A stretch of 64,000 bases of DNA from Anaerolinea sp. (GTDB taxonomy: Bacteria > Chloroflexota > Anaerolineae > Anaerolineales > Anaerolineaceae), in contig DYEC01000011.1 of NCBI GenBank assembly GCA_020725865.1, positions 124,001-188,000 of the forward strand, given 5' to 3'. Under the pieces are notes generated by a model that saw only the letters and a program-made list of their open reading frames with translations, was not told where the DNA came from and did not search any database. Made by a program: the position numbers and the translations under genes. Below are positions 1 to 64,000 of the stretch, piece by piece (the first letter of the stretch is position 1; every line of letters begins with the position of its first letter).

Positions 1-1227
1 TACCCCCGTGTGCATCAACACTTTGAACGGCAGGTCATTGGCAGTTTCAGCCTGCTTTACCGCTGGCAGGGCGCTCAGCCGGAGCTGCCCGGCGTCCTGT
101 TCATGGCGCATCAGGACGTGGTGCCGGTGGATGAAGCCGCGCTGGAGAAGTGGGATCAGCCGCCCTTCTCCGGTGCCATTCATGATGGTTTTATCTATGG
201 GCGCGGGACGCTGGACTGCAAGCATCAGCTCATCGCCGTCCTCGAAGCGGTGGAGCATCTGCTGGGCGCAGGGTTTCAGCCGCAACGCACGGTTTATCTC
301 GCCTTTGGGGATGATGAGGAACTGGGCGGTTATCAGGGCACGCAGGCGATTGTCCAGCATCTGCAAAGTCAGGGCGTGCGCCTGCGCGCCGTACTGGATG
401 AAGGCGGCATTCTTGCCGAGGGGATGCTGCCCGGTGTGAAGGGAGCTACCGCGCTGGTCGGCATCGGTGAAAAGGGCTACCTGACGCTGGAACTGAAAGT
501 CGAAGGCGCGCCCGGACATTCCTCCACGCCCCCACAGCATACTGCCATCGGCGTTCTGGCGAAAGCCATCGCCCATCTGGAAGCCAACCCCCTGCCTGCC
601 CGTCCGTCAGCCATGTTGCCGATGATGCGCGGGCTGGGCGGCGCGGCGCCGTTCCTGATGCAAATGGCGTTTGCCAACCTGTGGTTGTTTGGCGGACTGG
701 TCAAGCGCATCATGCTGCGCAACCCGAAGACCGCCGCTACCATCCGTACCACCACCGCCGTGACCGTGATCAATGGCGGCATCCGCGATAATGTCCTGCC
801 GGCAGAAGCCAAAGCGCATGTCAATTTCCGTCTCCTGCCCGGCGACAGCATCGCCCGCGTCTGCGAGCATGTGCGCGCCATGATTAAAGATAAGCAGGTG
901 CGCTTCGAGCCGGTTGGTCCGACCATTGCCGAAGCCTCGCCGCTCTCGCCGGATCGCGGAGCGGTGTTTGAAACCCTGAGCCGGACAGTGCGCTCTGTCT
1001 TTGGTGCGCTCCCCGTTGCGCCGTTCCTGGTGCTGGGGATGACTGACTCTCGCTATTACACCGCTATATGCGATCACGTTTACCGCCTTTCGCCTGTGTT
1101 GCTTACTGCGGCGGATATGGAACGCGTGCACGGCAACAACGAGCGCATCTCTATTGCCGCCTTAGGCAAAATGGTGCAGTTCTACGTCCTGCTTATCCGC
1201 CGCTGGGCCGCAGATATGGAACAATGA
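1..1227 (+). CDS. M20-family metallopeptidase (5' partial)
   Basis: Zinc-dependent amidohydrolase/peptidase of the M20 family (carboxypeptidase S / PM20D1 type), which cleaves peptide or N-acyl-amino-acid bonds. The frame is open from base 1, so the N-terminus lies outside the window. The family's metal and catalytic residues appear in order: the His of MAHQDVVP, the Asp of GRGTLDCKHQ, the Glu-Glu of DDEELGG, the acidic LDEGG, and a late His in VHGNNERIS. The inserted dimerisation domain lies between them. The TGA overlaps the next start (ATGA), which suggests translational coupling with the lipoprotein gene. The substrate cannot be read from the sequence. The family call is firm. Confidence 0.9.
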   Translation, partial: YPRVHQHFERQVIGSFSLLYRWQGAQPELPGVLFMAHQDVVPVDEAALEKWDQPPFSGAIHDGFIYGRGTLDCKHQLIAVLEAVEHLLGAGFQPQRTVYLAFGDDEELGGYQGTQAIVQHLQSQGVRLRAVLDEGGILAEGMLPGVKGATALVGIGEKGYLTLELKVEGAPGHSSTPPQHTAIGVLAKAIAHLEANPLPARPSAMLPMMRGLGGAAPFLMQMAFANLWLFGGLVKRIMLRNPKTAATIRTTTAVTVINGGIRDNVLPAEAKAHVNFRLLPGDSIARVCEHVRAMIKDKQVRFEPVGPTIAEASPLSPDRGAVFETLSRTVRSVFGALPVAPFLVLGMTDSRYYTAICDHVYRLSPVLLTAADMERVHGNNERISIAALGKMVQFYVLLIRRWAADMEQ

Positions 1228-2732
1228 GCGCACTGCGGCGGACTGCGCTTCTCATCGGCAGCTTGGGTCTGGTGGCAGGGCTGGCGTTTGCCTGCAATCT
1301 GCCGGAAAAAAATTCCCCGCCGCTGGATTTTGCCGGTCAACTTACGCTGGCGGCACAGTTATTTCCTGCCACGCCCTTTGCCGGACTGCAAACCGCCACC
1401 CCGCCGGATGCGCCCCCGCAATTTATAGCTACCGCCGATCCGAATATTTATCTCGCACAGGCAGGGGATACGCTGACCGCCCTCGCCAGACGTTACCGCA
1501 CAACGCCCGAGCAAATCATCCCGCCGTTTGCGTTGGATACCGAGGCGCTCGTCCCCGCCGGGCTGCCCCTGCGCATTCCCCCACCCGCAGGTGATTATCC
1601 CTACCGTGCCGCATTGCTGCCCGACAGCGAAATCATCTATTCGCCCACTGCAATGGATTTCGACCTTGCCGGCTATATTCGCGGTGCAGGCGGTTACCTG
1701 AGCCGGCATCAAGAAGAAGTGGACGGCGAAATCCTTGACGGAATCGAGATCGTCCGCCGCGCCGCCGTGGATACCTCGATCAACCCGCGCCTGCTGTTGG
1801 CAGCGATTGAATACCGCCGCGGCTGGGTAAGCGGCGACCTGCAGAACACCGATGACCTGATTTACCCTTTCGGCTTTGGCAACGCGCAGTACACCGGGCT
1901 GTATAAAGAGTTACTGCTGGTCACGCGCCAGCTCACATTGGGGTATTACGGCTGGCGCGCCGGCACTTTGCTGGAAGCCGAATTTGCCGATGGCAGCCGC
2001 GTTGCCGTTCATCCCTCGCTCAACGCCGGCACGCTGGCACTGCTCAACCTGCTGGCAAAGCTGGAAACGCCGCAGACGCTCCCCGAAGCGGCTTACGGCG
2101 CGGGCGGCTTTACCGCGCTGTATGCCCGCATGTTCGGCGACCCCTGGGGGCGCGCCGTAGCGATTGAGCCGCTTTTTCCGCCCGATTTGCGTCCTCCGGA
2201 GCTGGAACTGCCCTTTCAACCGGGTTATACCTGGAGCCTGACCGGCGGGCCTCACCCTGCCTACGGCGTGGGCAGCGCGTGGGGCGGGGTGGATTTTGCA
2301 CCCGCCAGCGGCACGCCGGGCTGTCAGGTTTCACCGCAATGGGTCACCGCCTCTGCGCCCGGCTGGATTGTCCGTTCCGAGCGCGGGCAAGTACTCCAGG
2401 ACCTCGACGGCGATGGCAGTGAACATACCGGCTGGACGCTGCTCTATCTGCACATTGCCGCGCAGGACCGCGTCCCCGCCGGCATGTATCTGCAAACCGA
2501 TGACCGTATCGGACATCCTTCCTGTGAGGGCGGCGTGGCATCCGGGACGCATGTACATCTGGCGCGCAAGTACAACGGCGAATGGATTGCCGCCTCGCCT
2601 GCCCTGCCGCTGGTATTGAGCGGCTGGACAGCTGAAGCCGGCGAAAAACCCTATCAGGGGCGGCTGGTCAAAGGGGATCAGGTGGTTGTTCCCCGTTCGA
2701 ATGGCTCGGCAACCTCGCAGTTCCAGCGCTAG
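1224..2732 (+). CDS. LysM and M23-like domain lipoprotein
   Basis: Predicted exported cell-wall-associated protein of 502 residues. The start is ATG 1224, overlapping the previous stop; an upstream in-frame extension lies inside the M20 gene and was rejected. The N-terminus is hydrophobic and ends in AFAC (Cys24), an imperfect lipobox. A LysM peptidoglycan-binding domain spans about residues 75-120. The C-terminal part (about 330-470) looks like an M23/LytM endopeptidase fold: Asp357 sits in GGVDFAP and His443 and His445 form the HxH. At the place of the first zinc His of the usual HxxxD motif there is Trp353. A His a few residues earlier (GGPH) may replace it, or the domain may bind without cutting. 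It may help remodel or anchor to peptidoglycan. Confidence 0.8.
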   Translation: MSALRRTALLIGSLGLVAGLAFACNLPEKNSPPLDFAGQLTLAAQLFPATPFAGLQTATPPDAPPQFIATADPNIYLAQAGDTLTALARRYRTTPEQIIPPFALDTEALVPAGLPLRIPPPAGDYPYRAALLPDSEIIYSPTAMDFDLAGYIRGAGGYLSRHQEEVDGEILDGIEIVRRAAVDTSINPRLLLAAIEYRRGWVSGDLQNTDDLIYPFGFGNAQYTGLYKELLLVTRQLTLGYYGWRAGTLLEAEFADGSRVAVHPSLNAGTLALLNLLAKLETPQTLPEAAYGAGGFTALYARMFGDPWGRAVAIEPLFPPDLRPPELELPFQPGYTWSLTGGPHPAYGVGSAWGGVDFAPASGTPGCQVSPQWVTASAPGWIVRSERGQVLQDLDGDGSEHTGWTLLYLHIAAQDRVPAGMYLQTDDRIGHPSCEGGVASGTHVHLARKYNGEWIAASPALPLVLSGWTAEAGEKPYQGRLVKGDQVVVPRSNGSATSQFQR

Positions 2733-2758
2733 CCGGCGCGGATACGGTAAAATGAGGT

Positions 2759-4756
2759 ATGCGCATCTTTCGGGCAGTACTTGGCGTGTGTATCCTGATG
2801 GTGCTGGCTGGTTGCAGCGGCATGGAAGCCCTGTTGTTTCCCACACTGACCCCGCTGCCTACGCCTACTCTGTTTCCCAGTAAGACCCCCACTGTTACGC
2901 ACACTTCTACCCCGACCATCACCTCCACACCCACCCCGCCCGTAGCCGCCGCGCTGGGAACACCCCTGTCTTTGAGCCCGCAGCCGCTCCGCCCTGAAAA
3001 CGTAGCGCGGCTGGAGCGGCTTGCCCGCTGGAGCGAGGGGCTGCCGCAAGGACTGGCATGGCTGGGGGAAGACAGGCTGGTAGTTGCGACCATGCGTGCC
3101 TTGCTGATCTATAACTCTACCTCGTTTGAAATAGTACAGCGCATCGAAGCCCCACTTCTCATCCGCTCGTTGACGGTTTCGGCGGATGGCAAGATACTGG
3201 CAATCGGCGGCGAGGAGGGTATCATCACCCTCTGGGATGCCCGAAACGGCACAGTCATTCAAACCCTGCGCTCCCAGCGGTTTGCCGTGCTGGCGCTGGC
3301 ATTCTCTCCCGATGGTCACTATCTCGCCTCGGCGGCATGGGATAACAGCGTGGTGCTCTGGGAACTGCCGCAGGGTAGCCTGGTACAAACGTTTTCCACC
3401 CGAACCCCGCAGCGCGCTTTGAATTTCTCGCCGGATGGCAGTCGCTTGTATGGCTGGTCACCGCAGGAACAGGTACAGGTCTGGAGCATCCCAGAAGGCA
3501 AGGCGCAAAAACCGCTGTATATCGGACAAGATAATCAGAGGAACTCGGCTTCCGGTCTTTCGTTTTCTGCCGATGGCGCACTGCTGGCGGCAGATCAGGA
3601 CAGCCGCGTGCGCGTCTTCCGCACGGATAGCGGTTACACACAGGCATTATTCCAGCCCTTCAGCCCCGCAGTAGAGGTAACTGCACTTTCAGCGGATGGT
3701 GGGCAGATAGCCGTTTCAAACGGCAACGTCTTACAGGTGTTTTCTACCACTGGTGGCAGTATCATCGGCGCGGTCAGCCTGCCGCAGGATGAGACGGCAC
3801 TGCGCCGGCTGGCATTTTCACCGGACGGCACGCGGCTGGCAGGACTGGGTACGGCTCTGCACCTCTGGGACTTGTCGGACCTTTCGGGAACCGCGCAACA
3901 CACTCCGCCGCTCTTCGCCGGCGCGCCGCTGCTAGAAACTTTCACGGGACAGGGTAGTGTGCTTCGTGTTGAGCGGAACGGACAGCTTACGCTCACAGAC
4001 CCGTTCAGCGGACAGGTCAGTCTTTCCCTTTCCCTGCCCGATGCGCCGCAAATGCTGGCATTGAACTGGGAGGCGGGGCTGGCGGCTGTGTTGACTGCCG
4101 ACCGCAAATTGCATCTCTGGCAGCGCAGCGGTAGTGGTGAAAATTGGACTGCCGGTTCCGCGGCGCGCACGCTTTCACCCGCGCCTAAAAACATGACCGC
4201 GCTGGCAGTCTCGCCGGATGGAAAGCAGATTGCCGGCGGTGACAGGGAAGACATTCGCCTCTGGAATACCGCTGATGGTGTGCTGGTTACCGCGCTGGCA
4301 GTCGAAGCCCGCCCCCTGCGCCTCTGGTTTCTGCCGCAAGGGCTGCTGGCTGCCAGTGACGGCGCAAAACTTTCGTTCTGGCAATTTGGCGGGGGACTGG
4401 TTGCTCCCCAATCTCTCGGGAGTATTCCCGGTTTTACGATGGCGGCTTCCGCTAATGGCGCACTGGCAAGCGCCGTTGCCAACGCCTACGGGCGCTGGGT
4501 TGAACTGCGTCCGCAGGGGATCGGCTCTGCGGTGGTTCAGCTGCCCGCCTATGGCAACGCGCTGGCATTCTCTCCGGATGGCGGTCTGCTGGCGGTTGCC
4601 GGACGTGCATCGGTAACGTTCTGGTCGGTTGCAGAGGCAAAACAGGCTGTAGTGCTGCCTGAAAGGAACACCTGCAACGTGGCTTTTTCACCGGATGGCA
4701 GCCTGCTGCTGGTCGGCGGATGTGACGGCTCGCTGACCCTCTGGGGGGTGCCTTGA
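2759..4756 (+). CDS. WD40-repeat lipoprotein
   Basis: Protein of 665 residues with a lipoprotein signal (lipobox LAGC, Cys at about 19) and a Thr/Pro-rich linker to about residue 60. WD40 repeats follow, recognisable by repeated FSPDG/LAxSADG and LWxL motifs. The repeats probably form one or two seven-bladed propellers on the outer face of the membrane. WD40 propellers act as binding scaffolds; no enzymatic motif is visible. It is in line with its neighbours, starting 26 bp after the LysM gene and overlapping the next gene by 4 bp. A TAAAAT hexamer lies just before the start, so a separate promoter is possible. Confidence 0.88.
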   Translation: MRIFRAVLGVCILMVLAGCSGMEALLFPTLTPLPTPTLFPSKTPTVTHTSTPTITSTPTPPVAAALGTPLSLSPQPLRPENVARLERLARWSEGLPQGLAWLGEDRLVVATMRALLIYNSTSFEIVQRIEAPLLIRSLTVSADGKILAIGGEEGIITLWDARNGTVIQTLRSQRFAVLALAFSPDGHYLASAAWDNSVVLWELPQGSLVQTFSTRTPQRALNFSPDGSRLYGWSPQEQVQVWSIPEGKAQKPLYIGQDNQRNSASGLSFSADGALLAADQDSRVRVFRTDSGYTQALFQPFSPAVEVTALSADGGQIAVSNGNVLQVFSTTGGSIIGAVSLPQDETALRRLAFSPDGTRLAGLGTALHLWDLSDLSGTAQHTPPLFAGAPLLETFTGQGSVLRVERNGQLTLTDPFSGQVSLSLSLPDAPQMLALNWEAGLAAVLTADRKLHLWQRSGSGENWTAGSAARTLSPAPKNMTALAVSPDGKQIAGGDREDIRLWNTADGVLVTALAVEARPLRLWFLPQGLLAASDGAKLSFWQFGGGLVAPQSLGSIPGFTMAASANGALASAVANAYGRWVELRPQGIGSAVVQLPAYGNALAFSPDGGLLAVAGRASVTFWSVAEAKQAVVLPERNTCNVAFSPDGSLLLVGGCDGSLTLWGVP

Positions 4757-5565
4757 GCGCAACGCTTTCATTCCGCTGGCTGGGTGTGGCGGGTATCGAA
4801 TTGATGCTGGGTGAACATATCCTGTTAATTGACCCCTTTTTGACCCGCCCGCCGCTGCATTATCTGCGCTTTGGGCGTCCTGTGCCGGATGCACCGCGAA
4901 TTGTCCGCCATGTGCCGCGTTGCGACTATATTCTCGTTTCTCATGCCCACTATGATCATCTGATGGATGTGCCAGTGTTGTTGCGCCAGAATCCACAAGC
5001 TATTGCCTGCGGTTCGCCCAATGCCTGCCGCTTGCTGGAAGTTGCTGGCATTCCCGAACATCAACGGCGCGTGATCGAGGCTCATGAGTTGCTTACCCTG
5101 TCCCCCTTTGCGGTGCGCGTGCTGTGCGGTACCCATGTCAATCTGCCGCCCGGTTTCCGCTTTGCCGGCAGGTTGCCGGATAAATTGCGCTACCCCCTGC
5201 GCCTGAGCGATTACCGTATGGACGAATGCTTCGCGTTCTATCTCGAAGCAGGTGATTACCGCCTTCTCTATGGTGAGGCTCCTCAGCCGGCGGATGTCCT
5301 TTTTACTGCGCCGCTGCGTTTATCGGCAGAAATGCTCAAAGTTATCTGTCCGCGCCTAATCATTCCCATCCACTGGGACCGCTTCTTCCGCCCGTTGGAT
5401 AAACCCATCCGCCCCCTGCCTGGTTTGCCGCGTTACACGAACAGCCTGGAAAAATTCAGACAAATGGCAGAAACTACTCTGCCGGGTGTGCGTGTCTGGA
5501 TGCCGCGGCTATTTGAACGGTGCAAATTGACCGCCATGCTTTTGGATGTGCATCTTTCAAGTTAG
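4753..5565 (+). CDS. UlaG-like metallo-beta-lactamase-fold hydrolase
   Basis: Metal-dependent hydrolase of the MBL superfamily, COG2220/UlaG-like group, 270 residues. The zinc-binding HxHxDH motif is intact at residues 64-69 (HAHYDH). A later His in GTHVN and a His near IPIHWD complete the likely metal site. The start is TTG at 4753, overlapping the WD40 stop (TTGA); no better ATG is present upstream. Members act on lactones, phosphodiesters or N-acyl-phosphatidylethanolamine-type lipids, and the substrate here is unknown. It is the last gene of the 1-5565 run. Confidence 0.85.
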   Translation: MSATLSFRWLGVAGIELMLGEHILLIDPFLTRPPLHYLRFGRPVPDAPRIVRHVPRCDYILVSHAHYDHLMDVPVLLRQNPQAIACGSPNACRLLEVAGIPEHQRRVIEAHELLTLSPFAVRVLCGTHVNLPPGFRFAGRLPDKLRYPLRLSDYRMDECFAFYLEAGDYRLLYGEAPQPADVLFTAPLRLSAEMLKVICPRLIIPIHWDRFFRPLDKPIRPLPGLPRYTNSLEKFRQMAETTLPGVRVWMPRLFERCKLTAMLLDVHLSS

Positions 5566-5600
5566 CACATTACAACCAGCTATCAATATTGCCGCGTGGG

Positions 5601-5628
5601 TTTCACTAGCTCACAAATATATTATAAT
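5601..5628 (+). promoter_or_regulatory. Promoter-like sequence before the hybrid kinase gene
   Basis: A perfect TATAAT lies at 5623-5628, with a weak TTTCAC at 5601-5606 (16-nt spacer). It is in the AT-rich 89-bp gap in front of the kinase gene, whose start is preceded by AAGGAA. Confidence 0.4.
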
Positions 5629-5654
5629 GAATCAAAATTCCTTAAGGAAATGAA

Positions 5655-8552
5655 ATGACACAGCAAAATCGCGAGAGCGATTTTCGCTCTCTCTTTGAGT
5701 ATGCTCCCCTCTCCATGTGGGAGGAAGATTTCAGTGCTGTCAAGTGTCTGTTTGATGAGTTGCGCGCACAGGGGGTCATCTCACTGGAAACTTATATAAA
5801 GGCGCACCCGGAAATTGTGGACGAGTGCATAAAACGCATTATTGTGCTGCGCGTTAATCAGGAAACACTGCGACTGCTTAAAGCGCATACACAGGCAGAG
5901 CTGCTGGGTAGCTTGAGCCGCATTTTCCGCGAAGATATACGCCATCATTTTGAAAGCGAACTGTTGGCACTCTGGGAAGGCAAAGAAAGCTGGTCTGGGG
6001 AAATGATCAATTACACCCTGACGGGTGAACCGATTCATGTTCACATGAACCTGCGCATCCTGCCCGAAGCCCGCCAAACCTGGGAGCGGGTAATGATTAC
6101 GCTGGAAGACATCACCCGCCGCATAGAATTGGAAAATCAGGTCATTCAACGCACCCGCCAGCTTCAGGAATCGCTGCGTTTTTCCGAGGTGGTGGTTGAG
6201 TTAAGCCCGGTAGCCATTGCGGTAACAGACGCCGAAGACAAAATTGTCATCTGGAATCCCGAAGCGCAGCGCCTCTTTGGCTACACCCCTGAGGAAGCTC
6301 TGGGTCATCATATTGATGATCTGGTAGTTTCGCCAGAATTTCGGGCTGAAGCCCAGCAGCTCTCTGATAAGGTACGCTATGGCGTCTCCCGGCTGTTCAC
6401 CCGCCGCTCTCGCAAGGATGGGACGCTGGTGGACGTAGAAGTGGCAGTGATGCCGGTAATTGTGGAAGGAGAATACGTCGCTGGGGTTGCCATCTATCAT
6501 GATATCAGTGAGCTGCAACAAGCCCGCCGCATAGCAGAACAAGCCACCCAGGCAAAGAGCGCCTTTCTGGCATCCATGAGCCATGAAATCCGCACTCCGA
6601 TGAACGGTGTCATCGGCATGACCAGCCTGCTGCTCAACACGCCGCTCAGCGACGAACAGCGTAGTTTCGTTGAGACCATCCGGCGCAGTGGTGAGACCCT
6701 TCTGACCATTATCAATGACATTCTCGATTTCTCGAAAATCGAAGCCGGACGGATGGAACTTGAGCACCTGCCGTTCAACCTGCGCGAATGTATCGAAAGC
6801 GCGCTGGACTTGCTTGCCCCGCGCGCTGCCGAAAAAGGCATCGAACTGGGGTACTTAATGGCGCATGAGGTACCGGAAGCCATTTACGGTGACGCCACCC
6901 GATTGCGTCAGATTTTGGTCAACCTGCTCGGCAACGCGGTCAAATTCACCGAAAAAGGCGAAGTGATGGTCACAGTTGATTTGGAAGAAGCACCCCAAAG
7001 CACTGCCGAACCGCTCACCCTGCACTTCCGCGTCCGCGATACCGGAATCGGCATCTCGCCCGAGCAAGCACAACGGCTTTTCCAGCCCTTCACTCAGATG
7101 GACAGCTCCACCACCCGCAAATACGGCGGCACCGGTCTGGGGCTAACTATTTGCAAAAAGTTGACTGCCATGATGGGTGGAGATGTCTGGGTGGAAAGCG
7201 AAGGCATCCCCGGGCGCGGCAGTACATTTCACTTTACCATCCAGACCAGATCCTCTCCCGACCTGCCCAGCATGTTGCCGGGATTATATCTGCATACGCT
7301 TGAGAACAAGCGTGTCCTGATCGTAGATGATAATCCCACCAATTGCGAGATTCTTTCCCATATGACCCAAAGCTGGCGCATGCTGCCGCTGACGCTGACC
7401 GGCGCCAGAGCTGCCCTGGAATTGATTGAACAGGGGCAGCGATTTGACGCCGCTATTCTGGATGTGCAGATGCCAGAAATGGATGGTCTGACCCTGACAG
7501 GCGAATTGCGCAAACGCTTCAATAGCGCCGAGCTGCCCATCATCATTCTCACTTCGTTAGGAAGGCGCGATGAATTACCGGGTGATGCCGGAGTTTCGGC
7601 GTTTCTTTATAAACCGGTCAAAATGTCGCAGTTGTATGATGCATTAGTTGCCATCTTTTCAACAAAGCCGGTTTATGTCACGCCACAGCCGGCGGCGGTT
7701 GTCTCGCTTGATGAACAAATGGGCATCCGGCATCCTCTGCGTATCCTGCTGGCTGAAGACCATGATGTCAACCAGAAGGTTGCCGTCATGCTGCTGGAAC
7801 GTCTGGGGTACCGTGCTGATGTTGCTGCTAACGGGCTGGAAGCGCTGGAAGCCCTGCGCCGGCAGGAATACGATCTGGTGCTGATGGATATCCACATGCC
7901 CGAAATGGACGGTGTGGAAGCCACTCGCCACATCCGCAACCGCCTGCCGCCTGAACTTCAACCCTATATCGTTGCGCTCACCGCGAACGCTCTCGAAGGT
8001 GACCGCGAAACCTATCTGAAAGCCGGGATGGATGACTACCTTAGCAAACCGCTTCGGGTTGAGCAACTGGTACAGGTGTTGGGACGCTGTCCGTCCAGAT
8101 TACCGGCTGTTGCCCCTCTCTCTGTCCCGTCTGCAACAACCGGGCAGGACATGCAAACTGCTGTTCTTCCGTTGGAAGAAAAACCCGCCGGTCTGGCGCT
8201 TAATCTTGCCACGCTTGGTGAATACTTCCCGGACTGGCAAAATGAGCCGGCAGTGCTGGCAGAACTGTCACAAATGTTTTTTGAAGATACCGAAAAGCGC
8301 CTGCCGCAAATTACCAGCTGGCTGGAAGCCCGCGAAGGTGAATCTGCACGCAAAGGTGCACATACCATCAAAGGCGCCAGTCTGACCTTTGGCGCAGAAA
8401 CGCTCGCTGCACTGTGCAAACAATTAGAGGATGACCTGCGCGCCGAAAGCTGGACGCAGGCAGAGGAACGTCTGGAGAAGGTTATGCAGGAATACTGGCG
8501 TGTGAAGCAGTCACTGCTCAAACTGATCGGCATTGATGAGAAAGGAGGGTAG
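5655..8552 (+). CDS. Hybrid sensor histidine kinase (PAS-HisKA-HATPase-REC-REC-HPt)
   Basis: Cytoplasmic BarA/ArcB-like sensor kinase of 965 residues with no obvious membrane segment. A degenerate PAS-like region (about 20-160) is followed by a clear PAS domain (about 172-290). HisKA carries the phospho-accepting His310 in SHEIRTPMN. The HATPase domain (about 410-525) has GTGLGL-type boxes. Two receiver domains carry Asp603 (DVQMPEMDG) and Asp745 (DIHMPEMDG), and a C-terminal HPt domain carries His903 in AHTIKG. It holds every step of a His-Asp-His relay in one chain. The diguanylate cyclase gene starts 2 bp after its stop and has its own HPt, so the two probably form one signalling pathway. 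The stimulus is unknown. Confidence 0.93.
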
Positions 8553-8554
8553 AG

Positions 8555-10222
8555 ATGACTGCCCCCGTACCCGCTGCCCAATCCCTGACGCAATTACGCA
8601 CGGCGTTTCTGACTCAATTGCCGGAATTGCGTCAGCAGATCGAAGCCGCCTGGTTAGGCATGATTGACAGCGGCTGGTCGCCGGAGGCGATGCAGGATGT
8701 CCAATATCGAGCACACAGACTGGCTGGATCAGCATTTACGCTGGGATACCAGTCGCTAGGCAGAGCCGCCCGCGAACTGGAATTGGCGTTGGCTTTTAAA
8801 GAATGGACAGCCCCGCCGCAGGATGACGATAAGGAGCGGTTGAAAAACCTGTTCAGCGAGTTACTCCAGCAAATCACTCACCCATGCCTGGATGGCAGTA
8901 TGGGCGAGGAAGAATTGATCGCCTCCCTCAAAGCAACCGAGTCGCTACAGTCCACACGCGCCAACCGCTTGGTTTTTCTGGTTGAGGACGATCCGGAACA
9001 GGCGGAAGAATTGGCGGTTCAGATCCGCTACTTTGGTTATCAGGTGCAAATTCTCACCCGTTTGGAACAGTTGGGCAAGGCGTTGCAGGTCATCACGCCC
9101 GCTGCCATTTTGATGGATTTGATCTTCCCTGAGGGTGACAGCGCTGGCATTGAGGCAATTCAACAGATGCGCAGTGTTCTGCCCGCTCAAGTACCGGTTA
9201 TTTTCGTCTCCGTGCGCGACGACTTTCAAGCGCGGCTGCAAGCAGTGCGCGCCGGCGGACAGGCTTACTTCACCAAACCAGTCAATATCGGCGCATTGAT
9301 TGATGCTCTTGATCGTATGACGCTTGGTGAAGAACCTTTACCTTATCGCGTGTTGATTGTGGATGACTCACCTGTACAGGCGAATTTCAGCGCCATGCAC
9401 TTGAAGAAAGCCGGTATGGAGACCTATATCGTCACCACACCGCTGGATGTGCTTCAAGCTTTGAACGATTTCAATCCCGATCTGATTTTGCTCGATCTGT
9501 ATATGCCCGAATGTTCGGGGTTCGAGCTGGCGCAATCCATTCGGCAGATCGAAACTTTTATCAGCATCCCGATTGTTTATCTTTCGGCAGAAACGGATCG
9601 TGAAGTCCAACTGGAAGCGGTCGGGATTGGCGGTGATGATTTCCTCACCAAACCGATCAAACCCGATCATTTGATCGCTTCGATACGTTCGCGTGTGGAG
9701 CGTTACCGGCAGATGCGTAACCTGATGGTGCGCGATAGCTTGACCGGGCTTCTCAACCACACGACCATCAAAGAACGTCTCAGCCAGGAATTGAGCCGCG
9801 CTATTCGTTACAAAATCCCGCTTGCCTTTGCCATGTTAGATATTGACCACTTCAAGCAGGTCAATGATACCTATGGGCATAGCGTTGGCGACCGCGTGTT
9901 GAAAAATCTGGCTCGACTGCTGGTTAATCGCCTGCGCACCAGTGACATTGTTGGGCGTTATGGTGGTGAGGAGTTTGCCATTATTTTTCCCAACACCAGC
10001 GGCAACGATGCCGTGCAGGTGCTGGATGAAATTCGCCAGAATTTCAGCGGCATTGTCCATCAGGGAAACAGCGGACAGATCTTTCATGTTACCTTCAGCG
10101 CCGGCATCGCCGCTTATCCGGGCAGCGTTACCCCGGCGAATATCGGCGACGCCGCTGACCGTGCTTTATATCAGGCAAAAGCCGGCGGACGTAATCGCGT
10201 GGTTCTGTTAAGCAACCCGTAA
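8555..10222 (+). CDS. HPt-REC-REC-GGDEF diguanylate cyclase
   Basis: Response regulator of 555 residues predicted to make cyclic di-GMP. An N-terminal HPt-like domain has His54 in AHRLAGSA. The first receiver has Asp188 (MDLIFPEGDSAG) and the second Asp314 (LLDLYMPECSG). The GGDEF domain has an intact active-site loop GGEEF at residues 470-474 and the RDSLTGLLN entry motif. The start ATG follows a strong AAAGGAGG inside the end of the kinase gene. It is the likely output of the upstream hybrid kinase. An HPt at the N-terminus of a cyclase is unusual and could take phosphate from a kinase receiver. Confidence 0.92.
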   Translation: MTAPVPAAQSLTQLRTAFLTQLPELRQQIEAAWLGMIDSGWSPEAMQDVQYRAHRLAGSAFTLGYQSLGRAARELELALAFKEWTAPPQDDDKERLKNLFSELLQQITHPCLDGSMGEEELIASLKATESLQSTRANRLVFLVEDDPEQAEELAVQIRYFGYQVQILTRLEQLGKALQVITPAAILMDLIFPEGDSAGIEAIQQMRSVLPAQVPVIFVSVRDDFQARLQAVRAGGQAYFTKPVNIGALIDALDRMTLGEEPLPYRVLIVDDSPVQANFSAMHLKKAGMETYIVTTPLDVLQALNDFNPDLILLDLYMPECSGFELAQSIRQIETFISIPIVYLSAETDREVQLEAVGIGGDDFLTKPIKPDHLIASIRSRVERYRQMRNLMVRDSLTGLLNHTTIKERLSQELSRAIRYKIPLAFAMLDIDHFKQVNDTYGHSVGDRVLKNLARLLVNRLRTSDIVGRYGGEEFAIIFPNTSGNDAVQVLDEIRQNFSGIVHQGNSGQIFHVTFSAGIAAYPGSVTPANIGDAADRALYQAKAGGRNRVVLLSNP

Positions 10223-10243
10223 TTGCACATAATGCGAAAAAAC

Positions 10244-10333
10244 GTGTTGAAAAAGTCATATTTGGTGTATATCTACACGAAAAATTGAGCATTTTACCAC
10301 CATATATGGTGGCTGGTTCTTGTTTTTCAACAC
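10244..10333. repeat. 90-bp inverted-repeat element with inner palindromes
   Basis: The ends are perfect 11-bp inverted repeats (GTGTTGAAAAA at 10244-10254, its complement at 10323-10333). Inside are a small hairpin (GTGTA/TACAC, 10265-10278) and a perfect 16-bp palindrome CCACCATATATGGTGG (10297-10312). No coding sequence is present. It looks like a miniature inverted-repeat element or the remnant of an insertion sequence; no target-site duplication is obvious. It could also act as a bidirectional transcript-ending structure. Confidence 0.5.
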
Positions 10334-10349
10334 CTCCGCAAAAATGAAT

Positions 10350-10379
10350 TTGACACCTGCAGGGTGGATGGTGTATAGT
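10350..10379 (+). promoter_or_regulatory. Promoter of bfr
   Basis: A perfect -35 TTGACA (10350-10355) is separated by 18 nt from TATAGT (10374-10379). A strong ribosome-binding site AAGGAGGA (10412-10419) leads to the bacterioferritin ATG at 10427. Confidence 0.75.
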
Positions 10380-10426
10380 AAACATAATGTTTTGATAAAA
10401 GTTCCTGTTTCAAGGAGGAAACCGAT

Positions 10427-10897
10427 ATGAAAGGCAATGACAAAGTAATTGAAACCCTAAACCATCTTCTAGCAGACGAGTTGACCGCTATCAATCAATA
10501 TATGGTGCATTCGGAAATGTGTGCCAATTGGGGATATGAGCGTTTGCACGAGATGATTGAAAAACGTGCCATTACAGAGATGAAGCACGCCGAAAAACTG
10601 ATCGCCCGTATCCTTTTCCTGGAGGGTATCCCCATCGTCAGCAAGCTGAACGAAATCCACATTGGCGCAGAAGTTCCAGCACAGCTCCAGAACGATCTTG
10701 ATGCTGAGCTTGGAGCAGTCAAGATGTACAACGAAGGAATTCGGCTGTGTATGGAAGTAGGGGACGGCGGATCGCGCGAGCTGTTGGAAGATATCCTTGA
10801 GGATGAAGAAGAACACACGGATCTGCTGGAAGCTCAGCTTGACCAGATCAAGCAAATGGGTCTGGCGCATTATCTGGCGCAGCAGGTCAAGGAGTAA
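10427..10897 (+). CDS. bfr: Bacterioferritin
   Basis: Iron-storage protein of 156 residues that assembles into a hollow 24-mer and oxidises Fe(II) at a di-iron centre. The ferroxidase ligands are in place: Glu in LADELTAINQY, Glu and His in EMKHAEK, Glu in LDAELGA, and Glu/His in EDEEEHTDLLE. The Met of TEMKHA aligns with the haem-binding Met52 of E. coli Bfr, so haem binding at the dimer interface is expected. Length matches the family. It has its own promoter and terminator, so it is probably monocistronic. Confidence 0.96.
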   Translation: MKGNDKVIETLNHLLADELTAINQYMVHSEMCANWGYERLHEMIEKRAITEMKHAEKLIARILFLEGIPIVSKLNEIHIGAEVPAQLQNDLDAELGAVKMYNEGIRLCMEVGDGGSRELLEDILEDEEEHTDLLEAQLDQIKQMGLAHYLAQQVKE

Positions 10898-10920
10898 ACT
10901 ACCGATACCCCGATCCGAGA

Positions 10921-10965
10921 AACACCTCACAAGTTTTTAGAGCTTGTGAGGTGTTTGTGTTTTTA
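10921..10965. terminator. Terminator between bfr and etfB
   Basis: A 13-bp stem (10921-10933 with 10943-10955) and 9-nt loop are followed by a T-rich tail on the plus strand. It lies between convergent genes and the etfB stop falls in its tail, so it may serve both strands. Confidence 0.85.
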
Positions 10966-11832
10966 CAATAAGCCGCGTTCTTGGAGGAACTTCACCACCC
11001 GCTCGACAGCCTCTTGGGTTGAACCTTCTACCAGTTTACTTTCCGGTTTTGCGGCTGGCTGCGCGCCGCCCATTAGAAAACGGATGCGCTGCGCGGCAGA
11101 AAGCGAAGCCTGCGGCGCGGGCATTTTGCGCGGACGCAGGCGTGGTGCACTGATCCCTCCCATTGTACAGCCCGGCAGGGCTGGATTTTTCACGGACGAA
11201 ATGGCAATCCGCTCAATTCGCGAGTTGTCGGTGTGTTGTAGACGGTACACAGAAACATATTGCGGTTGCGCGATGAGCGCGCTGGTGCATACCAGCGCTG
11301 GTAGAGGACATTCCACAATCGCCCGCGCCCCGCGTTCCATCTGTCGCCAGGTACGCAGTTTTCTTTGCTCAGCCAGTAACTCAAGCTGAATGGCGCGCGT
11401 TACCAGCGGCAGATGGAGTTGTTCGGCAATAAACGCTCCCACTAGCCCACTGGCGCCATCCAGACTGGAATCACCGCATAGAATCAGTTCTGCTTTCAGC
11501 CCGGCAATTGTGCTACTGAGCTGTTCTGCTACCGTCCAAACATCCAGCTCTTCTTTTTCACTGACCAGGTGCAGTGCTGCGTCCGCCCCGCGCGCCAGCG
11601 CATGGCGCAACACATCCACCGCGCGCTCGGTTCCCAGTGTCAGAGCTGTCAGCCGCGCTCCCAACCTGACTTTTAAGTGCATGGCGGCTTCCAACGCGCT
11701 CAAGTCTGCCGGATTGATGATGTACACCGGCTGAGCGGCATCCTGCACCGCTCGCTGACCAGATTCATCCACCTGCAAAGGTAGCTGTGTATCCAGCACC
11801 TGTTTGAGACAGACCACAATATTCAGACTCAT
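10963..11832 (-). CDS. etfB: Electron transfer flavoprotein, beta subunit
   Basis: Small subunit (289 residues) of the EtfAB heterodimer, which carries electrons between flavoprotein dehydrogenases and a quinone reductase or another acceptor. The N-terminus MSLNIVVCLKQVLDT and the CGDSSLDGASG segment are typical of the family. It overlaps etfA by 4 bp (ATGA), and both follow an Old-Yellow-Enzyme-like oxidoreductase gene in the same direction. The three are probably one transcript ending in the hairpin at 10921-10965. Whether this EtfAB takes part in electron bifurcation cannot be settled by eye. Confidence 0.93.
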   Translation of the reverse strand: MSLNIVVCLKQVLDTQLPLQVDESGQRAVQDAAQPVYIINPADLSALEAAMHLKVRLGARLTALTLGTERAVDVLRHALARGADAALHLVSEKEELDVWTVAEQLSSTIAGLKAELILCGDSSLDGASGLVGAFIAEQLHLPLVTRAIQLELLAEQRKLRTWRQMERGARAIVECPLPALVCTSALIAQPQYVSVYRLQHTDNSRIERIAISSVKNPALPGCTMGGISAPRLRPRKMPAPQASLSAAQRIRFLMGGAQPAAKPESKLVEGSTQEAVERVVKFLQERGLL

Positions 11833-12824
11833 TTCATCCCCCTGAGCTCACGGATGCGCTTTGTTAGCGCGGGCAGAATTTCATACAGGTCGCCAACCAC
11901 CCCCAGCGCGCAGCGACTGAAAATTGGCGCACCGCGATCGCGGTTGACTGCAATCAGCGCATCGGTGTTTACCCCGTCCAGATGATGCGAGGCGCCGGAG
12001 ATTCCCGCCGCCAGATATAGGCGCGGCTTGACTGATTTGCCGGTCTGTCCAACCATGCGTTCGTTAGGAATGTATCCTAGATCAAGCGCCTGACGACTGC
12101 CGCCCACTGCCGCATCCAATGCATCTGCCAGTTCTTCAATCAGGTGCCAGTCCTCTGCCATGTATACACCGCGCCCGCCGGCGACAATGCGTTCTGCCTC
12201 ACGCAGGTCTATCGTGCGCGGATCTCCCGGTACGATCTCGACCGTCCGAACATGCATCAGGCTTTCATCCAGTGCAGGCTGCCAGCGGATAATCTCCGCT
12301 GTCCGCGCCCCGCGCGGCGTCTCTGTGCCGATCACACCCGGGCGCAGTGTAGCGATTAGCGGCTGCCCTGGAGAACATGTGTAAGTGGTATGCACCTGAT
12401 CCTGATGCGTAGGTTTTATGGCGTTGAAACCGCTCTGAAGACTGCCTTTGACCCACAAGCAATCAGTTACGATCGCCCAACGCAGTTGCGCCGCCAGCCG
12501 CGCCGCTGTCTCGTGCCCGTTCACCGTATCGCTCATTAAGAGCAGTGCTGGCGGCTGTTCGCTCAGCCATTGCCCCAGCGCCGCAGCGTGAATCTCCGGG
12601 CTCGGGTCAGCCAGCAGGGGGTGTTCAATCAGTACCACGCGGTCAACATCCTGCCGCTTGAGTGCCTCCAGCCAGTCCCTTGCCGCAGGGGCGGTCACCA
12701 GCACAGTCAGGCTGGCGCCGCAGCTATCGGCGAGGGAACGCCCCTCGCCGATAATCTCCAGCGCGCACTCGCGCAAACCATTTTCATCCAGTTCGGCGAC
12801 AACGCAAATTGAAGCTGTTTCCAC
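11829..12824 (-). CDS. etfA: Electron transfer flavoprotein, alpha subunit
   Basis: FAD-binding subunit of EtfAB, 331 residues. The C-terminal FAD domain has the signature VGQTGKSVKPRLYLAAGISG followed by HHLDG, and ends in VGDLYEILPAL as in family members. The start is GTG 12824, preceded by GGGAGA at 12837-12842. It begins 6 bp after the stop of the upstream oxidoreductase gene and overlaps etfB by 4 bp. The arrangement suggests the oxidoreductase donates to, or accepts electrons from, this ETF. Confidence 0.93.
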   Translation of the reverse strand: METASICVVAELDENGLRECALEIIGEGRSLADSCGASLTVLVTAPAARDWLEALKRQDVDRVVLIEHPLLADPSPEIHAAALGQWLSEQPPALLLMSDTVNGHETAARLAAQLRWAIVTDCLWVKGSLQSGFNAIKPTHQDQVHTTYTCSPGQPLIATLRPGVIGTETPRGARTAEIIRWQPALDESLMHVRTVEIVPGDPRTIDLREAERIVAGGRGVYMAEDWHLIEELADALDAAVGGSRQALDLGYIPNERMVGQTGKSVKPRLYLAAGISGASHHLDGVNTDALIAVNRDRGAPIFSRCALGVVGDLYEILPALTKRIRELRGMK

Positions 12825-12830
12825 GAACGG

Positions 12831-14861
12831 CTAAATCTCCCTTCCGATGCGTGCTCCATCCGTCATGGCGTCGATTGCCTGCCGCGGCTCTAGACAGTCA
12901 CCGATTTTGTAAACTTCTGGCACTGTGCCTTCCAGTCCCTCCAACCAGCGGTTCACCGGGCGCTGGCGCAAGTGAATGATGACCGTGTCTACTTCCAGCC
13001 GCCGGTCTTCCATCTCGCCCATGCGGACGTGCGTGGTGCAGGGATGCTGTTCGCCGGTCTTGCTGAGGATCACCGCCCCAGGTTCGATTTTCTTCACCAT
13101 CATAAAGGGGAGAAACTCAATCTTATCTTTGACAAAACCCATCAGGGTATGGCGGGCGGTAAAGCCGTTTTTGTCGTTTGCCAGTGCCGCCCAGGGGTCT
13201 TCCCATGCCTGCACCGGCGCAGCAGAGACCAGATACACTTTTTTGCCCCGATCCGCCAGCCACTCTGCAGTTTCAAGGACCTGCGTATCGTATCCAACCA
13301 TCAGTACCCGCTCGCCAACCGCTACGTGCCCGCTCAATACATCGCGAATATTTGTGACATGCGGCAGATTCCATCCAGGGATGTGTTCGGGGGTCTCTTC
13401 GTATGCGCCTGTGGCGGCAATCAATACATCCGGTGCAAAGGCTTTAACCGATGCGGCATCTGCCATGCGGTTTAACTCGACTTTGACGCCTGCTTTGGGA
13501 AGTTGACCGCTCAGCCAGCGCGGCAGATCAAGAAATTCCTCGCGGCGCGGCGGCATGGCTGCCAGCAAAGTCGCCCCGCCCAGCCGGTCGGACCGTTCCC
13601 AGAGCGTCACATCGTGTCCGCGAAGTGCAGCAACTCGCGCCGCTTCCATACCTGCCGGTCCGCCTCCCACCACCAGGACGCGTTTTTTGCGTTCGGCAGG
13701 TTTCAGTTCTGCCCATTCTCGCTCGCGTCCTGCCACCGGATTGACCAGACAAGTCAAATCAAGCTGCGACCAGGTGCGGTCGGTACAACCCTGCATACAG
13801 GCGATACACGGACGAATATCCTCCAGTCGCCCCTCATGTACTTTATTAGGCAGTTCGGGATCTGCCATCAGGGCACGGGTCATGATCACGTAATCGGCGC
13901 TGCCGCGCTCCAAAATACCCTCGGCATAGAGTGGGTCTTTGATCCGCCCAACGATAAAGACGGGCACCTTTTCGACTATCGAGCGGATACCCGCTCCTAG
14001 ATATTCCAGAAAGCCCATCGGCATTGCCATCGGCGCCACCATGATTGCCACCGCGTCAGGATGATGCTGTCCAGCACTGACACTGATGTAATCCACAAAG
14101 CCGCTGTTTTCGATAATTTTAGCGACCTGTTTGTATTCCTCCAGCGTGTAACCGCCATCCACCATATCATCACCGTTGATGCGGATGCCCACCGGGTAAT
14201 CCGGTCCTACTGCGCCGCGCACCGCTTCCATCACCTCCAACGCGAAGCGCATCCGCTTTTCGAGACTGCCACCATAGGCATCCGTGCGCTGGTTGCTGTA
14301 AGGTGAAATGAACTGGCTGACAAGATAACCGTGTGCGGCGTGAATTTCAACCAAATCGAAGCCGGCTTCCTTACTGCGCCATGCGGCACGGGCAAACAGT
14401 TCCACCACTTCCTGAATGCGTTTGACCGACATTTCCTCCGGCACTTCCATCTTATGTCCGGTAGGCAGCGGACCGACCAGAGCGCTGGGTGCCTCGGGTA
14501 TTTCACCGGTCACATGGCTGTTGGTCTGCCGTCCGGCGTGAGAAATCTGTGAACCGATACGGCTATGCGGCGCAGCGGCGTGAAAGGCTTCCGTCAGGCG
14601 GCGCATGGAGGGAATCATATCATCTGAGGCAGTGCTCATCTGATACAATCCGGCGCGTCCGCGCTGGCAGATGAAGTTGTAACCGGTGTTGACAATGCCC
14701 GCACCGCCCTTGCCGCGCTCGACATAGTAGGCAATCGTTTGGTCATGCACTGTGCCGTCCGGATTATCAGTGTTGGTGATAGCGCTGGACATAACAATAC
14801 GATTGCGTGTGGTCATACGGTTAATCTTGCCCGGCTGTGTCAGCAACTGGATGTTGGTCAT
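12831..14861 (-). CDS. Old Yellow Enzyme / 2,4-dienoyl-CoA reductase-like Fe-S flavoprotein
   Basis: Flavoenzyme of 676 residues related to FadH, BaiCD and trimethylamine dehydrogenase; it reduces activated C=C bonds of an unidentified substrate. The N-terminal FMN-binding TIM barrel (about 1-360) has EIHAAHGYLVSQF and SRIGSQISHAGRQ. A cysteine cluster (C-x2-C-x3-C, then one more Cys about 12 residues on) would bind a 4Fe-4S centre. The C-terminal half is a pyridine-nucleotide-disulphide-type FAD/NAD(P) domain with VVGGGPAGMEAA. The start ATG is preceded by AAGGAGATA. It heads a unit with etfA and etfB, which suggests ETF is the electron partner instead of, or besides, NAD(P)H. Fatty-acid, aromatic or steroid-like enoyl substrates are all possible. 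Confidence 0.88.
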   Translation of the reverse strand: MTNIQLLTQPGKINRMTTRNRIVMSSAITNTDNPDGTVHDQTIAYYVERGKGGAGIVNTGYNFICQRGRAGLYQMSTASDDMIPSMRRLTEAFHAAAPHSRIGSQISHAGRQTNSHVTGEIPEAPSALVGPLPTGHKMEVPEEMSVKRIQEVVELFARAAWRSKEAGFDLVEIHAAHGYLVSQFISPYSNQRTDAYGGSLEKRMRFALEVMEAVRGAVGPDYPVGIRINGDDMVDGGYTLEEYKQVAKIIENSGFVDYISVSAGQHHPDAVAIMVAPMAMPMGFLEYLGAGIRSIVEKVPVFIVGRIKDPLYAEGILERGSADYVIMTRALMADPELPNKVHEGRLEDIRPCIACMQGCTDRTWSQLDLTCLVNPVAGREREWAELKPAERKKRVLVVGGGPAGMEAARVAALRGHDVTLWERSDRLGGATLLAAMPPRREEFLDLPRWLSGQLPKAGVKVELNRMADAASVKAFAPDVLIAATGAYEETPEHIPGWNLPHVTNIRDVLSGHVAVGERVLMVGYDTQVLETAEWLADRGKKVYLVSAAPVQAWEDPWAALANDKNGFTARHTLMGFVKDKIEFLPFMMVKKIEPGAVILSKTGEQHPCTTHVRMGEMEDRRLEVDTVIIHLRQRPVNRWLEGLEGTVPEVYKIGDCLEPRQAIDAMTDGARIGREI

Positions 14862-14920
14862 GTTTCCTTATCTCCTTCTTGTCATTTGCATTGATCACGA
14901 GGTTCCCCCTGCATGGCAGT

Positions 14921-14949
14921 TAAATAACACAGCACGGCTCTTTCGTCAA
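14921..14949 (-). promoter_or_regulatory. Promoter of the flavoprotein-etfAB unit
   Basis: Read on the minus strand: TTGACG (14949-14944), a 17-nt spacer, then TATTTA (14926-14921), about 60 bp before the ATG at 14861. Confidence 0.5.
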
Positions 14950-15197
14950 GCAGTTTGTCGTCATTCGGGTCGTGCAAGAGATAACCTTGACAGGGTGTAG
15001 GTTCCTTTCTGTGAGATAGAGGGAGGACAACACATGTCAAACGTGTTGTTAGGGTATTAGGAGTGTGTGGTAGCATGCTATCTCCCATACCTGCAAACCA
15101 ATAGATTGATGAAAGTTCTCGGAGCGAATTTCATTAGCCTCAGGTAAGTTTCAACAATTTGTGAATAAAGTTACGGATTGTCTTACTTAAGACACTG

Positions 15198-15203
15198 TAT
15201 AAT
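15198..15203 (+). promoter_or_regulatory. -10 element before the NAD synthetase genes
   Basis: A perfect TATAAT lies 43 bp before ATG 15247. The -35 region is poor, so this is a single-element call. Confidence 0.4.
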
Positions 15204-15246
15204 AGAAACCAGAGAGTTTTATAAACCAACCCTAAAGGGCATTTTT

Positions 15247-16116
15247 ATGAAACTTACCCTCGCACTGGCACAAATCAATACCCGCCTGGGTGGGATTCAG
15301 GCAAATCTCGAAAAACATCTTGCCCTAATAACGGAGGCACGAGCACAAGGTGCTGACCTGATCATCTTCCCGGAGCTTTCGTTGACCGGCTACGTCTTGC
15401 AAGACCTGACGCCCACTGTTGCCTGCCGTCCGCGTGCGGATGATCCTGTGTTTCACCCGCTGTTGGAAGCCAGTCGCCAACTCGACCTGATGGTTGGCTT
15501 TGTGGAAGAGGATACCCGCAATCGCTTCTTTATTTCCGCCGCTTACCTCTCCGGTGGTGAGGTGCTGCATGTACATCACAAGGTGTATCTGCCCACCTAT
15601 GGTCTCTTCGATGAGGGGCGCTTCTTTGCTTGGGGTGACGCAGTACGTGCTTTTGAGACACGCTTTGGACGCATGGGAATGCTGATTTGCGAAGATTTCT
15701 GGCACGCTTCTCCACCTTATCTACTCTGGTTGGATGGGGCGGATGTCTTTCTCTTCCAGTCTGCTTCGCCGGGGCGCGGACTGACTAGTAATGACCGACT
15801 GGAGACTGCCCGCTGGGTAGATCACATCAACCGCGCCTATGCCAGCCTGTTCACAGCCTTCGTTGCACATACCAATCGTGTTGGCTACGAGGATGGGTTG
15901 CACTTCTGGGGCGGAGCGGCGGTGTATGACCCGGATGGGCTGGTATTGGTGCAGGCGCCTTACGACGAAGAAACGCTCACCCTGAGCGAACTTGACCTCA
16001 ACCAGCTTCATCGTACGCGCGCCCGTCTGCCAATGTTGCGCGATGAGCGCACGGCGCTGGTGTTGCGCGAAATGCAGCGGATTCTGGGTGACGGCAATCG
16101 TCAATCGGGACGCTAA
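15247..16116 (+). CDS. Nitrilase-superfamily glutaminase subunit of NAD synthetase
   Basis: Amidase of 289 residues that probably releases ammonia from glutamine for the adjacent NAD synthetase. The Glu-Lys-Cys triad of the nitrilase superfamily is visible: Glu in IIFPELSLTGY, Lys in VHHKVYLPTYG, and Cys in LICEDFWH, the last being the signature of the NAD-synthetase glutaminase domain. The start at 15247 (MKLTLALAQ) fits the conserved N-terminus; a longer frame from 15178 would begin upstream of the TATAAT box. nadE follows after 13 bp. In many bacteria these two parts are one protein; here they are separate genes. Confidence 0.85.
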   Translation: MKLTLALAQINTRLGGIQANLEKHLALITEARAQGADLIIFPELSLTGYVLQDLTPTVACRPRADDPVFHPLLEASRQLDLMVGFVEEDTRNRFFISAAYLSGGEVLHVHHKVYLPTYGLFDEGRFFAWGDAVRAFETRFGRMGMLICEDFWHASPPYLLWLDGADVFLFQSASPGRGLTSNDRLETARWVDHINRAYASLFTAFVAHTNRVGYEDGLHFWGGAAVYDPDGLVLVQAPYDEETLTLSELDLNQLHRTRARLPMLRDERTALVLREMQRILGDGNRQSGR

Positions 16117-16129
16117 AGAGAGGTAAACC

Positions 16130-16963
16130 ATGCTGAAGGAACAAGTGGATTTGGCCATCCATGTGGAGCTGGCAAAGCGCATTTTGACCGGATTCATCCA
16201 CAGCGAAATTACCCGCATGGGCTTCCAGCGGGCAGTGGTGGGGCTTTCAGGTGGAGTAGATTCAGCGCTTTCCTGCACGCTTGCAGCGCTGGCGCTAGGG
16301 GCGGAAAACGTTCTAGCGGTGCGCATGCCCTATCGCACCTCTTCGTCCGAGTCGCTTGAACATGCCCAAATGGTGATTGATCAGCTTGGTGTGCAATCGC
16401 TGACGGTGGAGATTACCCCAATGGTCGAGCCGCTCTTTGAGCGTTTTCCAGAGATGAACGCCATGAGGCGCGGCAACGTGATGGCGCGCCAGCGTATGAT
16501 CATTCTGTATGATCAGTCAGTAGCATTCAACGGGCTGGTTGTCGGCACAGGCAACAAGACCGAAATCCTGCTTGGCTACACCACGCTCTACGGCGACTCC
16601 GCCTGTGCGCTCAATCCGATTGGCGACCTCTATAAGACACAGGTGCGCCAGCTTGCCCGGGCGCTGGGCGTGCCGCCGGTCATTATCGAAAAGCCGCCTA
16701 CCGCTGACCTGTGGAAGGGACAGACCGACGAGGGTGAACTGGGTTACACCTACGCTGAGGTAGATAAACTGCTTTATTTGCTGGTAGATCAACGCTACAC
16801 GCCGGCGGAATGCATGGAAGCCGGTTTTGACGAAGGCTTTGTCCATTCAGTAGTGGAACGCGTGCGCCGCAACCAGTTCAAGCGTGTTCTGCCGCCGATT
16901 GCCAAGCTGAGCAACCGCACGGTCGGTTACGATTTTCTCTACCTGCGCGACTGGGGAACATAA
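16130..16963 (+). CDS. nadE: NAD+ synthetase
   Basis: Makes NAD+ from deamido-NAD+, ATP and ammonia, the last step of NAD biosynthesis. At 277 residues it has the length of ammonia-dependent enzymes. The ATP-pyrophosphatase P-loop SGGVDSA lies near residue 41, GTGNKTE near residue 139, and the KPPTADLW loop near residue 185. The upstream nitrilase-like gene, 13 bp away, probably supplies ammonia, which would make a two-subunit glutamine-dependent enzyme. The start ATG has AGAGAGG in front. Confidence 0.95.
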   Translation: MLKEQVDLAIHVELAKRILTGFIHSEITRMGFQRAVVGLSGGVDSALSCTLAALALGAENVLAVRMPYRTSSSESLEHAQMVIDQLGVQSLTVEITPMVEPLFERFPEMNAMRRGNVMARQRMIILYDQSVAFNGLVVGTGNKTEILLGYTTLYGDSACALNPIGDLYKTQVRQLARALGVPPVIIEKPPTADLWKGQTDEGELGYTYAEVDKLLYLLVDQRYTPAECMEAGFDEGFVHSVVERVRRNQFKRVLPPIAKLSNRTVGYDFLYLRDWGT

Positions 16964-16994
16964 ATCCAGCAGGGCAGATGTTCGACTCGCCGAA

Positions 16995-19055
16995 TCAAGG
17001 GGTTGTAGTGCCTGAGTGACACTGTAATACAGCCTGTAACCTCTGTATGGCTTCCTGTCGTTCCGGACCGGGCGTGGACTGGCTTTCCAGCCGTTTCCAG
17101 AGGGTGCATAGGGCAGGTTCGAGGTTTTCGGTTTTCTCCAGTGCCTGACGGCTGAGCGTCTCCGCCATGGGCAAATTTCCCAGTTGTGCGTAGGCTTCCA
17201 CAAACGGCAACAGTTCAACACCGTTTTGTGGGCTGTATCCTGCACTGGTCGCCGCGTCCCACAGGCGGATCACTTCTTCCCAGTCGCCGAGCTGGCGCGC
17301 CAGATCAGCTTTCTCAAAAAAGTAACACCAGTCAGGCGACAGTTCGCTGCCAAATAGCGCCGTCGGCGGCTGATGCACGCTGGTAGCGAGGATCTGTCTG
17401 GTGTTGGAGAGCGCAGAGAGCTTATTTTCGTTATCTATCGGCGGCGCTTGCAAGTAAATCTCATCCATTACGCGCAGACAGCCGCGCGCAGGGTTGAATG
17501 CCACCACCACGCTCTGGCTGGTGCTGCCTTTAAAAGTGAGGTTGCGGAACTGGTCTTCAATCGGCAGCTCCTTTTCGTTGCCCGGCAGGCGTTTGCTGCC
17601 CAGCTCGCGCAGACCATTGATAAACCAGTAGGGCATCTCAGCAGTACGCTGTTCGGGAGCGTAGATGACATTGAGCGCCAGTCCCAACGAGTACCCTGCT
17701 ACGTAGTTCATCGGGATGGATGGTCCAATGACGGCTGTGCCGGGCTGAAGCGCTGGGGCGCGCCAGCTCAACTGCCAGTAGTAGGCGCGTTGCAGCTCCC
17801 AGTGCAAACGGAATTTGTTGGCAATCTGGATATGATAAGCCGCAGAGAGACCCGTTAGCGCCGCCAGCAGAATAGTTTTGCGATTGGGGTTTCCGCCAAA
17901 CCAGTCCACCAATGCCACAGCCAAGATGCTGGCACCCAGCATTGGCGCCAGCGCAAAGCGGTCAGACCATGACCCGACAATGATCGAGCGGTCGGTCAGC
18001 CAGATGGGCAAACCGCCGAAAAGAATGCCCAACGCGCCGAGCAATACCGCTTGAGGCAGAAAGCGGTTTTGTCCCTGTGTTTCGGGTAAAGTGGCATCTG
18101 GAGATGTGCAACGTAACGTCCAAAAGAGCATCGCCGCCAGCAGTGCGCCAACCCCCACAGCAAAGAGAAAGCTTTTTGCCTGCAGTTCAATTTCTTCGGG
18201 TAGAAAAGTGTTGGTCCATGCAAAAACGGTTAGATGCAGAAAATCACGCAAGGCAATCTGCGCCAGCGCAAGCAGCGCCGCAAAAGGCGACTTGAGCATT
18301 TGCAGGATAAGAGAAGGTGTATTGGCTTCGGCATGGTAGCTGATCTGTGGGAAATAAACGAAACGCCAGACGGCAAAAATTACCAGAACCGCCCCATACG
18401 GCAGCCACAAACGCAGGATACGACTAAGACGAGCGAACAGTTTCTCGCCATTTGAAGAAGTCATCCACCACAAAATCAATGGGCGCAGCAATTCGAGTCC
18501 GATGAAATACTCCATGCTCATCACGTGCAGAAGCGTCAGCAGCCATGAAAGCGGCATCAGCCAGCGCATGAGCTGCGGCTTGCGCACTGCCCAGATCATC
18601 GCCGCCAGCGAGAAGGTAAAAAGGGCATAGGTGATAAAGTGCGCGCTATATGTGTATGCAACCTGTTGCTGCAAAAAGGCGGGAGAAATTGCCAACAGCA
18701 ATGACATCCAGCGTACCTGCCAGCGTGCGCCGCGCCACAATTCGCGCAGTGCCAGATAAAAGCCCAGCACACTCACCCAGCGCACCGCCAGCGTCAGGAT
18801 ATGAGCAGCCAGCGGTGACTGTACGACCAGATGGGTCACCAGCCAGTAAATCCACGCCACAAACGGACGATCGCTAAGAAAATGTTCCCAGTACAATCGG
18901 AAATTATCCGTCTGTGCCAGATAGACCATCTGCCAGTCATCCCAGTAAAACCCAACACGGGTGATTTGCAAACCGAAGGCGGTCAACAATGCCAACCCGA
19001 GCAGAATCAAAAAGCCCGTTTCTCCCTCCAGCCAGCCGTGAAGTTTCTTAATCAT
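16995..19055 (-). CDS. Polytopic GT-C-like membrane protein, paralogue 2
   Basis: Integral membrane protein of 686 residues, probably a lipid-sugar-dependent glycosyltransferase or relative (GT-C fold). It has many transmembrane segments over about residues 15-410. An acidic motif FYWDDW at about residue 32 sits in the first external loop, where GT-C enzymes keep a catalytic acidic residue. A soluble C-terminal part follows and ends in a TPR-like helical region. It overlaps its upstream neighbour by 4 bp, and the two proteins align along their length, including WDDW, LSDRPF and WYYF/WCYFFEKADLARQ-like segments. Acceptor and donor are unknown. Confidence 0.6.
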   Translation of the reverse strand: MIKKLHGWLEGETGFLILLGLALLTAFGLQITRVGFYWDDWQMVYLAQTDNFRLYWEHFLSDRPFVAWIYWLVTHLVVQSPLAAHILTLAVRWVSVLGFYLALRELWRGARWQVRWMSLLLAISPAFLQQQVAYTYSAHFITYALFTFSLAAMIWAVRKPQLMRWLMPLSWLLTLLHVMSMEYFIGLELLRPLILWWMTSSNGEKLFARLSRILRLWLPYGAVLVIFAVWRFVYFPQISYHAEANTPSLILQMLKSPFAALLALAQIALRDFLHLTVFAWTNTFLPEEIELQAKSFLFAVGVGALLAAMLFWTLRCTSPDATLPETQGQNRFLPQAVLLGALGILFGGLPIWLTDRSIIVGSWSDRFALAPMLGASILAVALVDWFGGNPNRKTILLAALTGLSAAYHIQIANKFRLHWELQRAYYWQLSWRAPALQPGTAVIGPSIPMNYVAGYSLGLALNVIYAPEQRTAEMPYWFINGLRELGSKRLPGNEKELPIEDQFRNLTFKGSTSQSVVVAFNPARGCLRVMDEIYLQAPPIDNENKLSALSNTRQILATSVHQPPTALFGSELSPDWCYFFEKADLARQLGDWEEVIRLWDAATSAGYSPQNGVELLPFVEAYAQLGNLPMAETLSRQALEKTENLEPALCTLWKRLESQSTPGPERQEAIQRLQAVLQCHSGTTTP

Positions 19056-21154
19056 TCAGCATCCTTATCAAGAAAGATTTCGGTGCACTTCAAAACAGAG
19101 CGAACCTCCGTCAGCGCCGCAGCCCGCTGCGGGCTATCAGGTGTTTGCGCCTCTAGCCGCCGCCAGACATCACAGAAGAACGGCGGCAGCTTGGGAGAGG
19201 TGCCCGCAGCCTTCAGGGTACGCTCTAAGGCCGTTTCCCACTCCCCAAGATGAGCATCTGCCTCAATGAACGGTAACCATTCCGTCCCGTTGCGCGGCGC
19301 AAACCCTCGAGCGGCGGCTTCCTCGCCCAGTTTCCGCACGCTCTGCCAGTCCTGCATCTGACGTGCCAGATCGGCTTTTTCGTAGTAGTAACACCAGTCA
19401 TGCGGCGGCTCTTTGCCAAAGATGCGTTCCAGCGTTTTTAAGTCAGCCGTCTGCCCGCCGCCAATGCGTTCAGGATGGGAAATCTTGTATAGCATCTGCT
19501 CCAGCTCATCCACCGGATAATCCGAAAGCGACGGTGCTCCCTGATAGACCGGATCAAGCACGCGCAGACACCCACGCGCCGCGTTGAAGTTTACCGCCAC
19601 GCTGGTTGCAGTGCTACCTGCAAATTCGATGTTGCGGATACCATCTTTGATCTGTTCATCGGCAGCAACATTCATCAACGCTTCTGCACCCCATTTGCGC
19701 GAGGCGTTGACAAACCAGTAAGGCGGCTGCTGCGGGTCTTGTGGCGAGGCGTAAATCGTGTTAAGCGCAAAACTCAATGAGTAATCGGCAACGTAACTGA
19801 AAGGCAGCTCCGGTGCAAGCAGCGCCGTGCCGCGTTCGAGCGCAGGAACACGCCATACAAGCTGCCAGAAATAACTGCGTTGTTGTTCCCAGTGCAAATG
19901 GAATTTGTAAATCGTGCGTGTGTGAGCGGCGACCGCCAACAGTAAAAACACGCTCAGAAACAATGCCTTGCGTAACGGGCGCTCACCCAGCCATTCGACA
20001 ATCCCCACCAAAAGCATCACTGCTCCAAACATCATCGCCAGACTGAAACGGTCTGACCACATGCCCACAATCACCTGACGGTTGGTCAGCCAGACCGGCA
20101 ACCCGCCCAGCAGGACACCCAACACACCCAGAGTAATGCTCTGATGGGCAAACGACTGGCCAGTATGGGAATCGGCTGGTTCACCCGCCGAATGCCCCGC
20201 TCCCCACACACATAAAGCCGCCACAGCCAGCCCAACCGCCCAGCCGACCCAGGTCATGGTAGCATTCAGCAACAGTGTTTCAGGCGCAATGGTATTCGTC
20301 CAGGCAAAGAGCGCAACCTGCACAGAATCCTGTAGCGCAATTTGCGCCAGCCGTAGCGCAGCTGTAAAAGGTGCACTGCGCGCCAGCTCAAGAAGCTGAG
20401 GCGCGTTCGGGTCTTCACCATTAAGCAACTGAGGATACCAGAGTAAACGGTACGCCAGAAATACCCCCAGCACCGCCAAATACGGCAGCCAGTGTTTTAG
20501 CACTTTGCCAGCAGTCTGAACAGGCTTCCCGCCAGCCTGATGCAGGATGATCCAGAGCAAAAAGGGGCGGAGTAACTCCAGCCCGGCAAAGTATTCCATT
20601 GTCATTAGATGCAACAGCGTCATTAATAGTGCCGGCAGGGTAAGCCGCCAGGCAAAGCCCGGTTGTCTTGCCGCCCGTACCATCAGCGCCAGCGAGCCGG
20701 TAAAAAGCGCACAGGTGATGAAGTGCTGTGAATAAGCCACGGCAACCGGCTGCTGAGTGAAACCGGGGTAAACCGCCAGCAGCAGCCCCATCCACTGCAC
20801 AGCACGAGTCTGTTCCCGCCAGATGCCGCACAGCGCCCAGACGAAACCCAGCACACTCAACCAGCGCACCAGTAAGGTGAAAAGATGCCATGGTAACGGC
20901 GAGATGCCCAGCACGGGCATGGTCAGGATGTATGTCCAAACAGAAAATGGGCGGTCGCTGAGGAAATAGCGCCAGTAAACTCCTGCATCGCCAAAGCGGG
21001 AAAGATAAACCGCCTGCCAGTCGTCCCAGAAAAATCCCAGCCGAGGCATCTGCAAGCCGTAGGTGAGCGCCATCACCGCCAGCAGTAACAGGGGATAGAA
21101 CCAGCCCCTTAAACGAAGAAACCCAAGTTTTTGGGGTAAACGAAAAATTTCCAC
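19052..21154 (-). CDS. Polytopic GT-C-like membrane protein, paralogue 1
   Basis: Membrane protein of 700 residues and tandem paralogue of the gene downstream of it. Shared features are a hydrophobic N-terminus, FFWDDWQAVYL in the first extracytoplasmic loop, RYFLSDRPF soon after, about ten hydrophobic segments, and a conserved soluble C-terminal region with WCYYYEKADLARQMQDW. GT-C glycosyltransferases use polyprenyl-linked sugars on the outside of the membrane; assignment to that group is by fold-like features only. It is transcribed first of the pair and is divergent from the methyltransferase-like gene. Confidence 0.6.
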   Translation of the reverse strand: MEIFRLPQKLGFLRLRGWFYPLLLLAVMALTYGLQMPRLGFFWDDWQAVYLSRFGDAGVYWRYFLSDRPFSVWTYILTMPVLGISPLPWHLFTLLVRWLSVLGFVWALCGIWREQTRAVQWMGLLLAVYPGFTQQPVAVAYSQHFITCALFTGSLALMVRAARQPGFAWRLTLPALLMTLLHLMTMEYFAGLELLRPFLLWIILHQAGGKPVQTAGKVLKHWLPYLAVLGVFLAYRLLWYPQLLNGEDPNAPQLLELARSAPFTAALRLAQIALQDSVQVALFAWTNTIAPETLLLNATMTWVGWAVGLAVAALCVWGAGHSAGEPADSHTGQSFAHQSITLGVLGVLLGGLPVWLTNRQVIVGMWSDRFSLAMMFGAVMLLVGIVEWLGERPLRKALFLSVFLLLAVAAHTRTIYKFHLHWEQQRSYFWQLVWRVPALERGTALLAPELPFSYVADYSLSFALNTIYASPQDPQQPPYWFVNASRKWGAEALMNVAADEQIKDGIRNIEFAGSTATSVAVNFNAARGCLRVLDPVYQGAPSLSDYPVDELEQMLYKISHPERIGGGQTADLKTLERIFGKEPPHDWCYYYEKADLARQMQDWQSVRKLGEEAAARGFAPRNGTEWLPFIEADAHLGEWETALERTLKAAGTSPKLPPFFCDVWRRLEAQTPDSPQRAAALTEVRSVLKCTEIFLDKDAE

Positions 21155-21218
21155 ATGCGCCTCAATGTCAGCTAAAATTATACTTGTTTTCAGATTAACT
21201 TTATGTACGGGAGATTGT

Positions 21219-21836
21219 ATGTCTGAGACAGGGGCAGGCTGGATTCTGCTGTCGCTGGCAGTTTGGGGAGCAATTCACTCACTGCTGGCTTCACTGTGGT
21301 TCAAGGATTTGGTTCGGCGGTGGTCCGCAATGCTGTACGAAAGAGGATACCGCCTTTTCTTCAACATTTTTGCCATTACCAGCTTTTTGCCCGTTTTGGT
21401 GCTGGTGGCATTGTTGCCGGACAGGCTTATTTACTCCATTCCCATGCCCTGGTCGCTGTTGACCCTGGGGGTGCAGGGGTTGGCACTGGTTGGGTTGGCT
21501 TACGGCGTATCCCAAACAGGGATGATGAACTTTCTGGGACTGGAACAACTACTTGACCCGCAATCAGCCGTCCGGCAGCGCCCGCTGGTAACAGACGGGT
21601 TATACCGCTATGTGCGCCATCCGCTGTACTTCTTTGGGCTGCTGTTGATCTGGCTGGTGCCGCGCATGAGCTGGAACTGGTTGGCTTTTTCCATTGGCGC
21701 CACCCTGTATCTGACCATTGGCACAATCTTTGAGGAGCGCAAGCTGCGGCAGGAATTTGGCGAAGCCTATGAAGAATACCGCCGACGCACGCCTATGCTC
21801 ATCCCGCGCTTGAAACCCCCCAAAGGAATTGATTAA
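21219..21836 (+). CDS. Isoprenylcysteine-carboxyl-methyltransferase-like membrane protein
   Basis: Membrane protein of 205 residues from the ICMT/PEMT/NnrU-like group. The C-terminal signature DGLYRYVRHPLYFFGLLL, then EERKLRQEFGEAYEEYRRR, binds S-adenosylmethionine in characterised relatives. Four to five transmembrane segments precede it. I chose ATG 21219 because CGGGAGA stands just before it; an upstream ATG at 21165 in the same frame lacks such a site. It is the first gene of a plus-strand group continuing into comEC 8 bp later. The methylated substrate is unknown. Confidence 0.75.
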   Translation: MSETGAGWILLSLAVWGAIHSLLASLWFKDLVRRWSAMLYERGYRLFFNIFAITSFLPVLVLVALLPDRLIYSIPMPWSLLTLGVQGLALVGLAYGVSQTGMMNFLGLEQLLDPQSAVRQRPLVTDGLYRYVRHPLYFFGLLLIWLVPRMSWNWLAFSIGATLYLTIGTIFEERKLRQEFGEAYEEYRRRTPMLIPRLKPPKGID

Positions 21837-21844
21837 GGGTTGCC

Positions 21845-24127
21845 ATGCCGCTGCTTTGGCTGTCATTGGCTTTTTTGCTGGGGGTGGTGCTGGCTGATGC
21901 ACTGGTATTTTCCCTATGGCTCTGGCTGGGGCTGACAATTGTGTTTGTGCTGCTGGCAGTTTTTGATCACCGACTGCGCAACCGGCTGACCCTGCTGGCA
22001 CTTTGGCGCAGATGCAGCCCGCTGCCTCTGGGGGTCATTCTGGCAACGCTGGCTTTCGGTGGGCTGCGCTATCAGATGGCTCTGCCAGTTTTCACACCGG
22101 CAGATTTGGCTTGGTTCAATGAAAAAGGCTTCGTGCGATTGGGCGGGCTTGTGGAAGCGGCAGATACTCGCGAGACCGTGACACTGTTGCGAGTACGGGC
22201 ACAGACCCTGACCCTTCTGGATGACCCTGCGGCGCAAATACAACCGGTAAAAGGCAACTTGCAGGTGATGCTGCCGGCAGGTAGTGAATGGCGTTACGGC
22301 GATCTGGTGGAACTAACCGGCAGATTGGAAATACCACCGGAGAATGAGGATTTTTCTTATCGTGAGTATCTGGCGCGTCGTGAGGTGTATTCTTATATGG
22401 GGTTCCCGCGGGCACGGCTGCTCGCCCATGATCGAGGCAATCCCCTGCTGGCAGCAATCGACACTTTTCGACAACAGGCATACCACGTAGCTAAGCAATT
22501 ATTCGCCCAGCCTGAAGCTGGACTATTGGCAGGTATCCTGCTGGGCATTGAAAATGACATTCCCAGAGAATTGCAGGATGCCTTCCGGGATACCGGCACC
22601 AGCCACATCATCGCCATTTCCGGTTTCAACATCAGCATTCTGGCAGGGCTGGTTGCTCTCGTTGCCGGGCGTTTGTTCCCCAACCGCTGGGTGGCATTGG
22701 GAGCGGCGGTTGCCGGTATTACTTTCTATACTCTGCTGGTCGGCGCGCAGGCTTCAGTGGTGCGGGCGGCAATTATGGGCAGCATGGGGCTGCTTGGGCG
22801 GCTGCTCGGGCGACGTCAGGCAGGGGCGAACAGTCTGGCGTTCACAGCCGCGCTGATGACCCTGTTCAACCCACAGTTGCCCTGGGATGTCAGCTTTCAA
22901 CTTTCCTTCACGGCAACGCTGGGGTTGGTGCTGTATGCCGAGCCATTGCAGGATGGGCTGAACCGCCTGCTGGCGCAGCGGATTGACTCGAATCTGGCAC
23001 GACGCATTTCGTTACCCATCAGCGAATATTTCTTGTTTACGCTGGCAGCACAGGTCACCACCCTGCCGGTGATCCTGTATCATTTTCACCGCCTTTCATT
23101 GACGGCGCTGGTGGCAAACCCATTGATTTTGCCGCCGCAGCCGCTGGTGATGATTCTGGGCGGTGTGGCGGTGCTGGCAGGGATTGTGTTCCTCCCTTTG
23201 GGGAAGTTGCTGGGACTGCTGGCATGGGCGCCGGCCGCTTATACGGTGCGTACCGTAGAATGGCTGGCGCGTATCCCACGGGGAGCGCACACGCTGGGCG
23301 AGTTCAGCTTAGGCTGGGTGATTTTATTCTATGCGGTAATGCTTGGTGTGACCCTCTGGCATCGCCCAATCTGGGCGGTGCGGCGAAAACTCACGCCCTG
23401 GGCGCTGATGGGTGGGGTTGGCTTGCTGGCGGCGGGCGTCTGGTCGCTGGCGCTTTCTGCGCCGGATGGCAGACTGCATCTCACTGTGTTGAATGTTCCC
23501 GATGGTCCAGCGGTGCTGGTCGAATCACCTTCCGGCAGGACAGTTTTAATTGGCGGTAGCTCCAGCGCCAATGCGCTGGGCAGTGCGCTGGCGCGCCGTC
23601 TGCCGTTGCTGGGTCAGAATCTGGATGCACTGATCATCCCCTCTAAGGCGGCGAGTTCAATGAAAGCATTGCCGGGCGTCATTGAACGTTTTTCACCGCA
23701 GATGGTGCTGTGGACAGAGGAGAAGGCAGGCAGCGCCGCGGCGCGCAATGTGGTTCGGGCGTTGGAAAAACAAAACCACACAACGCAGATGTTGCAAAGC
23801 GGTCAGAGGCTGCAATTGGATGAAAAAGTCACATTACATGTTCTGGGCGTTTCGTCAAAAACCGTAGGGTTACTGCTGGAATATGGCGCATTCACTGCGC
23901 TGTTTCCGGGAGAGTCACAGGGAGCAGAATTGCCACAGGGTACCAGTGTACTTGTCCTAATGCAAAAAGTTGTACCATCGGATGGGCACATAATGCCGAG
24001 CGCGCAGGCCATCATCAACTGCACTGTGTCAGAGATAGAAGCCCCCAATGGTGTGATGTGTTCACCCGCTGGCTGGGTGGAGGTGATCACCGATGGACAT
24101 CAGATGTGGGTGAGTCGGGGAGAGTAA
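21845..24127 (+). CDS. comEC: ComEC/Rec2-type DNA uptake channel
   Basis: Polytopic membrane protein of 760 residues forming the channel that brings single-stranded DNA into the cytoplasm in natural transformation. An N-terminal DUF4131/OB-like region (about 40-200) is followed by the competence domain (about 215-520) with GTSHIIAISGFNISIL and GAQASVVRAAIMG. The C-terminal 200 residues correspond to the metallo-beta-lactamase-like domain (DGPAVLVESPSGRTVLIGG), but the expected HxHxDH is absent: the segment reads IPSKAASSMKAL. The putative nuclease domain therefore looks inactive. No other competence gene is nearby. Confidence 0.88.
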   Translation: MPLLWLSLAFLLGVVLADALVFSLWLWLGLTIVFVLLAVFDHRLRNRLTLLALWRRCSPLPLGVILATLAFGGLRYQMALPVFTPADLAWFNEKGFVRLGGLVEAADTRETVTLLRVRAQTLTLLDDPAAQIQPVKGNLQVMLPAGSEWRYGDLVELTGRLEIPPENEDFSYREYLARREVYSYMGFPRARLLAHDRGNPLLAAIDTFRQQAYHVAKQLFAQPEAGLLAGILLGIENDIPRELQDAFRDTGTSHIIAISGFNISILAGLVALVAGRLFPNRWVALGAAVAGITFYTLLVGAQASVVRAAIMGSMGLLGRLLGRRQAGANSLAFTAALMTLFNPQLPWDVSFQLSFTATLGLVLYAEPLQDGLNRLLAQRIDSNLARRISLPISEYFLFTLAAQVTTLPVILYHFHRLSLTALVANPLILPPQPLVMILGGVAVLAGIVFLPLGKLLGLLAWAPAAYTVRTVEWLARIPRGAHTLGEFSLGWVILFYAVMLGVTLWHRPIWAVRRKLTPWALMGGVGLLAAGVWSLALSAPDGRLHLTVLNVPDGPAVLVESPSGRTVLIGGSSSANALGSALARRLPLLGQNLDALIIPSKAASSMKALPGVIERFSPQMVLWTEEKAGSAAARNVVRALEKQNHTTQMLQSGQRLQLDEKVTLHVLGVSSKTVGLLLEYGAFTALFPGESQGAELPQGTSVLVLMQKVVPSDGHIMPSAQAIINCTVSEIEAPNGVMCSPAGWVEVITDGHQMWVSRGE

Positions 24128-24132
24128 GGGAA

Positions 24133-24651
24133 ATGGGAACGAAACTGCTTTTAACCGGCGCTCCCGGTTGCGGAAAAACCACTCTGCTACGTAAGGTGTT
24201 GGAGCGATTGCCGGCAGATGCAGCTGGCGGCTTTTACACGCAGGAAATGCGCACAAGTTCCGGGCGGATCGGCTTTGAAATTGTAACTCTCTCTGGTCGG
24301 CGGGCAATCCTGGCACACGTAGATGTCAGGAGCAACTGGCGGGTCGGCAGGTATGGCGTAAATCTGAACGCGATGGATGAGGTAGCAGTGCCTGCGCTGT
24401 TGGAAGCCCAACAGGCGGGGCGTCTGGTGGTCATAGACGAAATCGGCCCGATGGAAGCATTCTCGGCGCGTTTTTGTCAATTGGTGGAGGCGGTTTTGCG
24501 CAGCCCGGCGGACGTGTTCGGGACCGTTGTCCTGCGCCCGACGCCTTTCGGCGACCGGGTGAAGGCGCTGCCGGGAGTAAAGGTCATTCAGGTAACACCG
24601 CAGAATCGGGACGAGCTGGAGGAGAAAATCACCCGCCTGCTTTTGGGGTAA
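24133..24651 (+). CDS. THEP1-type nucleoside-triphosphatase
   Basis: Small P-loop NTPase of 172 residues resembling THEP1/NTPCR proteins, which hydrolyse nucleoside triphosphates. Walker A GAPGCGKTTL lies at residues 9-18. GFYTQEMR follows, then the Walker B/DEIG motif VVIDEIGPME, typical of the family. The start ATG 24133 is 5 bp after the comEC stop with TAAGGG in front. The upstream part of the open frame overlaps comEC and is not used. The physiological substrate of this family is not well settled. Confidence 0.85.
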   Translation: MGTKLLLTGAPGCGKTTLLRKVLERLPADAAGGFYTQEMRTSSGRIGFEIVTLSGRRAILAHVDVRSNWRVGRYGVNLNAMDEVAVPALLEAQQAGRLVVIDEIGPMEAFSARFCQLVEAVLRSPADVFGTVVLRPTPFGDRVKALPGVKVIQVTPQNRDELEEKITRLLLG

Positions 24652-24677
24652 AATGAGCTGCAAAGGAACGTTTGCAG

Positions 24678-25691
24678 ATGACTGGTAACATCCTTCCTCT
24701 GGGTAAATTGCCGGCGGAGGTGCTGGCAGAGATGCTGGCAGGCGCGCCGCTGGACGACGAACGGGTGCTGCTGGGTCCGGGTATCGGGCTGGACTGCGCG
24801 GTGGTTGCGCCTTCAGGCGATTTGCTGGTTTTTAAATCGGACCCGATCACTTTCGCTACCGACAACATTGGCTGGTATGGTGTTCAGGTGGCTGCCAACG
24901 ACATCGTTACCACCGGTGCAACGCCGCGCTGGTATCTGGTAACATTGCTGCTGCCAGAAGGGATGACGGATGCGGCACTGGTAGAGTCCATTCGCCAGCA
25001 GTTATTTGATGCCTGCCGCCAGCAGGGTATTTCGCTAATTGGCGGACACACAGAAATCACTTACGGACTGACGCGCCCGATTCTGGTGGGCACAATGATC
25101 GGTGAGGTGCCGCCGGAGCGGCTGGTGACGCCGCGTGGCGCCCGGCCGGGCGATGTGCTGTTGCTGACCAAAGGGGTGCCGATTGAAGCAACGGCACTGC
25201 TGGCGCGCGAAGTTCCTGAGCGATTAGAGGGTGTTCTGAACGAAGCCGAATTGAAGGAAGCAGCGGCGTTTCTCCATTCGCCCGGCATTAGTATTACCCG
25301 CGATGCGCAAGTTGCTATGCGGGCAGGACGAGTTACTGCTATGCACGACCCGACCGAAGGCGGGCTGGCAGCAGCGCTATGGGAGCTGGCACAGGCAACC
25401 GGATGTTCGCTGCGAGTGGATATTTCGGCTGTGCCGGTACCGCTACTTTCCAGACGCATTTGTGCTGCACTTGGATTAGACCCGCTGAGCGCCATTGCTT
25501 CCGGCGCGTTACTGATGACGGTTGCCGCAGAAGATGCTTTTGCCGTACAAGCGGCCTTGCAGCAAGAGGGCATCGCCTGTGCGCAGATTGGGTATGTAGA
25601 AGAAGGCGAGGCACTGGTCTGGACTACAACAGAGACACTGCTCGTGCGTCCAGAACGGGATGAGATAGCCAGAGTGTTTGAGGCTAACTGA
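24678..25691 (+). CDS. AIR-synthase-related (PurM/HypE-like) protein
   Basis: ATP-binding protein of 337 residues from the PurM/HypE/ThiL/SelD superfamily. Visible signatures are VAANDIVTTGATPRW in the N-terminal half, GGHTEITYG, and the HDPTEGGLAAALWEL motif of the C-terminal ATP domain. The N-terminal segment GPGIGLDCAVV corresponds to the metal/ATP-binding Asp region. It lacks the C-terminal Cys of true HypE and no hyp genes are near, so it is not assigned to hydrogenase maturation. ATG 24678 is preferred; a TTG at 24672 is an alternative. It is convergent with the following gene, overlapping by 8 bp. Confidence 0.78.
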   Translation: MTGNILPLGKLPAEVLAEMLAGAPLDDERVLLGPGIGLDCAVVAPSGDLLVFKSDPITFATDNIGWYGVQVAANDIVTTGATPRWYLVTLLLPEGMTDAALVESIRQQLFDACRQQGISLIGGHTEITYGLTRPILVGTMIGEVPPERLVTPRGARPGDVLLLTKGVPIEATALLAREVPERLEGVLNEAELKEAAAFLHSPGISITRDAQVAMRAGRVTAMHDPTEGGLAAALWELAQATGCSLRVDISAVPVPLLSRRICAALGLDPLSAIASGALLMTVAAEDAFAVQAALQQEGIACAQIGYVEEGEALVWTTTETLLVRPERDEIARVFEAN

Positions 25692-28089
25692 AGATTTCGC
25701 GGCTGGTTTCAGGGGCTGCGCGTAGCAGTGTGCGTCGGGTCTTGGTGGCTTCTTCCTCACCTTCTACCTCATCAACCAAGAAGGCAGTCGCCTGTCCCAT
25801 TTCATCATTCATCACAATGCGAAGATAACTTTCAGGGCGGTAATCGCTCACCCGAATCAGCCGCAGACATTCGGCAATTTTCTCATCCAATTCGATAAAC
25901 TCCCGGATGTAATTGGGTGTGCGGTAGAAAAATTTGTAGTTAAAGACGGTAGCAGCATCATCCAGATAAACTGCCAGCGGATAAATTTGCGCCTCCAGCA
26001 GGTCCTGAAAGAAATGTGTGCCAAGCGAAGGTTCCGGCTCCGGACCAATCCCCTTACCTGCCAGTTCGACAAGGGCTTTTGCGTTATAAATATCCCCATA
26101 GTCAATCGGTACCCCTAGGTCAGTATTTGAACTGCCCCAGCGTCCCGGTCCAACACAAATGAAAAGCTTATCACTCAGCGCAGCGTTCAGGTGACCGATG
26201 GCGCGCGCCAGTTCATAACGGTCATTGAGTGTTGGCAGGCTGAAATAGGCTTCCGGAGAAACAAAAACCACGTAATCCACACGTCGGACATATCCCTGCG
26301 GCACAACAAAATGGGTGGCGAAAATGATGTCATCTTGGCGCAGGTCAGTTGGTAGCGGTTCCTGTTCGGTATCCAGCAGATGGCTTTGCGGACGGCATTG
26401 CAGAATGTTAATGCAGATGGAAGGCTGACCGCTTTGCAGATTGTTCAGATGCAGGGTGAATTCAACATCTACTGGTGTATGATAACAGCGTTCCAGTGTC
26501 TGCAAAATGTTGCGCATTTGCTCGGCAAACGGAGTACGGCGCAATAATTCTTCAAAGGTCAGGACCAGTTTTGAGGAGTTGCCATCCACCACGGAACTGC
26601 GCAGTGAGACAAAGTAGCCATCCTCATCAATCTGCGCCAGATAGCGCAGCGGCGGATAGCGCGTGTTTAAGACCTCATGAACGGGCAGTGTCTTGAACCG
26701 ATTATCCTGTAGATCAATCACATCCACAAATTGTTGCGAATAGCGGCGAATGGCTTTGGGATTTGTAGAAGGGCGTAGCGTAGGGTGGCTGAGCGCCACC
26801 AGACGCGGGTAATCGTTTCCGACACGATCCACCGCGCGCGTTCCCAGCCCCCAGACCAGACGTACAAATCCATCTTCGCGCCGGATTTGTGGCGTCCAGC
26901 GGAACAAATTGCGGCTGAAAGCCACACCGGCAGCGTGCGGCAAATAGTAGTGCTTAAACTGCTCACCCTGAACCACCTGAAGCAAAACTGCCATACGCTC
27001 ATCGTAATCCTGCAGACCGTGATGGCGGCGGTATAGCAATGCATTCGGATTAAGGGTGGAAGCAAAGACGCGGGCAATAGCTTTTTGCAACTCAGTCAGG
27101 TTTTGTTGCGGTGTTCCCTGATTGGGCAGGAAAATGCTTTCGTACTTTCCGGCAAAAGCGGTGCCAAAGTTATCCTCCAGCAAACTGGACGAACGTACAA
27201 TGAGCGGTTTCTTGCCGACGATTTCCAGTATTTCCCTGAATCTTTCTACTATATCGCGCGGAAACTCGCCGTTCTCAAAGTCTCTAACAATTTCCGGATA
27301 TTCCTGCCGCATCTGTGCTTCGCTTTTGTATTTCTGGTCGTTCCAATGCACCAGGTTGTTAATTTCCATGTAGGTATAGAATTCATCCGAAGCAATGTAA
27401 TAGGATTCAGTGGGGGCAATGCAGGCATCCAGCAGACCTTGAGCCTCTTTCTGGATAATGCGCAACGCCAACAGCATCCCGGCTGCCTTGCCGCCGATAC
27501 GCCCGCCGCCGATTTTCCGACGCAAGATTTCCGCCAAGTCGGAGACAGTGAAGTACTCTTTGGCTATGTTAATGTAGCGTAACTGATCGCTGATCAACGT
27601 GCGGATCAGTACCACCTTTGCTTCTTGCAGGCGCGGTTCATACTGTACGCGTTCCTGCGGCGGCATGCGTTCGATGGTCATTGCCTGTTCCAGAACCAAA
27701 TCAACAGGCACCAGTTCCGGGTTGAGCGAGAGCAGCATTTCCTGCGCCTGAGCGCCTCGTTCGTTCAGAACCTGATCAAGGATACGTTCAAATTGTTCAT
27801 AGGGGAAATGTTCGCTAAAGATACGGTCGGTCAGATAATCGCGCACGTTTGCCAGACGCGTTTCCCAAATGTGCCATTCTTCTTCATAGGGATTGACCAA
27901 CCCTTCGCGATGCTGTGAGGCGATTGCCAGCTCGCGCACGTCGTTTTCAAACAGCCGCGGGTTAACAATGCCGCGCAAAAAGAGCTCATTGCGCATTTCC
28001 TGACGAACGCGACTGGCGAGAATGGGATACTGTGCTAGAGTCTGGTAAATGCTAAGCAGTCGTTCTTTAGAAACCGGTAAATCGCTCAT
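25684..28089 (-). CDS. PEP/pyruvate-binding domain protein without catalytic barrel
   Basis: Protein of 801 residues. The middle carries the ATP-grasp-like N-terminal domain of PEP synthase/pyruvate phosphate dikinase: GGRIGGKAAGMLLAL near residue 195 and IVRSSSLLEDNFGTAFAGKYESIF near residue 310. The phosphohistidine swivel domain (TGG-x-x-SHAAI-type) and the PEP-binding TIM barrel are both missing. The N-terminal 190 residues and C-terminal 250 residues are uncharacterised. It may phosphorylate or bind a ligand or protein other than pyruvate. It follows dnaN by 23 bp in the same direction. Confidence 0.8.
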   Translation of the reverse strand: MSDLPVSKERLLSIYQTLAQYPILASRVRQEMRNELFLRGIVNPRLFENDVRELAIASQHREGLVNPYEEEWHIWETRLANVRDYLTDRIFSEHFPYEQFERILDQVLNERGAQAQEMLLSLNPELVPVDLVLEQAMTIERMPPQERVQYEPRLQEAKVVLIRTLISDQLRYINIAKEYFTVSDLAEILRRKIGGGRIGGKAAGMLLALRIIQKEAQGLLDACIAPTESYYIASDEFYTYMEINNLVHWNDQKYKSEAQMRQEYPEIVRDFENGEFPRDIVERFREILEIVGKKPLIVRSSSLLEDNFGTAFAGKYESIFLPNQGTPQQNLTELQKAIARVFASTLNPNALLYRRHHGLQDYDERMAVLLQVVQGEQFKHYYLPHAAGVAFSRNLFRWTPQIRREDGFVRLVWGLGTRAVDRVGNDYPRLVALSHPTLRPSTNPKAIRRYSQQFVDVIDLQDNRFKTLPVHEVLNTRYPPLRYLAQIDEDGYFVSLRSSVVDGNSSKLVLTFEELLRRTPFAEQMRNILQTLERCYHTPVDVEFTLHLNNLQSGQPSICINILQCRPQSHLLDTEQEPLPTDLRQDDIIFATHFVVPQGYVRRVDYVVFVSPEAYFSLPTLNDRYELARAIGHLNAALSDKLFICVGPGRWGSSNTDLGVPIDYGDIYNAKALVELAGKGIGPEPEPSLGTHFFQDLLEAQIYPLAVYLDDAATVFNYKFFYRTPNYIREFIELDEKIAECLRLIRVSDYRPESYLRIVMNDEMGQATAFLVDEVEGEEEATKTRRTLLRAAPETSREIFS

Positions 28090-28112
28090 CTCACGCCGCT
28101 TTTCGGCGGCTC

Positions 28113-29240
28113 TCAGCCCAGATGCATGGGCATGATCAGATGAATATAATTCTCATCCCCTGCCGGCTTGATCATTCCGGGAGTATTGTTAGCATTGGTT
28201 TGCAAGACAACGGAAGGGGTTTTAATCACTTCCAGCACTTCGCGCAGAAAGCGCACATTGAAGGCAATGACCAAGCCGGGTCCATCAATTGCTGCTTCGA
28301 CCGAGTTTTCACTAAATCCGGTTTCTTCGGACTGGGCGGTGATCTCTACCTTGCCCGGTTCAGTTTCGCCGGGCAGGATATTCAGCCGCACCACGTAATT
28401 CCCGTCGCGGGCGATAATTTCTGCCTGCCGGCAGGCTTTGAGAAAAGCCGCGGTGGTCATAGTGGTGCTGGTCTTGAAACTTCGCGGGATGATGGCTTTG
28501 TAATCCGGGAAGTTTCCCTCAATCAATAAAGATGACAGCTCGGCATCCTTCATGTGAAAGATGACCTGCCCGCGTCCGGAGGGGACGCTCATGGTCATCA
28601 CCTGCTCGCCATCTGCGGCAATACGCGCCAGCTCTTGCAATGCCCGCGCCGGGATTACTGCCTGAATGGGAACGGGCAGTGGTTCGGAGAGGGCTGCTTT
28701 GCGCACGGAAATACGAAAACCATCCGTTGCTGCCAGCGTGACTTCACTATCGGCTGCTGTCATCAGCACACCCTGCAGAATCGGGCGTGCTTCATCAGTC
28801 GAGGCGGCAAAGGCAACCTGTTGAATCATTTCCTTGAAGTTCGCCACGTTCAGCGGAACGCCCTCCTGCGGCGCAGCAACCGGCATCGGGGGAAATTCCT
28901 GCGCATCAATCCCTTTGATATCCGTGTTGGACATACCGCAACGCACATTCAACGTGTGCGTGCTGGCATTCAAATCGAGGTGAACTAACTCATTGGGCAA
29001 TTGGTTAACCAGATCAGAGAATGTGCGCGCCGGAACGGTAATGGCACCTTGTTCGGTGATTTGTGCGCCAATCCAACAGGTGATGCCCATTTCGAGATTG
29101 GTCGCCGAAAGGCGCAGCCGACCGTCATCTGTAGCGACCAGCACATTCGCCAACACTGGTAACGTGCTGCGCGGTGAGACTGCCCGCGAGACCATACTCA
29201 AACCATGCGCCAGTTGTTGCTGCGAAACAGATACTTTCAT
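28113..29240 (-). CDS. dnaN: DNA polymerase III beta subunit (sliding clamp)
   Basis: Ring-shaped processivity clamp of the replicative polymerase, 375 residues in three similar domains. N-terminal VSRAVSPRSTLPVLANVL, ATDGFRISVRK in the middle and the terminal YIHLIMPMHL are clamp signatures. The start at 29240 (MKVSVSQQQ) is preferred because GAGGTG stands just before it; a GTG two codons earlier is inside that site. It is not beside dnaA or recF. AT-rich sequence with TATAAT on the minus strand (29280-29275) in the 87-bp gap after gnd may be its own promoter. Confidence 0.96.
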   Translation of the reverse strand: MKVSVSQQQLAHGLSMVSRAVSPRSTLPVLANVLVATDDGRLRLSATNLEMGITCWIGAQITEQGAITVPARTFSDLVNQLPNELVHLDLNASTHTLNVRCGMSNTDIKGIDAQEFPPMPVAAPQEGVPLNVANFKEMIQQVAFAASTDEARPILQGVLMTAADSEVTLAATDGFRISVRKAALSEPLPVPIQAVIPARALQELARIAADGEQVMTMSVPSGRGQVIFHMKDAELSSLLIEGNFPDYKAIIPRSFKTSTTMTTAAFLKACRQAEIIARDGNYVVRLNILPGETEPGKVEITAQSEETGFSENSVEAAIDGPGLVIAFNVRFLREVLEVIKTPSVVLQTNANNTPGMIKPAGDENYIHLIMPMHLG

Positions 29241-29327
29241 GGTCACCTCGATTGGGGAAGTTTTCGTTATTATAATTATACATTATCCAGAGCTATTTTG
29301 CTGGTAACTGCAAATTGGAGACCTGAT

Positions 29328-30737
29328 TCACTCCCACTCCGTATGGAATATCCCCTCGCGGTCAATACGGCGATAGGTGTGTGCGCCGAAGTAATCACGC
29401 TGGGCTTGTGTCAGGTTAGCGGGCAGACGAGCTGAACGATAAGCATCAAAGTATGCCAACGAGGCAGCAGTGGCAGGCATGGGAACACCCAGACCAATCG
29501 CCGTTTGCAGGACAAAACGCCAGCCCGCCTGGCGGCTTTCCACCGCATGACGGAAAGTCGGGTCAAGCAGCAAGTTGGGCAGTGCCGGGTTGCTGCGATA
29601 GGCATTCATAATGTCGCCCAACAGCGCCGCGCGAATGATGCAGCCGGCGCGCCAGATGGCGGCGATTTCATCCAACTTCAGGTTGTAGCCGTATTCATTC
29701 GATGCCATGCGGAGCAATGCCATCCCTTGGGCATACGAAACCACCTTGCTGGCGTAGAGGGCATCGCGCGCCGCTTCGATCAAGCGCTTTGCCGAACCAT
29801 GGTAGCGAGTTTGCGGGCCGCGCAGCAGACGCGCAGCCTGCACCCGTTCCGCTTTCAGGCTGGAAAGGATACGGCTTTCCACCGCTAGCGATAGCGTTGG
29901 TACGGGCGCGCCCACATCCAATGCGTTCTGGCTGGTCCATTTGCCGGTGCCTTTTTGTTCTGCCTCATCCAGTATCAGCTCAACCAGCGGCTTACCGGTA
30001 TCCGGGTCTATCTTGCGGAAAATATCGGCGGTGATTTCAATCAGGTAGGATTGCAGGATCCCCTCATTCCATTCAGCAAAGATCTCTGCTAGCTCGGAAG
30101 CTTGCAGCCCAAGGGCGCGCTGCAACAGGTCGTACACCTCGGCGATCAATTGCATGTCGCCGTATTCGATGCCGTTATGGACCATCTTGACATAATGCCC
30201 GGCGCCGCGCGGGCCGATATACGCCACACACGGTTCCCCATCCGGCGCTTTGGCGGCAATGGCGCGTAGAATGGGCGCAAGCGATTCCCAGGCTTCCCAC
30301 GAACCACCAGGCATCAGGCTCGGACCCCATAGGGCGCCCGTTTCACCGCCGGAGACTCCCATACCGACAAAGCGTAACCCTGCAGTAGCAAGTTCCTGGC
30401 TACGGCGCTCGCTATCCATAAAATGCGAATTGCCGCCGTCAATCAAAATATCACCTGTTTCGAGATATAGCTTCAGGTTTTTGATGATATCATCTACCGC
30501 CCCCCCGGCAGTGACCAGCAAAATTATGCGGCGGGGTTTTTCCAGCATAGCAGCCAGTTCTTCTAACGAGCTTGTGCCTTGAATGGTGGTGCCCGCAGCG
30601 GGTCCTTCTAAAAAGGCACGCACTTTGTCCGGATTGCGCCCGTAACTGATCACCGGGAAACCATTTCGTTCGATGTTGCGCGCCAGGTTGCCGCCCATCA
30701 CGCCGATTCCGGCAACTGCAATGACAGCCTTTTTCAT
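29328..30737 (-). CDS. gnd: 6-phosphogluconate dehydrogenase, decarboxylating
   Basis: Oxidises 6-phosphogluconate to ribulose-5-phosphate with CO2 release in the oxidative pentose phosphate pathway. Length is 469 residues, as in E. coli. The N-terminal Rossmann motif GIGVMGGNLARNI, DGGNSHFMDSERR and GAGHYVKMVHNGIEYGDMQ (with the catalytic Lys and substrate-binding residues) are present. Residues after the N-terminal V-AGIGVMGGNLA favour an NADP-type pocket, but the cofactor is not certain. The start at 30737 is chosen because GGAGG is 9 nt upstream; a TTG five codons earlier lies over that site. Confidence 0.96.
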   Translation of the reverse strand: MKKAVIAVAGIGVMGGNLARNIERNGFPVISYGRNPDKVRAFLEGPAAGTTIQGTSSLEELAAMLEKPRRIILLVTAGGAVDDIIKNLKLYLETGDILIDGGNSHFMDSERRSQELATAGLRFVGMGVSGGETGALWGPSLMPGGSWEAWESLAPILRAIAAKAPDGEPCVAYIGPRGAGHYVKMVHNGIEYGDMQLIAEVYDLLQRALGLQASELAEIFAEWNEGILQSYLIEITADIFRKIDPDTGKPLVELILDEAEQKGTGKWTSQNALDVGAPVPTLSLAVESRILSSLKAERVQAARLLRGPQTRYHGSAKRLIEAARDALYASKVVSYAQGMALLRMASNEYGYNLKLDEIAAIWRAGCIIRAALLGDIMNAYRSNPALPNLLLDPTFRHAVESRQAGWRFVLQTAIGLGVPMPATAASLAYFDAYRSARLPANLTQAQRDYFGAHTYRRIDREGIFHTEWE

Positions 30738-30833
30738 GACAATTACCTCCAAAGCTCAATTACCAGGTAAATAAGAGCATCGTTCCTTATTTGCCAAGTA
30801 TAGCATTATTCAGCAGATGTTGCGCCAGACTGG

Positions 30834-30839
30834 TATAAT
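30834..30839 (+). promoter_or_regulatory. Extended -10 element of the HD-domain gene
   Basis: TGG immediately precedes TATAAT (an extended -10). The element ends 6 nt before the ATG at 30846, so transcription would begin at or next to the start codon, and no ribosome-binding site is present. Confidence 0.55.
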
Positions 30840-30845
30840 CCGGGT

Positions 30846-31481
30846 ATGCCCGATATCGAACAGGCGCGCCACTGGTACAGCCAGACAGATGCCGTGCACA
30901 ACTTTGAGCACGTGTTGCGCGTTTATCACATGGCAGAACGGCTGGCAAAAGCCGAGGGTGCAGACGTGGAAATCGTGCGTGCAGCAGCCTTACTGCACGA
31001 TGTAATGGACACCCAGCCGGGTAGTTTAGAACGTTCAAATCATCATCTGACATCCGCCGAGTTTGCAGGACAGGTCCTGCGCACGGAGGGCTGGCCAGAG
31101 GAACGTATTGCCGCCGTTCAGCATTGTATCCGCGCTCACCGTTTCCGTGATAACCGTGAGCCGCCTCGCACGATTGAAGCCAAAGTATTATTCGACGCCG
31201 ATAAGCTGGATGTGTTGGGCGCAACAGGGATTGAGCGGACCATTGCTTACGCAGTGCTGACTGGACAGCCAGTGTATACCGAACCATCGCCAAAGTTTCT
31301 AGAAACGGGTAAAAAAGAACCCGGTGAGCCGCACAGCGCCTACCATGAATTTCTGTTCAAGCTGCAAAAAATCAAAGAGCTTCTTTTTACCTCTACCGCA
31401 CGCTGTATTGCCGAAGAACGCCACGCATATCTGGCGGGCTTTTTTGAACGCCTGATCGCCGAGCGTAAAGGTGAATGTTGA
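30846..31481 (+). CDS. HD-domain phosphohydrolase
   Basis: Metal-dependent phosphohydrolase of 211 residues, YedJ-like. The HD motif is intact: His in NFEHVLRV near residue 20, His-Asp in ALLHDVMDT near residue 51, His in CIRAHRFRD near residue 99, and Asp in LFDADKLD near residue 121. Substrates for this subgroup are nucleotides or other small phosphomonoesters; none can be assigned. Its mRNA may be leaderless. It is divergent from gnd. Confidence 0.85.
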   Translation: MPDIEQARHWYSQTDAVHNFEHVLRVYHMAERLAKAEGADVEIVRAAALLHDVMDTQPGSLERSNHHLTSAEFAGQVLRTEGWPEERIAAVQHCIRAHRFRDNREPPRTIEAKVLFDADKLDVLGATGIERTIAYAVLTGQPVYTEPSPKFLETGKKEPGEPHSAYHEFLFKLQKIKELLFTSTARCIAEERHAYLAGFFERLIAERKGEC

Positions 31482-31522
31482 AGATGCGCTTTACAATCTC
31501 CTTACGAAATGAAATCTGCATA

Positions 31523-31551
31523 TTGCCTTCTATGTATAAACCTCTTAAAAT
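31523..31551 (+). promoter_or_regulatory. Promoter of the response regulator gene
   Basis: TTGCCT (31523-31528), a 17-nt spacer, then TAAAAT (31546-31551), which ends 6 nt before the ATG at 31558. This predicts a leaderless or nearly leaderless transcript. Confidence 0.5.
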
Positions 31552-31557
31552 GAACAT

Positions 31558-32190
31558 ATGAACATTCCCTTTGGTCCTATCCTTGTTGTTGAAGATATTC
31601 CTAATGTCCTAGAGCTGTTAGAGGTCACTCTGCGTTTCAAGGGCTATCCGGTTGTCACGGCGAAGAACGGGCAGGAAGCCTTGGAGCAAATCCAGAAAGA
31701 GCGTCCGGCATTGATCATCACTGACATATTAATGCCCAAGATGGACGGCTATGCGTTGGTGCATAAATTGCGCAACGATCCGATCACCCGAGATATTCCG
31801 GTGATTTTTGTCTCTGCCACCTATGTCACGCCGGAAGACAAAAAATTTGCCCTCAGTCTGGGCGGTGTGCGTTTTGTTGAGAAACCAATTGACACGGAAG
31901 ATTTTCTGCTAACCGTGGCTGAGATTCTTACTCAAGGCATTATCACGCAGCCGCGCCCGTTGCCTGACGAAGATTTCTATCGTGGTTATCGCGAACGCCT
32001 GGAAGCCAAACTGCGCCATAAGAACACCCAGATTGCCCGCACTGAACGTCTGCTGCAGACCCTGCCAGATGAACAAAAGCCGGCGTTTCGGGCACTACTG
32101 GAGCAGGCGATTCGCGACCGAGATGAGATTCAGGCAGAGCTGGATGAGCTTTACCGCATCCTGGACGAGTATAACGGTAAGAGGCAATAG
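31558..32190 (+). CDS. Response regulator with C-terminal helical region
   Basis: Protein of 210 residues. The receiver domain (about 1-122) has acidic residues near VVEDIP, the phospho-acceptor Asp in ITDILMPKMDG near residue 60, and the conserved Lys in RFVEKPID. No DNA-binding or enzymatic output domain follows. About 75 charged residues instead form a likely coiled coil, suggesting output through protein contact or dimerisation. No kinase gene is adjacent. Confidence 0.85.
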   Translation: MNIPFGPILVVEDIPNVLELLEVTLRFKGYPVVTAKNGQEALEQIQKERPALIITDILMPKMDGYALVHKLRNDPITRDIPVIFVSATYVTPEDKKFALSLGGVRFVEKPIDTEDFLLTVAEILTQGIITQPRPLPDEDFYRGYRERLEAKLRHKNTQIARTERLLQTLPDEQKPAFRALLEQAIRDRDEIQAELDELYRILDEYNGKRQ

Positions 32191-32209
32191 CTCTACTGAT
32201 GAGCTGGTC

Positions 32210-32250
32210 AACAAGAGGCTTACTGCTGGGGAAAGCCTCTTGTTTGTTTA
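32210..32250 (+). terminator. Terminator after the response regulator
   Basis: A 12-bp stem (32210-32221 with 32233-32244, arm AACAAGAGGCTT), 11-nt loop and a short T-rich tail. It separates the response regulator from the phosphatase gene. Confidence 0.8.
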
Positions 32251-32323
32251 AACCTTGCAGTTGGAATAAAAGATGTGATACATTTAGCCCAGCAGTGCCG
32301 CTTTTGTTTATCGGGAGTTTTTA

Positions 32324-33136
32324 ATGAAGCAACCTACGCTGGATTTTCTCATCTCGCTGGCGCGCCGTTCGGGTGAGATTCTGCGTTCCGGCTTTGGTCA
32401 GCCGCACCAGATCACCATGAAAAGCCAAACCGATCTGGTTACCGAGATAGACCATCACTCAGAGATATATCTGGTAAACGAAATCCAGAAACACTTTCCG
32501 GAACACTATATCGTTACCGAAGAAAGTGGTCATTTGGAAGGAAGCCCGCAAGCATGCTGGTATCTCGATCCGTTAGATGGGACGATTAATTATGCCCACG
32601 GGCTGCCTTTTTTTGCCGTTTCGGTGGCGTTTGCAGAAGGTGGATGTGTTATGCTGGCGGCAGTATATGATCCCCTGCGTGACGAGATGTTCAGTGCTGA
32701 GCGCGGGCGTGGTGCTTTTCTGAACGGCGAGCCAATACAGGTTTCGCAACGGAGTGAACTGATCGAGAGCCTGTTGGTGAGCAGTTTTCCCAAAGATGAT
32801 CCTGACGCGCTGCGGGAAAGTCTGCGCTATTTTGCTTATTTTTTGCCACGCGTACGCTCGCTGCGCCGTATGGGTTCGGCGGTGCTGGATATTTGCTATG
32901 TTGCCTGTGGACGGTTGGACGGGATGTGGGCAATGCAACTGGAAGCCTGGGATGCAGCGGCGGGTGTTTTACTGGTAGAGGAGGCGGGAGGTGTAGTAAC
33001 ACGCCTGGATGGTAGCCCTTATGCCCTGCGTGCCCCACATGATTTGATTGCCGCCAACCCACAATTGCATCGTAGGTTGGCGGTGAGTGTGAAGGCAGTC
33101 AGGGAAGGAGCCTTTAAAGAGATTGACCGGTTCTGA
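32324..33136 (+). CDS. Inositol-monophosphatase-family phosphatase
   Basis: Mg2+-dependent sugar or inositol phosphatase of 270 residues (SuhB/CysQ superfamily). The metal-binding motifs are complete: Glu in VTEESG near residue 67, DPLDGTINYAHG near residues 86-97, and EAWDAAAGVLLVEEAGG near residue 208. Substrates in the family include inositol-1-phosphate, fructose-1,6-bisphosphate and 3'-phosphoadenosine phosphates; the sequence does not decide. It is probably monocistronic. Confidence 0.9.
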   Translation: MKQPTLDFLISLARRSGEILRSGFGQPHQITMKSQTDLVTEIDHHSEIYLVNEIQKHFPEHYIVTEESGHLEGSPQACWYLDPLDGTINYAHGLPFFAVSVAFAEGGCVMLAAVYDPLRDEMFSAERGRGAFLNGEPIQVSQRSELIESLLVSSFPKDDPDALRESLRYFAYFLPRVRSLRRMGSAVLDICYVACGRLDGMWAMQLEAWDAAAGVLLVEEAGGVVTRLDGSPYALRAPHDLIAANPQLHRRLAVSVKAVREGAFKEIDRF

Positions 33137-33142
33137 GTGGGT

Positions 33143-33589
33143 TTACAACACAAGGAATTGCGTAGCAAGCGTCATCCCTTCCAGCTGGCTGAGCTTTTGG
33201 CGCTGGCTATAAATGATACAGCGCACCACATCGCCGATAGAGATAATGCCTATCATGCGTTCGTTTTCCATCACCACTAAATGGCGGCAGCGCCTCTTGG
33301 TCATCAGCTCCATACATTCTTCTACAGTCTGATCGGGGTGAACAACCGGAAAGTCCGTTTCCATAATGTCATGGACGGGGGTATCTTTGGATGACCTTCC
33401 GCGCAGGATGATTTTGCGGGCATAGTCGCGTTCGGAGATCAGCCCAACCACTTTGTCATCCTGGACAACCGGCAAGGCGCCAACATCTTTATCGGACATC
33501 AGACGCAAAGCCTCATAAACACTGCTTTGCGGGTCAATTGTCCAGGTGAATCCACCACGTAATTCCAAGAGATGTCTGACTGTATTCAT
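33143..33589 (-). CDS. CBS-domain pair protein
   Basis: Protein of 148 residues made almost wholly of two CBS domains (a Bateman module), about residues 8-60 and 75-130. Each has the hydrophobic pattern ending in GLISERDYARK or GIISIGDVVR. Such modules bind adenine nucleotides, and free-standing ones regulate partners or sense energy state. It is paralogous to the CBS protein at 36787-37221. Its upstream region holds two CTATCA-type repeats (33652-33667) also found before the zinc-ribbon gene at 48803. The ATG at 33589 is preceded by GAGGTG. Confidence 0.88.
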   Translation of the reverse strand: MNTVRHLLELRGGFTWTIDPQSSVYEALRLMSDKDVGALPVVQDDKVVGLISERDYARKIILRGRSSKDTPVHDIMETDFPVVHPDQTVEECMELMTKRRCRHLVVMENERMIGIISIGDVVRCIIYSQRQKLSQLEGMTLATQFLVL

Positions 33590-33651
33590 TTTGCACCTCT
33601 GTTTTGTTCAAACTGTAATCGTATTCTATTTGTGAGGTTAATCAGCGCAGG

Positions 33652-33667
33652 CTATCAAATGCTATCG
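33652..33667. promoter_or_regulatory. Two phased CTATC(A/G) repeats upstream of the CBS gene
   Basis: CTATCA at 33652 and CTATCG at 33662, exactly 10 bp apart. They lie within 18-19 bp identical to a segment at 49044-49061 in front of another minus-strand gene. Probable binding site for an unknown regulator. Confidence 0.55.
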
Positions 33668-33737
33668 GGTTTGAAAAAAGATAACACCGCTAACCGAGAT
33701 CAGTTGCGCAGTCACATATTACATGAGTGATTTTGGA

Positions 33738-33770
33738 ATCAAAAAGTGGGGCATCTTTCATGCCCCACTT
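33738..33770 (-). terminator. Terminator of the peroxiredoxin operon
   Basis: A 10-bp GC-rich stem (33744-33753 with 33761-33770) and 7-nt loop, followed by a T run on the minus strand. It sits just after the winged-helix gene. Confidence 0.85.
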
Positions 33771-33789
33771 ATCTGAATTAGCACTATCT

Positions 33790-34011
33790 TTATAAGCCGA
33801 TGCGTTCCTTGCCGATGGCAGTTAGCCGATAACCGCCTTCTTGTTCTTCCAACAAACCTGCCTCAACTAATTCACGCAAGCTGCTCCGCACGCGAAAGAG
33901 CGGCAGATTTGTCTTTTGGGCTACTTCGGCTGGTGAGGAAACTTCTGTCACGGCTTTCAACACCGCTTTTGCGGATGTCGTTAACGTTCCGTCAGGATTA
34001 ATACAAGCCAT
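33790..34011 (-). CDS. Small winged-helix protein
   Basis: Protein of 73 residues with a winged helix-turn-helix pattern: a helix with SSPAEVAQKTNLPLFRVRSSLRELVEAG, then a wing-like EEQEGGYRLTAIG. It resembles the DNA-binding half of ArsR/MarR-type proteins without a sensor domain. It begins 3 bp after the peroxiredoxin stop and shares its terminator, so it is probably co-transcribed and may adjust expression of that unit. A non-DNA role is possible. Confidence 0.7.
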   Translation of the reverse strand: MACINPDGTLTTSAKAVLKAVTEVSSPAEVAQKTNLPLFRVRSSLRELVEAGLLEEQEGGYRLTAIGKERIGL

Positions 34012-34014
34012 ACC

Positions 34015-34668
34015 TCACTCCAGCCTACGCTTGCAGAGATACCAGTCCACGACCTCATACCCGGCTTTCAGATTTTCTTCAACCATCTCCACTGTCTTAG
34101 GGGCAGGAACGATAACTTTGTCACCGGGTTGCCAATTTGCAGGTGTGGCAACATTATGTTTATCGCTCGTTTGCAAGGCGTCAATCAAGCGCAGAATTTC
34201 CTGCATGTTGCGCCCAGTTGTGAGCGGGTAATAAATCATGGCGCGCAGAACACCCTTTGGGTCAATAATAAAGACCGCTCGCACTGCTTCAGTCTTGCTC
34301 GCACCGGGCTGAACCATGCCATACTTGGTCGCAACAGCGCGATCTAAATCGGCGATGATGGGGAACGGAATCTTGACACCCATTTTCTCCTGAATATTGC
34401 GTATCCAGGCAATATGAGAATAAACACTGTCAATGCTCAACCCCAGCAATTCCACGCCGCGCTTTTGTAATTCAGGATAAATTTCGGCAAAAGCAATGAA
34501 CTCGGTTGTACATACGGGGGTAAAATCCGCCGGATGAGAAAACAATATTAGCCATGAGTCTCGAAAATCGGAAAGACGTACCACGCCATGTGTCGTCACT
34601 GCCTCAAAATCTGGGGCGGGTTCATTAAGGCGGGGAAGCGTGGGTGTTGTAACCATTTCTTCGGACAT
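34015..34668 (-). CDS. Peroxiredoxin (Prx6/archaeal-type)
   Basis: Thiol peroxidase of 217 residues that reduces hydrogen peroxide and organic peroxides. The peroxidatic Cys is in PADFTPVCTTE near residue 53. A further Cys near the C-terminus (WYLCKRR) could act as a resolving Cys. The long C-terminal arm is typical of the Prx6 group, including archaeal enzymes. The ATG is preceded by GGAGAT. It is first in an operon with the small winged-helix gene. Confidence 0.92.
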   Translation of the reverse strand: MSEEMVTTPTLPRLNEPAPDFEAVTTHGVVRLSDFRDSWLILFSHPADFTPVCTTEFIAFAEIYPELQKRGVELLGLSIDSVYSHIAWIRNIQEKMGVKIPFPIIADLDRAVATKYGMVQPGASKTEAVRAVFIIDPKGVLRAMIYYPLTTGRNMQEILRLIDALQTSDKHNVATPANWQPGDKVIVPAPKTVEMVEENLKAGYEVVDWYLCKRRLE

Positions 34669-34899
34669 TTTTTATCTCCTTTTTCGGTATGGGATTTGTT
34701 CAACTACCTTTTTGATGCGCAAATTCATCGAAAAGTTACAGTTACACGCTGTTTTAGCTGGAGCAACTACGTAGATTCAGTGACAAATTACACTGTTTGT
34801 CTGACAATAAATCCCTTATACTATAAAAGTTCTCTATAACCCACAGTGCTGTTATCACCATAGACAGTCACACGGGAGGGATCTGTTGGAGGTGCTGCG

Positions 34900-35781
34900 A
34901 TGGAGTGGTCTGTCGTTGCAATTATCTTGCAGTTAATCTTCTTAGAAGGCATCCTATCCATAGATAATGCTGCTGTACTGGGCGCAATGGTCACCCATTT
35001 GCCAGATGATCGGGCGATCGTCTGGCCTAAAGCGTTACAAAAACTGGGCGATCGTCTGCACCCTGTGCTGGGCAATCAACGCAAAGCAGCCCTGCGCGTG
35101 GGGTTACTGGGTGCTTATGTGGGTCGTGGGTTAATGCTGACCATTGCCAGCCTGGTGGCAACGAGTGTATGGCTGAAGGTTCTAGGAGCGGTATATCTGG
35201 TTAAGCTGGCGTTTGACAATCTGGGGGCTTCAGTAGCCGATGCAGGCGAAGCACCGGTACGCCCAATTGATAACAGCACGTTTTGGCGGGTGGTCTTAAG
35301 TGTGGAGATTGCCGATCTGATTTTCAGTTTGGACAATGTAGTGGCGGCAGTTTCGCTATCTGATAAACTTTGGGTGGTTTTGGTTGGTGTAGCAATTGGT
35401 ATTCTGTGCATGCGTTTTGCGGCAGGATGGTTCAGCTACGCTGTGGAGCGCGCGCCGGTGCTGAAGGTGGCAGCTTATTTGCTGGTGTTCAATATCGGTG
35501 TGGAAATTTTTCTAGAGGAATTTGCCGGGATAGAAATCTCAGACTTGTTGCGCTTTGTGATCTCGGTTTCGACAGTGTTAATCACGCTGGTCTACAGCTA
35601 TACGCGCCCACTGCACGTTTTGCGTCCGATACTTAGCTGGGTGGCGAGGGGATTTTCTCGCTTCAATGCAGTTCTGGATTGGGCACTGGAGCCGTTCTTT
35701 GCGATACTGCGTGTGTTCTGGAAATTGTTAACCTGGATAGTTTCTCTCCTGCGTCCCACAAAAGAGCCAGCCGGGTTATAG
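34900..35781 (+). CDS. TerC-family membrane protein
   Basis: Integral membrane protein of 293 residues from the TerC/YkoY/Alx family, linked in other bacteria to tellurite resistance, Mn2+ export and metal loading of secreted proteins. Paired acidic motifs lie inside membrane segments: LSIDNAAVLGAM near residue 21 and FSLDNVVAAVSL near residue 145. Seven or more hydrophobic segments follow the family layout, with an amphipathic C-terminal tail. I looked for a yybP-ykoY manganese riboswitch in the 231-bp leader and could not recognise one. A TATACT at 34817-34822 is a possible -10. Confidence 0.85.
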   Translation: MEWSVVAIILQLIFLEGILSIDNAAVLGAMVTHLPDDRAIVWPKALQKLGDRLHPVLGNQRKAALRVGLLGAYVGRGLMLTIASLVATSVWLKVLGAVYLVKLAFDNLGASVADAGEAPVRPIDNSTFWRVVLSVEIADLIFSLDNVVAAVSLSDKLWVVLVGVAIGILCMRFAAGWFSYAVERAPVLKVAAYLLVFNIGVEIFLEEFAGIEISDLLRFVISVSTVLITLVYSYTRPLHVLRPILSWVARGFSRFNAVLDWALEPFFAILRVFWKLLTWIVSLLRPTKEPAGL

Positions 35782-35808
35782 CTTTGGGGATGTGAGGTCT
35801 GATATAGT

Positions 35809-36120
35809 CTAGCCGTTACCATGAGCGGGGGCACGGATGTGCCAGATTACCTTACCCAGCACTTGGCTTCTGGAAATGGCGCCGAACTCGCGGCTGTCCA
35901 CACTTTCAGGATTCATCCCGATGACGTAAATCTGTCCAGCGGCATCCAGCCGCTGGACTTTTTTAATCATTGTGCCATACACAGGATGTCGGAAGACAAT
36001 CACCTCGCCTGTGCGAATAGCGCGAAGGCGAAAAGGGATATCAGAGACAAGAACGAAATCCCCTTCCCGAACCTCAGGCGTCAGGCTTGTGCCAATGACT
36101 TTGAGTAACCCTAGAATCAC
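35809..36120 (-). CDS. sodX: S26-type signal peptidase, probable Ni-SOD maturation protease
   Basis: Small serine protease of 103 residues from the signal peptidase I / LexA-like clan. The catalytic Ser is in IGTSLTPEVREGD near residue 12 and the Lys in GTMIKKVQRL near residue 53. It overlaps the sodN stop by 4 bp. In Ni-SOD operons such a protease removes the leader so that His1 becomes the free N-terminus needed to bind nickel. Lack of a clear membrane anchor supports a dedicated cytoplasmic processing role. Confidence 0.85.
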   Translation of the reverse strand: MILGLLKVIGTSLTPEVREGDFVLVSDIPFRLRAIRTGEVIVFRHPVYGTMIKKVQRLDAAGQIYVIGMNPESVDSREFGAISRSQVLGKVIWHIRAPAHGNG

Positions 36121-36617
36121 AACAGCGGGTAAACCACCTCTTCAGGCGGCTTATAGGGCGCTTTAACGCGTTTGGTAGCGATGCCTTTGGTCTCCCAGTA
36201 GATTTCGGCGAAGCGATTGACCGCCTCCAGTAACTGAACAGCGACCTCACGGTCGGCGGTTTGGCGGGCTTTGGAACCAAGCTGGAAGATTTTATGTGTC
36301 AGAGTCGGCAGTTCCGGGAATTTCTCGATATGTTCTTGCTTGAAGTAATCGCCCCAGATGACGCGTACCTCGCGCTTGCACAGCTCAGCATGCTCTTCCT
36401 TAACAGCAATATAGCGTGTCATACTGTTGTGATAGGCGACCTTATCGGTGGTTTCGGCTTTGGCGAGATCAGCGATGAGATCATCCATTCGGATGACAGT
36501 AAGCGCCGCCACCTGTGCCAGATGGGGGTCATAAATTCCGCAAGGAATGTCGCAATGGGCACGGGCGCGGGTGAAATGGAAGATTTGATCTAACTTAGCT
36601 AAAAGAGTGTAAAGCAT
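36117..36617 (-). CDS. sodN: Nickel superoxide dismutase precursor
   Basis: Converts superoxide to oxygen and hydrogen peroxide. Of its 166 residues, about 20 form a leader. It is followed by the nickel-hook sequence HCDIPCGIYDP (His21, Cys22 and Cys26 of the precursor), the defining Ni-SOD motif in which the new N-terminal His, two Cys thiolates and a backbone amide bind nickel. The rest is helical. The start ATG has GGAGGAAACT in front. The leader-removing protease is the overlapping downstream gene. Confidence 0.93.
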   Translation of the reverse strand: MLYTLLAKLDQIFHFTRARAHCDIPCGIYDPHLAQVAALTVIRMDDLIADLAKAETTDKVAYHNSMTRYIAVKEEHAELCKREVRVIWGDYFKQEHIEKFPELPTLTHKIFQLGSKARQTADREVAVQLLEAVNRFAEIYWETKGIATKRVKAPYKPPEEVVYPLL

Positions 36618-36786
36618 AGTTTCCTCCTTGATATGTGAATTATTTTATTCCTGCAGTGCAAACAGAAACTCCCCTATCGCGTGAATAAGCAGAGATATTG
36701 ATTAAGATTATTCCCATCTGCAGGCTCTGCCAGGTGACTTAAAGCCTGCGCTTTGCCAGACCATAGCCAATTTTATGAGTATTACT

Positions 36787-37221
36787 TTAAATATCCAGTG
36801 TCAAATCCTCCAGAAAACGGATGGTCTCGCTTTGCTGGCGGATGATCTCATTGACCACATCGCCGATGGAAATCACGCCCACCACTTTACCTTGATCTAC
36901 CACTGGCAAGTGACGGATATGTTTGCTGGACATCAGTTGCATACACTCACGAATGGTCTGTTCCGGACCAACCGAATAAACCGGGCTGGACATAATCTCG
37001 CGGACACGAGTTTGTTTAGATGTCTTGCCGTGCAAGATGACCTTGCGGGCATAATCCCGCTCAGAAATCATCCCCACCAGTTGACTTCCTTCGCATACGA
37101 CCAGGGCGCCCACATTTTTCCCCGCCATCATCTCGAGGGCTGCATACACGGTCGCGTCCGGCGAGATGGACCAGACCTGGTAGCCTTTGACGTCCAACAG
37201 CTGTCGGACCGTATTCAGCAT
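36787..37221 (-). CDS. CBS-domain pair protein, second copy
   Basis: Protein of 144 residues consisting of two CBS domains. It is similar along its length to the protein at 33143-33589, sharing an N-terminal TVRQLL/TVRHLL, GMISERDYARKVIL and GVISIGDVVNEII. Probably an adenine-nucleotide sensor. It has a near-consensus promoter of its own (37263-37291) and AAAGGAGG before the ATG. It lacks the CTATCA repeats seen upstream of the other copy, so the two are probably regulated differently. Confidence 0.88.
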   Translation of the reverse strand: MLNTVRQLLDVKGYQVWSISPDATVYAALEMMAGKNVGALVVCEGSQLVGMISERDYARKVILHGKTSKQTRVREIMSSPVYSVGPEQTIRECMQLMSSKHIRHLPVVDQGKVVGVISIGDVVNEIIRQQSETIRFLEDLTLDI

Positions 37222-37262
37222 GGTGCGCCTCCTTTCGTTTTTGTCTAAACATTTCTGAATCC

Positions 37263-37291
37263 ATTATAAAGACTTACACATTAAAGTTCAA
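37263..37291 (-). promoter_or_regulatory. Promoter of the second CBS gene
   Basis: On the minus strand TTGAAC (37291-37286), a 17-nt spacer, then a perfect TATAAT (37268-37263), about 40 bp before the ATG. Confidence 0.75.
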
Positions 37292-37361
37292 TGAGATACT
37301 GTTTACAAACCGATGTCAAACTATTGTGCGATTTTTAAAGCAAAATTTGTTCTTAGCACAT

Positions 37362-37392
37362 CAAAAGCCCGGTCTTGAAACGCGGGCTTTTG
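37362..37392 (-). terminator. Terminator of the sugar/BtpA operon
   Basis: A perfect 10-bp stem (37362-37371 with 37383-37392, arm CAAAAGCCCG) whose minus-strand 3' side ends in TTTTG. It stands 31 bp after the btpA-like stop. Confidence 0.7.
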
Positions 37393-37422
37393 GGTAAATA
37401 ATGGGAGGCATTGTGCTGTCCG

Positions 37423-38271
37423 TTATTTGCGGAAAGATTTGACCTTGTTCATGAAAACCTTGACGCGTTCGCCATCCACATGATTTTCGAATATCCCGTC
37501 ATACTTAAAAGTCGTCCCAACAACAGCACCATCGGCGATAGAAAGCTGTTCTTCTACGTTGTCTAGCCGCACACCGGTATTAACAAATACCGGCGTCTCG
37601 GGAACAGCCTCTTTCACTTTTCGCAAAGTACTGACATCTGTTTGCGCGCCGGCGGTAAGCCCGGAGACGCACAGGGCATCGGGTCGGTGATTGAAAACGG
37701 TTGATTTGGCGATTTCTACCACGTCTCGATTTGCCAGATACTGCGCTGCTTCAGGGACAATGTTGAATAACAGTCTGACGTTTTCTGCCCGAATATAGTG
37801 CTGGTGGCGGATGATTTCACCGCAATTGGGGTTCCACAGCCCCAGATCGCTGGCATAGACACCGGAAAACACTTCGCGCACAAATTTTGCACCGGTCGCA
37901 ACGGCCAAATCGAGCGAAGCAATCGGATCCCAGAGAACATCCACGCCAAATGGCACGCGAATCTCTTTCATCAATTCGCCGATAATACGCGCCATGCAAG
38001 CCACTGTAACAGTGGGAACTTGAGTCAGATAAGGCAGGCTGAACTCATTTGAAAACATGACCGCATCCACCCCGCCATTTTGCAAGGCATTCAGATCTTT
38101 CCTCGCCCATTCGATGACATCCCGAAGGCTACCATCCCCCTTGTAATATGGATCGCCCGGTAATGCTCCAAGGTGACACATGGCAATGATGGGTTTTGCC
38201 ACCCCAAAAGTGTCCTCAACCCAGTGGGAAGTTACCTGTTTGATGGTCGTAAATTGATTTTCGTCACTCAT
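37423..38271 (-). CDS. BtpA/SgcQ-family protein
   Basis: TIM-barrel-like protein of 282 residues from the BtpA family, named after a cyanobacterial photosystem I biogenesis factor and including E. coli SgcQ of a cryptic sugar operon. Family signatures are PIIAMCHLGALPGDP near the N-terminus, GVDAVMFSNEF, PFGVDVLWDP, KFVREVFSGVYASDLG and VNTGVRLDNVEEQL, with GAVVGTTFK near the end. The biochemical activity is not established. Here it is last in an operon with sugar transport and kinase genes, which supports a catabolic role, perhaps as aldolase, epimerase or isomerase. Confidence 0.85.
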   Translation of the reverse strand: MSDENQFTTIKQVTSHWVEDTFGVAKPIIAMCHLGALPGDPYYKGDGSLRDVIEWARKDLNALQNGGVDAVMFSNEFSLPYLTQVPTVTVACMARIIGELMKEIRVPFGVDVLWDPIASLDLAVATGAKFVREVFSGVYASDLGLWNPNCGEIIRHQHYIRAENVRLLFNIVPEAAQYLANRDVVEIAKSTVFNHRPDALCVSGLTAGAQTDVSTLRKVKEAVPETPVFVNTGVRLDNVEEQLSIADGAVVGTTFKYDGIFENHVDGERVKVFMNKVKSFRK

Positions 38272-38338
38272 TTTTGCCCTCGTTTCATCAGAACAAGTAA
38301 ATACTGAAGAAAACTGCGCAAGTTGACATCGTCATTTG

Positions 38339-39880
38339 TCATTCATTTTTTGTCAGGTGGTCGCTGAGCCGATGCATGAGCGGTTTGGTGCGCGTATAAA
38401 GCTCGCGGAAAATCTGATAATAGATTTCGTATGCTGCCCGATTTTCCGGATTGGGTTTGATAGTGTCTTTCATCCTGATCCAGCGCTTGATTTCCGAAAG
38501 GTTTTCAAACAACCCAATGCCCGTTGCAGCCAGGAAAGCATCGCCGTAACTGGCGCCAATTTGTTGTTCGGGTACTTCCAGTTGAATATCGCTCACATCG
38601 GCAATGATTTGCAGCCAGAGCGGATTCTTTGTCCCGCCGCCGACTGCCAGAATACGTTGAGGGTGTACCCCCTCTGCTTTCATTACCTCAAAATTATGCC
38701 GGAGACCATAAGCAACCCCTTCAAGAATGGCGCGGTACATATCACCTTTGGTGTGTTTGAGGCTCAAGCCAAACCAGACGCCTTTGGCTTTGGGATCGTG
38801 AATCGGCGTACGCTCGCCCTCAAAGTAGGGCAGGGCAATCAGCCCTCTGGCACCAATAGGTGACTCTAAAGCCAGCTCTGCCAGTCGCGCATAGGCATCC
38901 CTGCCGCCTTGGCGCTCCTCTTCCAGCTCCATTTGAGCGATCTGGTCACGAAACCAGGTGGTTAGGCTTCCGCTGGTGGACATGCCTCCCAGAAATGCAA
39001 AGGCGCCCTCTTCCAGAAAGTTCGCACTCCAAAAGCAGCGCGTTTGGATCAGATTGGCGGTTTTCATGATAAAAAAGGCACTGCTTCCCAGCATCAGCAT
39101 CATATCGCCAAAATCTGCCACGCCCGCGCTGATCGCTTCGGCGGCAGCATCGGTGGTGCCAGCAACAACCGGCGTGCCTTCTGCTAGTCCAGTTTCGCAC
39201 GCCGCTTCAGCTGTTATTTTTCCAACGACCTCATAGCTCCAATAAGCTTTGGGAAGACGGTCCAATGGCGTGATGAATTGGGCTGCCTGTGCATTCCAAT
39301 CCCGAGTAGACACGTCAAATAGCGGGGCATAGCCGGCGGCAGTATAGATATCTATGGAGGCTTTGCCAGTTAATTTGTACACCAGATAGGCTTCACTGGT
39401 CAGAAACCAGCGGGCTTTCTTATATACTTCCGGTTCATGATTTTTGATCCACAAAATTTTTGGACCTGAAGCCTGTGAACTTAAGTGCGAGCCGCTAATC
39501 TTGAAGATGGTCTCCCGACCCAGCCGGCGCTCAAGGTATTTAATTTCCTGCGTGGCGCGGGTGTCAATCCCATAAAGTATTGCCGGCCGTAGCGGCTTTC
39601 CCTGTTCATCTATCGGCAGCACGCAGGAACCAATGGCGCTGGTACCGATACCCAGAACCTGCTTTGGGTCTATACCGGTTTTCTGCAATAAATTGCGGAC
39701 GATGGTGACAAAATCACGCCACCAGACTTGATCTGCGTCATGCTCCACAAAACCCGGTCGGGGCATATCCAGCCCATGCGGCTGAGTATCACTCGCCACC
39801 AGGCTTCCATCTGGCTTTACGATAACGCCCTTGGAAGAATATGTGCCAATGTCAACACCGAGCAGATAACCCTGTGTCAT
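38339..39880 (-). CDS. FGGY-family carbohydrate kinase
   Basis: ATP-dependent sugar kinase of 513 residues (xylulokinase/ribulokinase superfamily). The N-terminal phosphate loop LGVDIGTYSSKG, the catalytic Asp region LYGIDTRA, PVVAGTTDAAAEA and the adenosine-binding LAVGGGTKNPLW are all present. The substrate cannot be told from the sequence: L-rhamnulose, L-fuculose, xylulose or autoinducer-2-like sugars are all possible within this family. It overlaps neither neighbour but lies within 70 bp of both, in the same direction as the ABC transporter genes. Confidence 0.9.
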   Translation of the reverse strand: MTQGYLLGVDIGTYSSKGVIVKPDGSLVASDTQPHGLDMPRPGFVEHDADQVWWRDFVTIVRNLLQKTGIDPKQVLGIGTSAIGSCVLPIDEQGKPLRPAILYGIDTRATQEIKYLERRLGRETIFKISGSHLSSQASGPKILWIKNHEPEVYKKARWFLTSEAYLVYKLTGKASIDIYTAAGYAPLFDVSTRDWNAQAAQFITPLDRLPKAYWSYEVVGKITAEAACETGLAEGTPVVAGTTDAAAEAISAGVADFGDMMLMLGSSAFFIMKTANLIQTRCFWSANFLEEGAFAFLGGMSTSGSLTTWFRDQIAQMELEEERQGGRDAYARLAELALESPIGARGLIALPYFEGERTPIHDPKAKGVWFGLSLKHTKGDMYRAILEGVAYGLRHNFEVMKAEGVHPQRILAVGGGTKNPLWLQIIADVSDIQLEVPEQQIGASYGDAFLAATGIGLFENLSEIKRWIRMKDTIKPNPENRAAYEIYYQIFRELYTRTKPLMHRLSDHLTKNE

Positions 39881-39901
39881 TTCTGCTCCCCTTGATCATT
39901 T

Positions 39902-40969
39902 TCAAAGAAGTATTTTCCCATTTTTGAAAACGAGCCTGTCGTCCAGGTAGATTTCTCCTTCCTGCCGGGTATCTTTGACGATATCCCAGTGAATGGCAGA
40001 TTGGTTACTACCGCCGACTTTCGGATATGCTCTGCCCAGGGCAATATGAATCGTTCCACCAATTTTTTCATCCAAAAGAATGTCCTGGCAGAACAGATTG
40101 ACTTCCGGGTTGGTACCGATAGCAAATTCACCGATCAAGCTGGCACCTGCATCGGTGTTGACAATGGAATGTAGATAATCCTGATTGGTGGAAGATGACG
40201 CCTCAACCAGCTTCCCTTGTTGCCATCTCAGCCGAATATCATGCATCAGCCGTCCTCCCAGCACACCGGGAAATTCAAAATAAATATATCCGTCAATGGT
40301 ACTTTCGACAGGCGCCGTGGCAATTTCACCATCTGGCATGTTGATATGACCGTCGCCAACATCCCAGGTGCGCCCTTCGATGGAAAAGCTCAAGTCCGTC
40401 TCTCTGCCGACCAGACGGATTCTTTTGCCCTGATTGAGTATTTTTGCCCAACTGTGCCATTGCTCCCCAACCTTTTTCCAGTCCAGGAAACAAGCGTTGA
40501 AGAACATATCGGTGATTGTTTCTTCATCCACCTTTGCTTGCTGGGCAAGGGCAGAATTTGGCACCCGCACCAGGCACCAGCGGGTCTTTTGCCAGCGAAG
40601 GGCGGAGATTTTGCCCATTGCCCGACGTAAAAGAGAAAGCTTATCTGCGGGAATATCCCAAAATACATCCAGATTGTGCGCGCCGCGCAGTCCAAAATAA
40701 ACATCTGCCCAGGACATGCCATAGGCTTCAATTTCAGGTTCCCAGCTAATTTGATCATCATTGCCATACTTGAGGAGCAGGCGGTTCAGCTCTTCGGAAA
40801 GGAACTGGACCTGCGGGTAAGCACCGGCTTTGATGCAGGCTTTATATACCGAATGAACCAGCGGATAAGTCTCCGGCTCCACAAAAGCAATCATGACCCT
40901 CTCACCCGGCTTGACCGCCGCTGAATAGTTTACCAGCAAGTCACCAAGCTGTTCCCATCTTTTATCCAT
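39902..40969 (-). CDS. M29-family (AmpS-like) aminopeptidase
   Basis: Metalloprotein of 355 residues similar to thermophilic aminopeptidases of family M29. The metal ligands and catalytic residues known from AmpS/AmpT have counterparts: Glu in MPDGEIATAPVE, Glu in IGEFAIGTN, His in GGTIHIALGRAYP with its Tyr, and His and Asp in SAIHWDIV. The start ATG 40969 has GGAG 7 nt upstream; a TTG two codons earlier is less likely. It lies between a sugar kinase and permease genes, an unexpected place for a peptidase, so the true substrate may be a glycosylated or sugar-linked amide. Confidence 0.85.
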   Translation of the reverse strand: MDKRWEQLGDLLVNYSAAVKPGERVMIAFVEPETYPLVHSVYKACIKAGAYPQVQFLSEELNRLLLKYGNDDQISWEPEIEAYGMSWADVYFGLRGAHNLDVFWDIPADKLSLLRRAMGKISALRWQKTRWCLVRVPNSALAQQAKVDEETITDMFFNACFLDWKKVGEQWHSWAKILNQGKRIRLVGRETDLSFSIEGRTWDVGDGHINMPDGEIATAPVESTIDGYIYFEFPGVLGGRLMHDIRLRWQQGKLVEASSSTNQDYLHSIVNTDAGASLIGEFAIGTNPEVNLFCQDILLDEKIGGTIHIALGRAYPKVGGSNQSAIHWDIVKDTRQEGEIYLDDRLVFKNGKILL

Positions 40970-40986
40970 AATCAAACTCCAGAGCC

Positions 40987-42021
40987 TTAACTGCGCTTTC
41001 GTTGGTATACAAAATAGTTGACAATGAAAATGAGAATTAATAAAACACCCCAGGCAAAATCCTTAAAGAACGAACTGCCGCGAATACCCGCCAGGATCAT
41101 ATGGAAACCTGTGGAAAGGATTTGCAGGATGATGATCGAGATGAAAACATTGATGACATTGCCAAACCCTGAAACGACATTTGCCAGCACCGAAATCAGA
41201 ATGGTTAGCAGGACATATGTGGTCGTGCCATACTCGATGGCGGCTGACATCGTGCGGCTCATAATCAAGATGCCAGTGATAGCTGAGAGGATGCCGCTTA
41301 AGACATAAGTCTTCATAAGGACGACCTTATTTTCGATTGCTGAAAATTCACTGGCAACCGGGTTAGAACCCAACATCCGCAATTTAAACCCAAAGGCAGT
41401 ACGGTAAAGCAGGTAATGGGTGAGAATGGTTAGCAGAACGAATATAATGAATGGAATTGGGATGCCGAGCAGTTTTTCGTGTCCGATGACAGCTAACGAC
41501 TCTGGAAAACCAGTGACCGTTGCACCGCCAGTCAGTCCGGTGGAAATCCCGGTAAAGAAAGTCATGGTGGCGAGCGTAGCTAAGATTGGATTGACTCCGA
41601 TATAACCGATGAGAAAACCGTTAATGATACCGGTAATCAGCCCGACTAGCAGAGCAATCAGCAGGGCGATCCCGATATAAAATACCATCTGCACCCCTGT
41701 AGCATCCGGGGGGACCACTTTCAACATGAAAAAGCCTGCCAGAACCGCAGCCAGATTGGAAGTGGCATTTACGGAGAGGTTAATGCCGCCTGTAAGGATG
41801 GTCAACATCATCGCCAGCGAAAGGATGCCAAGCTCCGGTAGCTGGAAGCCCATTGAAGTGATACTTTGCGAACTGAGAAATTTCTTGTCAATTGCGGCGA
41901 AGAAGATCACCAGGACAAAAAATACGCCGATCAGCTGCAGGGTCTGGCTGTCAATATACGCGGCTTCAAAAAAGCTCGTCAATCTTTCTTTTGGAAGTGA
42001 AATCTTGGGTCTGGTTGTCAT
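40987..42021 (-). CDS. Ribose-type ABC transporter permease (second)
   Basis: Membrane subunit of 344 residues from the RbsC/BPD_transp_2 family, with about nine to ten hydrophobic segments. Family motifs include LTGGINLSVNATSNLAAV and GAVVxG-like NPIxATLATMTFFTGIS. It pairs with the permease gene directly upstream to form a heterodimeric channel. The order binding protein, ATPase, permease, permease matches rha- and lsr-type importers. Substrate unknown. Confidence 0.92.
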   Translation of the reverse strand: MTTRPKISLPKERLTSFFEAAYIDSQTLQLIGVFFVLVIFFAAIDKKFLSSQSITSMGFQLPELGILSLAMMLTILTGGINLSVNATSNLAAVLAGFFMLKVVPPDATGVQMVFYIGIALLIALLVGLITGIINGFLIGYIGVNPILATLATMTFFTGISTGLTGGATVTGFPESLAVIGHEKLLGIPIPFIIFVLLTILTHYLLYRTAFGFKLRMLGSNPVASEFSAIENKVVLMKTYVLSGILSAITGILIMSRTMSAAIEYGTTTYVLLTILISVLANVVSGFGNVINVFISIIILQILSTGFHMILAGIRGSSFFKDFAWGVLLILIFIVNYFVYQRKRS

Positions 42022-42041
42022 ATGCTGCTATCCCAATGCGG

Positions 42042-43052
42042 TCATTCTTGCAATAACTCGGTTGTGTGTCCCATTCGCTTGATACGTCGTTCCCGGAGTG
42101 CAGGGATGGACGTGAACAGGATCAGAATGATGCCCAGTACCAGTTTTTGCCATTCCACTGGAATGCCTGTCAGGATCAGTGTGCGGTTGATTAGCTGAAT
42201 CAGCAGCACTCCCAGCGCCGTGCCGATCACCGAGCCGCGCCCGCCGGTGACCGATGCACCACCCAGGATGACGGCTGCCAGTACATCCAGCGGTTGTCCA
42301 ATAAAAATGACCGGGTTGAAGTATCTACTTAGGAATGCCTGCGTCACCCCGGCAATCGCTGAAAGAATACCCATGATGGCAAAGATGACCAGCATGATCA
42401 TCGTCACATTAAAACCGGAACGGATGGCAACTTCCCTATTTCCACCAATCGCATAGACGCCGCGGCCGATAGTGGTGTATTTCAAGAACCACCAGATGAA
42501 TATACCAATGACGACCACGTACAGGATGGACTCATGCAAGCCGGTTGTGCCCACCAAAGGGTCCTGACTGGTGATCAAAAACTTGGCATAGTACCCGACC
42601 GTACCCTTCGGTAAATCGAAATTTGAGGTTGCCCCGACAAAAAACAAATTAAAGCCATACCACATTGTGAATGTTGCCAGCGACACGTTGAACACAGGCA
42701 GGTTGAAGCGGGTGACCAGAAAGCCATTCAACAACCCAGCGAGTAAGCCCATCGTACAGGCAATCAGATAGTATGGCACGATTCCGCCCTGATACCCATA
42801 TTTGATCAACAGCATGTGCGTGGCATAAGAAGTGACGGCGGCAATAGCGACAAACGAAATGTCAATACCGCCGGCAATCATGATAGGGAGTAACCCAAAT
42901 GCCATGATGAAATAGACGATGGCAGCACGCAGGATATCAAATACGGTTGAAATGGAAAAGAAAGCCGGATTGATCGTCCCAACTACGAGGGAGAGGAATA
43001 CCAGAATGAGGAAAATTACAAATTCGTTGCTCTTAATAACCTTGCGCAGCAT
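42042..43052 (-). CDS. Ribose-type ABC transporter permease (first)
   Basis: RbsC-like membrane subunit of 336 residues. MIAGGIDISFVAIAAVTSYA near residue 57 is the family motif, and GGASVTGGRGSVIGTALG near residue 270 is the C-terminal signature. It follows the ATPase gene by 12 bp and precedes the second permease by 20 bp, all on the minus strand. It resembles RhaP/RhaQ or LsrC/LsrD in arrangement, but sequence does not settle the substrate. Confidence 0.92.
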   Translation of the reverse strand: MLRKVIKSNEFVIFLILVFLSLVVGTINPAFFSISTVFDILRAAIVYFIMAFGLLPIMIAGGIDISFVAIAAVTSYATHMLLIKYGYQGGIVPYYLIACTMGLLAGLLNGFLVTRFNLPVFNVSLATFTMWYGFNLFFVGATSNFDLPKGTVGYYAKFLITSQDPLVGTTGLHESILYVVVIGIFIWWFLKYTTIGRGVYAIGGNREVAIRSGFNVTMIMLVIFAIMGILSAIAGVTQAFLSRYFNPVIFIGQPLDVLAAVILGGASVTGGRGSVIGTALGVLLIQLINRTLILTGIPVEWQKLVLGIILILFTSIPALRERRIKRMGHTTELLQE

Positions 43053-43064
43053 GTTTTAACCTTT

Positions 43065-44582
43065 TCAACGAGAACTTTCGGCGAGTGCACCTGCGATTAA
43101 CTCAGAATACAATTGTTGTTCCGTGATCTCTCCTTGATGGAACTCGCCGACGATTTTCCCGGCACGCATCAACAAGATGCGGTGACATGTCTGGATGAGC
43201 TCAGGGATATCATCGGAAATCAGCAGAATCCCAATGCCCTGTTTTGCCAGTGTGCGGATCAATTCGTGTATCTCCGCTTTCGAGCCTACATCTACACCAA
43301 CAGTAGGACCATTCAAAATTAAGATTTTGGGGTTGCTGGCGAGCCATTTGGCAAGCACCACGCGCTGCTGATTACCGCCCGAAAGACTTTTGACAGGCAG
43401 TTCGCCGGATGGTGTTTTGATCTCGAGTTGTCTGATCCATTGACTTGCCTGCTCGGATTTTGTTCGGTTATCAAGTAACCCAGCTTTGGTTTTGAATCCT
43501 TCGATGACCCGGACCACAATATTATTGCTGATGGATTGGTCAAGAAATAAACCCTGCGTGATGCGGTCGTCTGGCACATACCCTATCCCATGACGCACAG
43601 CGTCTGTGGGGCTTTTGATCTCAACCCGATTGCCTTTAATGTAGATGTTGCCCGAATCGGCAGGTAGCATCCCAAACAATGAAAGCGCCAGCTCTGTTCG
43701 TCCCGATCCCAACAAGCCTGTGATCCCCAGCACTTCGTTTTGTCTGAGTTCGAATGAAACGTTAAAAAATCCGTGTGAGAGGTTGAGATTTTCAACCCGC
43801 AGAAGTGGGGGCGTGACCGGTGTAACTTCAGCAAATGTAATTGCGCTGGTGTCAATTTCCCGCCCCGTCATATAATATTCCATGGTGCGGATTTCCAGCC
43901 CCTTAGCGTCCTGATCCATCACTTTTTTGCCATTGCGCAGAATAACGGTGCGATCAGCAATTTCCGTCACCTCGCTCAGTTTGTGACTGACAAAAAGGAT
44001 GGAAATCCCTTGTGATTTCAGCTCGTTGATCACTTTAAACAACGCCTTAATTTCTTTTTGGGTCAAGGCGGTAGTTGGCTCATCCATGATGATGATCCGC
44101 CCCTTCGCTAGAAGAGCTTTGGCGATAGCGATCAATTGCCGGTCGGCAGTGGACAGAGTTTCTACTATCGCATCCAAAGGAAGCGAGATATTAATTTTGG
44201 CTAATCCTTCTCTGGCAATATCCTGAATTTCTTTCCAGTTCACCAACTGTTTGCCGCTGGCAACTTGTTCGTTGATAGCAATGTTTTCGGCAACTGTCAG
44301 ATTGGGAAACAGTGAAAAGTCCTGATAGATAACCTGAATCCCTTCATGGATTGACTCGATGGGAGTGAGTTTTTTATAGTGATGGCTGTTGACGTAAATA
44401 TCCCCTTCATCGGGGATGTATACGCCGGAGATGATCTTGATCAGTGTGGATTTGCCGGAGCCATTTTCTCCAACAAGGCAACAGGTTTCTCCCTTGCGGA
44501 TGGATAAGCTGACATCATCCAGTGCAACCACACCCCCAAATCGCTTGCTGATATGTTCGACACGCAGGATTTCTTCACCCAT
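43065..44582 (-). CDS. RbsA-type sugar ABC transporter ATPase
   Basis: Energising subunit of 505 residues with two nucleotide-binding domains in one chain. Domain 1 is complete: Walker A GENGSGKST near residue 38, signature LSTADRQ, Walker B IIIMDEPTTAL. Domain 2 has the degenerate Walker A GLLGSGRTE usual in RbsA proteins and a good signature LSGGNQQR. Its Walker B reads ILILNGPTVGVD, with Asn and Gly where Asp-Glu is expected, so this site should not hydrolyse ATP. A strong hairpin (44622-44648) precedes the gene. Confidence 0.93.
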   Translation of the reverse strand: MGEEILRVEHISKRFGGVVALDDVSLSIRKGETCCLVGENGSGKSTLIKIISGVYIPDEGDIYVNSHHYKKLTPIESIHEGIQVIYQDFSLFPNLTVAENIAINEQVASGKQLVNWKEIQDIAREGLAKINISLPLDAIVETLSTADRQLIAIAKALLAKGRIIIMDEPTTALTQKEIKALFKVINELKSQGISILFVSHKLSEVTEIADRTVILRNGKKVMDQDAKGLEIRTMEYYMTGREIDTSAITFAEVTPVTPPLLRVENLNLSHGFFNVSFELRQNEVLGITGLLGSGRTELALSLFGMLPADSGNIYIKGNRVEIKSPTDAVRHGIGYVPDDRITQGLFLDQSISNNIVVRVIEGFKTKAGLLDNRTKSEQASQWIRQLEIKTPSGELPVKSLSGGNQQRVVLAKWLASNPKILILNGPTVGVDVGSKAEIHELIRTLAKQGIGILLISDDIPELIQTCHRILLMRAGKIVGEFHQGEITEQQLYSELIAGALAESSR

Positions 44583-44621
44583 ATGAGGTTAACCTTATAA
44601 GAATGATTATGCCATATTTTT

Positions 44622-44648
44622 GGGGGCGGCTTTATATCCGCCGCCCCC
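44622..44648 (-). promoter_or_regulatory. Intercistronic GC-rich hairpin
   Basis: A perfect 9-bp G/C stem (44622-44630 with 44640-44648, 9-nt loop) in the 77-bp gap between the binding-protein and ATPase genes. On the transcribed strand it is followed by A residues, not T, so it is more likely an mRNA-stabilising or partly attenuating structure than a full terminator. Confidence 0.6.
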
Positions 44649-44659
44649 TGGGTGTTTGT

Positions 44660-45697
44660 TTAGAAGGGATATTGATCCATGTTTTTGGCGTCCATCTTGA
44701 TCCAAGCCGATCCGTAGATGACCATCACGCCGTTGACACCTTTGACAAGTTTGATTTTCTCATAGCCAGGTACGCCCAGATCCATCCCATCCTTGATTTC
44801 TTCGCCCTTGATCATCTTCAAGGCGACCATATTGCAGGCATAGCCTGCAGTTGCCGGGTCCCAAGCCATTGCCAGGTCCACGGCGCCCGTCTTGAGTAGC
44901 TCACCCGCGTAGGAGGGGATGCTGGTGCCAACCACGGCGATTTTGTCTTGCAGTCCGGCTTCCTCAATGGCACGACCTGCGCCAACGACATCACCCGCCG
45001 CGGCGCCCATCACACCCTTGATATCCGGATGGGTTCGGAGGACATCCTTCATAGTATTATAGGCGACTTCCTGATCTTCCTTCGACTCGTATTTTGACAC
45101 GAACTGAAGTTTAGGGTAATTCTTCTCGGCGTAAGCCTTAGCGCAGTCCATCCATTCGTTATGCGAAGCATTGGTCAGAGATCCGACAAACTGCATGTAT
45201 TTGCCCTCTTCGCCCATTCGGGTGGCTAGCTCTTTCACCATTTCCTCTCCATAGGCGCAGTTGTCGAATGCTTCAACATCGTAATGGAGTGTGCCTTCTT
45301 TCGCCGTTGCGGCCTCGTGACCAACAACAATGATGCCGGCATCCATGGCTTTTTTCTGAGCCGGCTCATTTTCCGGCACGCCATAAGGAACATTGCAGAT
45401 CGCGTTGACTTTCTGGGCAATCAGATCTTCAATGATCCCGACCTGTGCTGCCGAGTCAACCTGTGAAGGCCCTTCCATGAATGCCTTGACACCTTGATCC
45501 TTACCAAACTGTAGCACGCCCGTTTCCATACGCTTGAACCAGTTGAACGCAATAGACTTGACAACGGTTGCAAACACCAGTTGTTCTCCGGCTTCTGGCT
45601 TGGTCGTTACAGGTGTCTCGGCAGGCTTGGGTGCACAGGCGGCAACCAGAGCGACAATAGTCACGAAAGTTATCAGAACAAACCATCCTTTTCTCAT
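44660..45697 (-). CDS. Sugar ABC transporter substrate-binding lipoprotein
   Basis: Periplasmic-binding-protein-like lipoprotein of 345 residues from the Peripla_BP_4 group (RbsB/RhaS/LsrB). The signal peptide ends in a lipobox LVAAC (Cys21), and a Thr/Pro linker follows. Features such as FNWFKRMETGVLQFGKDQGV, IIEDLIAQKVNAICNVPYG, VVGHEAAT and GVMGAAAGDVVGAGRAIEEAG fit RhaS/LsrB-like sugar binders. It leads the transporter genes and has AAGGAG before the ATG. It is probably anchored to the outer face of the membrane. Confidence 0.9.
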   Translation of the reverse strand: MRKGWFVLITFVTIVALVAACAPKPAETPVTTKPEAGEQLVFATVVKSIAFNWFKRMETGVLQFGKDQGVKAFMEGPSQVDSAAQVGIIEDLIAQKVNAICNVPYGVPENEPAQKKAMDAGIIVVGHEAATAKEGTLHYDVEAFDNCAYGEEMVKELATRMGEEGKYMQFVGSLTNASHNEWMDCAKAYAEKNYPKLQFVSKYESKEDQEVAYNTMKDVLRTHPDIKGVMGAAAGDVVGAGRAIEEAGLQDKIAVVGTSIPSYAGELLKTGAVDLAMAWDPATAGYACNMVALKMIKGEEIKDGMDLGVPGYEKIKLVKGVNGVMVIYGSAWIKMDAKNMDQYPF

Positions 45698-45802
45698 TTC
45701 TTTCTCTCCTTATTTACAAAACTAATGGATTTATACAAGAGTTGGGTAGAATTTTTTATATCATGCTTTCTATCAGTTGTTCACCTCCTTTGTGTTGCGA
45801 CA

Positions 45803-46564
45803 TTACACCAGAATTAACTCGATGCCCAGCTCTCGGATTTTATCCGCAGTCTGTTGCGGAAGTGCACTATCGGTGATGATACGGTTCGCTACCTGAAGCG
45901 GTGCGATGACAGTAAATGCAACTTGTCCAAATTTACCCGAATCGGCCACAACGGTAATCTCTTTTGCCCTGCGGAGCATGGCTTTTTTGATCAGGGTGTC
46001 TTCCAAGTTGTACTCGGTGAAACCGGCCTCTAGGTCGGCACCTCCCACGCCCATGAAAAATTTGTCTACATAGAACTCTTCAATTGCCTGTTCTGCCAGA
46101 TGTCCCACCAGCGATAGCTCGCCGCGCCGCAGAATGCCACCAGTGACGATTAACCGAATGTTGGGATGCTCAACCAATAACGCAGCGATCTGGAAACAGG
46201 GGGTAATAACGGTCAGGTTTTGGTGGCTAGAGAGATTGCGGGCGATTTCCAGCGTAGTGGTTCCCACATCCAGCATAATTGACTCGCCGCTTTTTATCAG
46301 ACTGGCTGCCATGCTGCCAATGCGTTTTTTCTCTTCCGTTCGATCCTTGCTGCGCATCAGGAAGGGGGGTTCGTAGCTTCGCCCGCGGTTACTGATCGCC
46401 CCGCCGCGCACACGCCGCAGCAAACCTTTGCGCTCCAGCGCGTCCAGGTCGCGGCGGATGGTCATCTCGGATGTGTTGAAGCGTTCTACCAATTCACTGA
46501 TCTGAACCGAGTGGCTTTTGTCCAGCAAATTTAAGATTTCTTGCTGTCTTTCGACTGCGAGCAT
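45803..46564 (-). CDS. DeoR-family transcriptional regulator
   Basis: Repressor of 253 residues. The N-terminal DeoR helix-turn-helix has RQQEILNLLDKSHSVQISELVERFNTSEMTIRRDLDALERKGLLRRVRGGA, the classic signature. The C-terminal DeoRC sensor domain has IMLDVGTTTLEIARNL, VTGGILRRGELSLVG and FFMGVGGADLEAGFT and would bind a phosphorylated sugar. It is the gene upstream of the transport operon and divergent from xdhC, so it probably controls both. The 230-bp gap at 46565-46794 is AT-rich and should hold its operators. Confidence 0.92.
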   Translation of the reverse strand: MLAVERQQEILNLLDKSHSVQISELVERFNTSEMTIRRDLDALERKGLLRRVRGGAISNRGRSYEPPFLMRSKDRTEEKKRIGSMAASLIKSGESIMLDVGTTTLEIARNLSSHQNLTVITPCFQIAALLVEHPNIRLIVTGGILRRGELSLVGHLAEQAIEEFYVDKFFMGVGGADLEAGFTEYNLEDTLIKKAMLRRAKEITVVADSGKFGQVAFTVIAPLQVANRIITDSALPQQTADKIRELGIELILV

Positions 46565-46794
46565 ATTGTAATAACCCGTAAAGAGAAGATGGCAAAAATG
46601 TTTGATTTTGTTAAAATATTACATATTTTTTGTTCGAAAGTCAATAGCTTTTGATGATATTTAACAAATTCCAAAGACATTTTATCTTTTTGGTTGTGAG
46701 ACTATTGGGGTATGTGAAGATATTTTTTCCCTTTCCTCACTCTTTGTGTTGGTTGCTGGTAGAATTGAATCAGCTTTTCTATAAAGGACATGTC

Positions 46795-47892
46795 ATGAAG
46801 GACATCTTTCAACATATCAATGAATTATTTGAACGCGGGGAAGATTTTGCACTGGCAACAATTTTCAGTCGTTCCGGTTCAGCGCCGCGCACCAGTGGGG
46901 CGCGCATGGTCATTCACGCCAATGGCAGCATCTACGGTACGATTGGCGGCGGGTTATTGGAGGCGCAGGTGTTACAGAGTGCGCCCCAAATTTTTTCCGA
47001 ACGAGGGGCATTGATCCGCGAGTTTTCGCTTTCGGGTAAGGACGCTTCGCAGACGGATATGATCTGCGGTGGAAATGTTGCAGTATTGATCGAGTTTATA
47101 GACGCCGGCAACAACACCTATCGCAAGATATTTCAGGAAGCGCTGGCAGCAATCAACGAACACCGCCGCGTCTGGCTTCTAACCGAACTGCCTCCCAGCG
47201 GCGAACTGACCCAGATCAAACGGCGCTGTCTGCTCAAGCAGGACGGCAGTACAGTTGGTAAGCTTTCCTGTACTGTTGAGGTGGGGCTGGGTTCGCCAAT
47301 CGGCTTGTTCGGCGACGAGGTGGAAGAGGTGACTGAGCAGCCTGATATCACCAGTAGCCGCTCGCCGGTGGTGGTACGTTTGGTGAGCGGGGAGCGTTTG
47401 CTGGTGGAGCCGATTTGTGATTATGGGACGGTGTATATTTTCGGCGCGGGGCACGTCTCACAAAAACTGGCGTCGCTGTGTTCGCTGGTGGGCTTTGAGA
47501 CGGTGGTGATTGATGACCGCGCCGAGTACGCCAACCGCGAGCGTTTTCCTTCAGCGGACCGCATTCTGGTTGTCCAATCCTATCGGCATTGTTTTGAAGA
47601 TCTGCCGATTGATGAGGACAGCTATCTGGTGATCGTCACTCGCGGTCATCTGAACGACAGCGAAGTACTGGAACGGGCAATGCGCACCCGCGCCGGCTAT
47701 ATTGGCATGATCGGCAGCAAGCGCAAACGCGATGAGGTATATAAACATCTGGTAAAGACGGCTGGCTTTCGCATGGAGGACTTTTCGCGTGTAAATTCTC
47801 CAATTGGTATCCCAATCGGTGCGGAGTCCCCAGAGGAAATTGCCGTATCTATCGTTGCAGAACTGATTCAGGCACGGGCAAAGAGAAAATGA
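46795..47892 (+). CDS. XdhC/CoxI-family protein
   Basis: Protein of 365 residues. The N-terminal XdhC_CoxI domain has ALATIFSRSGSAPRTSGARM and GTIGGGLLEA; the C-terminal Rossmann domain has YIFGAGHVSQKLASL and VIDDRAEYANRERFP. In known systems XdhC binds and sulphurates molybdenum cofactor for xanthine dehydrogenase-family enzymes. No molybdenum hydroxylase genes are visible in the window, so its client is unknown. The start is ATG 46795 with AAAGG 8 nt upstream; the longer open frame from 46651 has no support. It is divergent from the DeoR gene. Confidence 0.85.
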   Translation: MKDIFQHINELFERGEDFALATIFSRSGSAPRTSGARMVIHANGSIYGTIGGGLLEAQVLQSAPQIFSERGALIREFSLSGKDASQTDMICGGNVAVLIEFIDAGNNTYRKIFQEALAAINEHRRVWLLTELPPSGELTQIKRRCLLKQDGSTVGKLSCTVEVGLGSPIGLFGDEVEEVTEQPDITSSRSPVVVRLVSGERLLVEPICDYGTVYIFGAGHVSQKLASLCSLVGFETVVIDDRAEYANRERFPSADRILVVQSYRHCFEDLPIDEDSYLVIVTRGHLNDSEVLERAMRTRAGYIGMIGSKRKRDEVYKHLVKTAGFRMEDFSRVNSPIGIPIGAESPEEIAVSIVAELIQARAKRK

Positions 47893-47910
47893 AAACGAGG
47901 AGATAAAACA

Positions 47911-48735
47911 ATGACAGGAGAACAAACCCTAACAGACTTTGATGAGTTGTTGCAATCACTGCGTCGGGCGGCACAGCGGTTGGTTGAGATTGACGCTGCT
48001 GAAGGTGCGGCTGGCAATCTTTCATACTACTTTGAACCTTCTTTTGATCCGAGCGAGCGCTTCCCCAATTGGCGAGAAATCCAATTGCCCGTAGAAGCGC
48101 CAGCTTTGAGGGGCGGCTGGTTATTGATGAGCGGCTCCGGCCAGCGTATGCGGGATATTGCCGCAGACCCGCAAGCCAGCATGGGGCTGGTCAAAGTCGA
48201 GGCGGATGGCAAAACGGGGCGATTGTATACCTGTGACGCCTGTCACTTTGTGCGGCTGACGACCGAGTTTAATTCACATCTGGCGGTGCATAATGATCAA
48301 GTGGCGCTCAACGGCTATCATTTTCTGGCACTGGCACACGCCCAACCCAAAACACTTACATTCTTCAGCCACACACCACGCTATCAGGATCAGAATTATT
48401 TCAACCGCCATCTGTTGCGCTGGCAACCGGAAACGATAATGAATTTTCCAACCGGAATTGGTGTGGCGCCCTTTGCACCGCCGGCTTCCCCTGAACTGAT
48501 GGAGGCAAATGTGCGCCTGATGCGAGATCATGCGCTGGTGATCTGGTCGCGGCATGGTGTAATGTCAAAATCCACGCTTTCAATGGAACATGCAGTGGAT
48601 TTGATCGAGTATGCTGAAACGGCAGCGCGCTATGAACTGATGAACCTTAACAGCGGCGAGATCGCCGACGGTCTTTCAGCGGAACAAATCCGCACAATTT
48701 GTTCTGCTTTCAATATTAAGCAGACCGTTTTCTAA
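47911..48735 (+). CDS. Class II aldolase, rhamnulose-1-phosphate-aldolase-like
   Basis: Zinc-dependent aldolase-family protein of 274 residues, the length of E. coli RhaD. GNLSYYF near residue 32, LLMSGSGQRMRDI near residue 72, LTTEFNSHLAVHND with the acidic residue, and the late zinc His in WSRHGVMSKS agree with the RhaD group. The paired HxH expected in the middle appears as LAHAQPK, so one His ligand may be replaced. With the FGGY kinase across the divergent promoter it could cleave a ketose-1-phosphate to DHAP and an aldehyde. No sugar isomerase is in the window. GAGGAG stands before the ATG. Confidence 0.82.
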   Translation: MTGEQTLTDFDELLQSLRRAAQRLVEIDAAEGAAGNLSYYFEPSFDPSERFPNWREIQLPVEAPALRGGWLLMSGSGQRMRDIAADPQASMGLVKVEADGKTGRLYTCDACHFVRLTTEFNSHLAVHNDQVALNGYHFLALAHAQPKTLTFFSHTPRYQDQNYFNRHLLRWQPETIMNFPTGIGVAPFAPPASPELMEANVRLMRDHALVIWSRHGVMSKSTLSMEHAVDLIEYAETAARYELMNLNSGEIADGLSAEQIRTICSAFNIKQTVF

Positions 48736-48739
48736 AAAC

Positions 48740-48780
48740 AACGAGAAAGCCCCCCAAGCCGCAACGGGGGCTTTCTCGTT
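48740..48780. terminator. Bidirectional terminator between aldolase and zinc-ribbon genes
   Basis: A 15-bp perfect stem (48740-48754 with 48766-48780) between convergent genes. The minus-strand side is followed by TTGTTTTT and the plus side by a short TTT. Confidence 0.85.
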
Positions 48781-48802
48781 TGGAAGAAATAGGAGGAAGG
48801 AA

Positions 48803-49000
48803 CTAAATTGTTTGACGAACCGCAGCCAGCTCTGCCACAGCAACGGCAGAGCGATCGTTCTGCGCACGAAAGCTCAATGCTTCCTGACAGCGCGGACAAA
48901 TCGCCCGTCCGGGAAAGCTCTTCTCACCGCAACGCGAACAGGTTTCGCCCAGCATTTGATAGCGTTGTTTTCTCAATCTCCAATGTCGTGGTATTTCCAT
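48803..49000 (-). CDS. Orphan rubredoxin-like zinc-ribbon protein
   Basis: Protein of 65 residues whose core is C-x2-C-x10-C-x2-C with the pattern CSRCGEKSFPGRAICPRC, matching the zinc ribbon of DUF35 proteins. Those are normally about twice as long, with an OB-fold attached; here only the ribbon and a short tail remain. The start ATG 49000 has AAGGAG in front. Upstream lie four CTATCA repeats in 10-bp phase. DUF35 proteins assist thiolases and other acyl-CoA enzymes; whether this short one does is unknown. Confidence 0.72.
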   Translation of the reverse strand: MEIPRHWRLRKQRYQMLGETCSRCGEKSFPGRAICPRCQEALSFRAQNDRSAVAVAELAAVRQTI

Positions 49001-49326
49001 GATACGCACTCCTTTCAACGGTTGTAGGTAGTTTAGCGTTCCCAGGCTATCAAATGCTATCAGGTGGATGAAAAAACTATCAAAAACTATCAGATTTTTG
49101 CCATACGCAAATCGAGCAAGATAAGAGAACATAATCTTGCGCTGATGTCAGGCAAGATGTTGCTTGCCCAGTTGCATTAACTGAGAGACCTGCCCGCCAG
49201 GTGTCGCTTGCTGGCGTAAAAGGTCATTCTGTGGAGGTGACCTCTGTCACTTGTGCGAGGCGCCAGATTGCAATATACTTTAAATGTGGAGTAATTTCAC
49301 CTATATTACCAAAAGAGGCTAAAACA
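49001..49326. other. Regulatory region between zinc-ribbon and Rrf2 genes
   Basis: A 326-bp gap between divergent genes. It contains the phased CTATCA repeats (49047-49092) and, near the Rrf2 gene, possible promoter elements TTTAAA and TATATT about 17 nt apart. I see no gene in it. Confidence 0.55.
49047..49092. promoter_or_regulatory. Four CTATCA repeats in 10-bp phase
   Basis: CTATCA occurs at 49047, 49057, 49077 and 49087; the unit expected at 49067 is degenerate. The exact 10-bp period puts all sites on one face of the helix. On the minus strand the unit reads TGATAG and ends 47 bp before the zinc-ribbon ATG. The first two units lie in a segment shared with 33649-33666. Confidence 0.7.
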
Positions 49327-49749
49327 ATGCAAATTACCCGACAGGCGGACTATGCGTTGCGTGCCATGATGTTTCTGGCAAAAATGAAGCCCAATCAGCG
49401 GGCTGCAACCAGCCAGATTGCAGAAGCGCAAAACATCCCACCTTCTTTTCTCGCCAAGATCATCTCGCAGCTTTCCATTGCCGGTCTGATCCACACCTCA
49501 CGCGGAGCGCGCGGTGGCGTTTCGCTGGCGCGTCCGGCGGAAGAAATCTCCATTTTGGAGGTAGTTGAGGCAATTGATGGACCGATTGCCCTCAATCAGT
49601 GCACGGAAACTGGCGATGGCTGTCCCTTTGGCGAGGATTGCGTCCTTAAGCCCTTATGGTGCGATACGCAAGCCGAGCTGGTACAGCGGCTTAAGTCCGT
49701 TAATTTTGCTCAGTTTGTAAACGGGAACTCCACCAGCAAAGCAGTTTGA
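49327..49749 (+). CDS. Rrf2-family Fe-S regulator
   Basis: Transcription factor of 140 residues of the IscR/NsrR/RirA type. The N-terminal MQITRQADYALRAMMFLA and RGARGGVSLARPAEEI are the family's winged-helix signature. Three Cys (QCTETGDGCPFGEDC, spacing C-x6-C-x5-C) could bind a 2Fe-2S or 4Fe-4S cluster. The start ATG 49327 matches the universal N-terminus; the longer open frame upstream is not supported. It probably senses iron-sulphur status, redox state or nitric oxide. The target is not visible. Confidence 0.9.
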   Translation: MQITRQADYALRAMMFLAKMKPNQRAATSQIAEAQNIPPSFLAKIISQLSIAGLIHTSRGARGGVSLARPAEEISILEVVEAIDGPIALNQCTETGDGCPFGEDCVLKPLWCDTQAELVQRLKSVNFAQFVNGNSTSKAV

Positions 49750-49875
49750 CGATTGGCAGAGGGGGAGTGACACCACGCAGATTGTTTTTGGAAACTTTCT
49801 GCGGATTTTAGGTGTTTATATCATTTGCTTTTCTGATACAATCACCCCATTCTGCATGTGTGTTGCGGAGGCGCC

Positions 49876-51069
49876 TTGAAGCGAATCATCCAAAGCGTTC
49901 TCAAATTGTCCGTTTTTCCACAACTGGTATTTTTTATCTTTGCCCGCATTGTGTTGATGAGCAGTATGCGGGTGGTGTATCCTTTCCTTTCGGTATTTGC
50001 TGCTGGGCTGGGGGTTTCCATTGGGCAGGTCTCGCTGGCAGTTTCGGTGCGTTCGCTTATCGCCGCGTTCAACCCGTTGCTGGCGTCGTTCTCCGACCGG
50101 CGCGGGCGCAAAGCCGGTATGCTGCTGGGACTGGGAATGTTCACATGCGGGATGCTGTTGGTCATCCTCTTGCCCAGTTTCGTCACCTTTTTCCTGACAC
50201 TGGGGATGGGGATGATGGGGCTGCTGATTTTTACCTCATCGATGCAGGCATATTTGGGTGACCGGGTTGCATATGATCAACGGGCGCTTGTTATTGGTCT
50301 GACTGAATGGAGTTGGGCGCTCAGTTTTGCAGTCGGTATGCCGATCCTGGCTTTTGCGCTGGCTTATGGCACCTGGCTGTCGCCTTTTATGGTTCTGGCA
50401 GTGGCAGGTGGAATACTCTTTTTGCTGACACTGAAAATCATCCCGCGCACTCTGCCAACCGCGAGCAGGGAAACCAAAAGTCTTGATTCGCTGCAGCTGG
50501 TGCTGACCACTGCACCGGCGGTGGCAGGATTGGTCATGGGTGCCTGTCTTTCCGCTGCCAACGAGACAATTTCGCTGATGTTCGGGGTCTGGTTGCAGGA
50601 TTCGTTTGGTTTGCAAATCGCCGCACTGGGAGCGGCTTCGGCGGTGATTGGGGTTGCCGAGTTTGGCGGTGAGACGCTCACTGCCGGCATTGTGGACCGG
50701 TTGGGTAAGCCGCTTGCCATCCGCATTGGGCTGGGCTTGAATATGCTTTCGGTACTCTTGCTGCCGATCATTGGTGGGAGCGTTTTGGGCGCTCTGGTAG
50801 GGTTGTTCCTATTTTACCTATCGTTTGAATTTACTGTCGTCTCGATGATGACCATGATGACCGAAGTTATGCCGGCAGCCCGTGCCACGTTGATGGGGGC
50901 CTGTCTGGCGGCTCTGGCAATTGGACGGGCTATTTCGGATGTGATTTCTCCTTGGTTATATGAATGGAGTTTTTTAGGCAATGTCCTGCTGGCGATGATT
51001 TTAGATGGGGTCGCGTGGATGCTGCTTAGCAGGGTCAAGATAGCAGATACATCACCTGTTGTTGACTAA
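49876..51069 (+). CDS. MFS transporter
   Basis: Membrane transporter of 397 residues with about twelve hydrophobic segments. The loop 2-3 signature of the major facilitator superfamily appears as SDRRGRKAGM near residue 75. The start is TTG 49876, preceded by CGGAGG at 49866-49871, which marks it more strongly than the upstream GTG at 49858. It is convergent with the acetyltransferase gene and the stop codons overlap. The substrate, perhaps a drug or small metabolite, is unknown. Confidence 0.82.
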   Translation: MKRIIQSVLKLSVFPQLVFFIFARIVLMSSMRVVYPFLSVFAAGLGVSIGQVSLAVSVRSLIAAFNPLLASFSDRRGRKAGMLLGLGMFTCGMLLVILLPSFVTFFLTLGMGMMGLLIFTSSMQAYLGDRVAYDQRALVIGLTEWSWALSFAVGMPILAFALAYGTWLSPFMVLAVAGGILFLLTLKIIPRTLPTASRETKSLDSLQLVLTTAPAVAGLVMGACLSAANETISLMFGVWLQDSFGLQIAALGAASAVIGVAEFGGETLTAGIVDRLGKPLAIRIGLGLNMLSVLLLPIIGGSVLGALVGLFLFYLSFEFTVVSMMTMMTEVMPAARATLMGACLAALAIGRAISDVISPWLYEWSFLGNVLLAMILDGVAWMLLSRVKIADTSPVVD

Positions 51070-51512
51070 CCTGTTAACTCCTTTTCCATCCAAACAACCT
51101 GAATCGGACCGAAATAATGGGCAGGTAAGCCAGCCACGCGATAGCCGAGTCTTTCCAGATAAGCAACGGTATTCAAGCGCGACATGCAACCCAGTATTCG
51201 ATAGCCCTTTTCGCGAACCGTTTGTTCTACAATTTCAACCAGCAACTTGCCGATGCCTTTGCGTTGATAGTGCGGTTCAACTGCTAGATGGGAAAACCAG
51301 CCTACGCCGGGTTCTTTCTCAAACCACTTCACAGCACCAACGATGTGACCGGTTTCTTCGTCAACAGCGATGAAGTGCTGGCTGATGGGTTCGTAATCGT
51401 CCTTTTCCGAACCTCTGGGCTGCCCCCAGGGTTCGCGCAGTACGCGATAGCGCAAGTCGTAATAGGCTTTGAATTCTTCTCTGGTCACAGGCGACTTAAT
51501 CACAATTTTCAT
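51066..51512 (-). CDS. GNAT-family N-acetyltransferase
   Basis: Acetyl-CoA-dependent transferase of 148 residues. Acetyl-CoA-binding motif A is VEPHYQRKGIGKLLVEIVE near residue 80, and the fold ends in MSRLNTVAYLERLGYRV. It resembles the ElaA/YitI-like group with an N-terminal EFKAYYDLRYRVLREPWGQP. The start ATG 51512 is preceded by TGGAG. Acceptor unknown. Confidence 0.85.
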   Translation of the reverse strand: MKIVIKSPVTREEFKAYYDLRYRVLREPWGQPRGSEKDDYEPISQHFIAVDEETGHIVGAVKWFEKEPGVGWFSHLAVEPHYQRKGIGKLLVEIVEQTVREKGYRILGCMSRLNTVAYLERLGYRVAGLPAHYFGPIQVVWMEKELTG

Positions 51513-51688
51513 TAAGCGGCTCCACGAAGCAGAATGAGCGCCCGGCGGTGAGGATTGCAAGGCACAGGTTGATTATAGCGTATTCAACGGAAAATGGCAG
51601 GTGAATGGCTGTCTGATGTGCCAGTAATGGGAGAAACAACGCCGCTGCCGCTACGGCTTTGAAGTGAAGCGGCATTTCGGTAGTGAAA

Positions 51689-51721
51689 TAAAAAACCCGC
51701 CGTGGATTAGACGGGCGGGTG
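51689..51721 (-). terminator. Terminator of the FmdB-like gene
   Basis: Stem ACCCGCC/GGCGGGT (51695-51701 with 51714-51720), followed on the minus strand by six T residues (51694-51689). It is placed just after the FmdB-like stop. Confidence 0.75.
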
Positions 51722-51742
51722 AGGGCCAGGATGTGCGTTGCT

Positions 51743-52012
51743 TCAGTCTTTGCTTTCGGAAGCGGAGGAAGAAGTGGATTTCTCTTCGCCGGATTTCTCC
51801 TTGCTGCCGGAGCGGCTGGTCTGACCAGAGGGTGAACGATGATCGGTGGCATAAAAGCCGGAACCTTTAAACACAATCCCCACCGGCGTATAGACCTTGC
51901 GCAATGATTTCTTATTGCATTCCGGGCAGCGGGTCAACGGCGGGTCGGAGAATTTTTGAGTTTTTTCAAACTGTACGCCACAATTGTCACACCGATAGGT
52001 ATAGATTGGCAT
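51743..52012 (-). CDS. FmdB-family zinc-ribbon protein
   Basis: Protein of 89 residues. The N-terminal MPIYTYRCDNCGVQFE and RCPECNKKSLRKVYTPVGIVFKGSGFYATD form the FmdB zinc ribbon with two CxxC pairs (about residues 8-11 and 29-32). The last 30 residues are Ser/Lys/Glu-rich and disordered. Named after a putative regulator of formamidase genes, the family's role is not settled. It is monocistronic, with the terminator at 51689-51721. Confidence 0.88.
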   Translation of the reverse strand: MPIYTYRCDNCGVQFEKTQKFSDPPLTRCPECNKKSLRKVYTPVGIVFKGSGFYATDHRSPSGQTSRSGSKEKSGEEKSTSSSASESKD

Positions 52013-52150
52013 ACTTCACCTCTTATTATCAAACCTTGCTCTTTTTCCGGAATGCATTATAGCAACAATTATGTGGAATGACAAGCGATTACGGGTAATT
52101 CTTATACAACTCTTATATCCATATCCTGAAGCGGCGTAATTGGTTTTCTC

Positions 52151-52179
52151 TTGACACGTGGGAAACCCTTTGTGATAAT
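52151..52179 (+). promoter_or_regulatory. Strong sigma-70-type promoter
   Basis: A perfect TTGACA (52151-52156), a 17-nt spacer, then GATAAT (52174-52179). It drives the plus-strand group starting at 52341. A second TATAAT lies at 52241-52246. Confidence 0.75.
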
Positions 52180-52340
52180 GACCTTCTGAATAATATTCGC
52201 CAGCCCAAGATTGCGTTTAAGCCTCAGGAAATGCTTTTTCTATAATACTCAAATGCTCGTTGTTTTGGCAGATAGAATTTCTTCTGGATGCAAGACCAAT
52301 GATCAATGATACCGGAATGAGTGCAAATGCGGAGGCGCAA

Positions 52341-52721
52341 ATGAATCTCGATTTGCGTTCGATTGCTTATCAACTGACGGATGATACGCCAGAACGTGCT
52401 GCTATCAGCATGGCGCAACTCTTTGAATTGGCGCTTGATTCACTCTCTGTAGAGCGCAGTCGTGATAGTTTTCTTTTGGTATTCAAGCGTGAGATGGCGC
52501 GACGAGGTTATCGAATTTTGCCCGGTCCTCGTTTAATACCCTTTACACGCCTGCAAATTGGCGATCGCTTTCAGACTGCCGATCAAAAACGCTACCGCAA
52601 AATCACTGCAATGGTCATTCAAAATGATCCTCAAAATCCTGTCCAGTACAATGCCTATGATTTACAAACTGGTGATCTGGTGTCCATCGCCGATACTGAG
52701 TGGGTTGAAAAGATTGAGTGA
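52341..52721 (+). CDS. Uncharacterised 126-residue protein
   Basis: I do not recognise this protein. It is rich in charged residues, with a helical N-terminal half (ERAAISMAQLFELALDSLS) and a C-terminal half likely to be beta-rich (FTRLQIGDRFQTADQKRYRKITAMVIQ, then YDLQTGDLVSIADTEWVEKI). No signal peptide or membrane segment is seen. I chose ATG 52341 because GGAGG stands 5 nt before it; in-frame starts at 52260, 52299 and 52317 have poorer sites. A small membrane protein gene follows 9 bp later. Confidence 0.65.
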   Translation: MNLDLRSIAYQLTDDTPERAAISMAQLFELALDSLSVERSRDSFLLVFKREMARRGYRILPGPRLIPFTRLQIGDRFQTADQKRYRKITAMVIQNDPQNPVQYNAYDLQTGDLVSIADTEWVEKIE

Positions 52722-52730
52722 GAGTGAAAT

Positions 52731-53108
52731 ATGACAGAGGATAGACTGGTCACAGCAAACGATTGGGCTGCTCAAAAAATACTGGGCTGGATGCAGGTTT
52801 CATTTGAGTTTCTGGGAATGCTTGTGACCATGGCAGGATTGGTCCTGGTGGTAACGGGAATTGAGGACAAAAAGCTGCTTTTTATATTGCTTTGCGCACT
52901 GGGAGGAATCTGTTTTCTGGCAGGAAGCGGAATCCGGCAGCGTAACCGCCGCGGTTACATAGCTGCACTTTGTGGAACGCTGGTGCTTCTCATGGGTGTT
53001 CCATTGTTGACAATTGTTGGTGCATTTTTCCTGCTGCGCCTGCTGCAGCCGCAGGTGCGCAACGCTTTTGGCTGGTATACCGGTCATGAGCAAAACGGTG
53101 AACGGTAG
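52731..53108 (+). CDS. Small membrane protein of unknown function
   Basis: Protein of 125 residues with three or four hydrophobic segments at about 20-43, 47-66 and 73-102, separated by short charged loops such as GIEDKK and RQRNRRGY. No family recognised. Its 3' end overlaps the start of the following lipoprotein gene by 23 bp, and it follows the 126-residue protein closely, so the three are probably co-transcribed. Confidence 0.65.
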   Translation: MTEDRLVTANDWAAQKILGWMQVSFEFLGMLVTMAGLVLVVTGIEDKKLLFILLCALGGICFLAGSGIRQRNRRGYIAALCGTLVLLMGVPLLTIVGAFFLLRLLQPQVRNAFGWYTGHEQNGER

Positions 53109-54612
53109 CATTGTATTTACAAAGAAAATCAGTCCATTCCTTGGGCTGGTTTTCTTTTTGCTGCTGGCAGCGGGTTGTGCGTTTTTCGCCCAGCCTGTCC
53201 CAACAGCGATCAGTTTGCCCACGTTGCCGCTCCTCATCGGAACGCCCACCTCCCCGCTGCCGGCTTTGGTAACTGCGCTTACTAGTACGGCGATTCAACT
53301 ACCCGATCGTGCTGTATTGTACTATTTGCGCGAGATGCTGGAAAACCCAACTGCACAAGCCATGCTTAACCTCTCTCCACCGGAAATGCTGCGCGACTTG
53401 CATCTGGAGATTGCAGCTCGCAAAGCTGCTCTTGAGTCCGCCGAAGCCCAGATGCGCCGCGCCTATCGAGAAGGCGGCGAAGCCGCTACACTGGCATTCG
53501 TGCCAGCATTGAGCGTGGCGCGGCGGGATTATGAAGAGGTGCTGGCGCGCACTTATCCGCTATGGCAGGAATATGTTGCCCCGCTGGGGGTGGAACTACC
53601 CATCTCTTTTGAGGCACGTTACTGGTTTACCGACATGGATTTTACCGCGCCCCAGGATGGCTGGATTGTCGGACGTCAGGGTACTATGCTACATTACGAT
53701 GGCAGCGGCTGGCGACGGTTGAACAGCCCGCTCAGAGATGACCTATTGGCAATAGATATGATTTCTTCCCTTGAAGGCTGGGTGGTTGCGGCTGGCACAA
53801 ACGGTTCAGGGATGCGTCTTTTACATTTGGCGAATGGACAATGGCGTGTCGAGGAAAACCCCAGCCGGCGGCCGGTGATTCGTGGCTTGCGCGCCCTTTC
53901 GGCGCAGAATGTCTGGTTGTTGGCAATTACACCGGGCGAGACAGTGGCAGAATTATGGCAGTATGATGGGCTGTACTGGCAGCAACGGGCAAGTGTACCT
54001 TTTACCAGCGCTGGAGGTTTACACATGCCGGAAAGCTCTTGCGGCTGGCTGAGCGGCGCAAACGGCGATACGGTCGTCCTATATACCGGTAACGTCTGGC
54101 GTAGCTACCTGCTGAGGACACCGGAGCAAAGCGAAATACGCCATATAGATTTTTTTAATTGTCGTGTTGCTTGGGCAGTTGGACAGAACGGGCGCGCTTT
54201 TATCTTTGATAACTCGGGCTGGCGACCGGTGCGACCGCTGATCACCGATGACCTGCTTCAGGTTGCTGCCATCAGCCGTAGTGAAGCCTGGGCAACTGCT
54301 AGAGGAGGTAGGCTGTTGTTTTTCAACGGCGTGGAGTGGAACGAGGTGGAGTCGCCGACCGACCGCGACCTAACTCTGCTGGCGTTTCGTGGGCGCGAGC
54401 TGGGATTCGCTGGCGGCGAGGATGGGGTGGTGCTGCGCTATCAGGGCGGTGCCTGGGCGTTGGATGCCTTCCCGTTTGCCGGCGGTTTCTTTCGGCCGCC
54501 GTTGATCTTGAATGAGCACGATGCCTGGGCAATTACACCCTTGCAGGGCATCGTCCATTTCGACGGCAAGGCGTGGAATCTGGTTTCCCAATGGCCTGAT
54601 GGAATTGAGTAA
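53086..54612 (+). CDS. Beta-propeller lipoprotein
   Basis: Protein of 508 residues. The N-terminal hydrophobic segment ends in a lipobox LAAGC near residue 24; a Pro/Thr linker and a helical segment (about 70-160) follow. The rest has Ycf48/HCF136-like or kelch-like repeats such as DGWIVGRQGTMLHYDGSGWRRL, EGWVVAAG and AWAVGQNGRAFIFDNSGW, spaced about 45 residues apart. It is probably an exported binding protein. The start ATG 53086 lies inside the preceding gene; an upstream frame extension to 53014 would encode an unlikely Cys-rich lead. Confidence 0.72.
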   Translation: MSKTVNGSIVFTKKISPFLGLVFFLLLAAGCAFFAQPVPTAISLPTLPLLIGTPTSPLPALVTALTSTAIQLPDRAVLYYLREMLENPTAQAMLNLSPPEMLRDLHLEIAARKAALESAEAQMRRAYREGGEAATLAFVPALSVARRDYEEVLARTYPLWQEYVAPLGVELPISFEARYWFTDMDFTAPQDGWIVGRQGTMLHYDGSGWRRLNSPLRDDLLAIDMISSLEGWVVAAGTNGSGMRLLHLANGQWRVEENPSRRPVIRGLRALSAQNVWLLAITPGETVAELWQYDGLYWQQRASVPFTSAGGLHMPESSCGWLSGANGDTVVLYTGNVWRSYLLRTPEQSEIRHIDFFNCRVAWAVGQNGRAFIFDNSGWRPVRPLITDDLLQVAAISRSEAWATARGGRLLFFNGVEWNEVESPTDRDLTLLAFRGRELGFAGGEDGVVLRYQGGAWALDAFPFAGGFFRPPLILNEHDAWAITPLQGIVHFDGKAWNLVSQWPDGIE

Positions 54613-54680
54613 TTAAACGCAAACCAACACAAGATTATCTTCAGGGGGAAATGAGACAGCTTGTTGTATCTCGGTTGAAG

Positions 54681-55853
54681 CTATAAATATTCACGCAGTT
54701 GACGGGCACGGCGGGGGTGGCGCAGGCGGCGCATGGCTTTGCCTTCAATCTGCCGGATGCGCTCGCGCGTCAGCCCGAATTTCTGTCCCACCTCTTCCAG
54801 CGTATAGGTACGTCCGTTTTCCAACCCGTAACGAAGGCGCAGGATGCGCGCCTCACGCGGCGGCAGCGTCTCCAGCACCTCGCGCAGCTTTTCTGACAAC
54901 ATGCGGGTATACGTGCTTTGCATCGGTGAAGGCGAAAGGGTATCCTCAACAAACATACCCAGCTCGGCTTCTTCTTCATCATCGCCCCCCACTGGACTTT
55001 CCAGTGAGAGTGGCAGCCAGGAAACGCGCCGCATCCAGTCCACTTTACTGGCAGTAGAGCCGAGCGCCAGCGCCAGTTCCTCGCTGGTCGGTTCGCGTCC
55101 GAGCTTTTGCTCCATCTCGTGTGCCACACGGTAAAGCTGGCGGATGCGGTCCACCATGTGTACCGGAACGCGGATCGTGCGCCCCTGATCGGCGATGGCG
55201 CGGGTGATGGTCTGGCGAATCCACCACGTGGCATAGGTGGAAAAACGAAAACCGCGCTGGTACTCATACTTTTCCACCGCCTTCATCAGCCCCAGATTTC
55301 CTTCCTGGATCAGATCAAGGAACGGTACACCGCGCCCCATGTAACGCTTGGCAACGCTGACCACCAGACGGGTGTTGGCTTTGATCAGATGCTCGCGCGC
55401 CTGAATGCCGTCGTTCACCAGTTCTTCCAGCTCACGGCGACGGCGCACCGAGTTGCGTCCATTCAGGCGTTGTAGCTCATTACGGGCTTGTCTTCCGGCT
55501 TCCACACGGCGTGCCAGATCAATCTCTTCTTCCACGCTGAGCAAGGGCACGCGTGCCATTTCTTTGAGATACAAACCGATAATATCATCGCTGGCAATTG
55601 CAGCCAGATCTCCTAAATCGGGTGTTTCATCTTCCAGAGGTAAATTATCTTCGCTTTCTTCCCCCTCGTCCATGAATTCCACACCTCGGCGGCGCAGTGC
55701 CAGCATGATGGCTTCCAGCCGCTCGGCATCGCTGCTGACATCCGGGTAAACCTCCATCAGGTCATCCGTGGTCAAATATCCCTGCACGTCCGCCTTTTCC
55801 AGCAACATGCTCAGAATCTCAGCGCTGCGTTTGCGCCGACCTGGATTTGCCAA
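54681..55853 (-). CDS. rpoD: Primary RNA polymerase sigma factor (sigma-70)
   Basis: Directs RNA polymerase to housekeeping promoters. Length is 390 residues. A short acidic N-terminal part (region 1.1-like) is followed by region 1.2 ([29 protein letters not shown]). The -10-recognition region 2 is [27 protein letters not shown]. Region 3 and region 4.2 follow, with [31 protein letters not shown] at the end. The start is TTG 55853 with GAGGG upstream. The absence of the long non-conserved region makes it SigA-like. It lies downstream of the DUF177 gene. Confidence 0.94.
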
Positions 55854-55901
55854 ATGACGCCCTCCTCTCCAGTCTTTGCTCTGACATCCTGTCAGAGACT
55901 G

Positions 55902-56381
55902 TTAACCAATCACGATTCGCGCCTGATGCTCACAAGGCGTTTCATTCAAATCTGCACCGCACACTGCGCATAACCCTTTGCAATCCGGGCGGCAAAGCGG
56001 GCTGATAGGCACTTCCAACAGCAGATACTCCCGCACCAGTGGACTCAGGTTTATGTTTCCGTCTTCCGGCAATAACAATCCCGATTCACTGATGCTTTTG
56101 TACTTGAAAGCGTACAATTCACTGAAATTTATCTTCAGCGGTTGCACAAACTCTGCCAGGCAGCGCACACATTCCGCCAGAATGCCAGCCTCAAACACAC
56201 CCTGCACCAGCAGACCTTGCGGCGTGCGGCTGATCCGCGCCACGCCGTTGAAGCCTGTCACGTCCAGGTCGGGGGGAAAATGGAGTTCCGGAAACTCAAA
56301 ATGGATGTCCCGGCTGCTTCCGATGGGTTGGTTAATTAAAAACCCAACGTTAATACGAAGTGGATAGCGCGAATGATTCAC
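55902..56381 (-). CDS. DUF177 (YceD-like) protein
   Basis: Protein of about 159 residues from the YceD family, linked in other bacteria to 23S rRNA accumulation and large-subunit assembly. The N-terminal part is beta-rich, followed by GVFEAGILAECVRCLAEF. The C-terminal cysteine set CRPDCKGLCAVCGADLNETPC is typical of DUF177 and probably binds zinc. rpmF, the usual neighbour, is absent; rpoD follows. The start is GTG 56381. A longer frame from TTG 56456 would begin upstream of the -10 box and is rejected. Confidence 0.8.
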   Translation of the reverse strand: MNHSRYPLRINVGFLINQPIGSSRDIHFEFPELHFPPDLDVTGFNGVARISRTPQGLLVQGVFEAGILAECVRCLAEFVQPLKINFSELYAFKYKSISESGLLLPEDGNINLSPLVREYLLLEVPISPLCRPDCKGLCAVCGADLNETPCEHQARIVIG

Positions 56382-56432
56382 GTGCCGTAACGACAATGAA
56401 AAGTTCAGTAATAATCGTTTGAATACACGCAA

Positions 56433-56461
56433 ATTATAGCACAGTGTTTCTATCAAGTCAA
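56433..56461 (-). promoter_or_regulatory. Promoter of the DUF177-rpoD unit
   Basis: On the minus strand TTGACT (56461-56456), a 17-nt spacer, then TATAAT (56438-56433). Transcription would begin near 56426, which sets an upper limit for the DUF177 start codon. Confidence 0.8.
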
Positions 56462-56627
56462 GTTTATATGATTAAAATGATAAAAATTCATATTTTATAC
56501 TGCAAACCAAAAATGTGTCGAATTGAAAACCTGCCTTATAATTTAGAGTGAATTTCTGAACCGGCGGTCGTGCAATACCGAATTATCATCCGACAACGAC
56601 AAACTATAACGACCCATAAAGGACGCT

Positions 56628-57224
56628 ATGACCGATTTACTGCTCGCTACCAACAATCCCGGCAAACTGATTGAGCTGCGCAGTCTTCTGGCCGAACATG
56701 CCCCGTGGATACGCGTTCTCGACCCCGAGATGCTGGGCATCCAGCTCGAGGTTGCCGAAGACGGCAATAGCTATGCTGAAAACGCCGCTCGCAAGGCACT
56801 GGCACACTATCAGGTATCCCGCTTGCCCGTGCTGGCGGATGATTCCGGGCTGGAGGTAGAAGCGCTGAATGGCGCCCCGGGATTGCATTCGGCGCGCTAC
56901 GATCCCGCTCCCAACGCTACCAGTGCCACCCGCCGCGCCCGTCTGATTGCCGCTTTACAGCCCTATCCTCGCCCGTGGCGGGCTGTCTTTCATTGTACAC
57001 TGGCAATCGCCGACCGGCAAGGCAAACTGCATTTTGTAGAGGGACGTTGCCCGGGTGAGATTATCCCCGAAGAACGCGGCAGCGGCGGGTTTGGCTATGA
57101 TCCCATCTTTCTGCTCCCCGATCTAGGGATGACAATGGCAGAGCTGACACTGTCACAAAAAAACCGCCGCTCCCACCGTGCGCTGGCGGTTATGGCGGCG
57201 GTTCCGCTGCTCAAAGAGTTGTGA
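56628..57224 (+). CDS. rdgB: XTP/dITP pyrophosphatase (HAM1 family)
   Basis: Removes non-canonical purine triphosphates (ITP, dITP, XTP) to protect DNA and RNA. Length is 198 residues. MTDLLLATNNPGKLIELRSLL at the N-terminus, ADDSGLEVEALNGAPGLHSARY near residue 65 and GSGGFGYDPIFLLPD near residue 145 are signature segments with the catalytic acidic and Lys residues. The ATG has AAAGGA upstream. It is divergent from the DUF177-rpoD unit. Confidence 0.95.
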   Translation: MTDLLLATNNPGKLIELRSLLAEHAPWIRVLDPEMLGIQLEVAEDGNSYAENAARKALAHYQVSRLPVLADDSGLEVEALNGAPGLHSARYDPAPNATSATRRARLIAALQPYPRPWRAVFHCTLAIADRQGKLHFVEGRCPGEIIPEERGSGGFGYDPIFLLPDLGMTMAELTLSQKNRRSHRALAVMAAVPLLKEL

Positions 57225-57245
57225 ATTGAGTTGTGAATTCTGCCC

Positions 57246-59495
57246 TTATGGACTGATCAGCGGCAGAAAGCTGATCACGATGTGCCCGCGCACAGAAATG
57301 TAGATGCGCCCGCGCGGGTCAAGTTGCTGATGGGCGGCATCCCGGTACCCAAGCGGGAAGACTACCTGTGCCTTGCGTGTGGTGCGGTCATTCGCTGCCG
57401 GGTTAAAGCGTACATCGAATGTACAGGTGTTGGGGTTGCCGGGTTGCAGGAAATTCTGCCCCGAGCAGGTATCGTTGCGAATTTGGAAATATGCCGCGTC
57501 AGCGCCTGTCAGGCTGATGGAAGGCTGACCAGTTAAGTCCATCCCCGACCCCAGGAACTTGACCAGAAAGGTCACATCCGCCGGTTGGTTGACTGGCGTA
57601 TATAAATCTGCCGAGCTGGGACGCACCAGCGGGTTGCCCGGTGGGATGCCCTGATCTGCCATATAGACCTGCTGATAGGTTGCCTGCCCACCGCCGATGC
57701 CGCGAAAATCTGCCTGACTGGCGAAGGAAACAAATTGCCCGTCTCCGCTCAGCCGGGACAACCCGGAATTCAGGTTTGCCTGTCCGCTTGGCAGGCTGGG
57801 TTCGCCCTGTTCGCCCGTCACTGAAAGCGAAGAGCGCCAGATTTCACCGTTCAATGGGTCATCCGGATCGCTGATGTCGCGAACAAAAACATCCGGGCAG
57901 TTGGTGTAGATCCGTCCGCCCAGCGCAAGATAGCAATAATAATTGGTATCGTCTATAATCAAGTTAGTGGCGTATGATGTAAAGGAAACAATCTTGCCTG
58001 TCGGTGAGATAGATGGCGCCAGCGAATCCAGATTGCCCTGGGTCCCGCTGCTGCCACCGCCGCGAGAGAGCAAATACATCTGCGGGTTTCCCGGATTATT
58101 GTAATCAAACTGATAGAGAAAAACATCCGATAGGGCACCGTTGGCGTCACTGCTGATCAGATTACTGGAAGTTGAATTGAACACCACCCGCACCTTAAGC
58201 GTATCCGGGTCCACTGCCACGCCCGGGTGCCAGGATTCGCCGTCGCCGGGTGCGTTGAGAGAAATATTTCTGGATACCAGATATGTTTTTGGCTTACCGT
58301 TGCTGTCCGTTTCGTCCAAAACTTTGTCATTGTCCGGGTCACGGTCAAGCAGATAAACCTGTGCGTTTCCGTTGCTGGTTACACCCAGATTGGTGGCTTT
58401 TGAGACAAACACCACATAACGACCGGCAGCAACCAGCACTTCATCCAGCAAATTGGTCAATGGATATGCCGGCGCAATGACCGGATGCGTGCAATCGCCG
58501 TTTGCGCCCTGATAAGGAAAACCCGGCGGGGGAGTAAAGTTCCAATTGCGCGAGAGCAGGGTGGTGGTACCATGCTGCAAATCCCGTATGTAAATTTGTT
58601 GTTTGTTGTACAAAAAGAAACCTGTTGAGCTGACCAGATTGGTTGCCTTGGACTCAAAGACTACTTCAGGATAATAGGATGTGCCGCCCCCGTCATCTAC
58701 GCGGCGCAGATAAATATCTGCGCCGGGATGAGCCGGGTTATACAACGTAACAGGCAGGTTATTGACCACCGGCACACCCTCATTGTACAATGCCGAAATC
58801 AGCGGTCCGCCGGAATGATTGTTAGCAAGATCATATCCGGTCCCGGGGTCTGGCTTTGATATTAACGTAAACGGAGCTGTATAATCCACTCGGTCGTAGA
58901 GATAAATATCCTGTTTGCCGTTGGTATCACCGGGTACAAGATTATCAGAAAATGTCTGAAAAACCACATAACGCGCATCTTTGCAGGTTTTTGATTCTTC
59001 ACAGTTCCAGGCGTCTTTATCGAAACGTGACAGCACCGGATAGGTCGAATGCCCTTTGGTACCCGAAATCTCGCCTTTGTCGGTAATTGCCCAGGCATTG
59101 TCATCCGTGCTGATATCGGCACTCGCCTGACCGGTATTCGGGTCAATGATCTGTCCACGATCATACAGCACAATATCGTAGAGTGTGTCGTTGCCCATTG
59201 CGTCGCACCCAGCATTATGGTTGGTATTGCCACAGGCGACGTCATAGGCGCGGCTCTCATAAGCCACCCATCGCCCGACGTAGGAGATGCTGCTGAGCTG
59301 GGAAAATCCGGTTAAGGCAAGGGTTTGGGGTGTAGGTGCCGGCGGGGGAGTGGGCATGCTTGACATCACCATTACGGCAAATTTGTCGCTGGTGCTGTCG
59401 GCGATCACTACGCCGCTCACCAGCAACGCCAGTCCTAATGCCAGTAGCCAAACAAGGCGGGGCGGACGGATGTTCCAATATTGTTTAAGGTTCAT
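57246..59495 (-). CDS. Secreted PD40/TolB-like beta-propeller protein
   Basis: Exported protein of 749 residues. A signal peptide with a hydrophobic stretch (about 12-32) ends near VVIADST. A Pro-rich linker follows, then repeated TolB/PD40-type blades such as RYVVFQTFSDNLVPGDTNGKQDIYLYD, VVFVSKATNLG and KIVSFTSYATNLIIDDTN. The C-terminal 110 residues resemble a choice-of-anchor D / ASH-type immunoglobulin-like domain (YFQIRNDTCSGQNF, then NPNTCTFDVRFNP). No catalytic residues are apparent. It probably acts in binding at the cell surface or outside the cell. Confidence 0.8.
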   Translation of the reverse strand: MNLKQYWNIRPPRLVWLLALGLALLVSGVVIADSTSDKFAVMVMSSMPTPPPAPTPQTLALTGFSQLSSISYVGRWVAYESRAYDVACGNTNHNAGCDAMGNDTLYDIVLYDRGQIIDPNTGQASADISTDDNAWAITDKGEISGTKGHSTYPVLSRFDKDAWNCEESKTCKDARYVVFQTFSDNLVPGDTNGKQDIYLYDRVDYTAPFTLISKPDPGTGYDLANNHSGGPLISALYNEGVPVVNNLPVTLYNPAHPGADIYLRRVDDGGGTSYYPEVVFESKATNLVSSTGFFLYNKQQIYIRDLQHGTTTLLSRNWNFTPPPGFPYQGANGDCTHPVIAPAYPLTNLLDEVLVAAGRYVVFVSKATNLGVTSNGNAQVYLLDRDPDNDKVLDETDSNGKPKTYLVSRNISLNAPGDGESWHPGVAVDPDTLKVRVVFNSTSSNLISSDANGALSDVFLYQFDYNNPGNPQMYLLSRGGGSSGTQGNLDSLAPSISPTGKIVSFTSYATNLIIDDTNYYCYLALGGRIYTNCPDVFVRDISDPDDPLNGEIWRSSLSVTGEQGEPSLPSGQANLNSGLSRLSGDGQFVSFASQADFRGIGGGQATYQQVYMADQGIPPGNPLVRPSSADLYTPVNQPADVTFLVKFLGSGMDLTGQPSISLTGADAAYFQIRNDTCSGQNFLQPGNPNTCTFDVRFNPAANDRTTRKAQVVFPLGYRDAAHQQLDPRGRIYISVRGHIVISFLPLISP

Positions 59496-59808
59496 CGCTA
59501 CCTTCCTCTCTGCACCCAGCGGAACGACCTACCGGTAAGACAATATCTAGACAGAACTACAGCCAATTTTTTGCTTCGGCTTCTTAGATGGCTGTTAAAA
59601 CACAAAACTTCATTGTCTGGAACAACGTTAAAATCATTATACACCCCCATTTGAACTCTCTTACCTTACAATTTAAAAACAACCCGGTTGACAGATTAAT
59701 CATACCGGAAGCTTTCAGCCTGTAAGTTGCAGAGTAATTTTTCACCCTTCTCTACCGTGTCGGTTATATGCAGGTGATTTGTTGGTATAATCAATCAACG
59801 GAGGTTGC
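59496..59808. other. Intergenic region between the PD40 and MBL-like genes
   Basis: This 313-bp AT-rich gap holds an extended -10 (TGGTATAAT, 59783-59791) before the plus-strand gene and a minus-strand TATAAT (59641-59636). It also holds a stem formed by ACAGCCA and TGGCTGT around 59560-59597. No gene seen. Confidence 0.5.
59783..59791 (+). promoter_or_regulatory. Extended -10 promoter element
   Basis: TGG followed directly by TATAAT, 17 bp before ATG 59809. GGAGG lies between. Confidence 0.55.
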
Positions 59809-60459
59809 ATGGAAATCACCTGGTTTGGACATTCCTGCTTTCGGCTGACCGAGCGCGGCATGGCAACAGTTGTCAATGACCCTTACGACCACCGTGAAGT
59901 GGGTTATGAAGCGCTTAAGCTCAAAGCCGATATCGTCACCGTCAGCCGTAACCGCCCCGGACACAACTATCTACCGGCGGTTAAAGGGGATGCTTATCTC
60001 ATCAATGGACCGGGTGAGTTTGAAATCGGTGGTGTGTTTATCACCGGCATCCAGACTAACGGGCAGAGCAAAAAAAGCGAAAACGAGTTACGCAACACGC
60101 TATACCTAATTGACTACAATGGTATTACAATTGCCCATCTTGGCATCCTCAACCGCGTTCCCACGCAAACCGAAGTAGAAGCGCTGGGTCCGGTGCACAT
60201 TGCTTTGTTGCCCGTTGGTGGCGGGAGCGGGCTAAACGCAGCAAAAGCGGCGGAGGTGGTCAGTCTGCTTGAACCGAACATCGTTATCCCCATGCACTAT
60301 GCCACGCCGCATTCCAAGGATAAACTCGACTCGCTCCAAAAATTCCTCAAAGAAATGGGGCTGTCGCACGTGGAGACCATTCCGACTCTCAAGGTCAACA
60401 GCGTCAGCTCACTGCCGGAAGAAACCAAAGTGGTCGTGTTGGATTATCTTCATTCGTAA
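59809..60459 (+). CDS. MBL-fold protein with a degenerate metal site
   Basis: Protein of 216 residues with the overall pattern of COG2220 metallo-beta-lactamase-fold hydrolases. WFGHSCFRLTE at the N-terminus, VVNDPYD, NGPGEFEIGG and VIPMHYATPHS near the end agree. The zinc-binding HxHxDH is replaced by SRNRPGHN (near residue 49) and the usual HLGDL by HLGIL. Most zinc ligands are therefore missing, and it may be a binding or structural protein. It is followed at 10 bp by a small unknown protein and then mutY. Confidence 0.8.
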   Translation: MEITWFGHSCFRLTERGMATVVNDPYDHREVGYEALKLKADIVTVSRNRPGHNYLPAVKGDAYLINGPGEFEIGGVFITGIQTNGQSKKSENELRNTLYLIDYNGITIAHLGILNRVPTQTEVEALGPVHIALLPVGGGSGLNAAKAAEVVSLLEPNIVIPMHYATPHSKDKLDSLQKFLKEMGLSHVETIPTLKVNSVSSLPEETKVVVLDYLHS

Positions 60460-60469
60460 GGAGCGAAAC

Positions 60470-60772
60470 ATGGCTATAAAATTGATTATGACCTGGAACA
60501 TCGCTCCGGAGCACGAACAGGAATATTTTGAGTTTGTCGTGCGGGAGTTCATCCCTGGCGTGCAGCGGCTGGGATTTGAGCTGAGCGACGCTTGGGCAAC
60601 TGTTTATGGAAGCCATCCGCAAATCATGGTCGGTGCTACGCTTCCTTCGCTGTCCACAGCACGAAAAATCCTCAAATCACCTGAATGGAAGACGCTGAGC
60701 AATCAGTTGATGGATTACGTGCGCGACTACTCTGAGAAGATTGTAGAAGCGCGCGGCGGCTTCCAGTTCTAA
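60470..60772 (+). CDS. Uncharacterised 100-residue protein
   Basis: Small soluble protein with no motif I recognise. The strand-helix-strand-strand-helix pattern (AIKLIMTWNIAPEHEQEYFEFVVREFIPGVQRLG, then IMVGATLPSLSTARKILKSPEWKTLSNQLMDYV) suggests a dimeric ferredoxin-like alpha-beta barrel, as in ABM or NIPSNAP proteins. The start ATG has AAGGAGCG upstream. It lies 10 bp after the MBL-like gene and 12 bp before mutY. Confidence 0.65.
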   Translation: MAIKLIMTWNIAPEHEQEYFEFVVREFIPGVQRLGFELSDAWATVYGSHPQIMVGATLPSLSTARKILKSPEWKTLSNQLMDYVRDYSEKIVEARGGFQF

Positions 60773-60784
60773 TTCCCCGTCAGC

Positions 60785-61879
60785 ATGTTGAGCGAATTTG
60801 CCCGGCGCTTGCTTGCCTGGTACGATGTTTCGGCGCGCCGTTTGCCTTGGCGCGGTATCCATGATCCTTACGCCATCTGGGTATCTGAAGTCATGCTCCA
60901 GCAAACGCGCGTGGAAACGGTCATCCCTTATTTCCAGCGCTGGATGGAACGTTTTCCCACCTTGATCGCTCTGGCAGGCGCTCCCGAACAGGAGGCCCTC
61001 CAGCTCTGGGAAGGATTGGGATATTACACTCGGGCGCGCAATCTGCACAAAGCGGCGCAAATCGTGGTGCACGAATACGGCGGGGAGCTTCCTTCCGACC
61101 GAGCCGCGCTGGAACATCTGCCGGGCATTGGCAGATACACTGCCGCTGCCATCGCTTCCATTGCCTTTGGGCTGGACGAGGCGACCCTGGACGGCAATAT
61201 CCGCCGTGTGCTGGCGCGCGCGTTCAACATGGACTTGCCGGCACGTTCGCCATCTGGCGAACGCCGCCTCTGGCAGTTAGCGCGCCAGCATCTCCCTGCT
61301 GGCCGCGCCGGTGATTACAATCAGGCACTTATGGACCTGGGTGCCACAATCTGCACACCGCGTGCGCCCGCCTGTTTCATCTGTCCGTTAGAAACGCTCT
61401 GTCTGGCACGCCGGCTTGGGGTGCAGGAGCAACTGCCGCGTTTGGAGCGCCGAGCACCTGTACCGCACTACCTCGTTGCCGCGGCGGTCATTCAGAAAGA
61501 TGAGCAGGTGTTGATCACTCAACGCCCTGCACAGGGACTGCTGGGGGGGATGTGGGAGTTTCCCGGCGGCAAAATTGAAGCCGGGGAGAGTCTGCAAGAC
61601 GGCTTGCGGCGCGAAATTTGCGAAGAACTGGGGATCAGGATTGAGGTCGGGGAATTGCTGGGTGTTTTTAAGCATGCCTACACCCACTTTCGTGTCACAT
61701 TGCACGCTTTTTACTGTAAGGTGCTGGAAGGTGAACCAGCCGCATTGCAGGCAGCAGACTGGCGCTGGGCAAGTTTGCATCAGCTTGAGGACTTTCCAAT
61801 GGGAAAAATTGACCGCCAGATATCCCGGAAGCTGGCGGACAAGAACAGTGAAGCGTTTGGGAAACCAATACCCGATTGA
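60785..61879 (+). CDS. mutY: A/G-specific adenine DNA glycosylase
   Basis: Removes adenine mispaired with 8-oxoguanine. Length is 364 residues. The HhH-GPD domain has LPWR near residue 20, EVMLQQTRVETVIPYF with the catalytic Glu, and LPGIGRYTAAAIASIAFG with the catalytic Asp further on. The 4Fe-4S cluster Cys lie in CTPRAPACFICPLETLC. The C-terminal domain carries a complete Nudix box (GGKIEAGE, then REICEELGI), whereas many MutY proteins keep only a degenerate one. The other genes of the run are unrelated. Confidence 0.94.
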   Translation: MLSEFARRLLAWYDVSARRLPWRGIHDPYAIWVSEVMLQQTRVETVIPYFQRWMERFPTLIALAGAPEQEALQLWEGLGYYTRARNLHKAAQIVVHEYGGELPSDRAALEHLPGIGRYTAAAIASIAFGLDEATLDGNIRRVLARAFNMDLPARSPSGERRLWQLARQHLPAGRAGDYNQALMDLGATICTPRAPACFICPLETLCLARRLGVQEQLPRLERRAPVPHYLVAAAVIQKDEQVLITQRPAQGLLGGMWEFPGGKIEAGESLQDGLRREICEELGIRIEVGELLGVFKHAYTHFRVTLHAFYCKVLEGEPAALQAADWRWASLHQLEDFPMGKIDRQISRKLADKNSEAFGKPIPD

Positions 61880-61922
61880 AAAATTTTCTCTAACGGCTTA
61901 TTATCATGTTGGATGCGGAATT

Positions 61923-62594
61923 ATGGAAGCATTCGATTTTGAAGCCGAACGGGTCGAAATGGTCACCTGGCAAATCGAGAAGCGGGGGATTCGTGAACCG
62001 CGCCTGCTGGCGGCACTGCGTACCGTCCCGCGTCACCGTTTTGTCCCGGAAGAGCTCCGCCGTCAGGCGTATGATGACCGCCCACTGCCAATCGGCAGTG
62101 GACAGACCATCTCGCAGCCGTATATCGTTGCCTTGATGACCAGCCTGCTGCAATTGAAGGGTCATGAAAATGTGCTGGAAATCGGCACCGGTTCAGGTTA
62201 CCAGGCGGCAATTCTGGCATGTCTGGCGAGAACCGTCCATAGCGTTGAATACCGCCCTGAGCTGGCAGAGCGGGCGCAAAAAACGCTGGCTGAGCTGGGT
62301 TATACCAACGTGTATGTGCATATCGGTGATGGTACCCTGGGCTGGGCAGAAGCCGCCCCCTATGACGGCATTCTGGTCACCGCCGCTGCGCCGCGCCCGC
62401 CTGAACCTCTGTTGCAACAGCTCAAGGACGGTGGCAGGCTGGTGATCCCGGTCGGCGCCTGGCATGTGCAGGAATTGCAGCTCTGGGAACGCGAGGGTGA
62501 GCATTTCTCTTCCCAGGATATGCTGCCAGTGGCTTTTGTGCCACTGCGCGGTCAGCATGGCTGGAAAGAAGAAGAATGGGCGGAAAGTTATTGA
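61923..62594 (+). CDS. pcm: Protein-L-isoaspartate O-methyltransferase
   Basis: Repairs isoaspartyl residues in aged proteins with S-adenosylmethionine. Length is 223 residues. The SAM motif VLEIGTGSGYQAAIL near residue 81, RHRFVPEELRRQAYDDRPLPIG near residue 40, GQTISQPYIVALM and GGRLVIPVG are all characteristic. The start ATG 61923 gives the usual family length; the long open frame upstream overlaps mutY and is not coding. Confidence 0.93.
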   Translation: MEAFDFEAERVEMVTWQIEKRGIREPRLLAALRTVPRHRFVPEELRRQAYDDRPLPIGSGQTISQPYIVALMTSLLQLKGHENVLEIGTGSGYQAAILACLARTVHSVEYRPELAERAQKTLAELGYTNVYVHIGDGTLGWAEAAPYDGILVTAAAPRPPEPLLQQLKDGGRLVIPVGAWHVQELQLWEREGEHFSSQDMLPVAFVPLRGQHGWKEEEWAESY

Positions 62595-62597
62595 AAT

Positions 62598-64000
62598 CTA
62601 TACGCGGCTGACGGTGACAAAAACGACCGGCGAGCGGCGAGTTTCATTATATAAATGAGTGCGCATTAGTTGTTCAACTTGTTTTTCGACATTACCGTTG
62701 GCACCGGCTTTGGTGAGTTTTTCGATAATGCGCTGGCGGGCTGTTTCCATCAACGTTTCGGCTTCACCGTTCAGCATGAAACCATGACAGCGAATTTGCG
62801 GCTCTTTGAGCAGGCGTCCGCTCTTTTCATCCAGCGTGAGGTTGACCAGCACAATACCGTTTTCTCCAAGCGCCTCGCGCTCGCGCATCACATCCGGTCC
62901 AACATCGCCTACCCCAGAGCCATCTACGTACACATACGCCGCCGGCACGCGCTCCGCGGCGCGGATGGATTGACCATCCAGCTCGATAACCTGCCCGTTT
63001 TCGCTGATGAGGATGTTCTCTTCGGGGATGCCAAGCTGCCGTGCCAGATAGGCATGTCGCTTTAGATGACGGATTTCGCCGTGGATGGGAATGAAGTATT
63101 TGGGACGCACCAGATTGATCAACAGCTTCATCTCTTCCTGGCTGGCATGACCGGAAACATGTACAGGCGCAATCGCTTCATACAAAACATTCGCGCCGCG
63201 TTGGAAGAGGCGGTTGATTGTGCGGTAAACATTCTCTTCATTGCCGGGGATCGGGTGAGAAGAAAGTACCACTGTATCACCCGGCTGGATGTCAAACGAG
63301 CGGTAGTTGCCCACGGAAAGCCTGCCCAGAATGGAGCTTGGTTCCCCCTGTGATCCGGTGCACATGATGACCACATCGTGGTCCGGCATGCTCAGTGCCT
63401 GATCAAGATTGACCAGCAGTCCCTCCGGGATGTCCAGATAACCCAGCTTGCGCGCCATTTTGGCATTGTCAATCATGCTGGTGCCGGCAAATGCCAGCCG
63501 CCGCCCGTGCCGTTCGGCGGCATTGACTACCTGTTGCATCCGTGAAATCAACGAGGCAAAGCTGGCGATGATGATACGTCCGGGCGCCTCGCTGAAGACC
63601 TGCTCAAAGGCAGCATCCACCACCCGCTCAGAAGGTGTCCAGCCCGGGCGTTCGGCATTGGTCGAATCTGCCAGCAATGCCAGCACGCCGCGCTGTGAAA
63701 ACTCCGCCAATTTTGCATAATCGCTTGGCCAGTTGTCCACCGGTGTATGGTCAAACTTATAATCACCGGAATGGACGATCAACCCCAGCGGGGTCTGAAT
63801 CCCCAGCCCGACACCGTCCGGGATGGAATGACAGACATGGAAAAATTCCACCTGAAACGGACCAATTGCCACCATCTCGCCTGCCTGGACAGTGTTCAAC
63901 TGCGTTTTGGAAAGCAATCCGTTACGTGCCAGTTTGACTTCCAGCAAGCCGCGCGTTAGGGGTGTGGCGTAGACCGGTGCGGTGACTTCTTCCAGCAGGT
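62598..64000 (-). CDS. rnj: Ribonuclease J (5' partial)
   Basis: RNA-processing exo/endonuclease of the beta-CASP metallo-beta-lactamase family. The frame is open through base 64000, so the N-terminus with HxHxDH lies outside. Visible parts are HSIPDGVGLGIQTPLG and VHSGDYKFDHTP of the MBL domain, the beta-CASP region (LLADSTNAERPGWTPSE, FASLISRMQQV), CTGSQGEPSS, VHVSGHASQEEMKLL and KYFIPIHGEIRHL. The C-terminal domain follows. The stop lies 3 bp past the convergent pcm stop. Confidence 0.94.
   Translation of the reverse strand, partial: LLEEVTAPVYATPLTRGLLEVKLARNGLLSKTQLNTVQAGEMVAIGPFQVEFFHVCHSIPDGVGLGIQTPLGLIVHSGDYKFDHTPVDNWPSDYAKLAEFSQRGVLALLADSTNAERPGWTPSERVVDAAFEQVFSEAPGRIIIASFASLISRMQQVVNAAERHGRRLAFAGTSMIDNAKMARKLGYLDIPEGLLVNLDQALSMPDHDVVIMCTGSQGEPSSILGRLSVGNYRSFDIQPGDTVVLSSHPIPGNEENVYRTINRLFQRGANVLYEAIAPVHVSGHASQEEMKLLINLVRPKYFIPIHGEIRHLKRHAYLARQLGIPEENILISENGQVIELDGQSIRAAERVPAAYVYVDGSGVGDVGPDVMREREALGENGIVLVNLTLDEKSGRLLKEPQIRCHGFMLNGEAETLMETARQRIIEKLTKAGANGNVEKQVEQLMRTHLYNETRRSPVVFVTVSRV

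Follow-up and report, generated by a model that had tools for sequence, protein, structure and literature searches.

The window, that is, the whole 64,000-nucleotide stretch of Anaerolinea DNA under analysis, carries two sites with closely related tandem repeats, each located upstream of a gene on the minus strand. The larger site has two pairs of CTATCA units before a gene for a 65-aa zinc-ribbon protein, and the smaller has a single pair with one mismatch before the gene of a CBS-pair protein. On the gene strand the pair reads TGATAG-N4-TGATAG and is followed 10-11 nt later by a hexamer resembling a -10 box, with no conserved -35 element. The features are as follows:

49047-49062, minus strand: proximal pair of the putative operator, TGATAGCATTTGATAG on the gene strand, 11 nt before the predicted -10 hexamer; one of two strict matches to the promoter architecture in the genome
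49077-49092, minus strand: distal pair of the putative operator, TGATAGTTTTTGATAG, 30 bp (three helical turns) upstream of the proximal pair, with no -10 box seen 11 nt after it
49030-49035, minus strand: predicted -10 hexamer TAAACT of the zinc-ribbon gene, at spacing 11, the commonest among the DUF35 promoters
48803-49000, minus strand: 65-aa mini-DUF35 protein with an N-terminal helix and a zinc ribbon, OB-fold absent; matches chain E of 6esq/6et9 (E 4.9e-8)
33652-33667, minus strand: putative operator pair of the CBS gene, CGATAGCATTTGATAG, one mismatch
33635-33640, minus strand: candidate -10 hexamer TAACCT of the CBS gene, read from the sequence, 11 nt from the pair, a spacing as in other members
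33623-33628: alternative candidate -10 hexamer TAGAAT of the CBS gene
33143-33589, minus strand: CBS-pair protein of 148 aa with two CBS domains

The repeats had been described before in a sequence-only reading, which placed CTATCA at 49047, 49057, 49077 and 49087, and all four positions are exact. It also listed a degenerate unit at 49067; the letters GATGAA do stand there, but they keep only one of the six, and the array is therefore to be seen as two pairs 30 bp apart and not as five units. At the second site, CTATCA is found at 33652 as claimed, but the companion unit at 33662 is CTATCG and thus has one mismatch. The identity between the two sites, put at about 18-19 bp, extends over 19 bp (CAGGCTATCAAATGCTATC, 33648-33666 and 49043-49061) up to a differing next base, and the distances given to the minus-strand starts at 49000 and 33589 are right. 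The 17-bp core of the identity, GGCTATCAAATGCTATC, occurs twice in the window with up to three mismatches against 0.10 occurrences expected, and one in 100 shuffled sequences reached two. In the whole genome the perfect CTATCA-N4-CTATCA is found only as the two pairs before the zinc-ribbon gene (one occurrence of the reversed-pattern control), while a search tolerating one mismatch gives 16 matches against 10 in the reversed control, so that many of the one-mismatch matches are background. An Rrf2-family regulator gene lies divergently from the zinc-ribbon gene at 49327-49749.

The best solved relative of the 65-aa protein is the DUF35 chain in the archaeal acetoacetyl-CoA thiolase / HMG-CoA synthase complex, with the match spanning residues 4-40, while Pfam yields a double zinc ribbon below the cut-off and nothing else. 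Among the traits of DUF35/ChsH2 proteins, the N-terminal helix and the CxxC..CxxC zinc ribbon are present and the C-terminal OB-fold is missing. Matches to the protein occur in 36 of the 41 genomes searched, its own included, and the stronger ones in relatives span residues 1 to 39-47 of the query. Short DUF35 forms are likewise located downstream of the operator in three other genomes (G031, G006 and G013). An XdhC gene (46651-47892 in the window) is found near the short DUF35, and in G031 the short DUF35 has a putative XdhC-like gene in its vicinity (L081, 8495-9583).

Conservation and promoter architecture of the putative operator

Conservation of the pair was assessed in the 30 best DUF35 loci, retrieved by protein match alone and including the window gene, by searching 200 nt upstream. 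TGA(T/C)AG-N4-TGANAG is present in 25 of them, 17 times as the perfect pair, against a mean and a maximum of 0 in 100 shuffle sets; five loci (L047, L057, L064, L067 and L072) have no pair within the 200 nt. A -10-like hexamer follows 10 or 11 nt after the pair at 23 of the 25 sites (20 at 11 and 3 at 10), distances which the same rule picks in 17% of cases on shuffled letters. Thus two traits of OmpR/PhoB-type operators are found at these loci, namely two direct repeats with a period of 10 (25/30) and a location in the -35 place with constant spacing to the -10 box (23/25).

For the CBS gene, the best 30 homologue loci were treated in the same way, again with the window gene and 200 nt upstream; in two of them, L112 and L114, the matched stretch is interrupted by a stop. 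A pair within two mismatches is present before 10 of the 30 homologues, in the direction of the gene in seven cases and reversed in three; 40 shuffle sets average 0.275 such homologues, and none of the sets exceeds 1. The other 20 homologues have no site within 200 nt upstream. The 10-11 nt spacing to a TA...T hexamer is kept at four of the sites (G000, the genome of the window, and G031, G022 and G002). Conservation before orthologues in 25 of 30 protein-found DUF35 loci and in 10 of 30 CBS homologues, where shuffles give 0.3, supports the sequence-only proposal that a regulator would bind at repeats with a one-turn period, so that the CBS gene and the zinc-ribbon gene would share a regulon. 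Binding at the repeats may also be cooperative. That reading missed the mevalonate pathway as the core of the regulon, as well as the fixed spacing of 10-11 nt between the site and the -10 box downstream.

Over all non-redundant sites, the distance from the pair to the -10 box is 10 nt in 45 of 46 thiolase promoters and 11 nt in 45 of 52 HMGR promoters, and among 55 DUF35 promoters it is 11 nt in 37 and 10 nt in 12, values that are partly biased because many of the loci had been fetched with a pattern demanding a TA hexamer at 9-12 nt. The spacing was also tested on loci retrieved through the protein or with only the pair, and there, besides the DUF35 sites above, the ten thiolase sites of the perfect-pair set have the -10 box at 10 nt in nine cases and at 11 nt in one. 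No -35 element is conserved beside or under the site. The HMGR promoters possess a TG before the -10 box (extended -10), and the thiolase promoters have a good -10 box with no conserved TG. Additional TGATAG units occur within 60 nt upstream at 16 of 162 sites, and 15 of the 19 units are located at 10-11, 20-22 or 30-32 nt, compared with two of eight for a scrambled control word. The second window pair, three turns upstream of the first, fits this clustering.

The mevalonate operon and the extent of the probable regulon

In a set of 61 genomes there are 69 perfect pairs, where the reversed control gives 20, and TGATAG-N4-TGANAG-N9..12-TANNNT is found in 172 of 396 genomes of the class against 13 by the reversed control, both control totals being counted by eye from tables; the remaining 224 class genomes do not contain this strict pattern. 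In the genome of the window, TGAYAG-N4-TGANAG-N9..14-TANNNT has two sites, before the mini-DUF35 gene and before a thiolase gene at C20, and its control has none. For 29 perfect-pair sites in relatives the surrounding locus was returned, and 13 of these stand before DUF35 genes, 10 before thiolase genes, one before HMGR, two before MOFRL-type glycerate kinase genes and three in coding DNA; L021, L024 and L033, located inside coding DNA, were set aside as operator sites. Among the best 30 loci of the class scan, the next gene is HMGR in 13, DUF35 in four and HMGS in one, while 12 have no labelled pathway gene downstream; in one of these 12 (L228) a mini-DUF35-like peptide follows. Forty stretches were picked out of the class listing, and in 36 of them one or more labelled genes of the set are present. 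Throughout the analysis genes were called simply as the longest ORF, a procedure that overlooks some of them.

Specificity was assessed with the exact form, TGATAG-N4-TGATAG-N9..11-TATAAT, which occurs at 96 places in named genomes, 55 in Chloroflexota and 41 elsewhere, as sorted by eye from the record titles (L295, titled only "bacterium", is counted as other). Within 1.3 kb downstream, 52 of the 55 Chloroflexota sites have a thiolase (38), HMGR (7) or DUF35 (7) gene, as compared with none of the 41 sites outside the phylum. A 53rd Chloroflexota site, in L301, is cut by the end of the locus, and DUF35 is the next gene at the same place in L339; neither the site in L233 nor that in L322, for which a longer stretch was inspected, is followed by any of these genes.

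Larger stretches reveal an HMGR-HMGS-thiolase-DUF35 operon with a pair between thiolase and DUF35. From sequence, the operator stands before the operon and often again before the DUF35 gene inside it, and also before a separate thiolase gene, short DUF35 paralogues and the CBS-pair protein gene. The enzymes are named by Pfam and NCBIfam models: HMGS scores above the archaeal-type cut-off of NCBI, and the HMGR of relatives scores best with the NCBI model named 'degradative' (TIGR00532; one protein tested), although it is encoded beside HMGS and thiolase. The loci contain 110 distinct thiolases, not a census, since many loci were fetched via the site: the catalytic Cys and His are intact in each of the 47 with the site, the 39 directly after HMGS comprise 18 that keep both and 21 that lost the Cys (for example L086, 8325-9491), and of the remaining 24, with neither a site nor HMGS in view, two keep both, this last class including copies with the upstream neighbor outside the locus. 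As the residues are kept in 47 of 47 site-bearing copies, the operator appears to mark the working thiolases. A gene related to AlkZ lies directly after the operator-bearing thiolase gene in the genome of the window and in G031 (L078, 11018-11875; L083, 7939-8796).

HMGR and HMGS were not found in the present assembly, whereas HMGR was found in 37 of 41 genomes, and the regulon is therefore visible here only through the thiolase, mini-DUF35 and CBS genes. The two enzymes may be missing through a gap in the assembly or truly lost. DXR has no match in 40 of the 41 genomes, the genome of the window among them, and as neither the mevalonate nor the MEP route is visible, a gap is the simplest reading. 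Replacement of the mevalonate by the MEP pathway has lost ground on the same result, DXR being the only MEP gene searched for.

Several further genes are less-supported members of the set. These are a MOFRL glycerate kinase in G028, G016 and G032, a DUF4153 membrane protein in G007, G035 and G020, an M50-CBS protease after the operator in G047 and G379, which belong to one genus (L402, 4854-5954; L165, 2844-3980), and a TspO-like gene after the operator in G379 (L400, 5010-5774); G270, from the same genus, has a matching site.

Proposed mode of regulation and candidate regulators

Taken together, TGATAG-N4-TGA(T/G/C)AG is very probably the operator of a mevalonate-pathway regulon in this class of the Chloroflexota, and the protein bound to it is likely of the OmpR/PhoB winged-helix type. 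A head-to-tail arrangement of such domains is favored because the units are direct repeats one turn apart, lie in the -35 place and keep a fixed distance to the -10 box, a layout typical of OmpR/PhoB-type activator sites. The operator occupies the -35 place 10-11 nt from a -10 box of the sigma-70 type, and in the proposed mechanism a single regulator with an OmpR/PhoB-like winged-helix domain would bind it head-to-tail with one subunit per 10-bp turn. Positioned beside RNA polymerase, the bound regulator would contact the enzyme and activate the promoters together, and the second window pair, lying three turns further upstream, would let another dimer bind on the same face.

The same regulon might instead be repressed, with tandem subunits covering the -35 zone and blocking RNA polymerase when isoprenoid precursors suffice. 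The site does cover that zone, the extended -10 of the HMGR promoters could function without a -35 element, and CarH-type repressors are placed likewise, yet a conserved -35 is lacking both next to the site and beneath it, and the good -10 boxes of the thiolase promoters, with no conserved TG, suit dependence on an activator; repression is possible but clearly the less probable mode. A further possibility is that no protein operator is involved and an alternative sigma factor uses the site as its -35 element, or that the site is a structural feature of the DNA; its fixed distance to the -10 box would agree with this. Such a reading is very unlikely given two units one turn apart with a free N4 between them, an ordinary TATAAT-like -10 box, the occurrence of additional units 10, 20 and 30 nt away, and reversed sites before some of the CBS genes.

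With regard to the identity of the regulator, CarH binds direct repeats over the -35 region, and the genome of the window encodes B12-binding MerR proteins of the CarH/LitR-like kind twice beside carotenoid-like genes. Both the MerR and the B12-binding domains are found, the adjoining genes look like those of phytoene desaturase and phytoene synthase, and a one-mismatch site lies 25 nt before a MerR gene (L008); that site, however, is near background and leaves no room for a -10 box before the start codon. Homologues occur in 34 of 61 genomes, but at E<=1e-12 there is none in six genomes that bear the motif (G003, G006, G022, G028, G032 and G044), by which this candidate is largely refuted and its role in the regulon becomes highly improbable. 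The tandem pair of these MerR genes and the putative phytoene synthase/desaturase genes occupy 6114-11116 of L079, at C11 of the genome.

A weak lead, improbable in itself though less so than the MerR proteins, is a protein combining an OmpR-type domain with a phosphothreonine-binding FHA domain (FHA and Trans_reg_C domains found) and encoded next to a kinase-like gene. Four motif-bearing genomes were compared, and the protein belongs to one of the two OmpR-type families for which reciprocal best hits exist in each of them. In three of 40 neighborhoods, all from one family, its gene is located some 4 to 9 kb away from the mevalonate operon, and in the genome of the window, G028 and G033 it is divergent from a putative Ser/Thr kinase gene. 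Against it stand the small number of genomes compared, the other 37 stretches, in which it is not seen near the operon, its location elsewhere in G000, G028 and G033, the absence of an operator upstream of its own gene, and its clustering, where it is close, with a miaA-like gene. That this protein runs the mevalonate regulon across the class by reading phosphorylation by the neighboring Ser/Thr kinase is more doubtful still. If it does, the system would be a bacterial functional counterpart of the sterol-sensing control of HMG-CoA reductase, and CBS proteins, along with the M50-CBS protease of one genus, would be co-regulated sensing parts.

The second OmpR-type family, with a degenerate receiver (L377, L368, L371 and L367), is present in the same number of the compared motif-bearing genomes (4/4), and nothing else links it to the site. 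The genome of the window has 14 Trans_reg_C matches, none of them linked to the site class-wide, and no regulator family is common to the 40 operon neighborhoods of 7 to 20 kb. Four of these neighborhoods have a GAF histidine kinase gene divergent to HMGR, and genes with receiver domains occur in scattered places. Self-regulation was rejected, as TGANAG-N4-TGANAG is found before none of 30 OmpR-type genes (400 nt upstream, longest-ORF calls).

Relation to known systems

CroR is an OmpR-type regulator, and the Pho box, bound by regulators of the OmpR/PhoB type, consists of a direct repeat of two units, spaced by about one helical turn, in the -35 place. The tandem operators of the Pho-box and GlnR kinds thus resemble the one described here in having direct repeats about one turn apart at -35; the GlnR site a2, for instance, lies at the -35 of amtB according to PMC5826061. 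Here, however, the unit is TGATAG with a period of 10 and the targets belong to the mevalonate pathway, whereas GlnR boxes are modeled as 11-nt repeats. Mevalonate genes are likewise under control in Enterococcus faecalis, where, according to PMC10952268, the CroRS two-component system raises mvaS, mvaE, mvaK and mvaD, but that organism belongs to another phylum and the genes form part of a cell-envelope stress regulon; the terms 'binding motif' and 'direct repeat' are absent from the main text of that paper. An archaeal-type mevalonate pathway in some Chloroflexota is reported in PMC13001223, which cites Kanno 2024, and the available passages mention no shared operator or regulon. Among the literature matches listed, none concerns this motif or regulon, or transcriptional control of the pathway in Chloroflexota. 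As far as the literature searched reaches, the kind of operator is therefore known and the regulon is new.

Isoprenoids are built from mevalonate, and little seems to be known about control of the mevalonate pathway in the bacteria that depend on it. A single 16-bp operator appears to mark the pathway, including the catalytic thiolase copies, across a class known mostly from metagenomes, and would bring in genes with no known role, namely those of the CBS-pair protein, the mini-DUF35, the MOFRL kinase and the DUF4153 protein. It would also be a ready bait for finding the regulator.

In archaea, DUF35 acts as a scaffold in the complex of acetoacetyl-CoA thiolase, HMG-CoA synthase and DUF35, as described in PMC6996347. 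The same three proteins are encoded in one operon here, and the window gene matches the DUF35 chain of the archaeal complex (6et9), but its product has no OB-fold, and 21 of the 39 thiolases that follow HMGS lost the catalytic Cys. Reduced DUF35 forms are also present elsewhere: G437 and G114 have a peptide of about 60 aa with no cysteines that corresponds to the N-terminal part of DUF35 only. In L336 (8907-9442), DUF35 is apparently split after the operator into a 60-aa cysteine-free peptide and a separate OB-fold gene, and short peptides resembling the former are found in L403 and L404.
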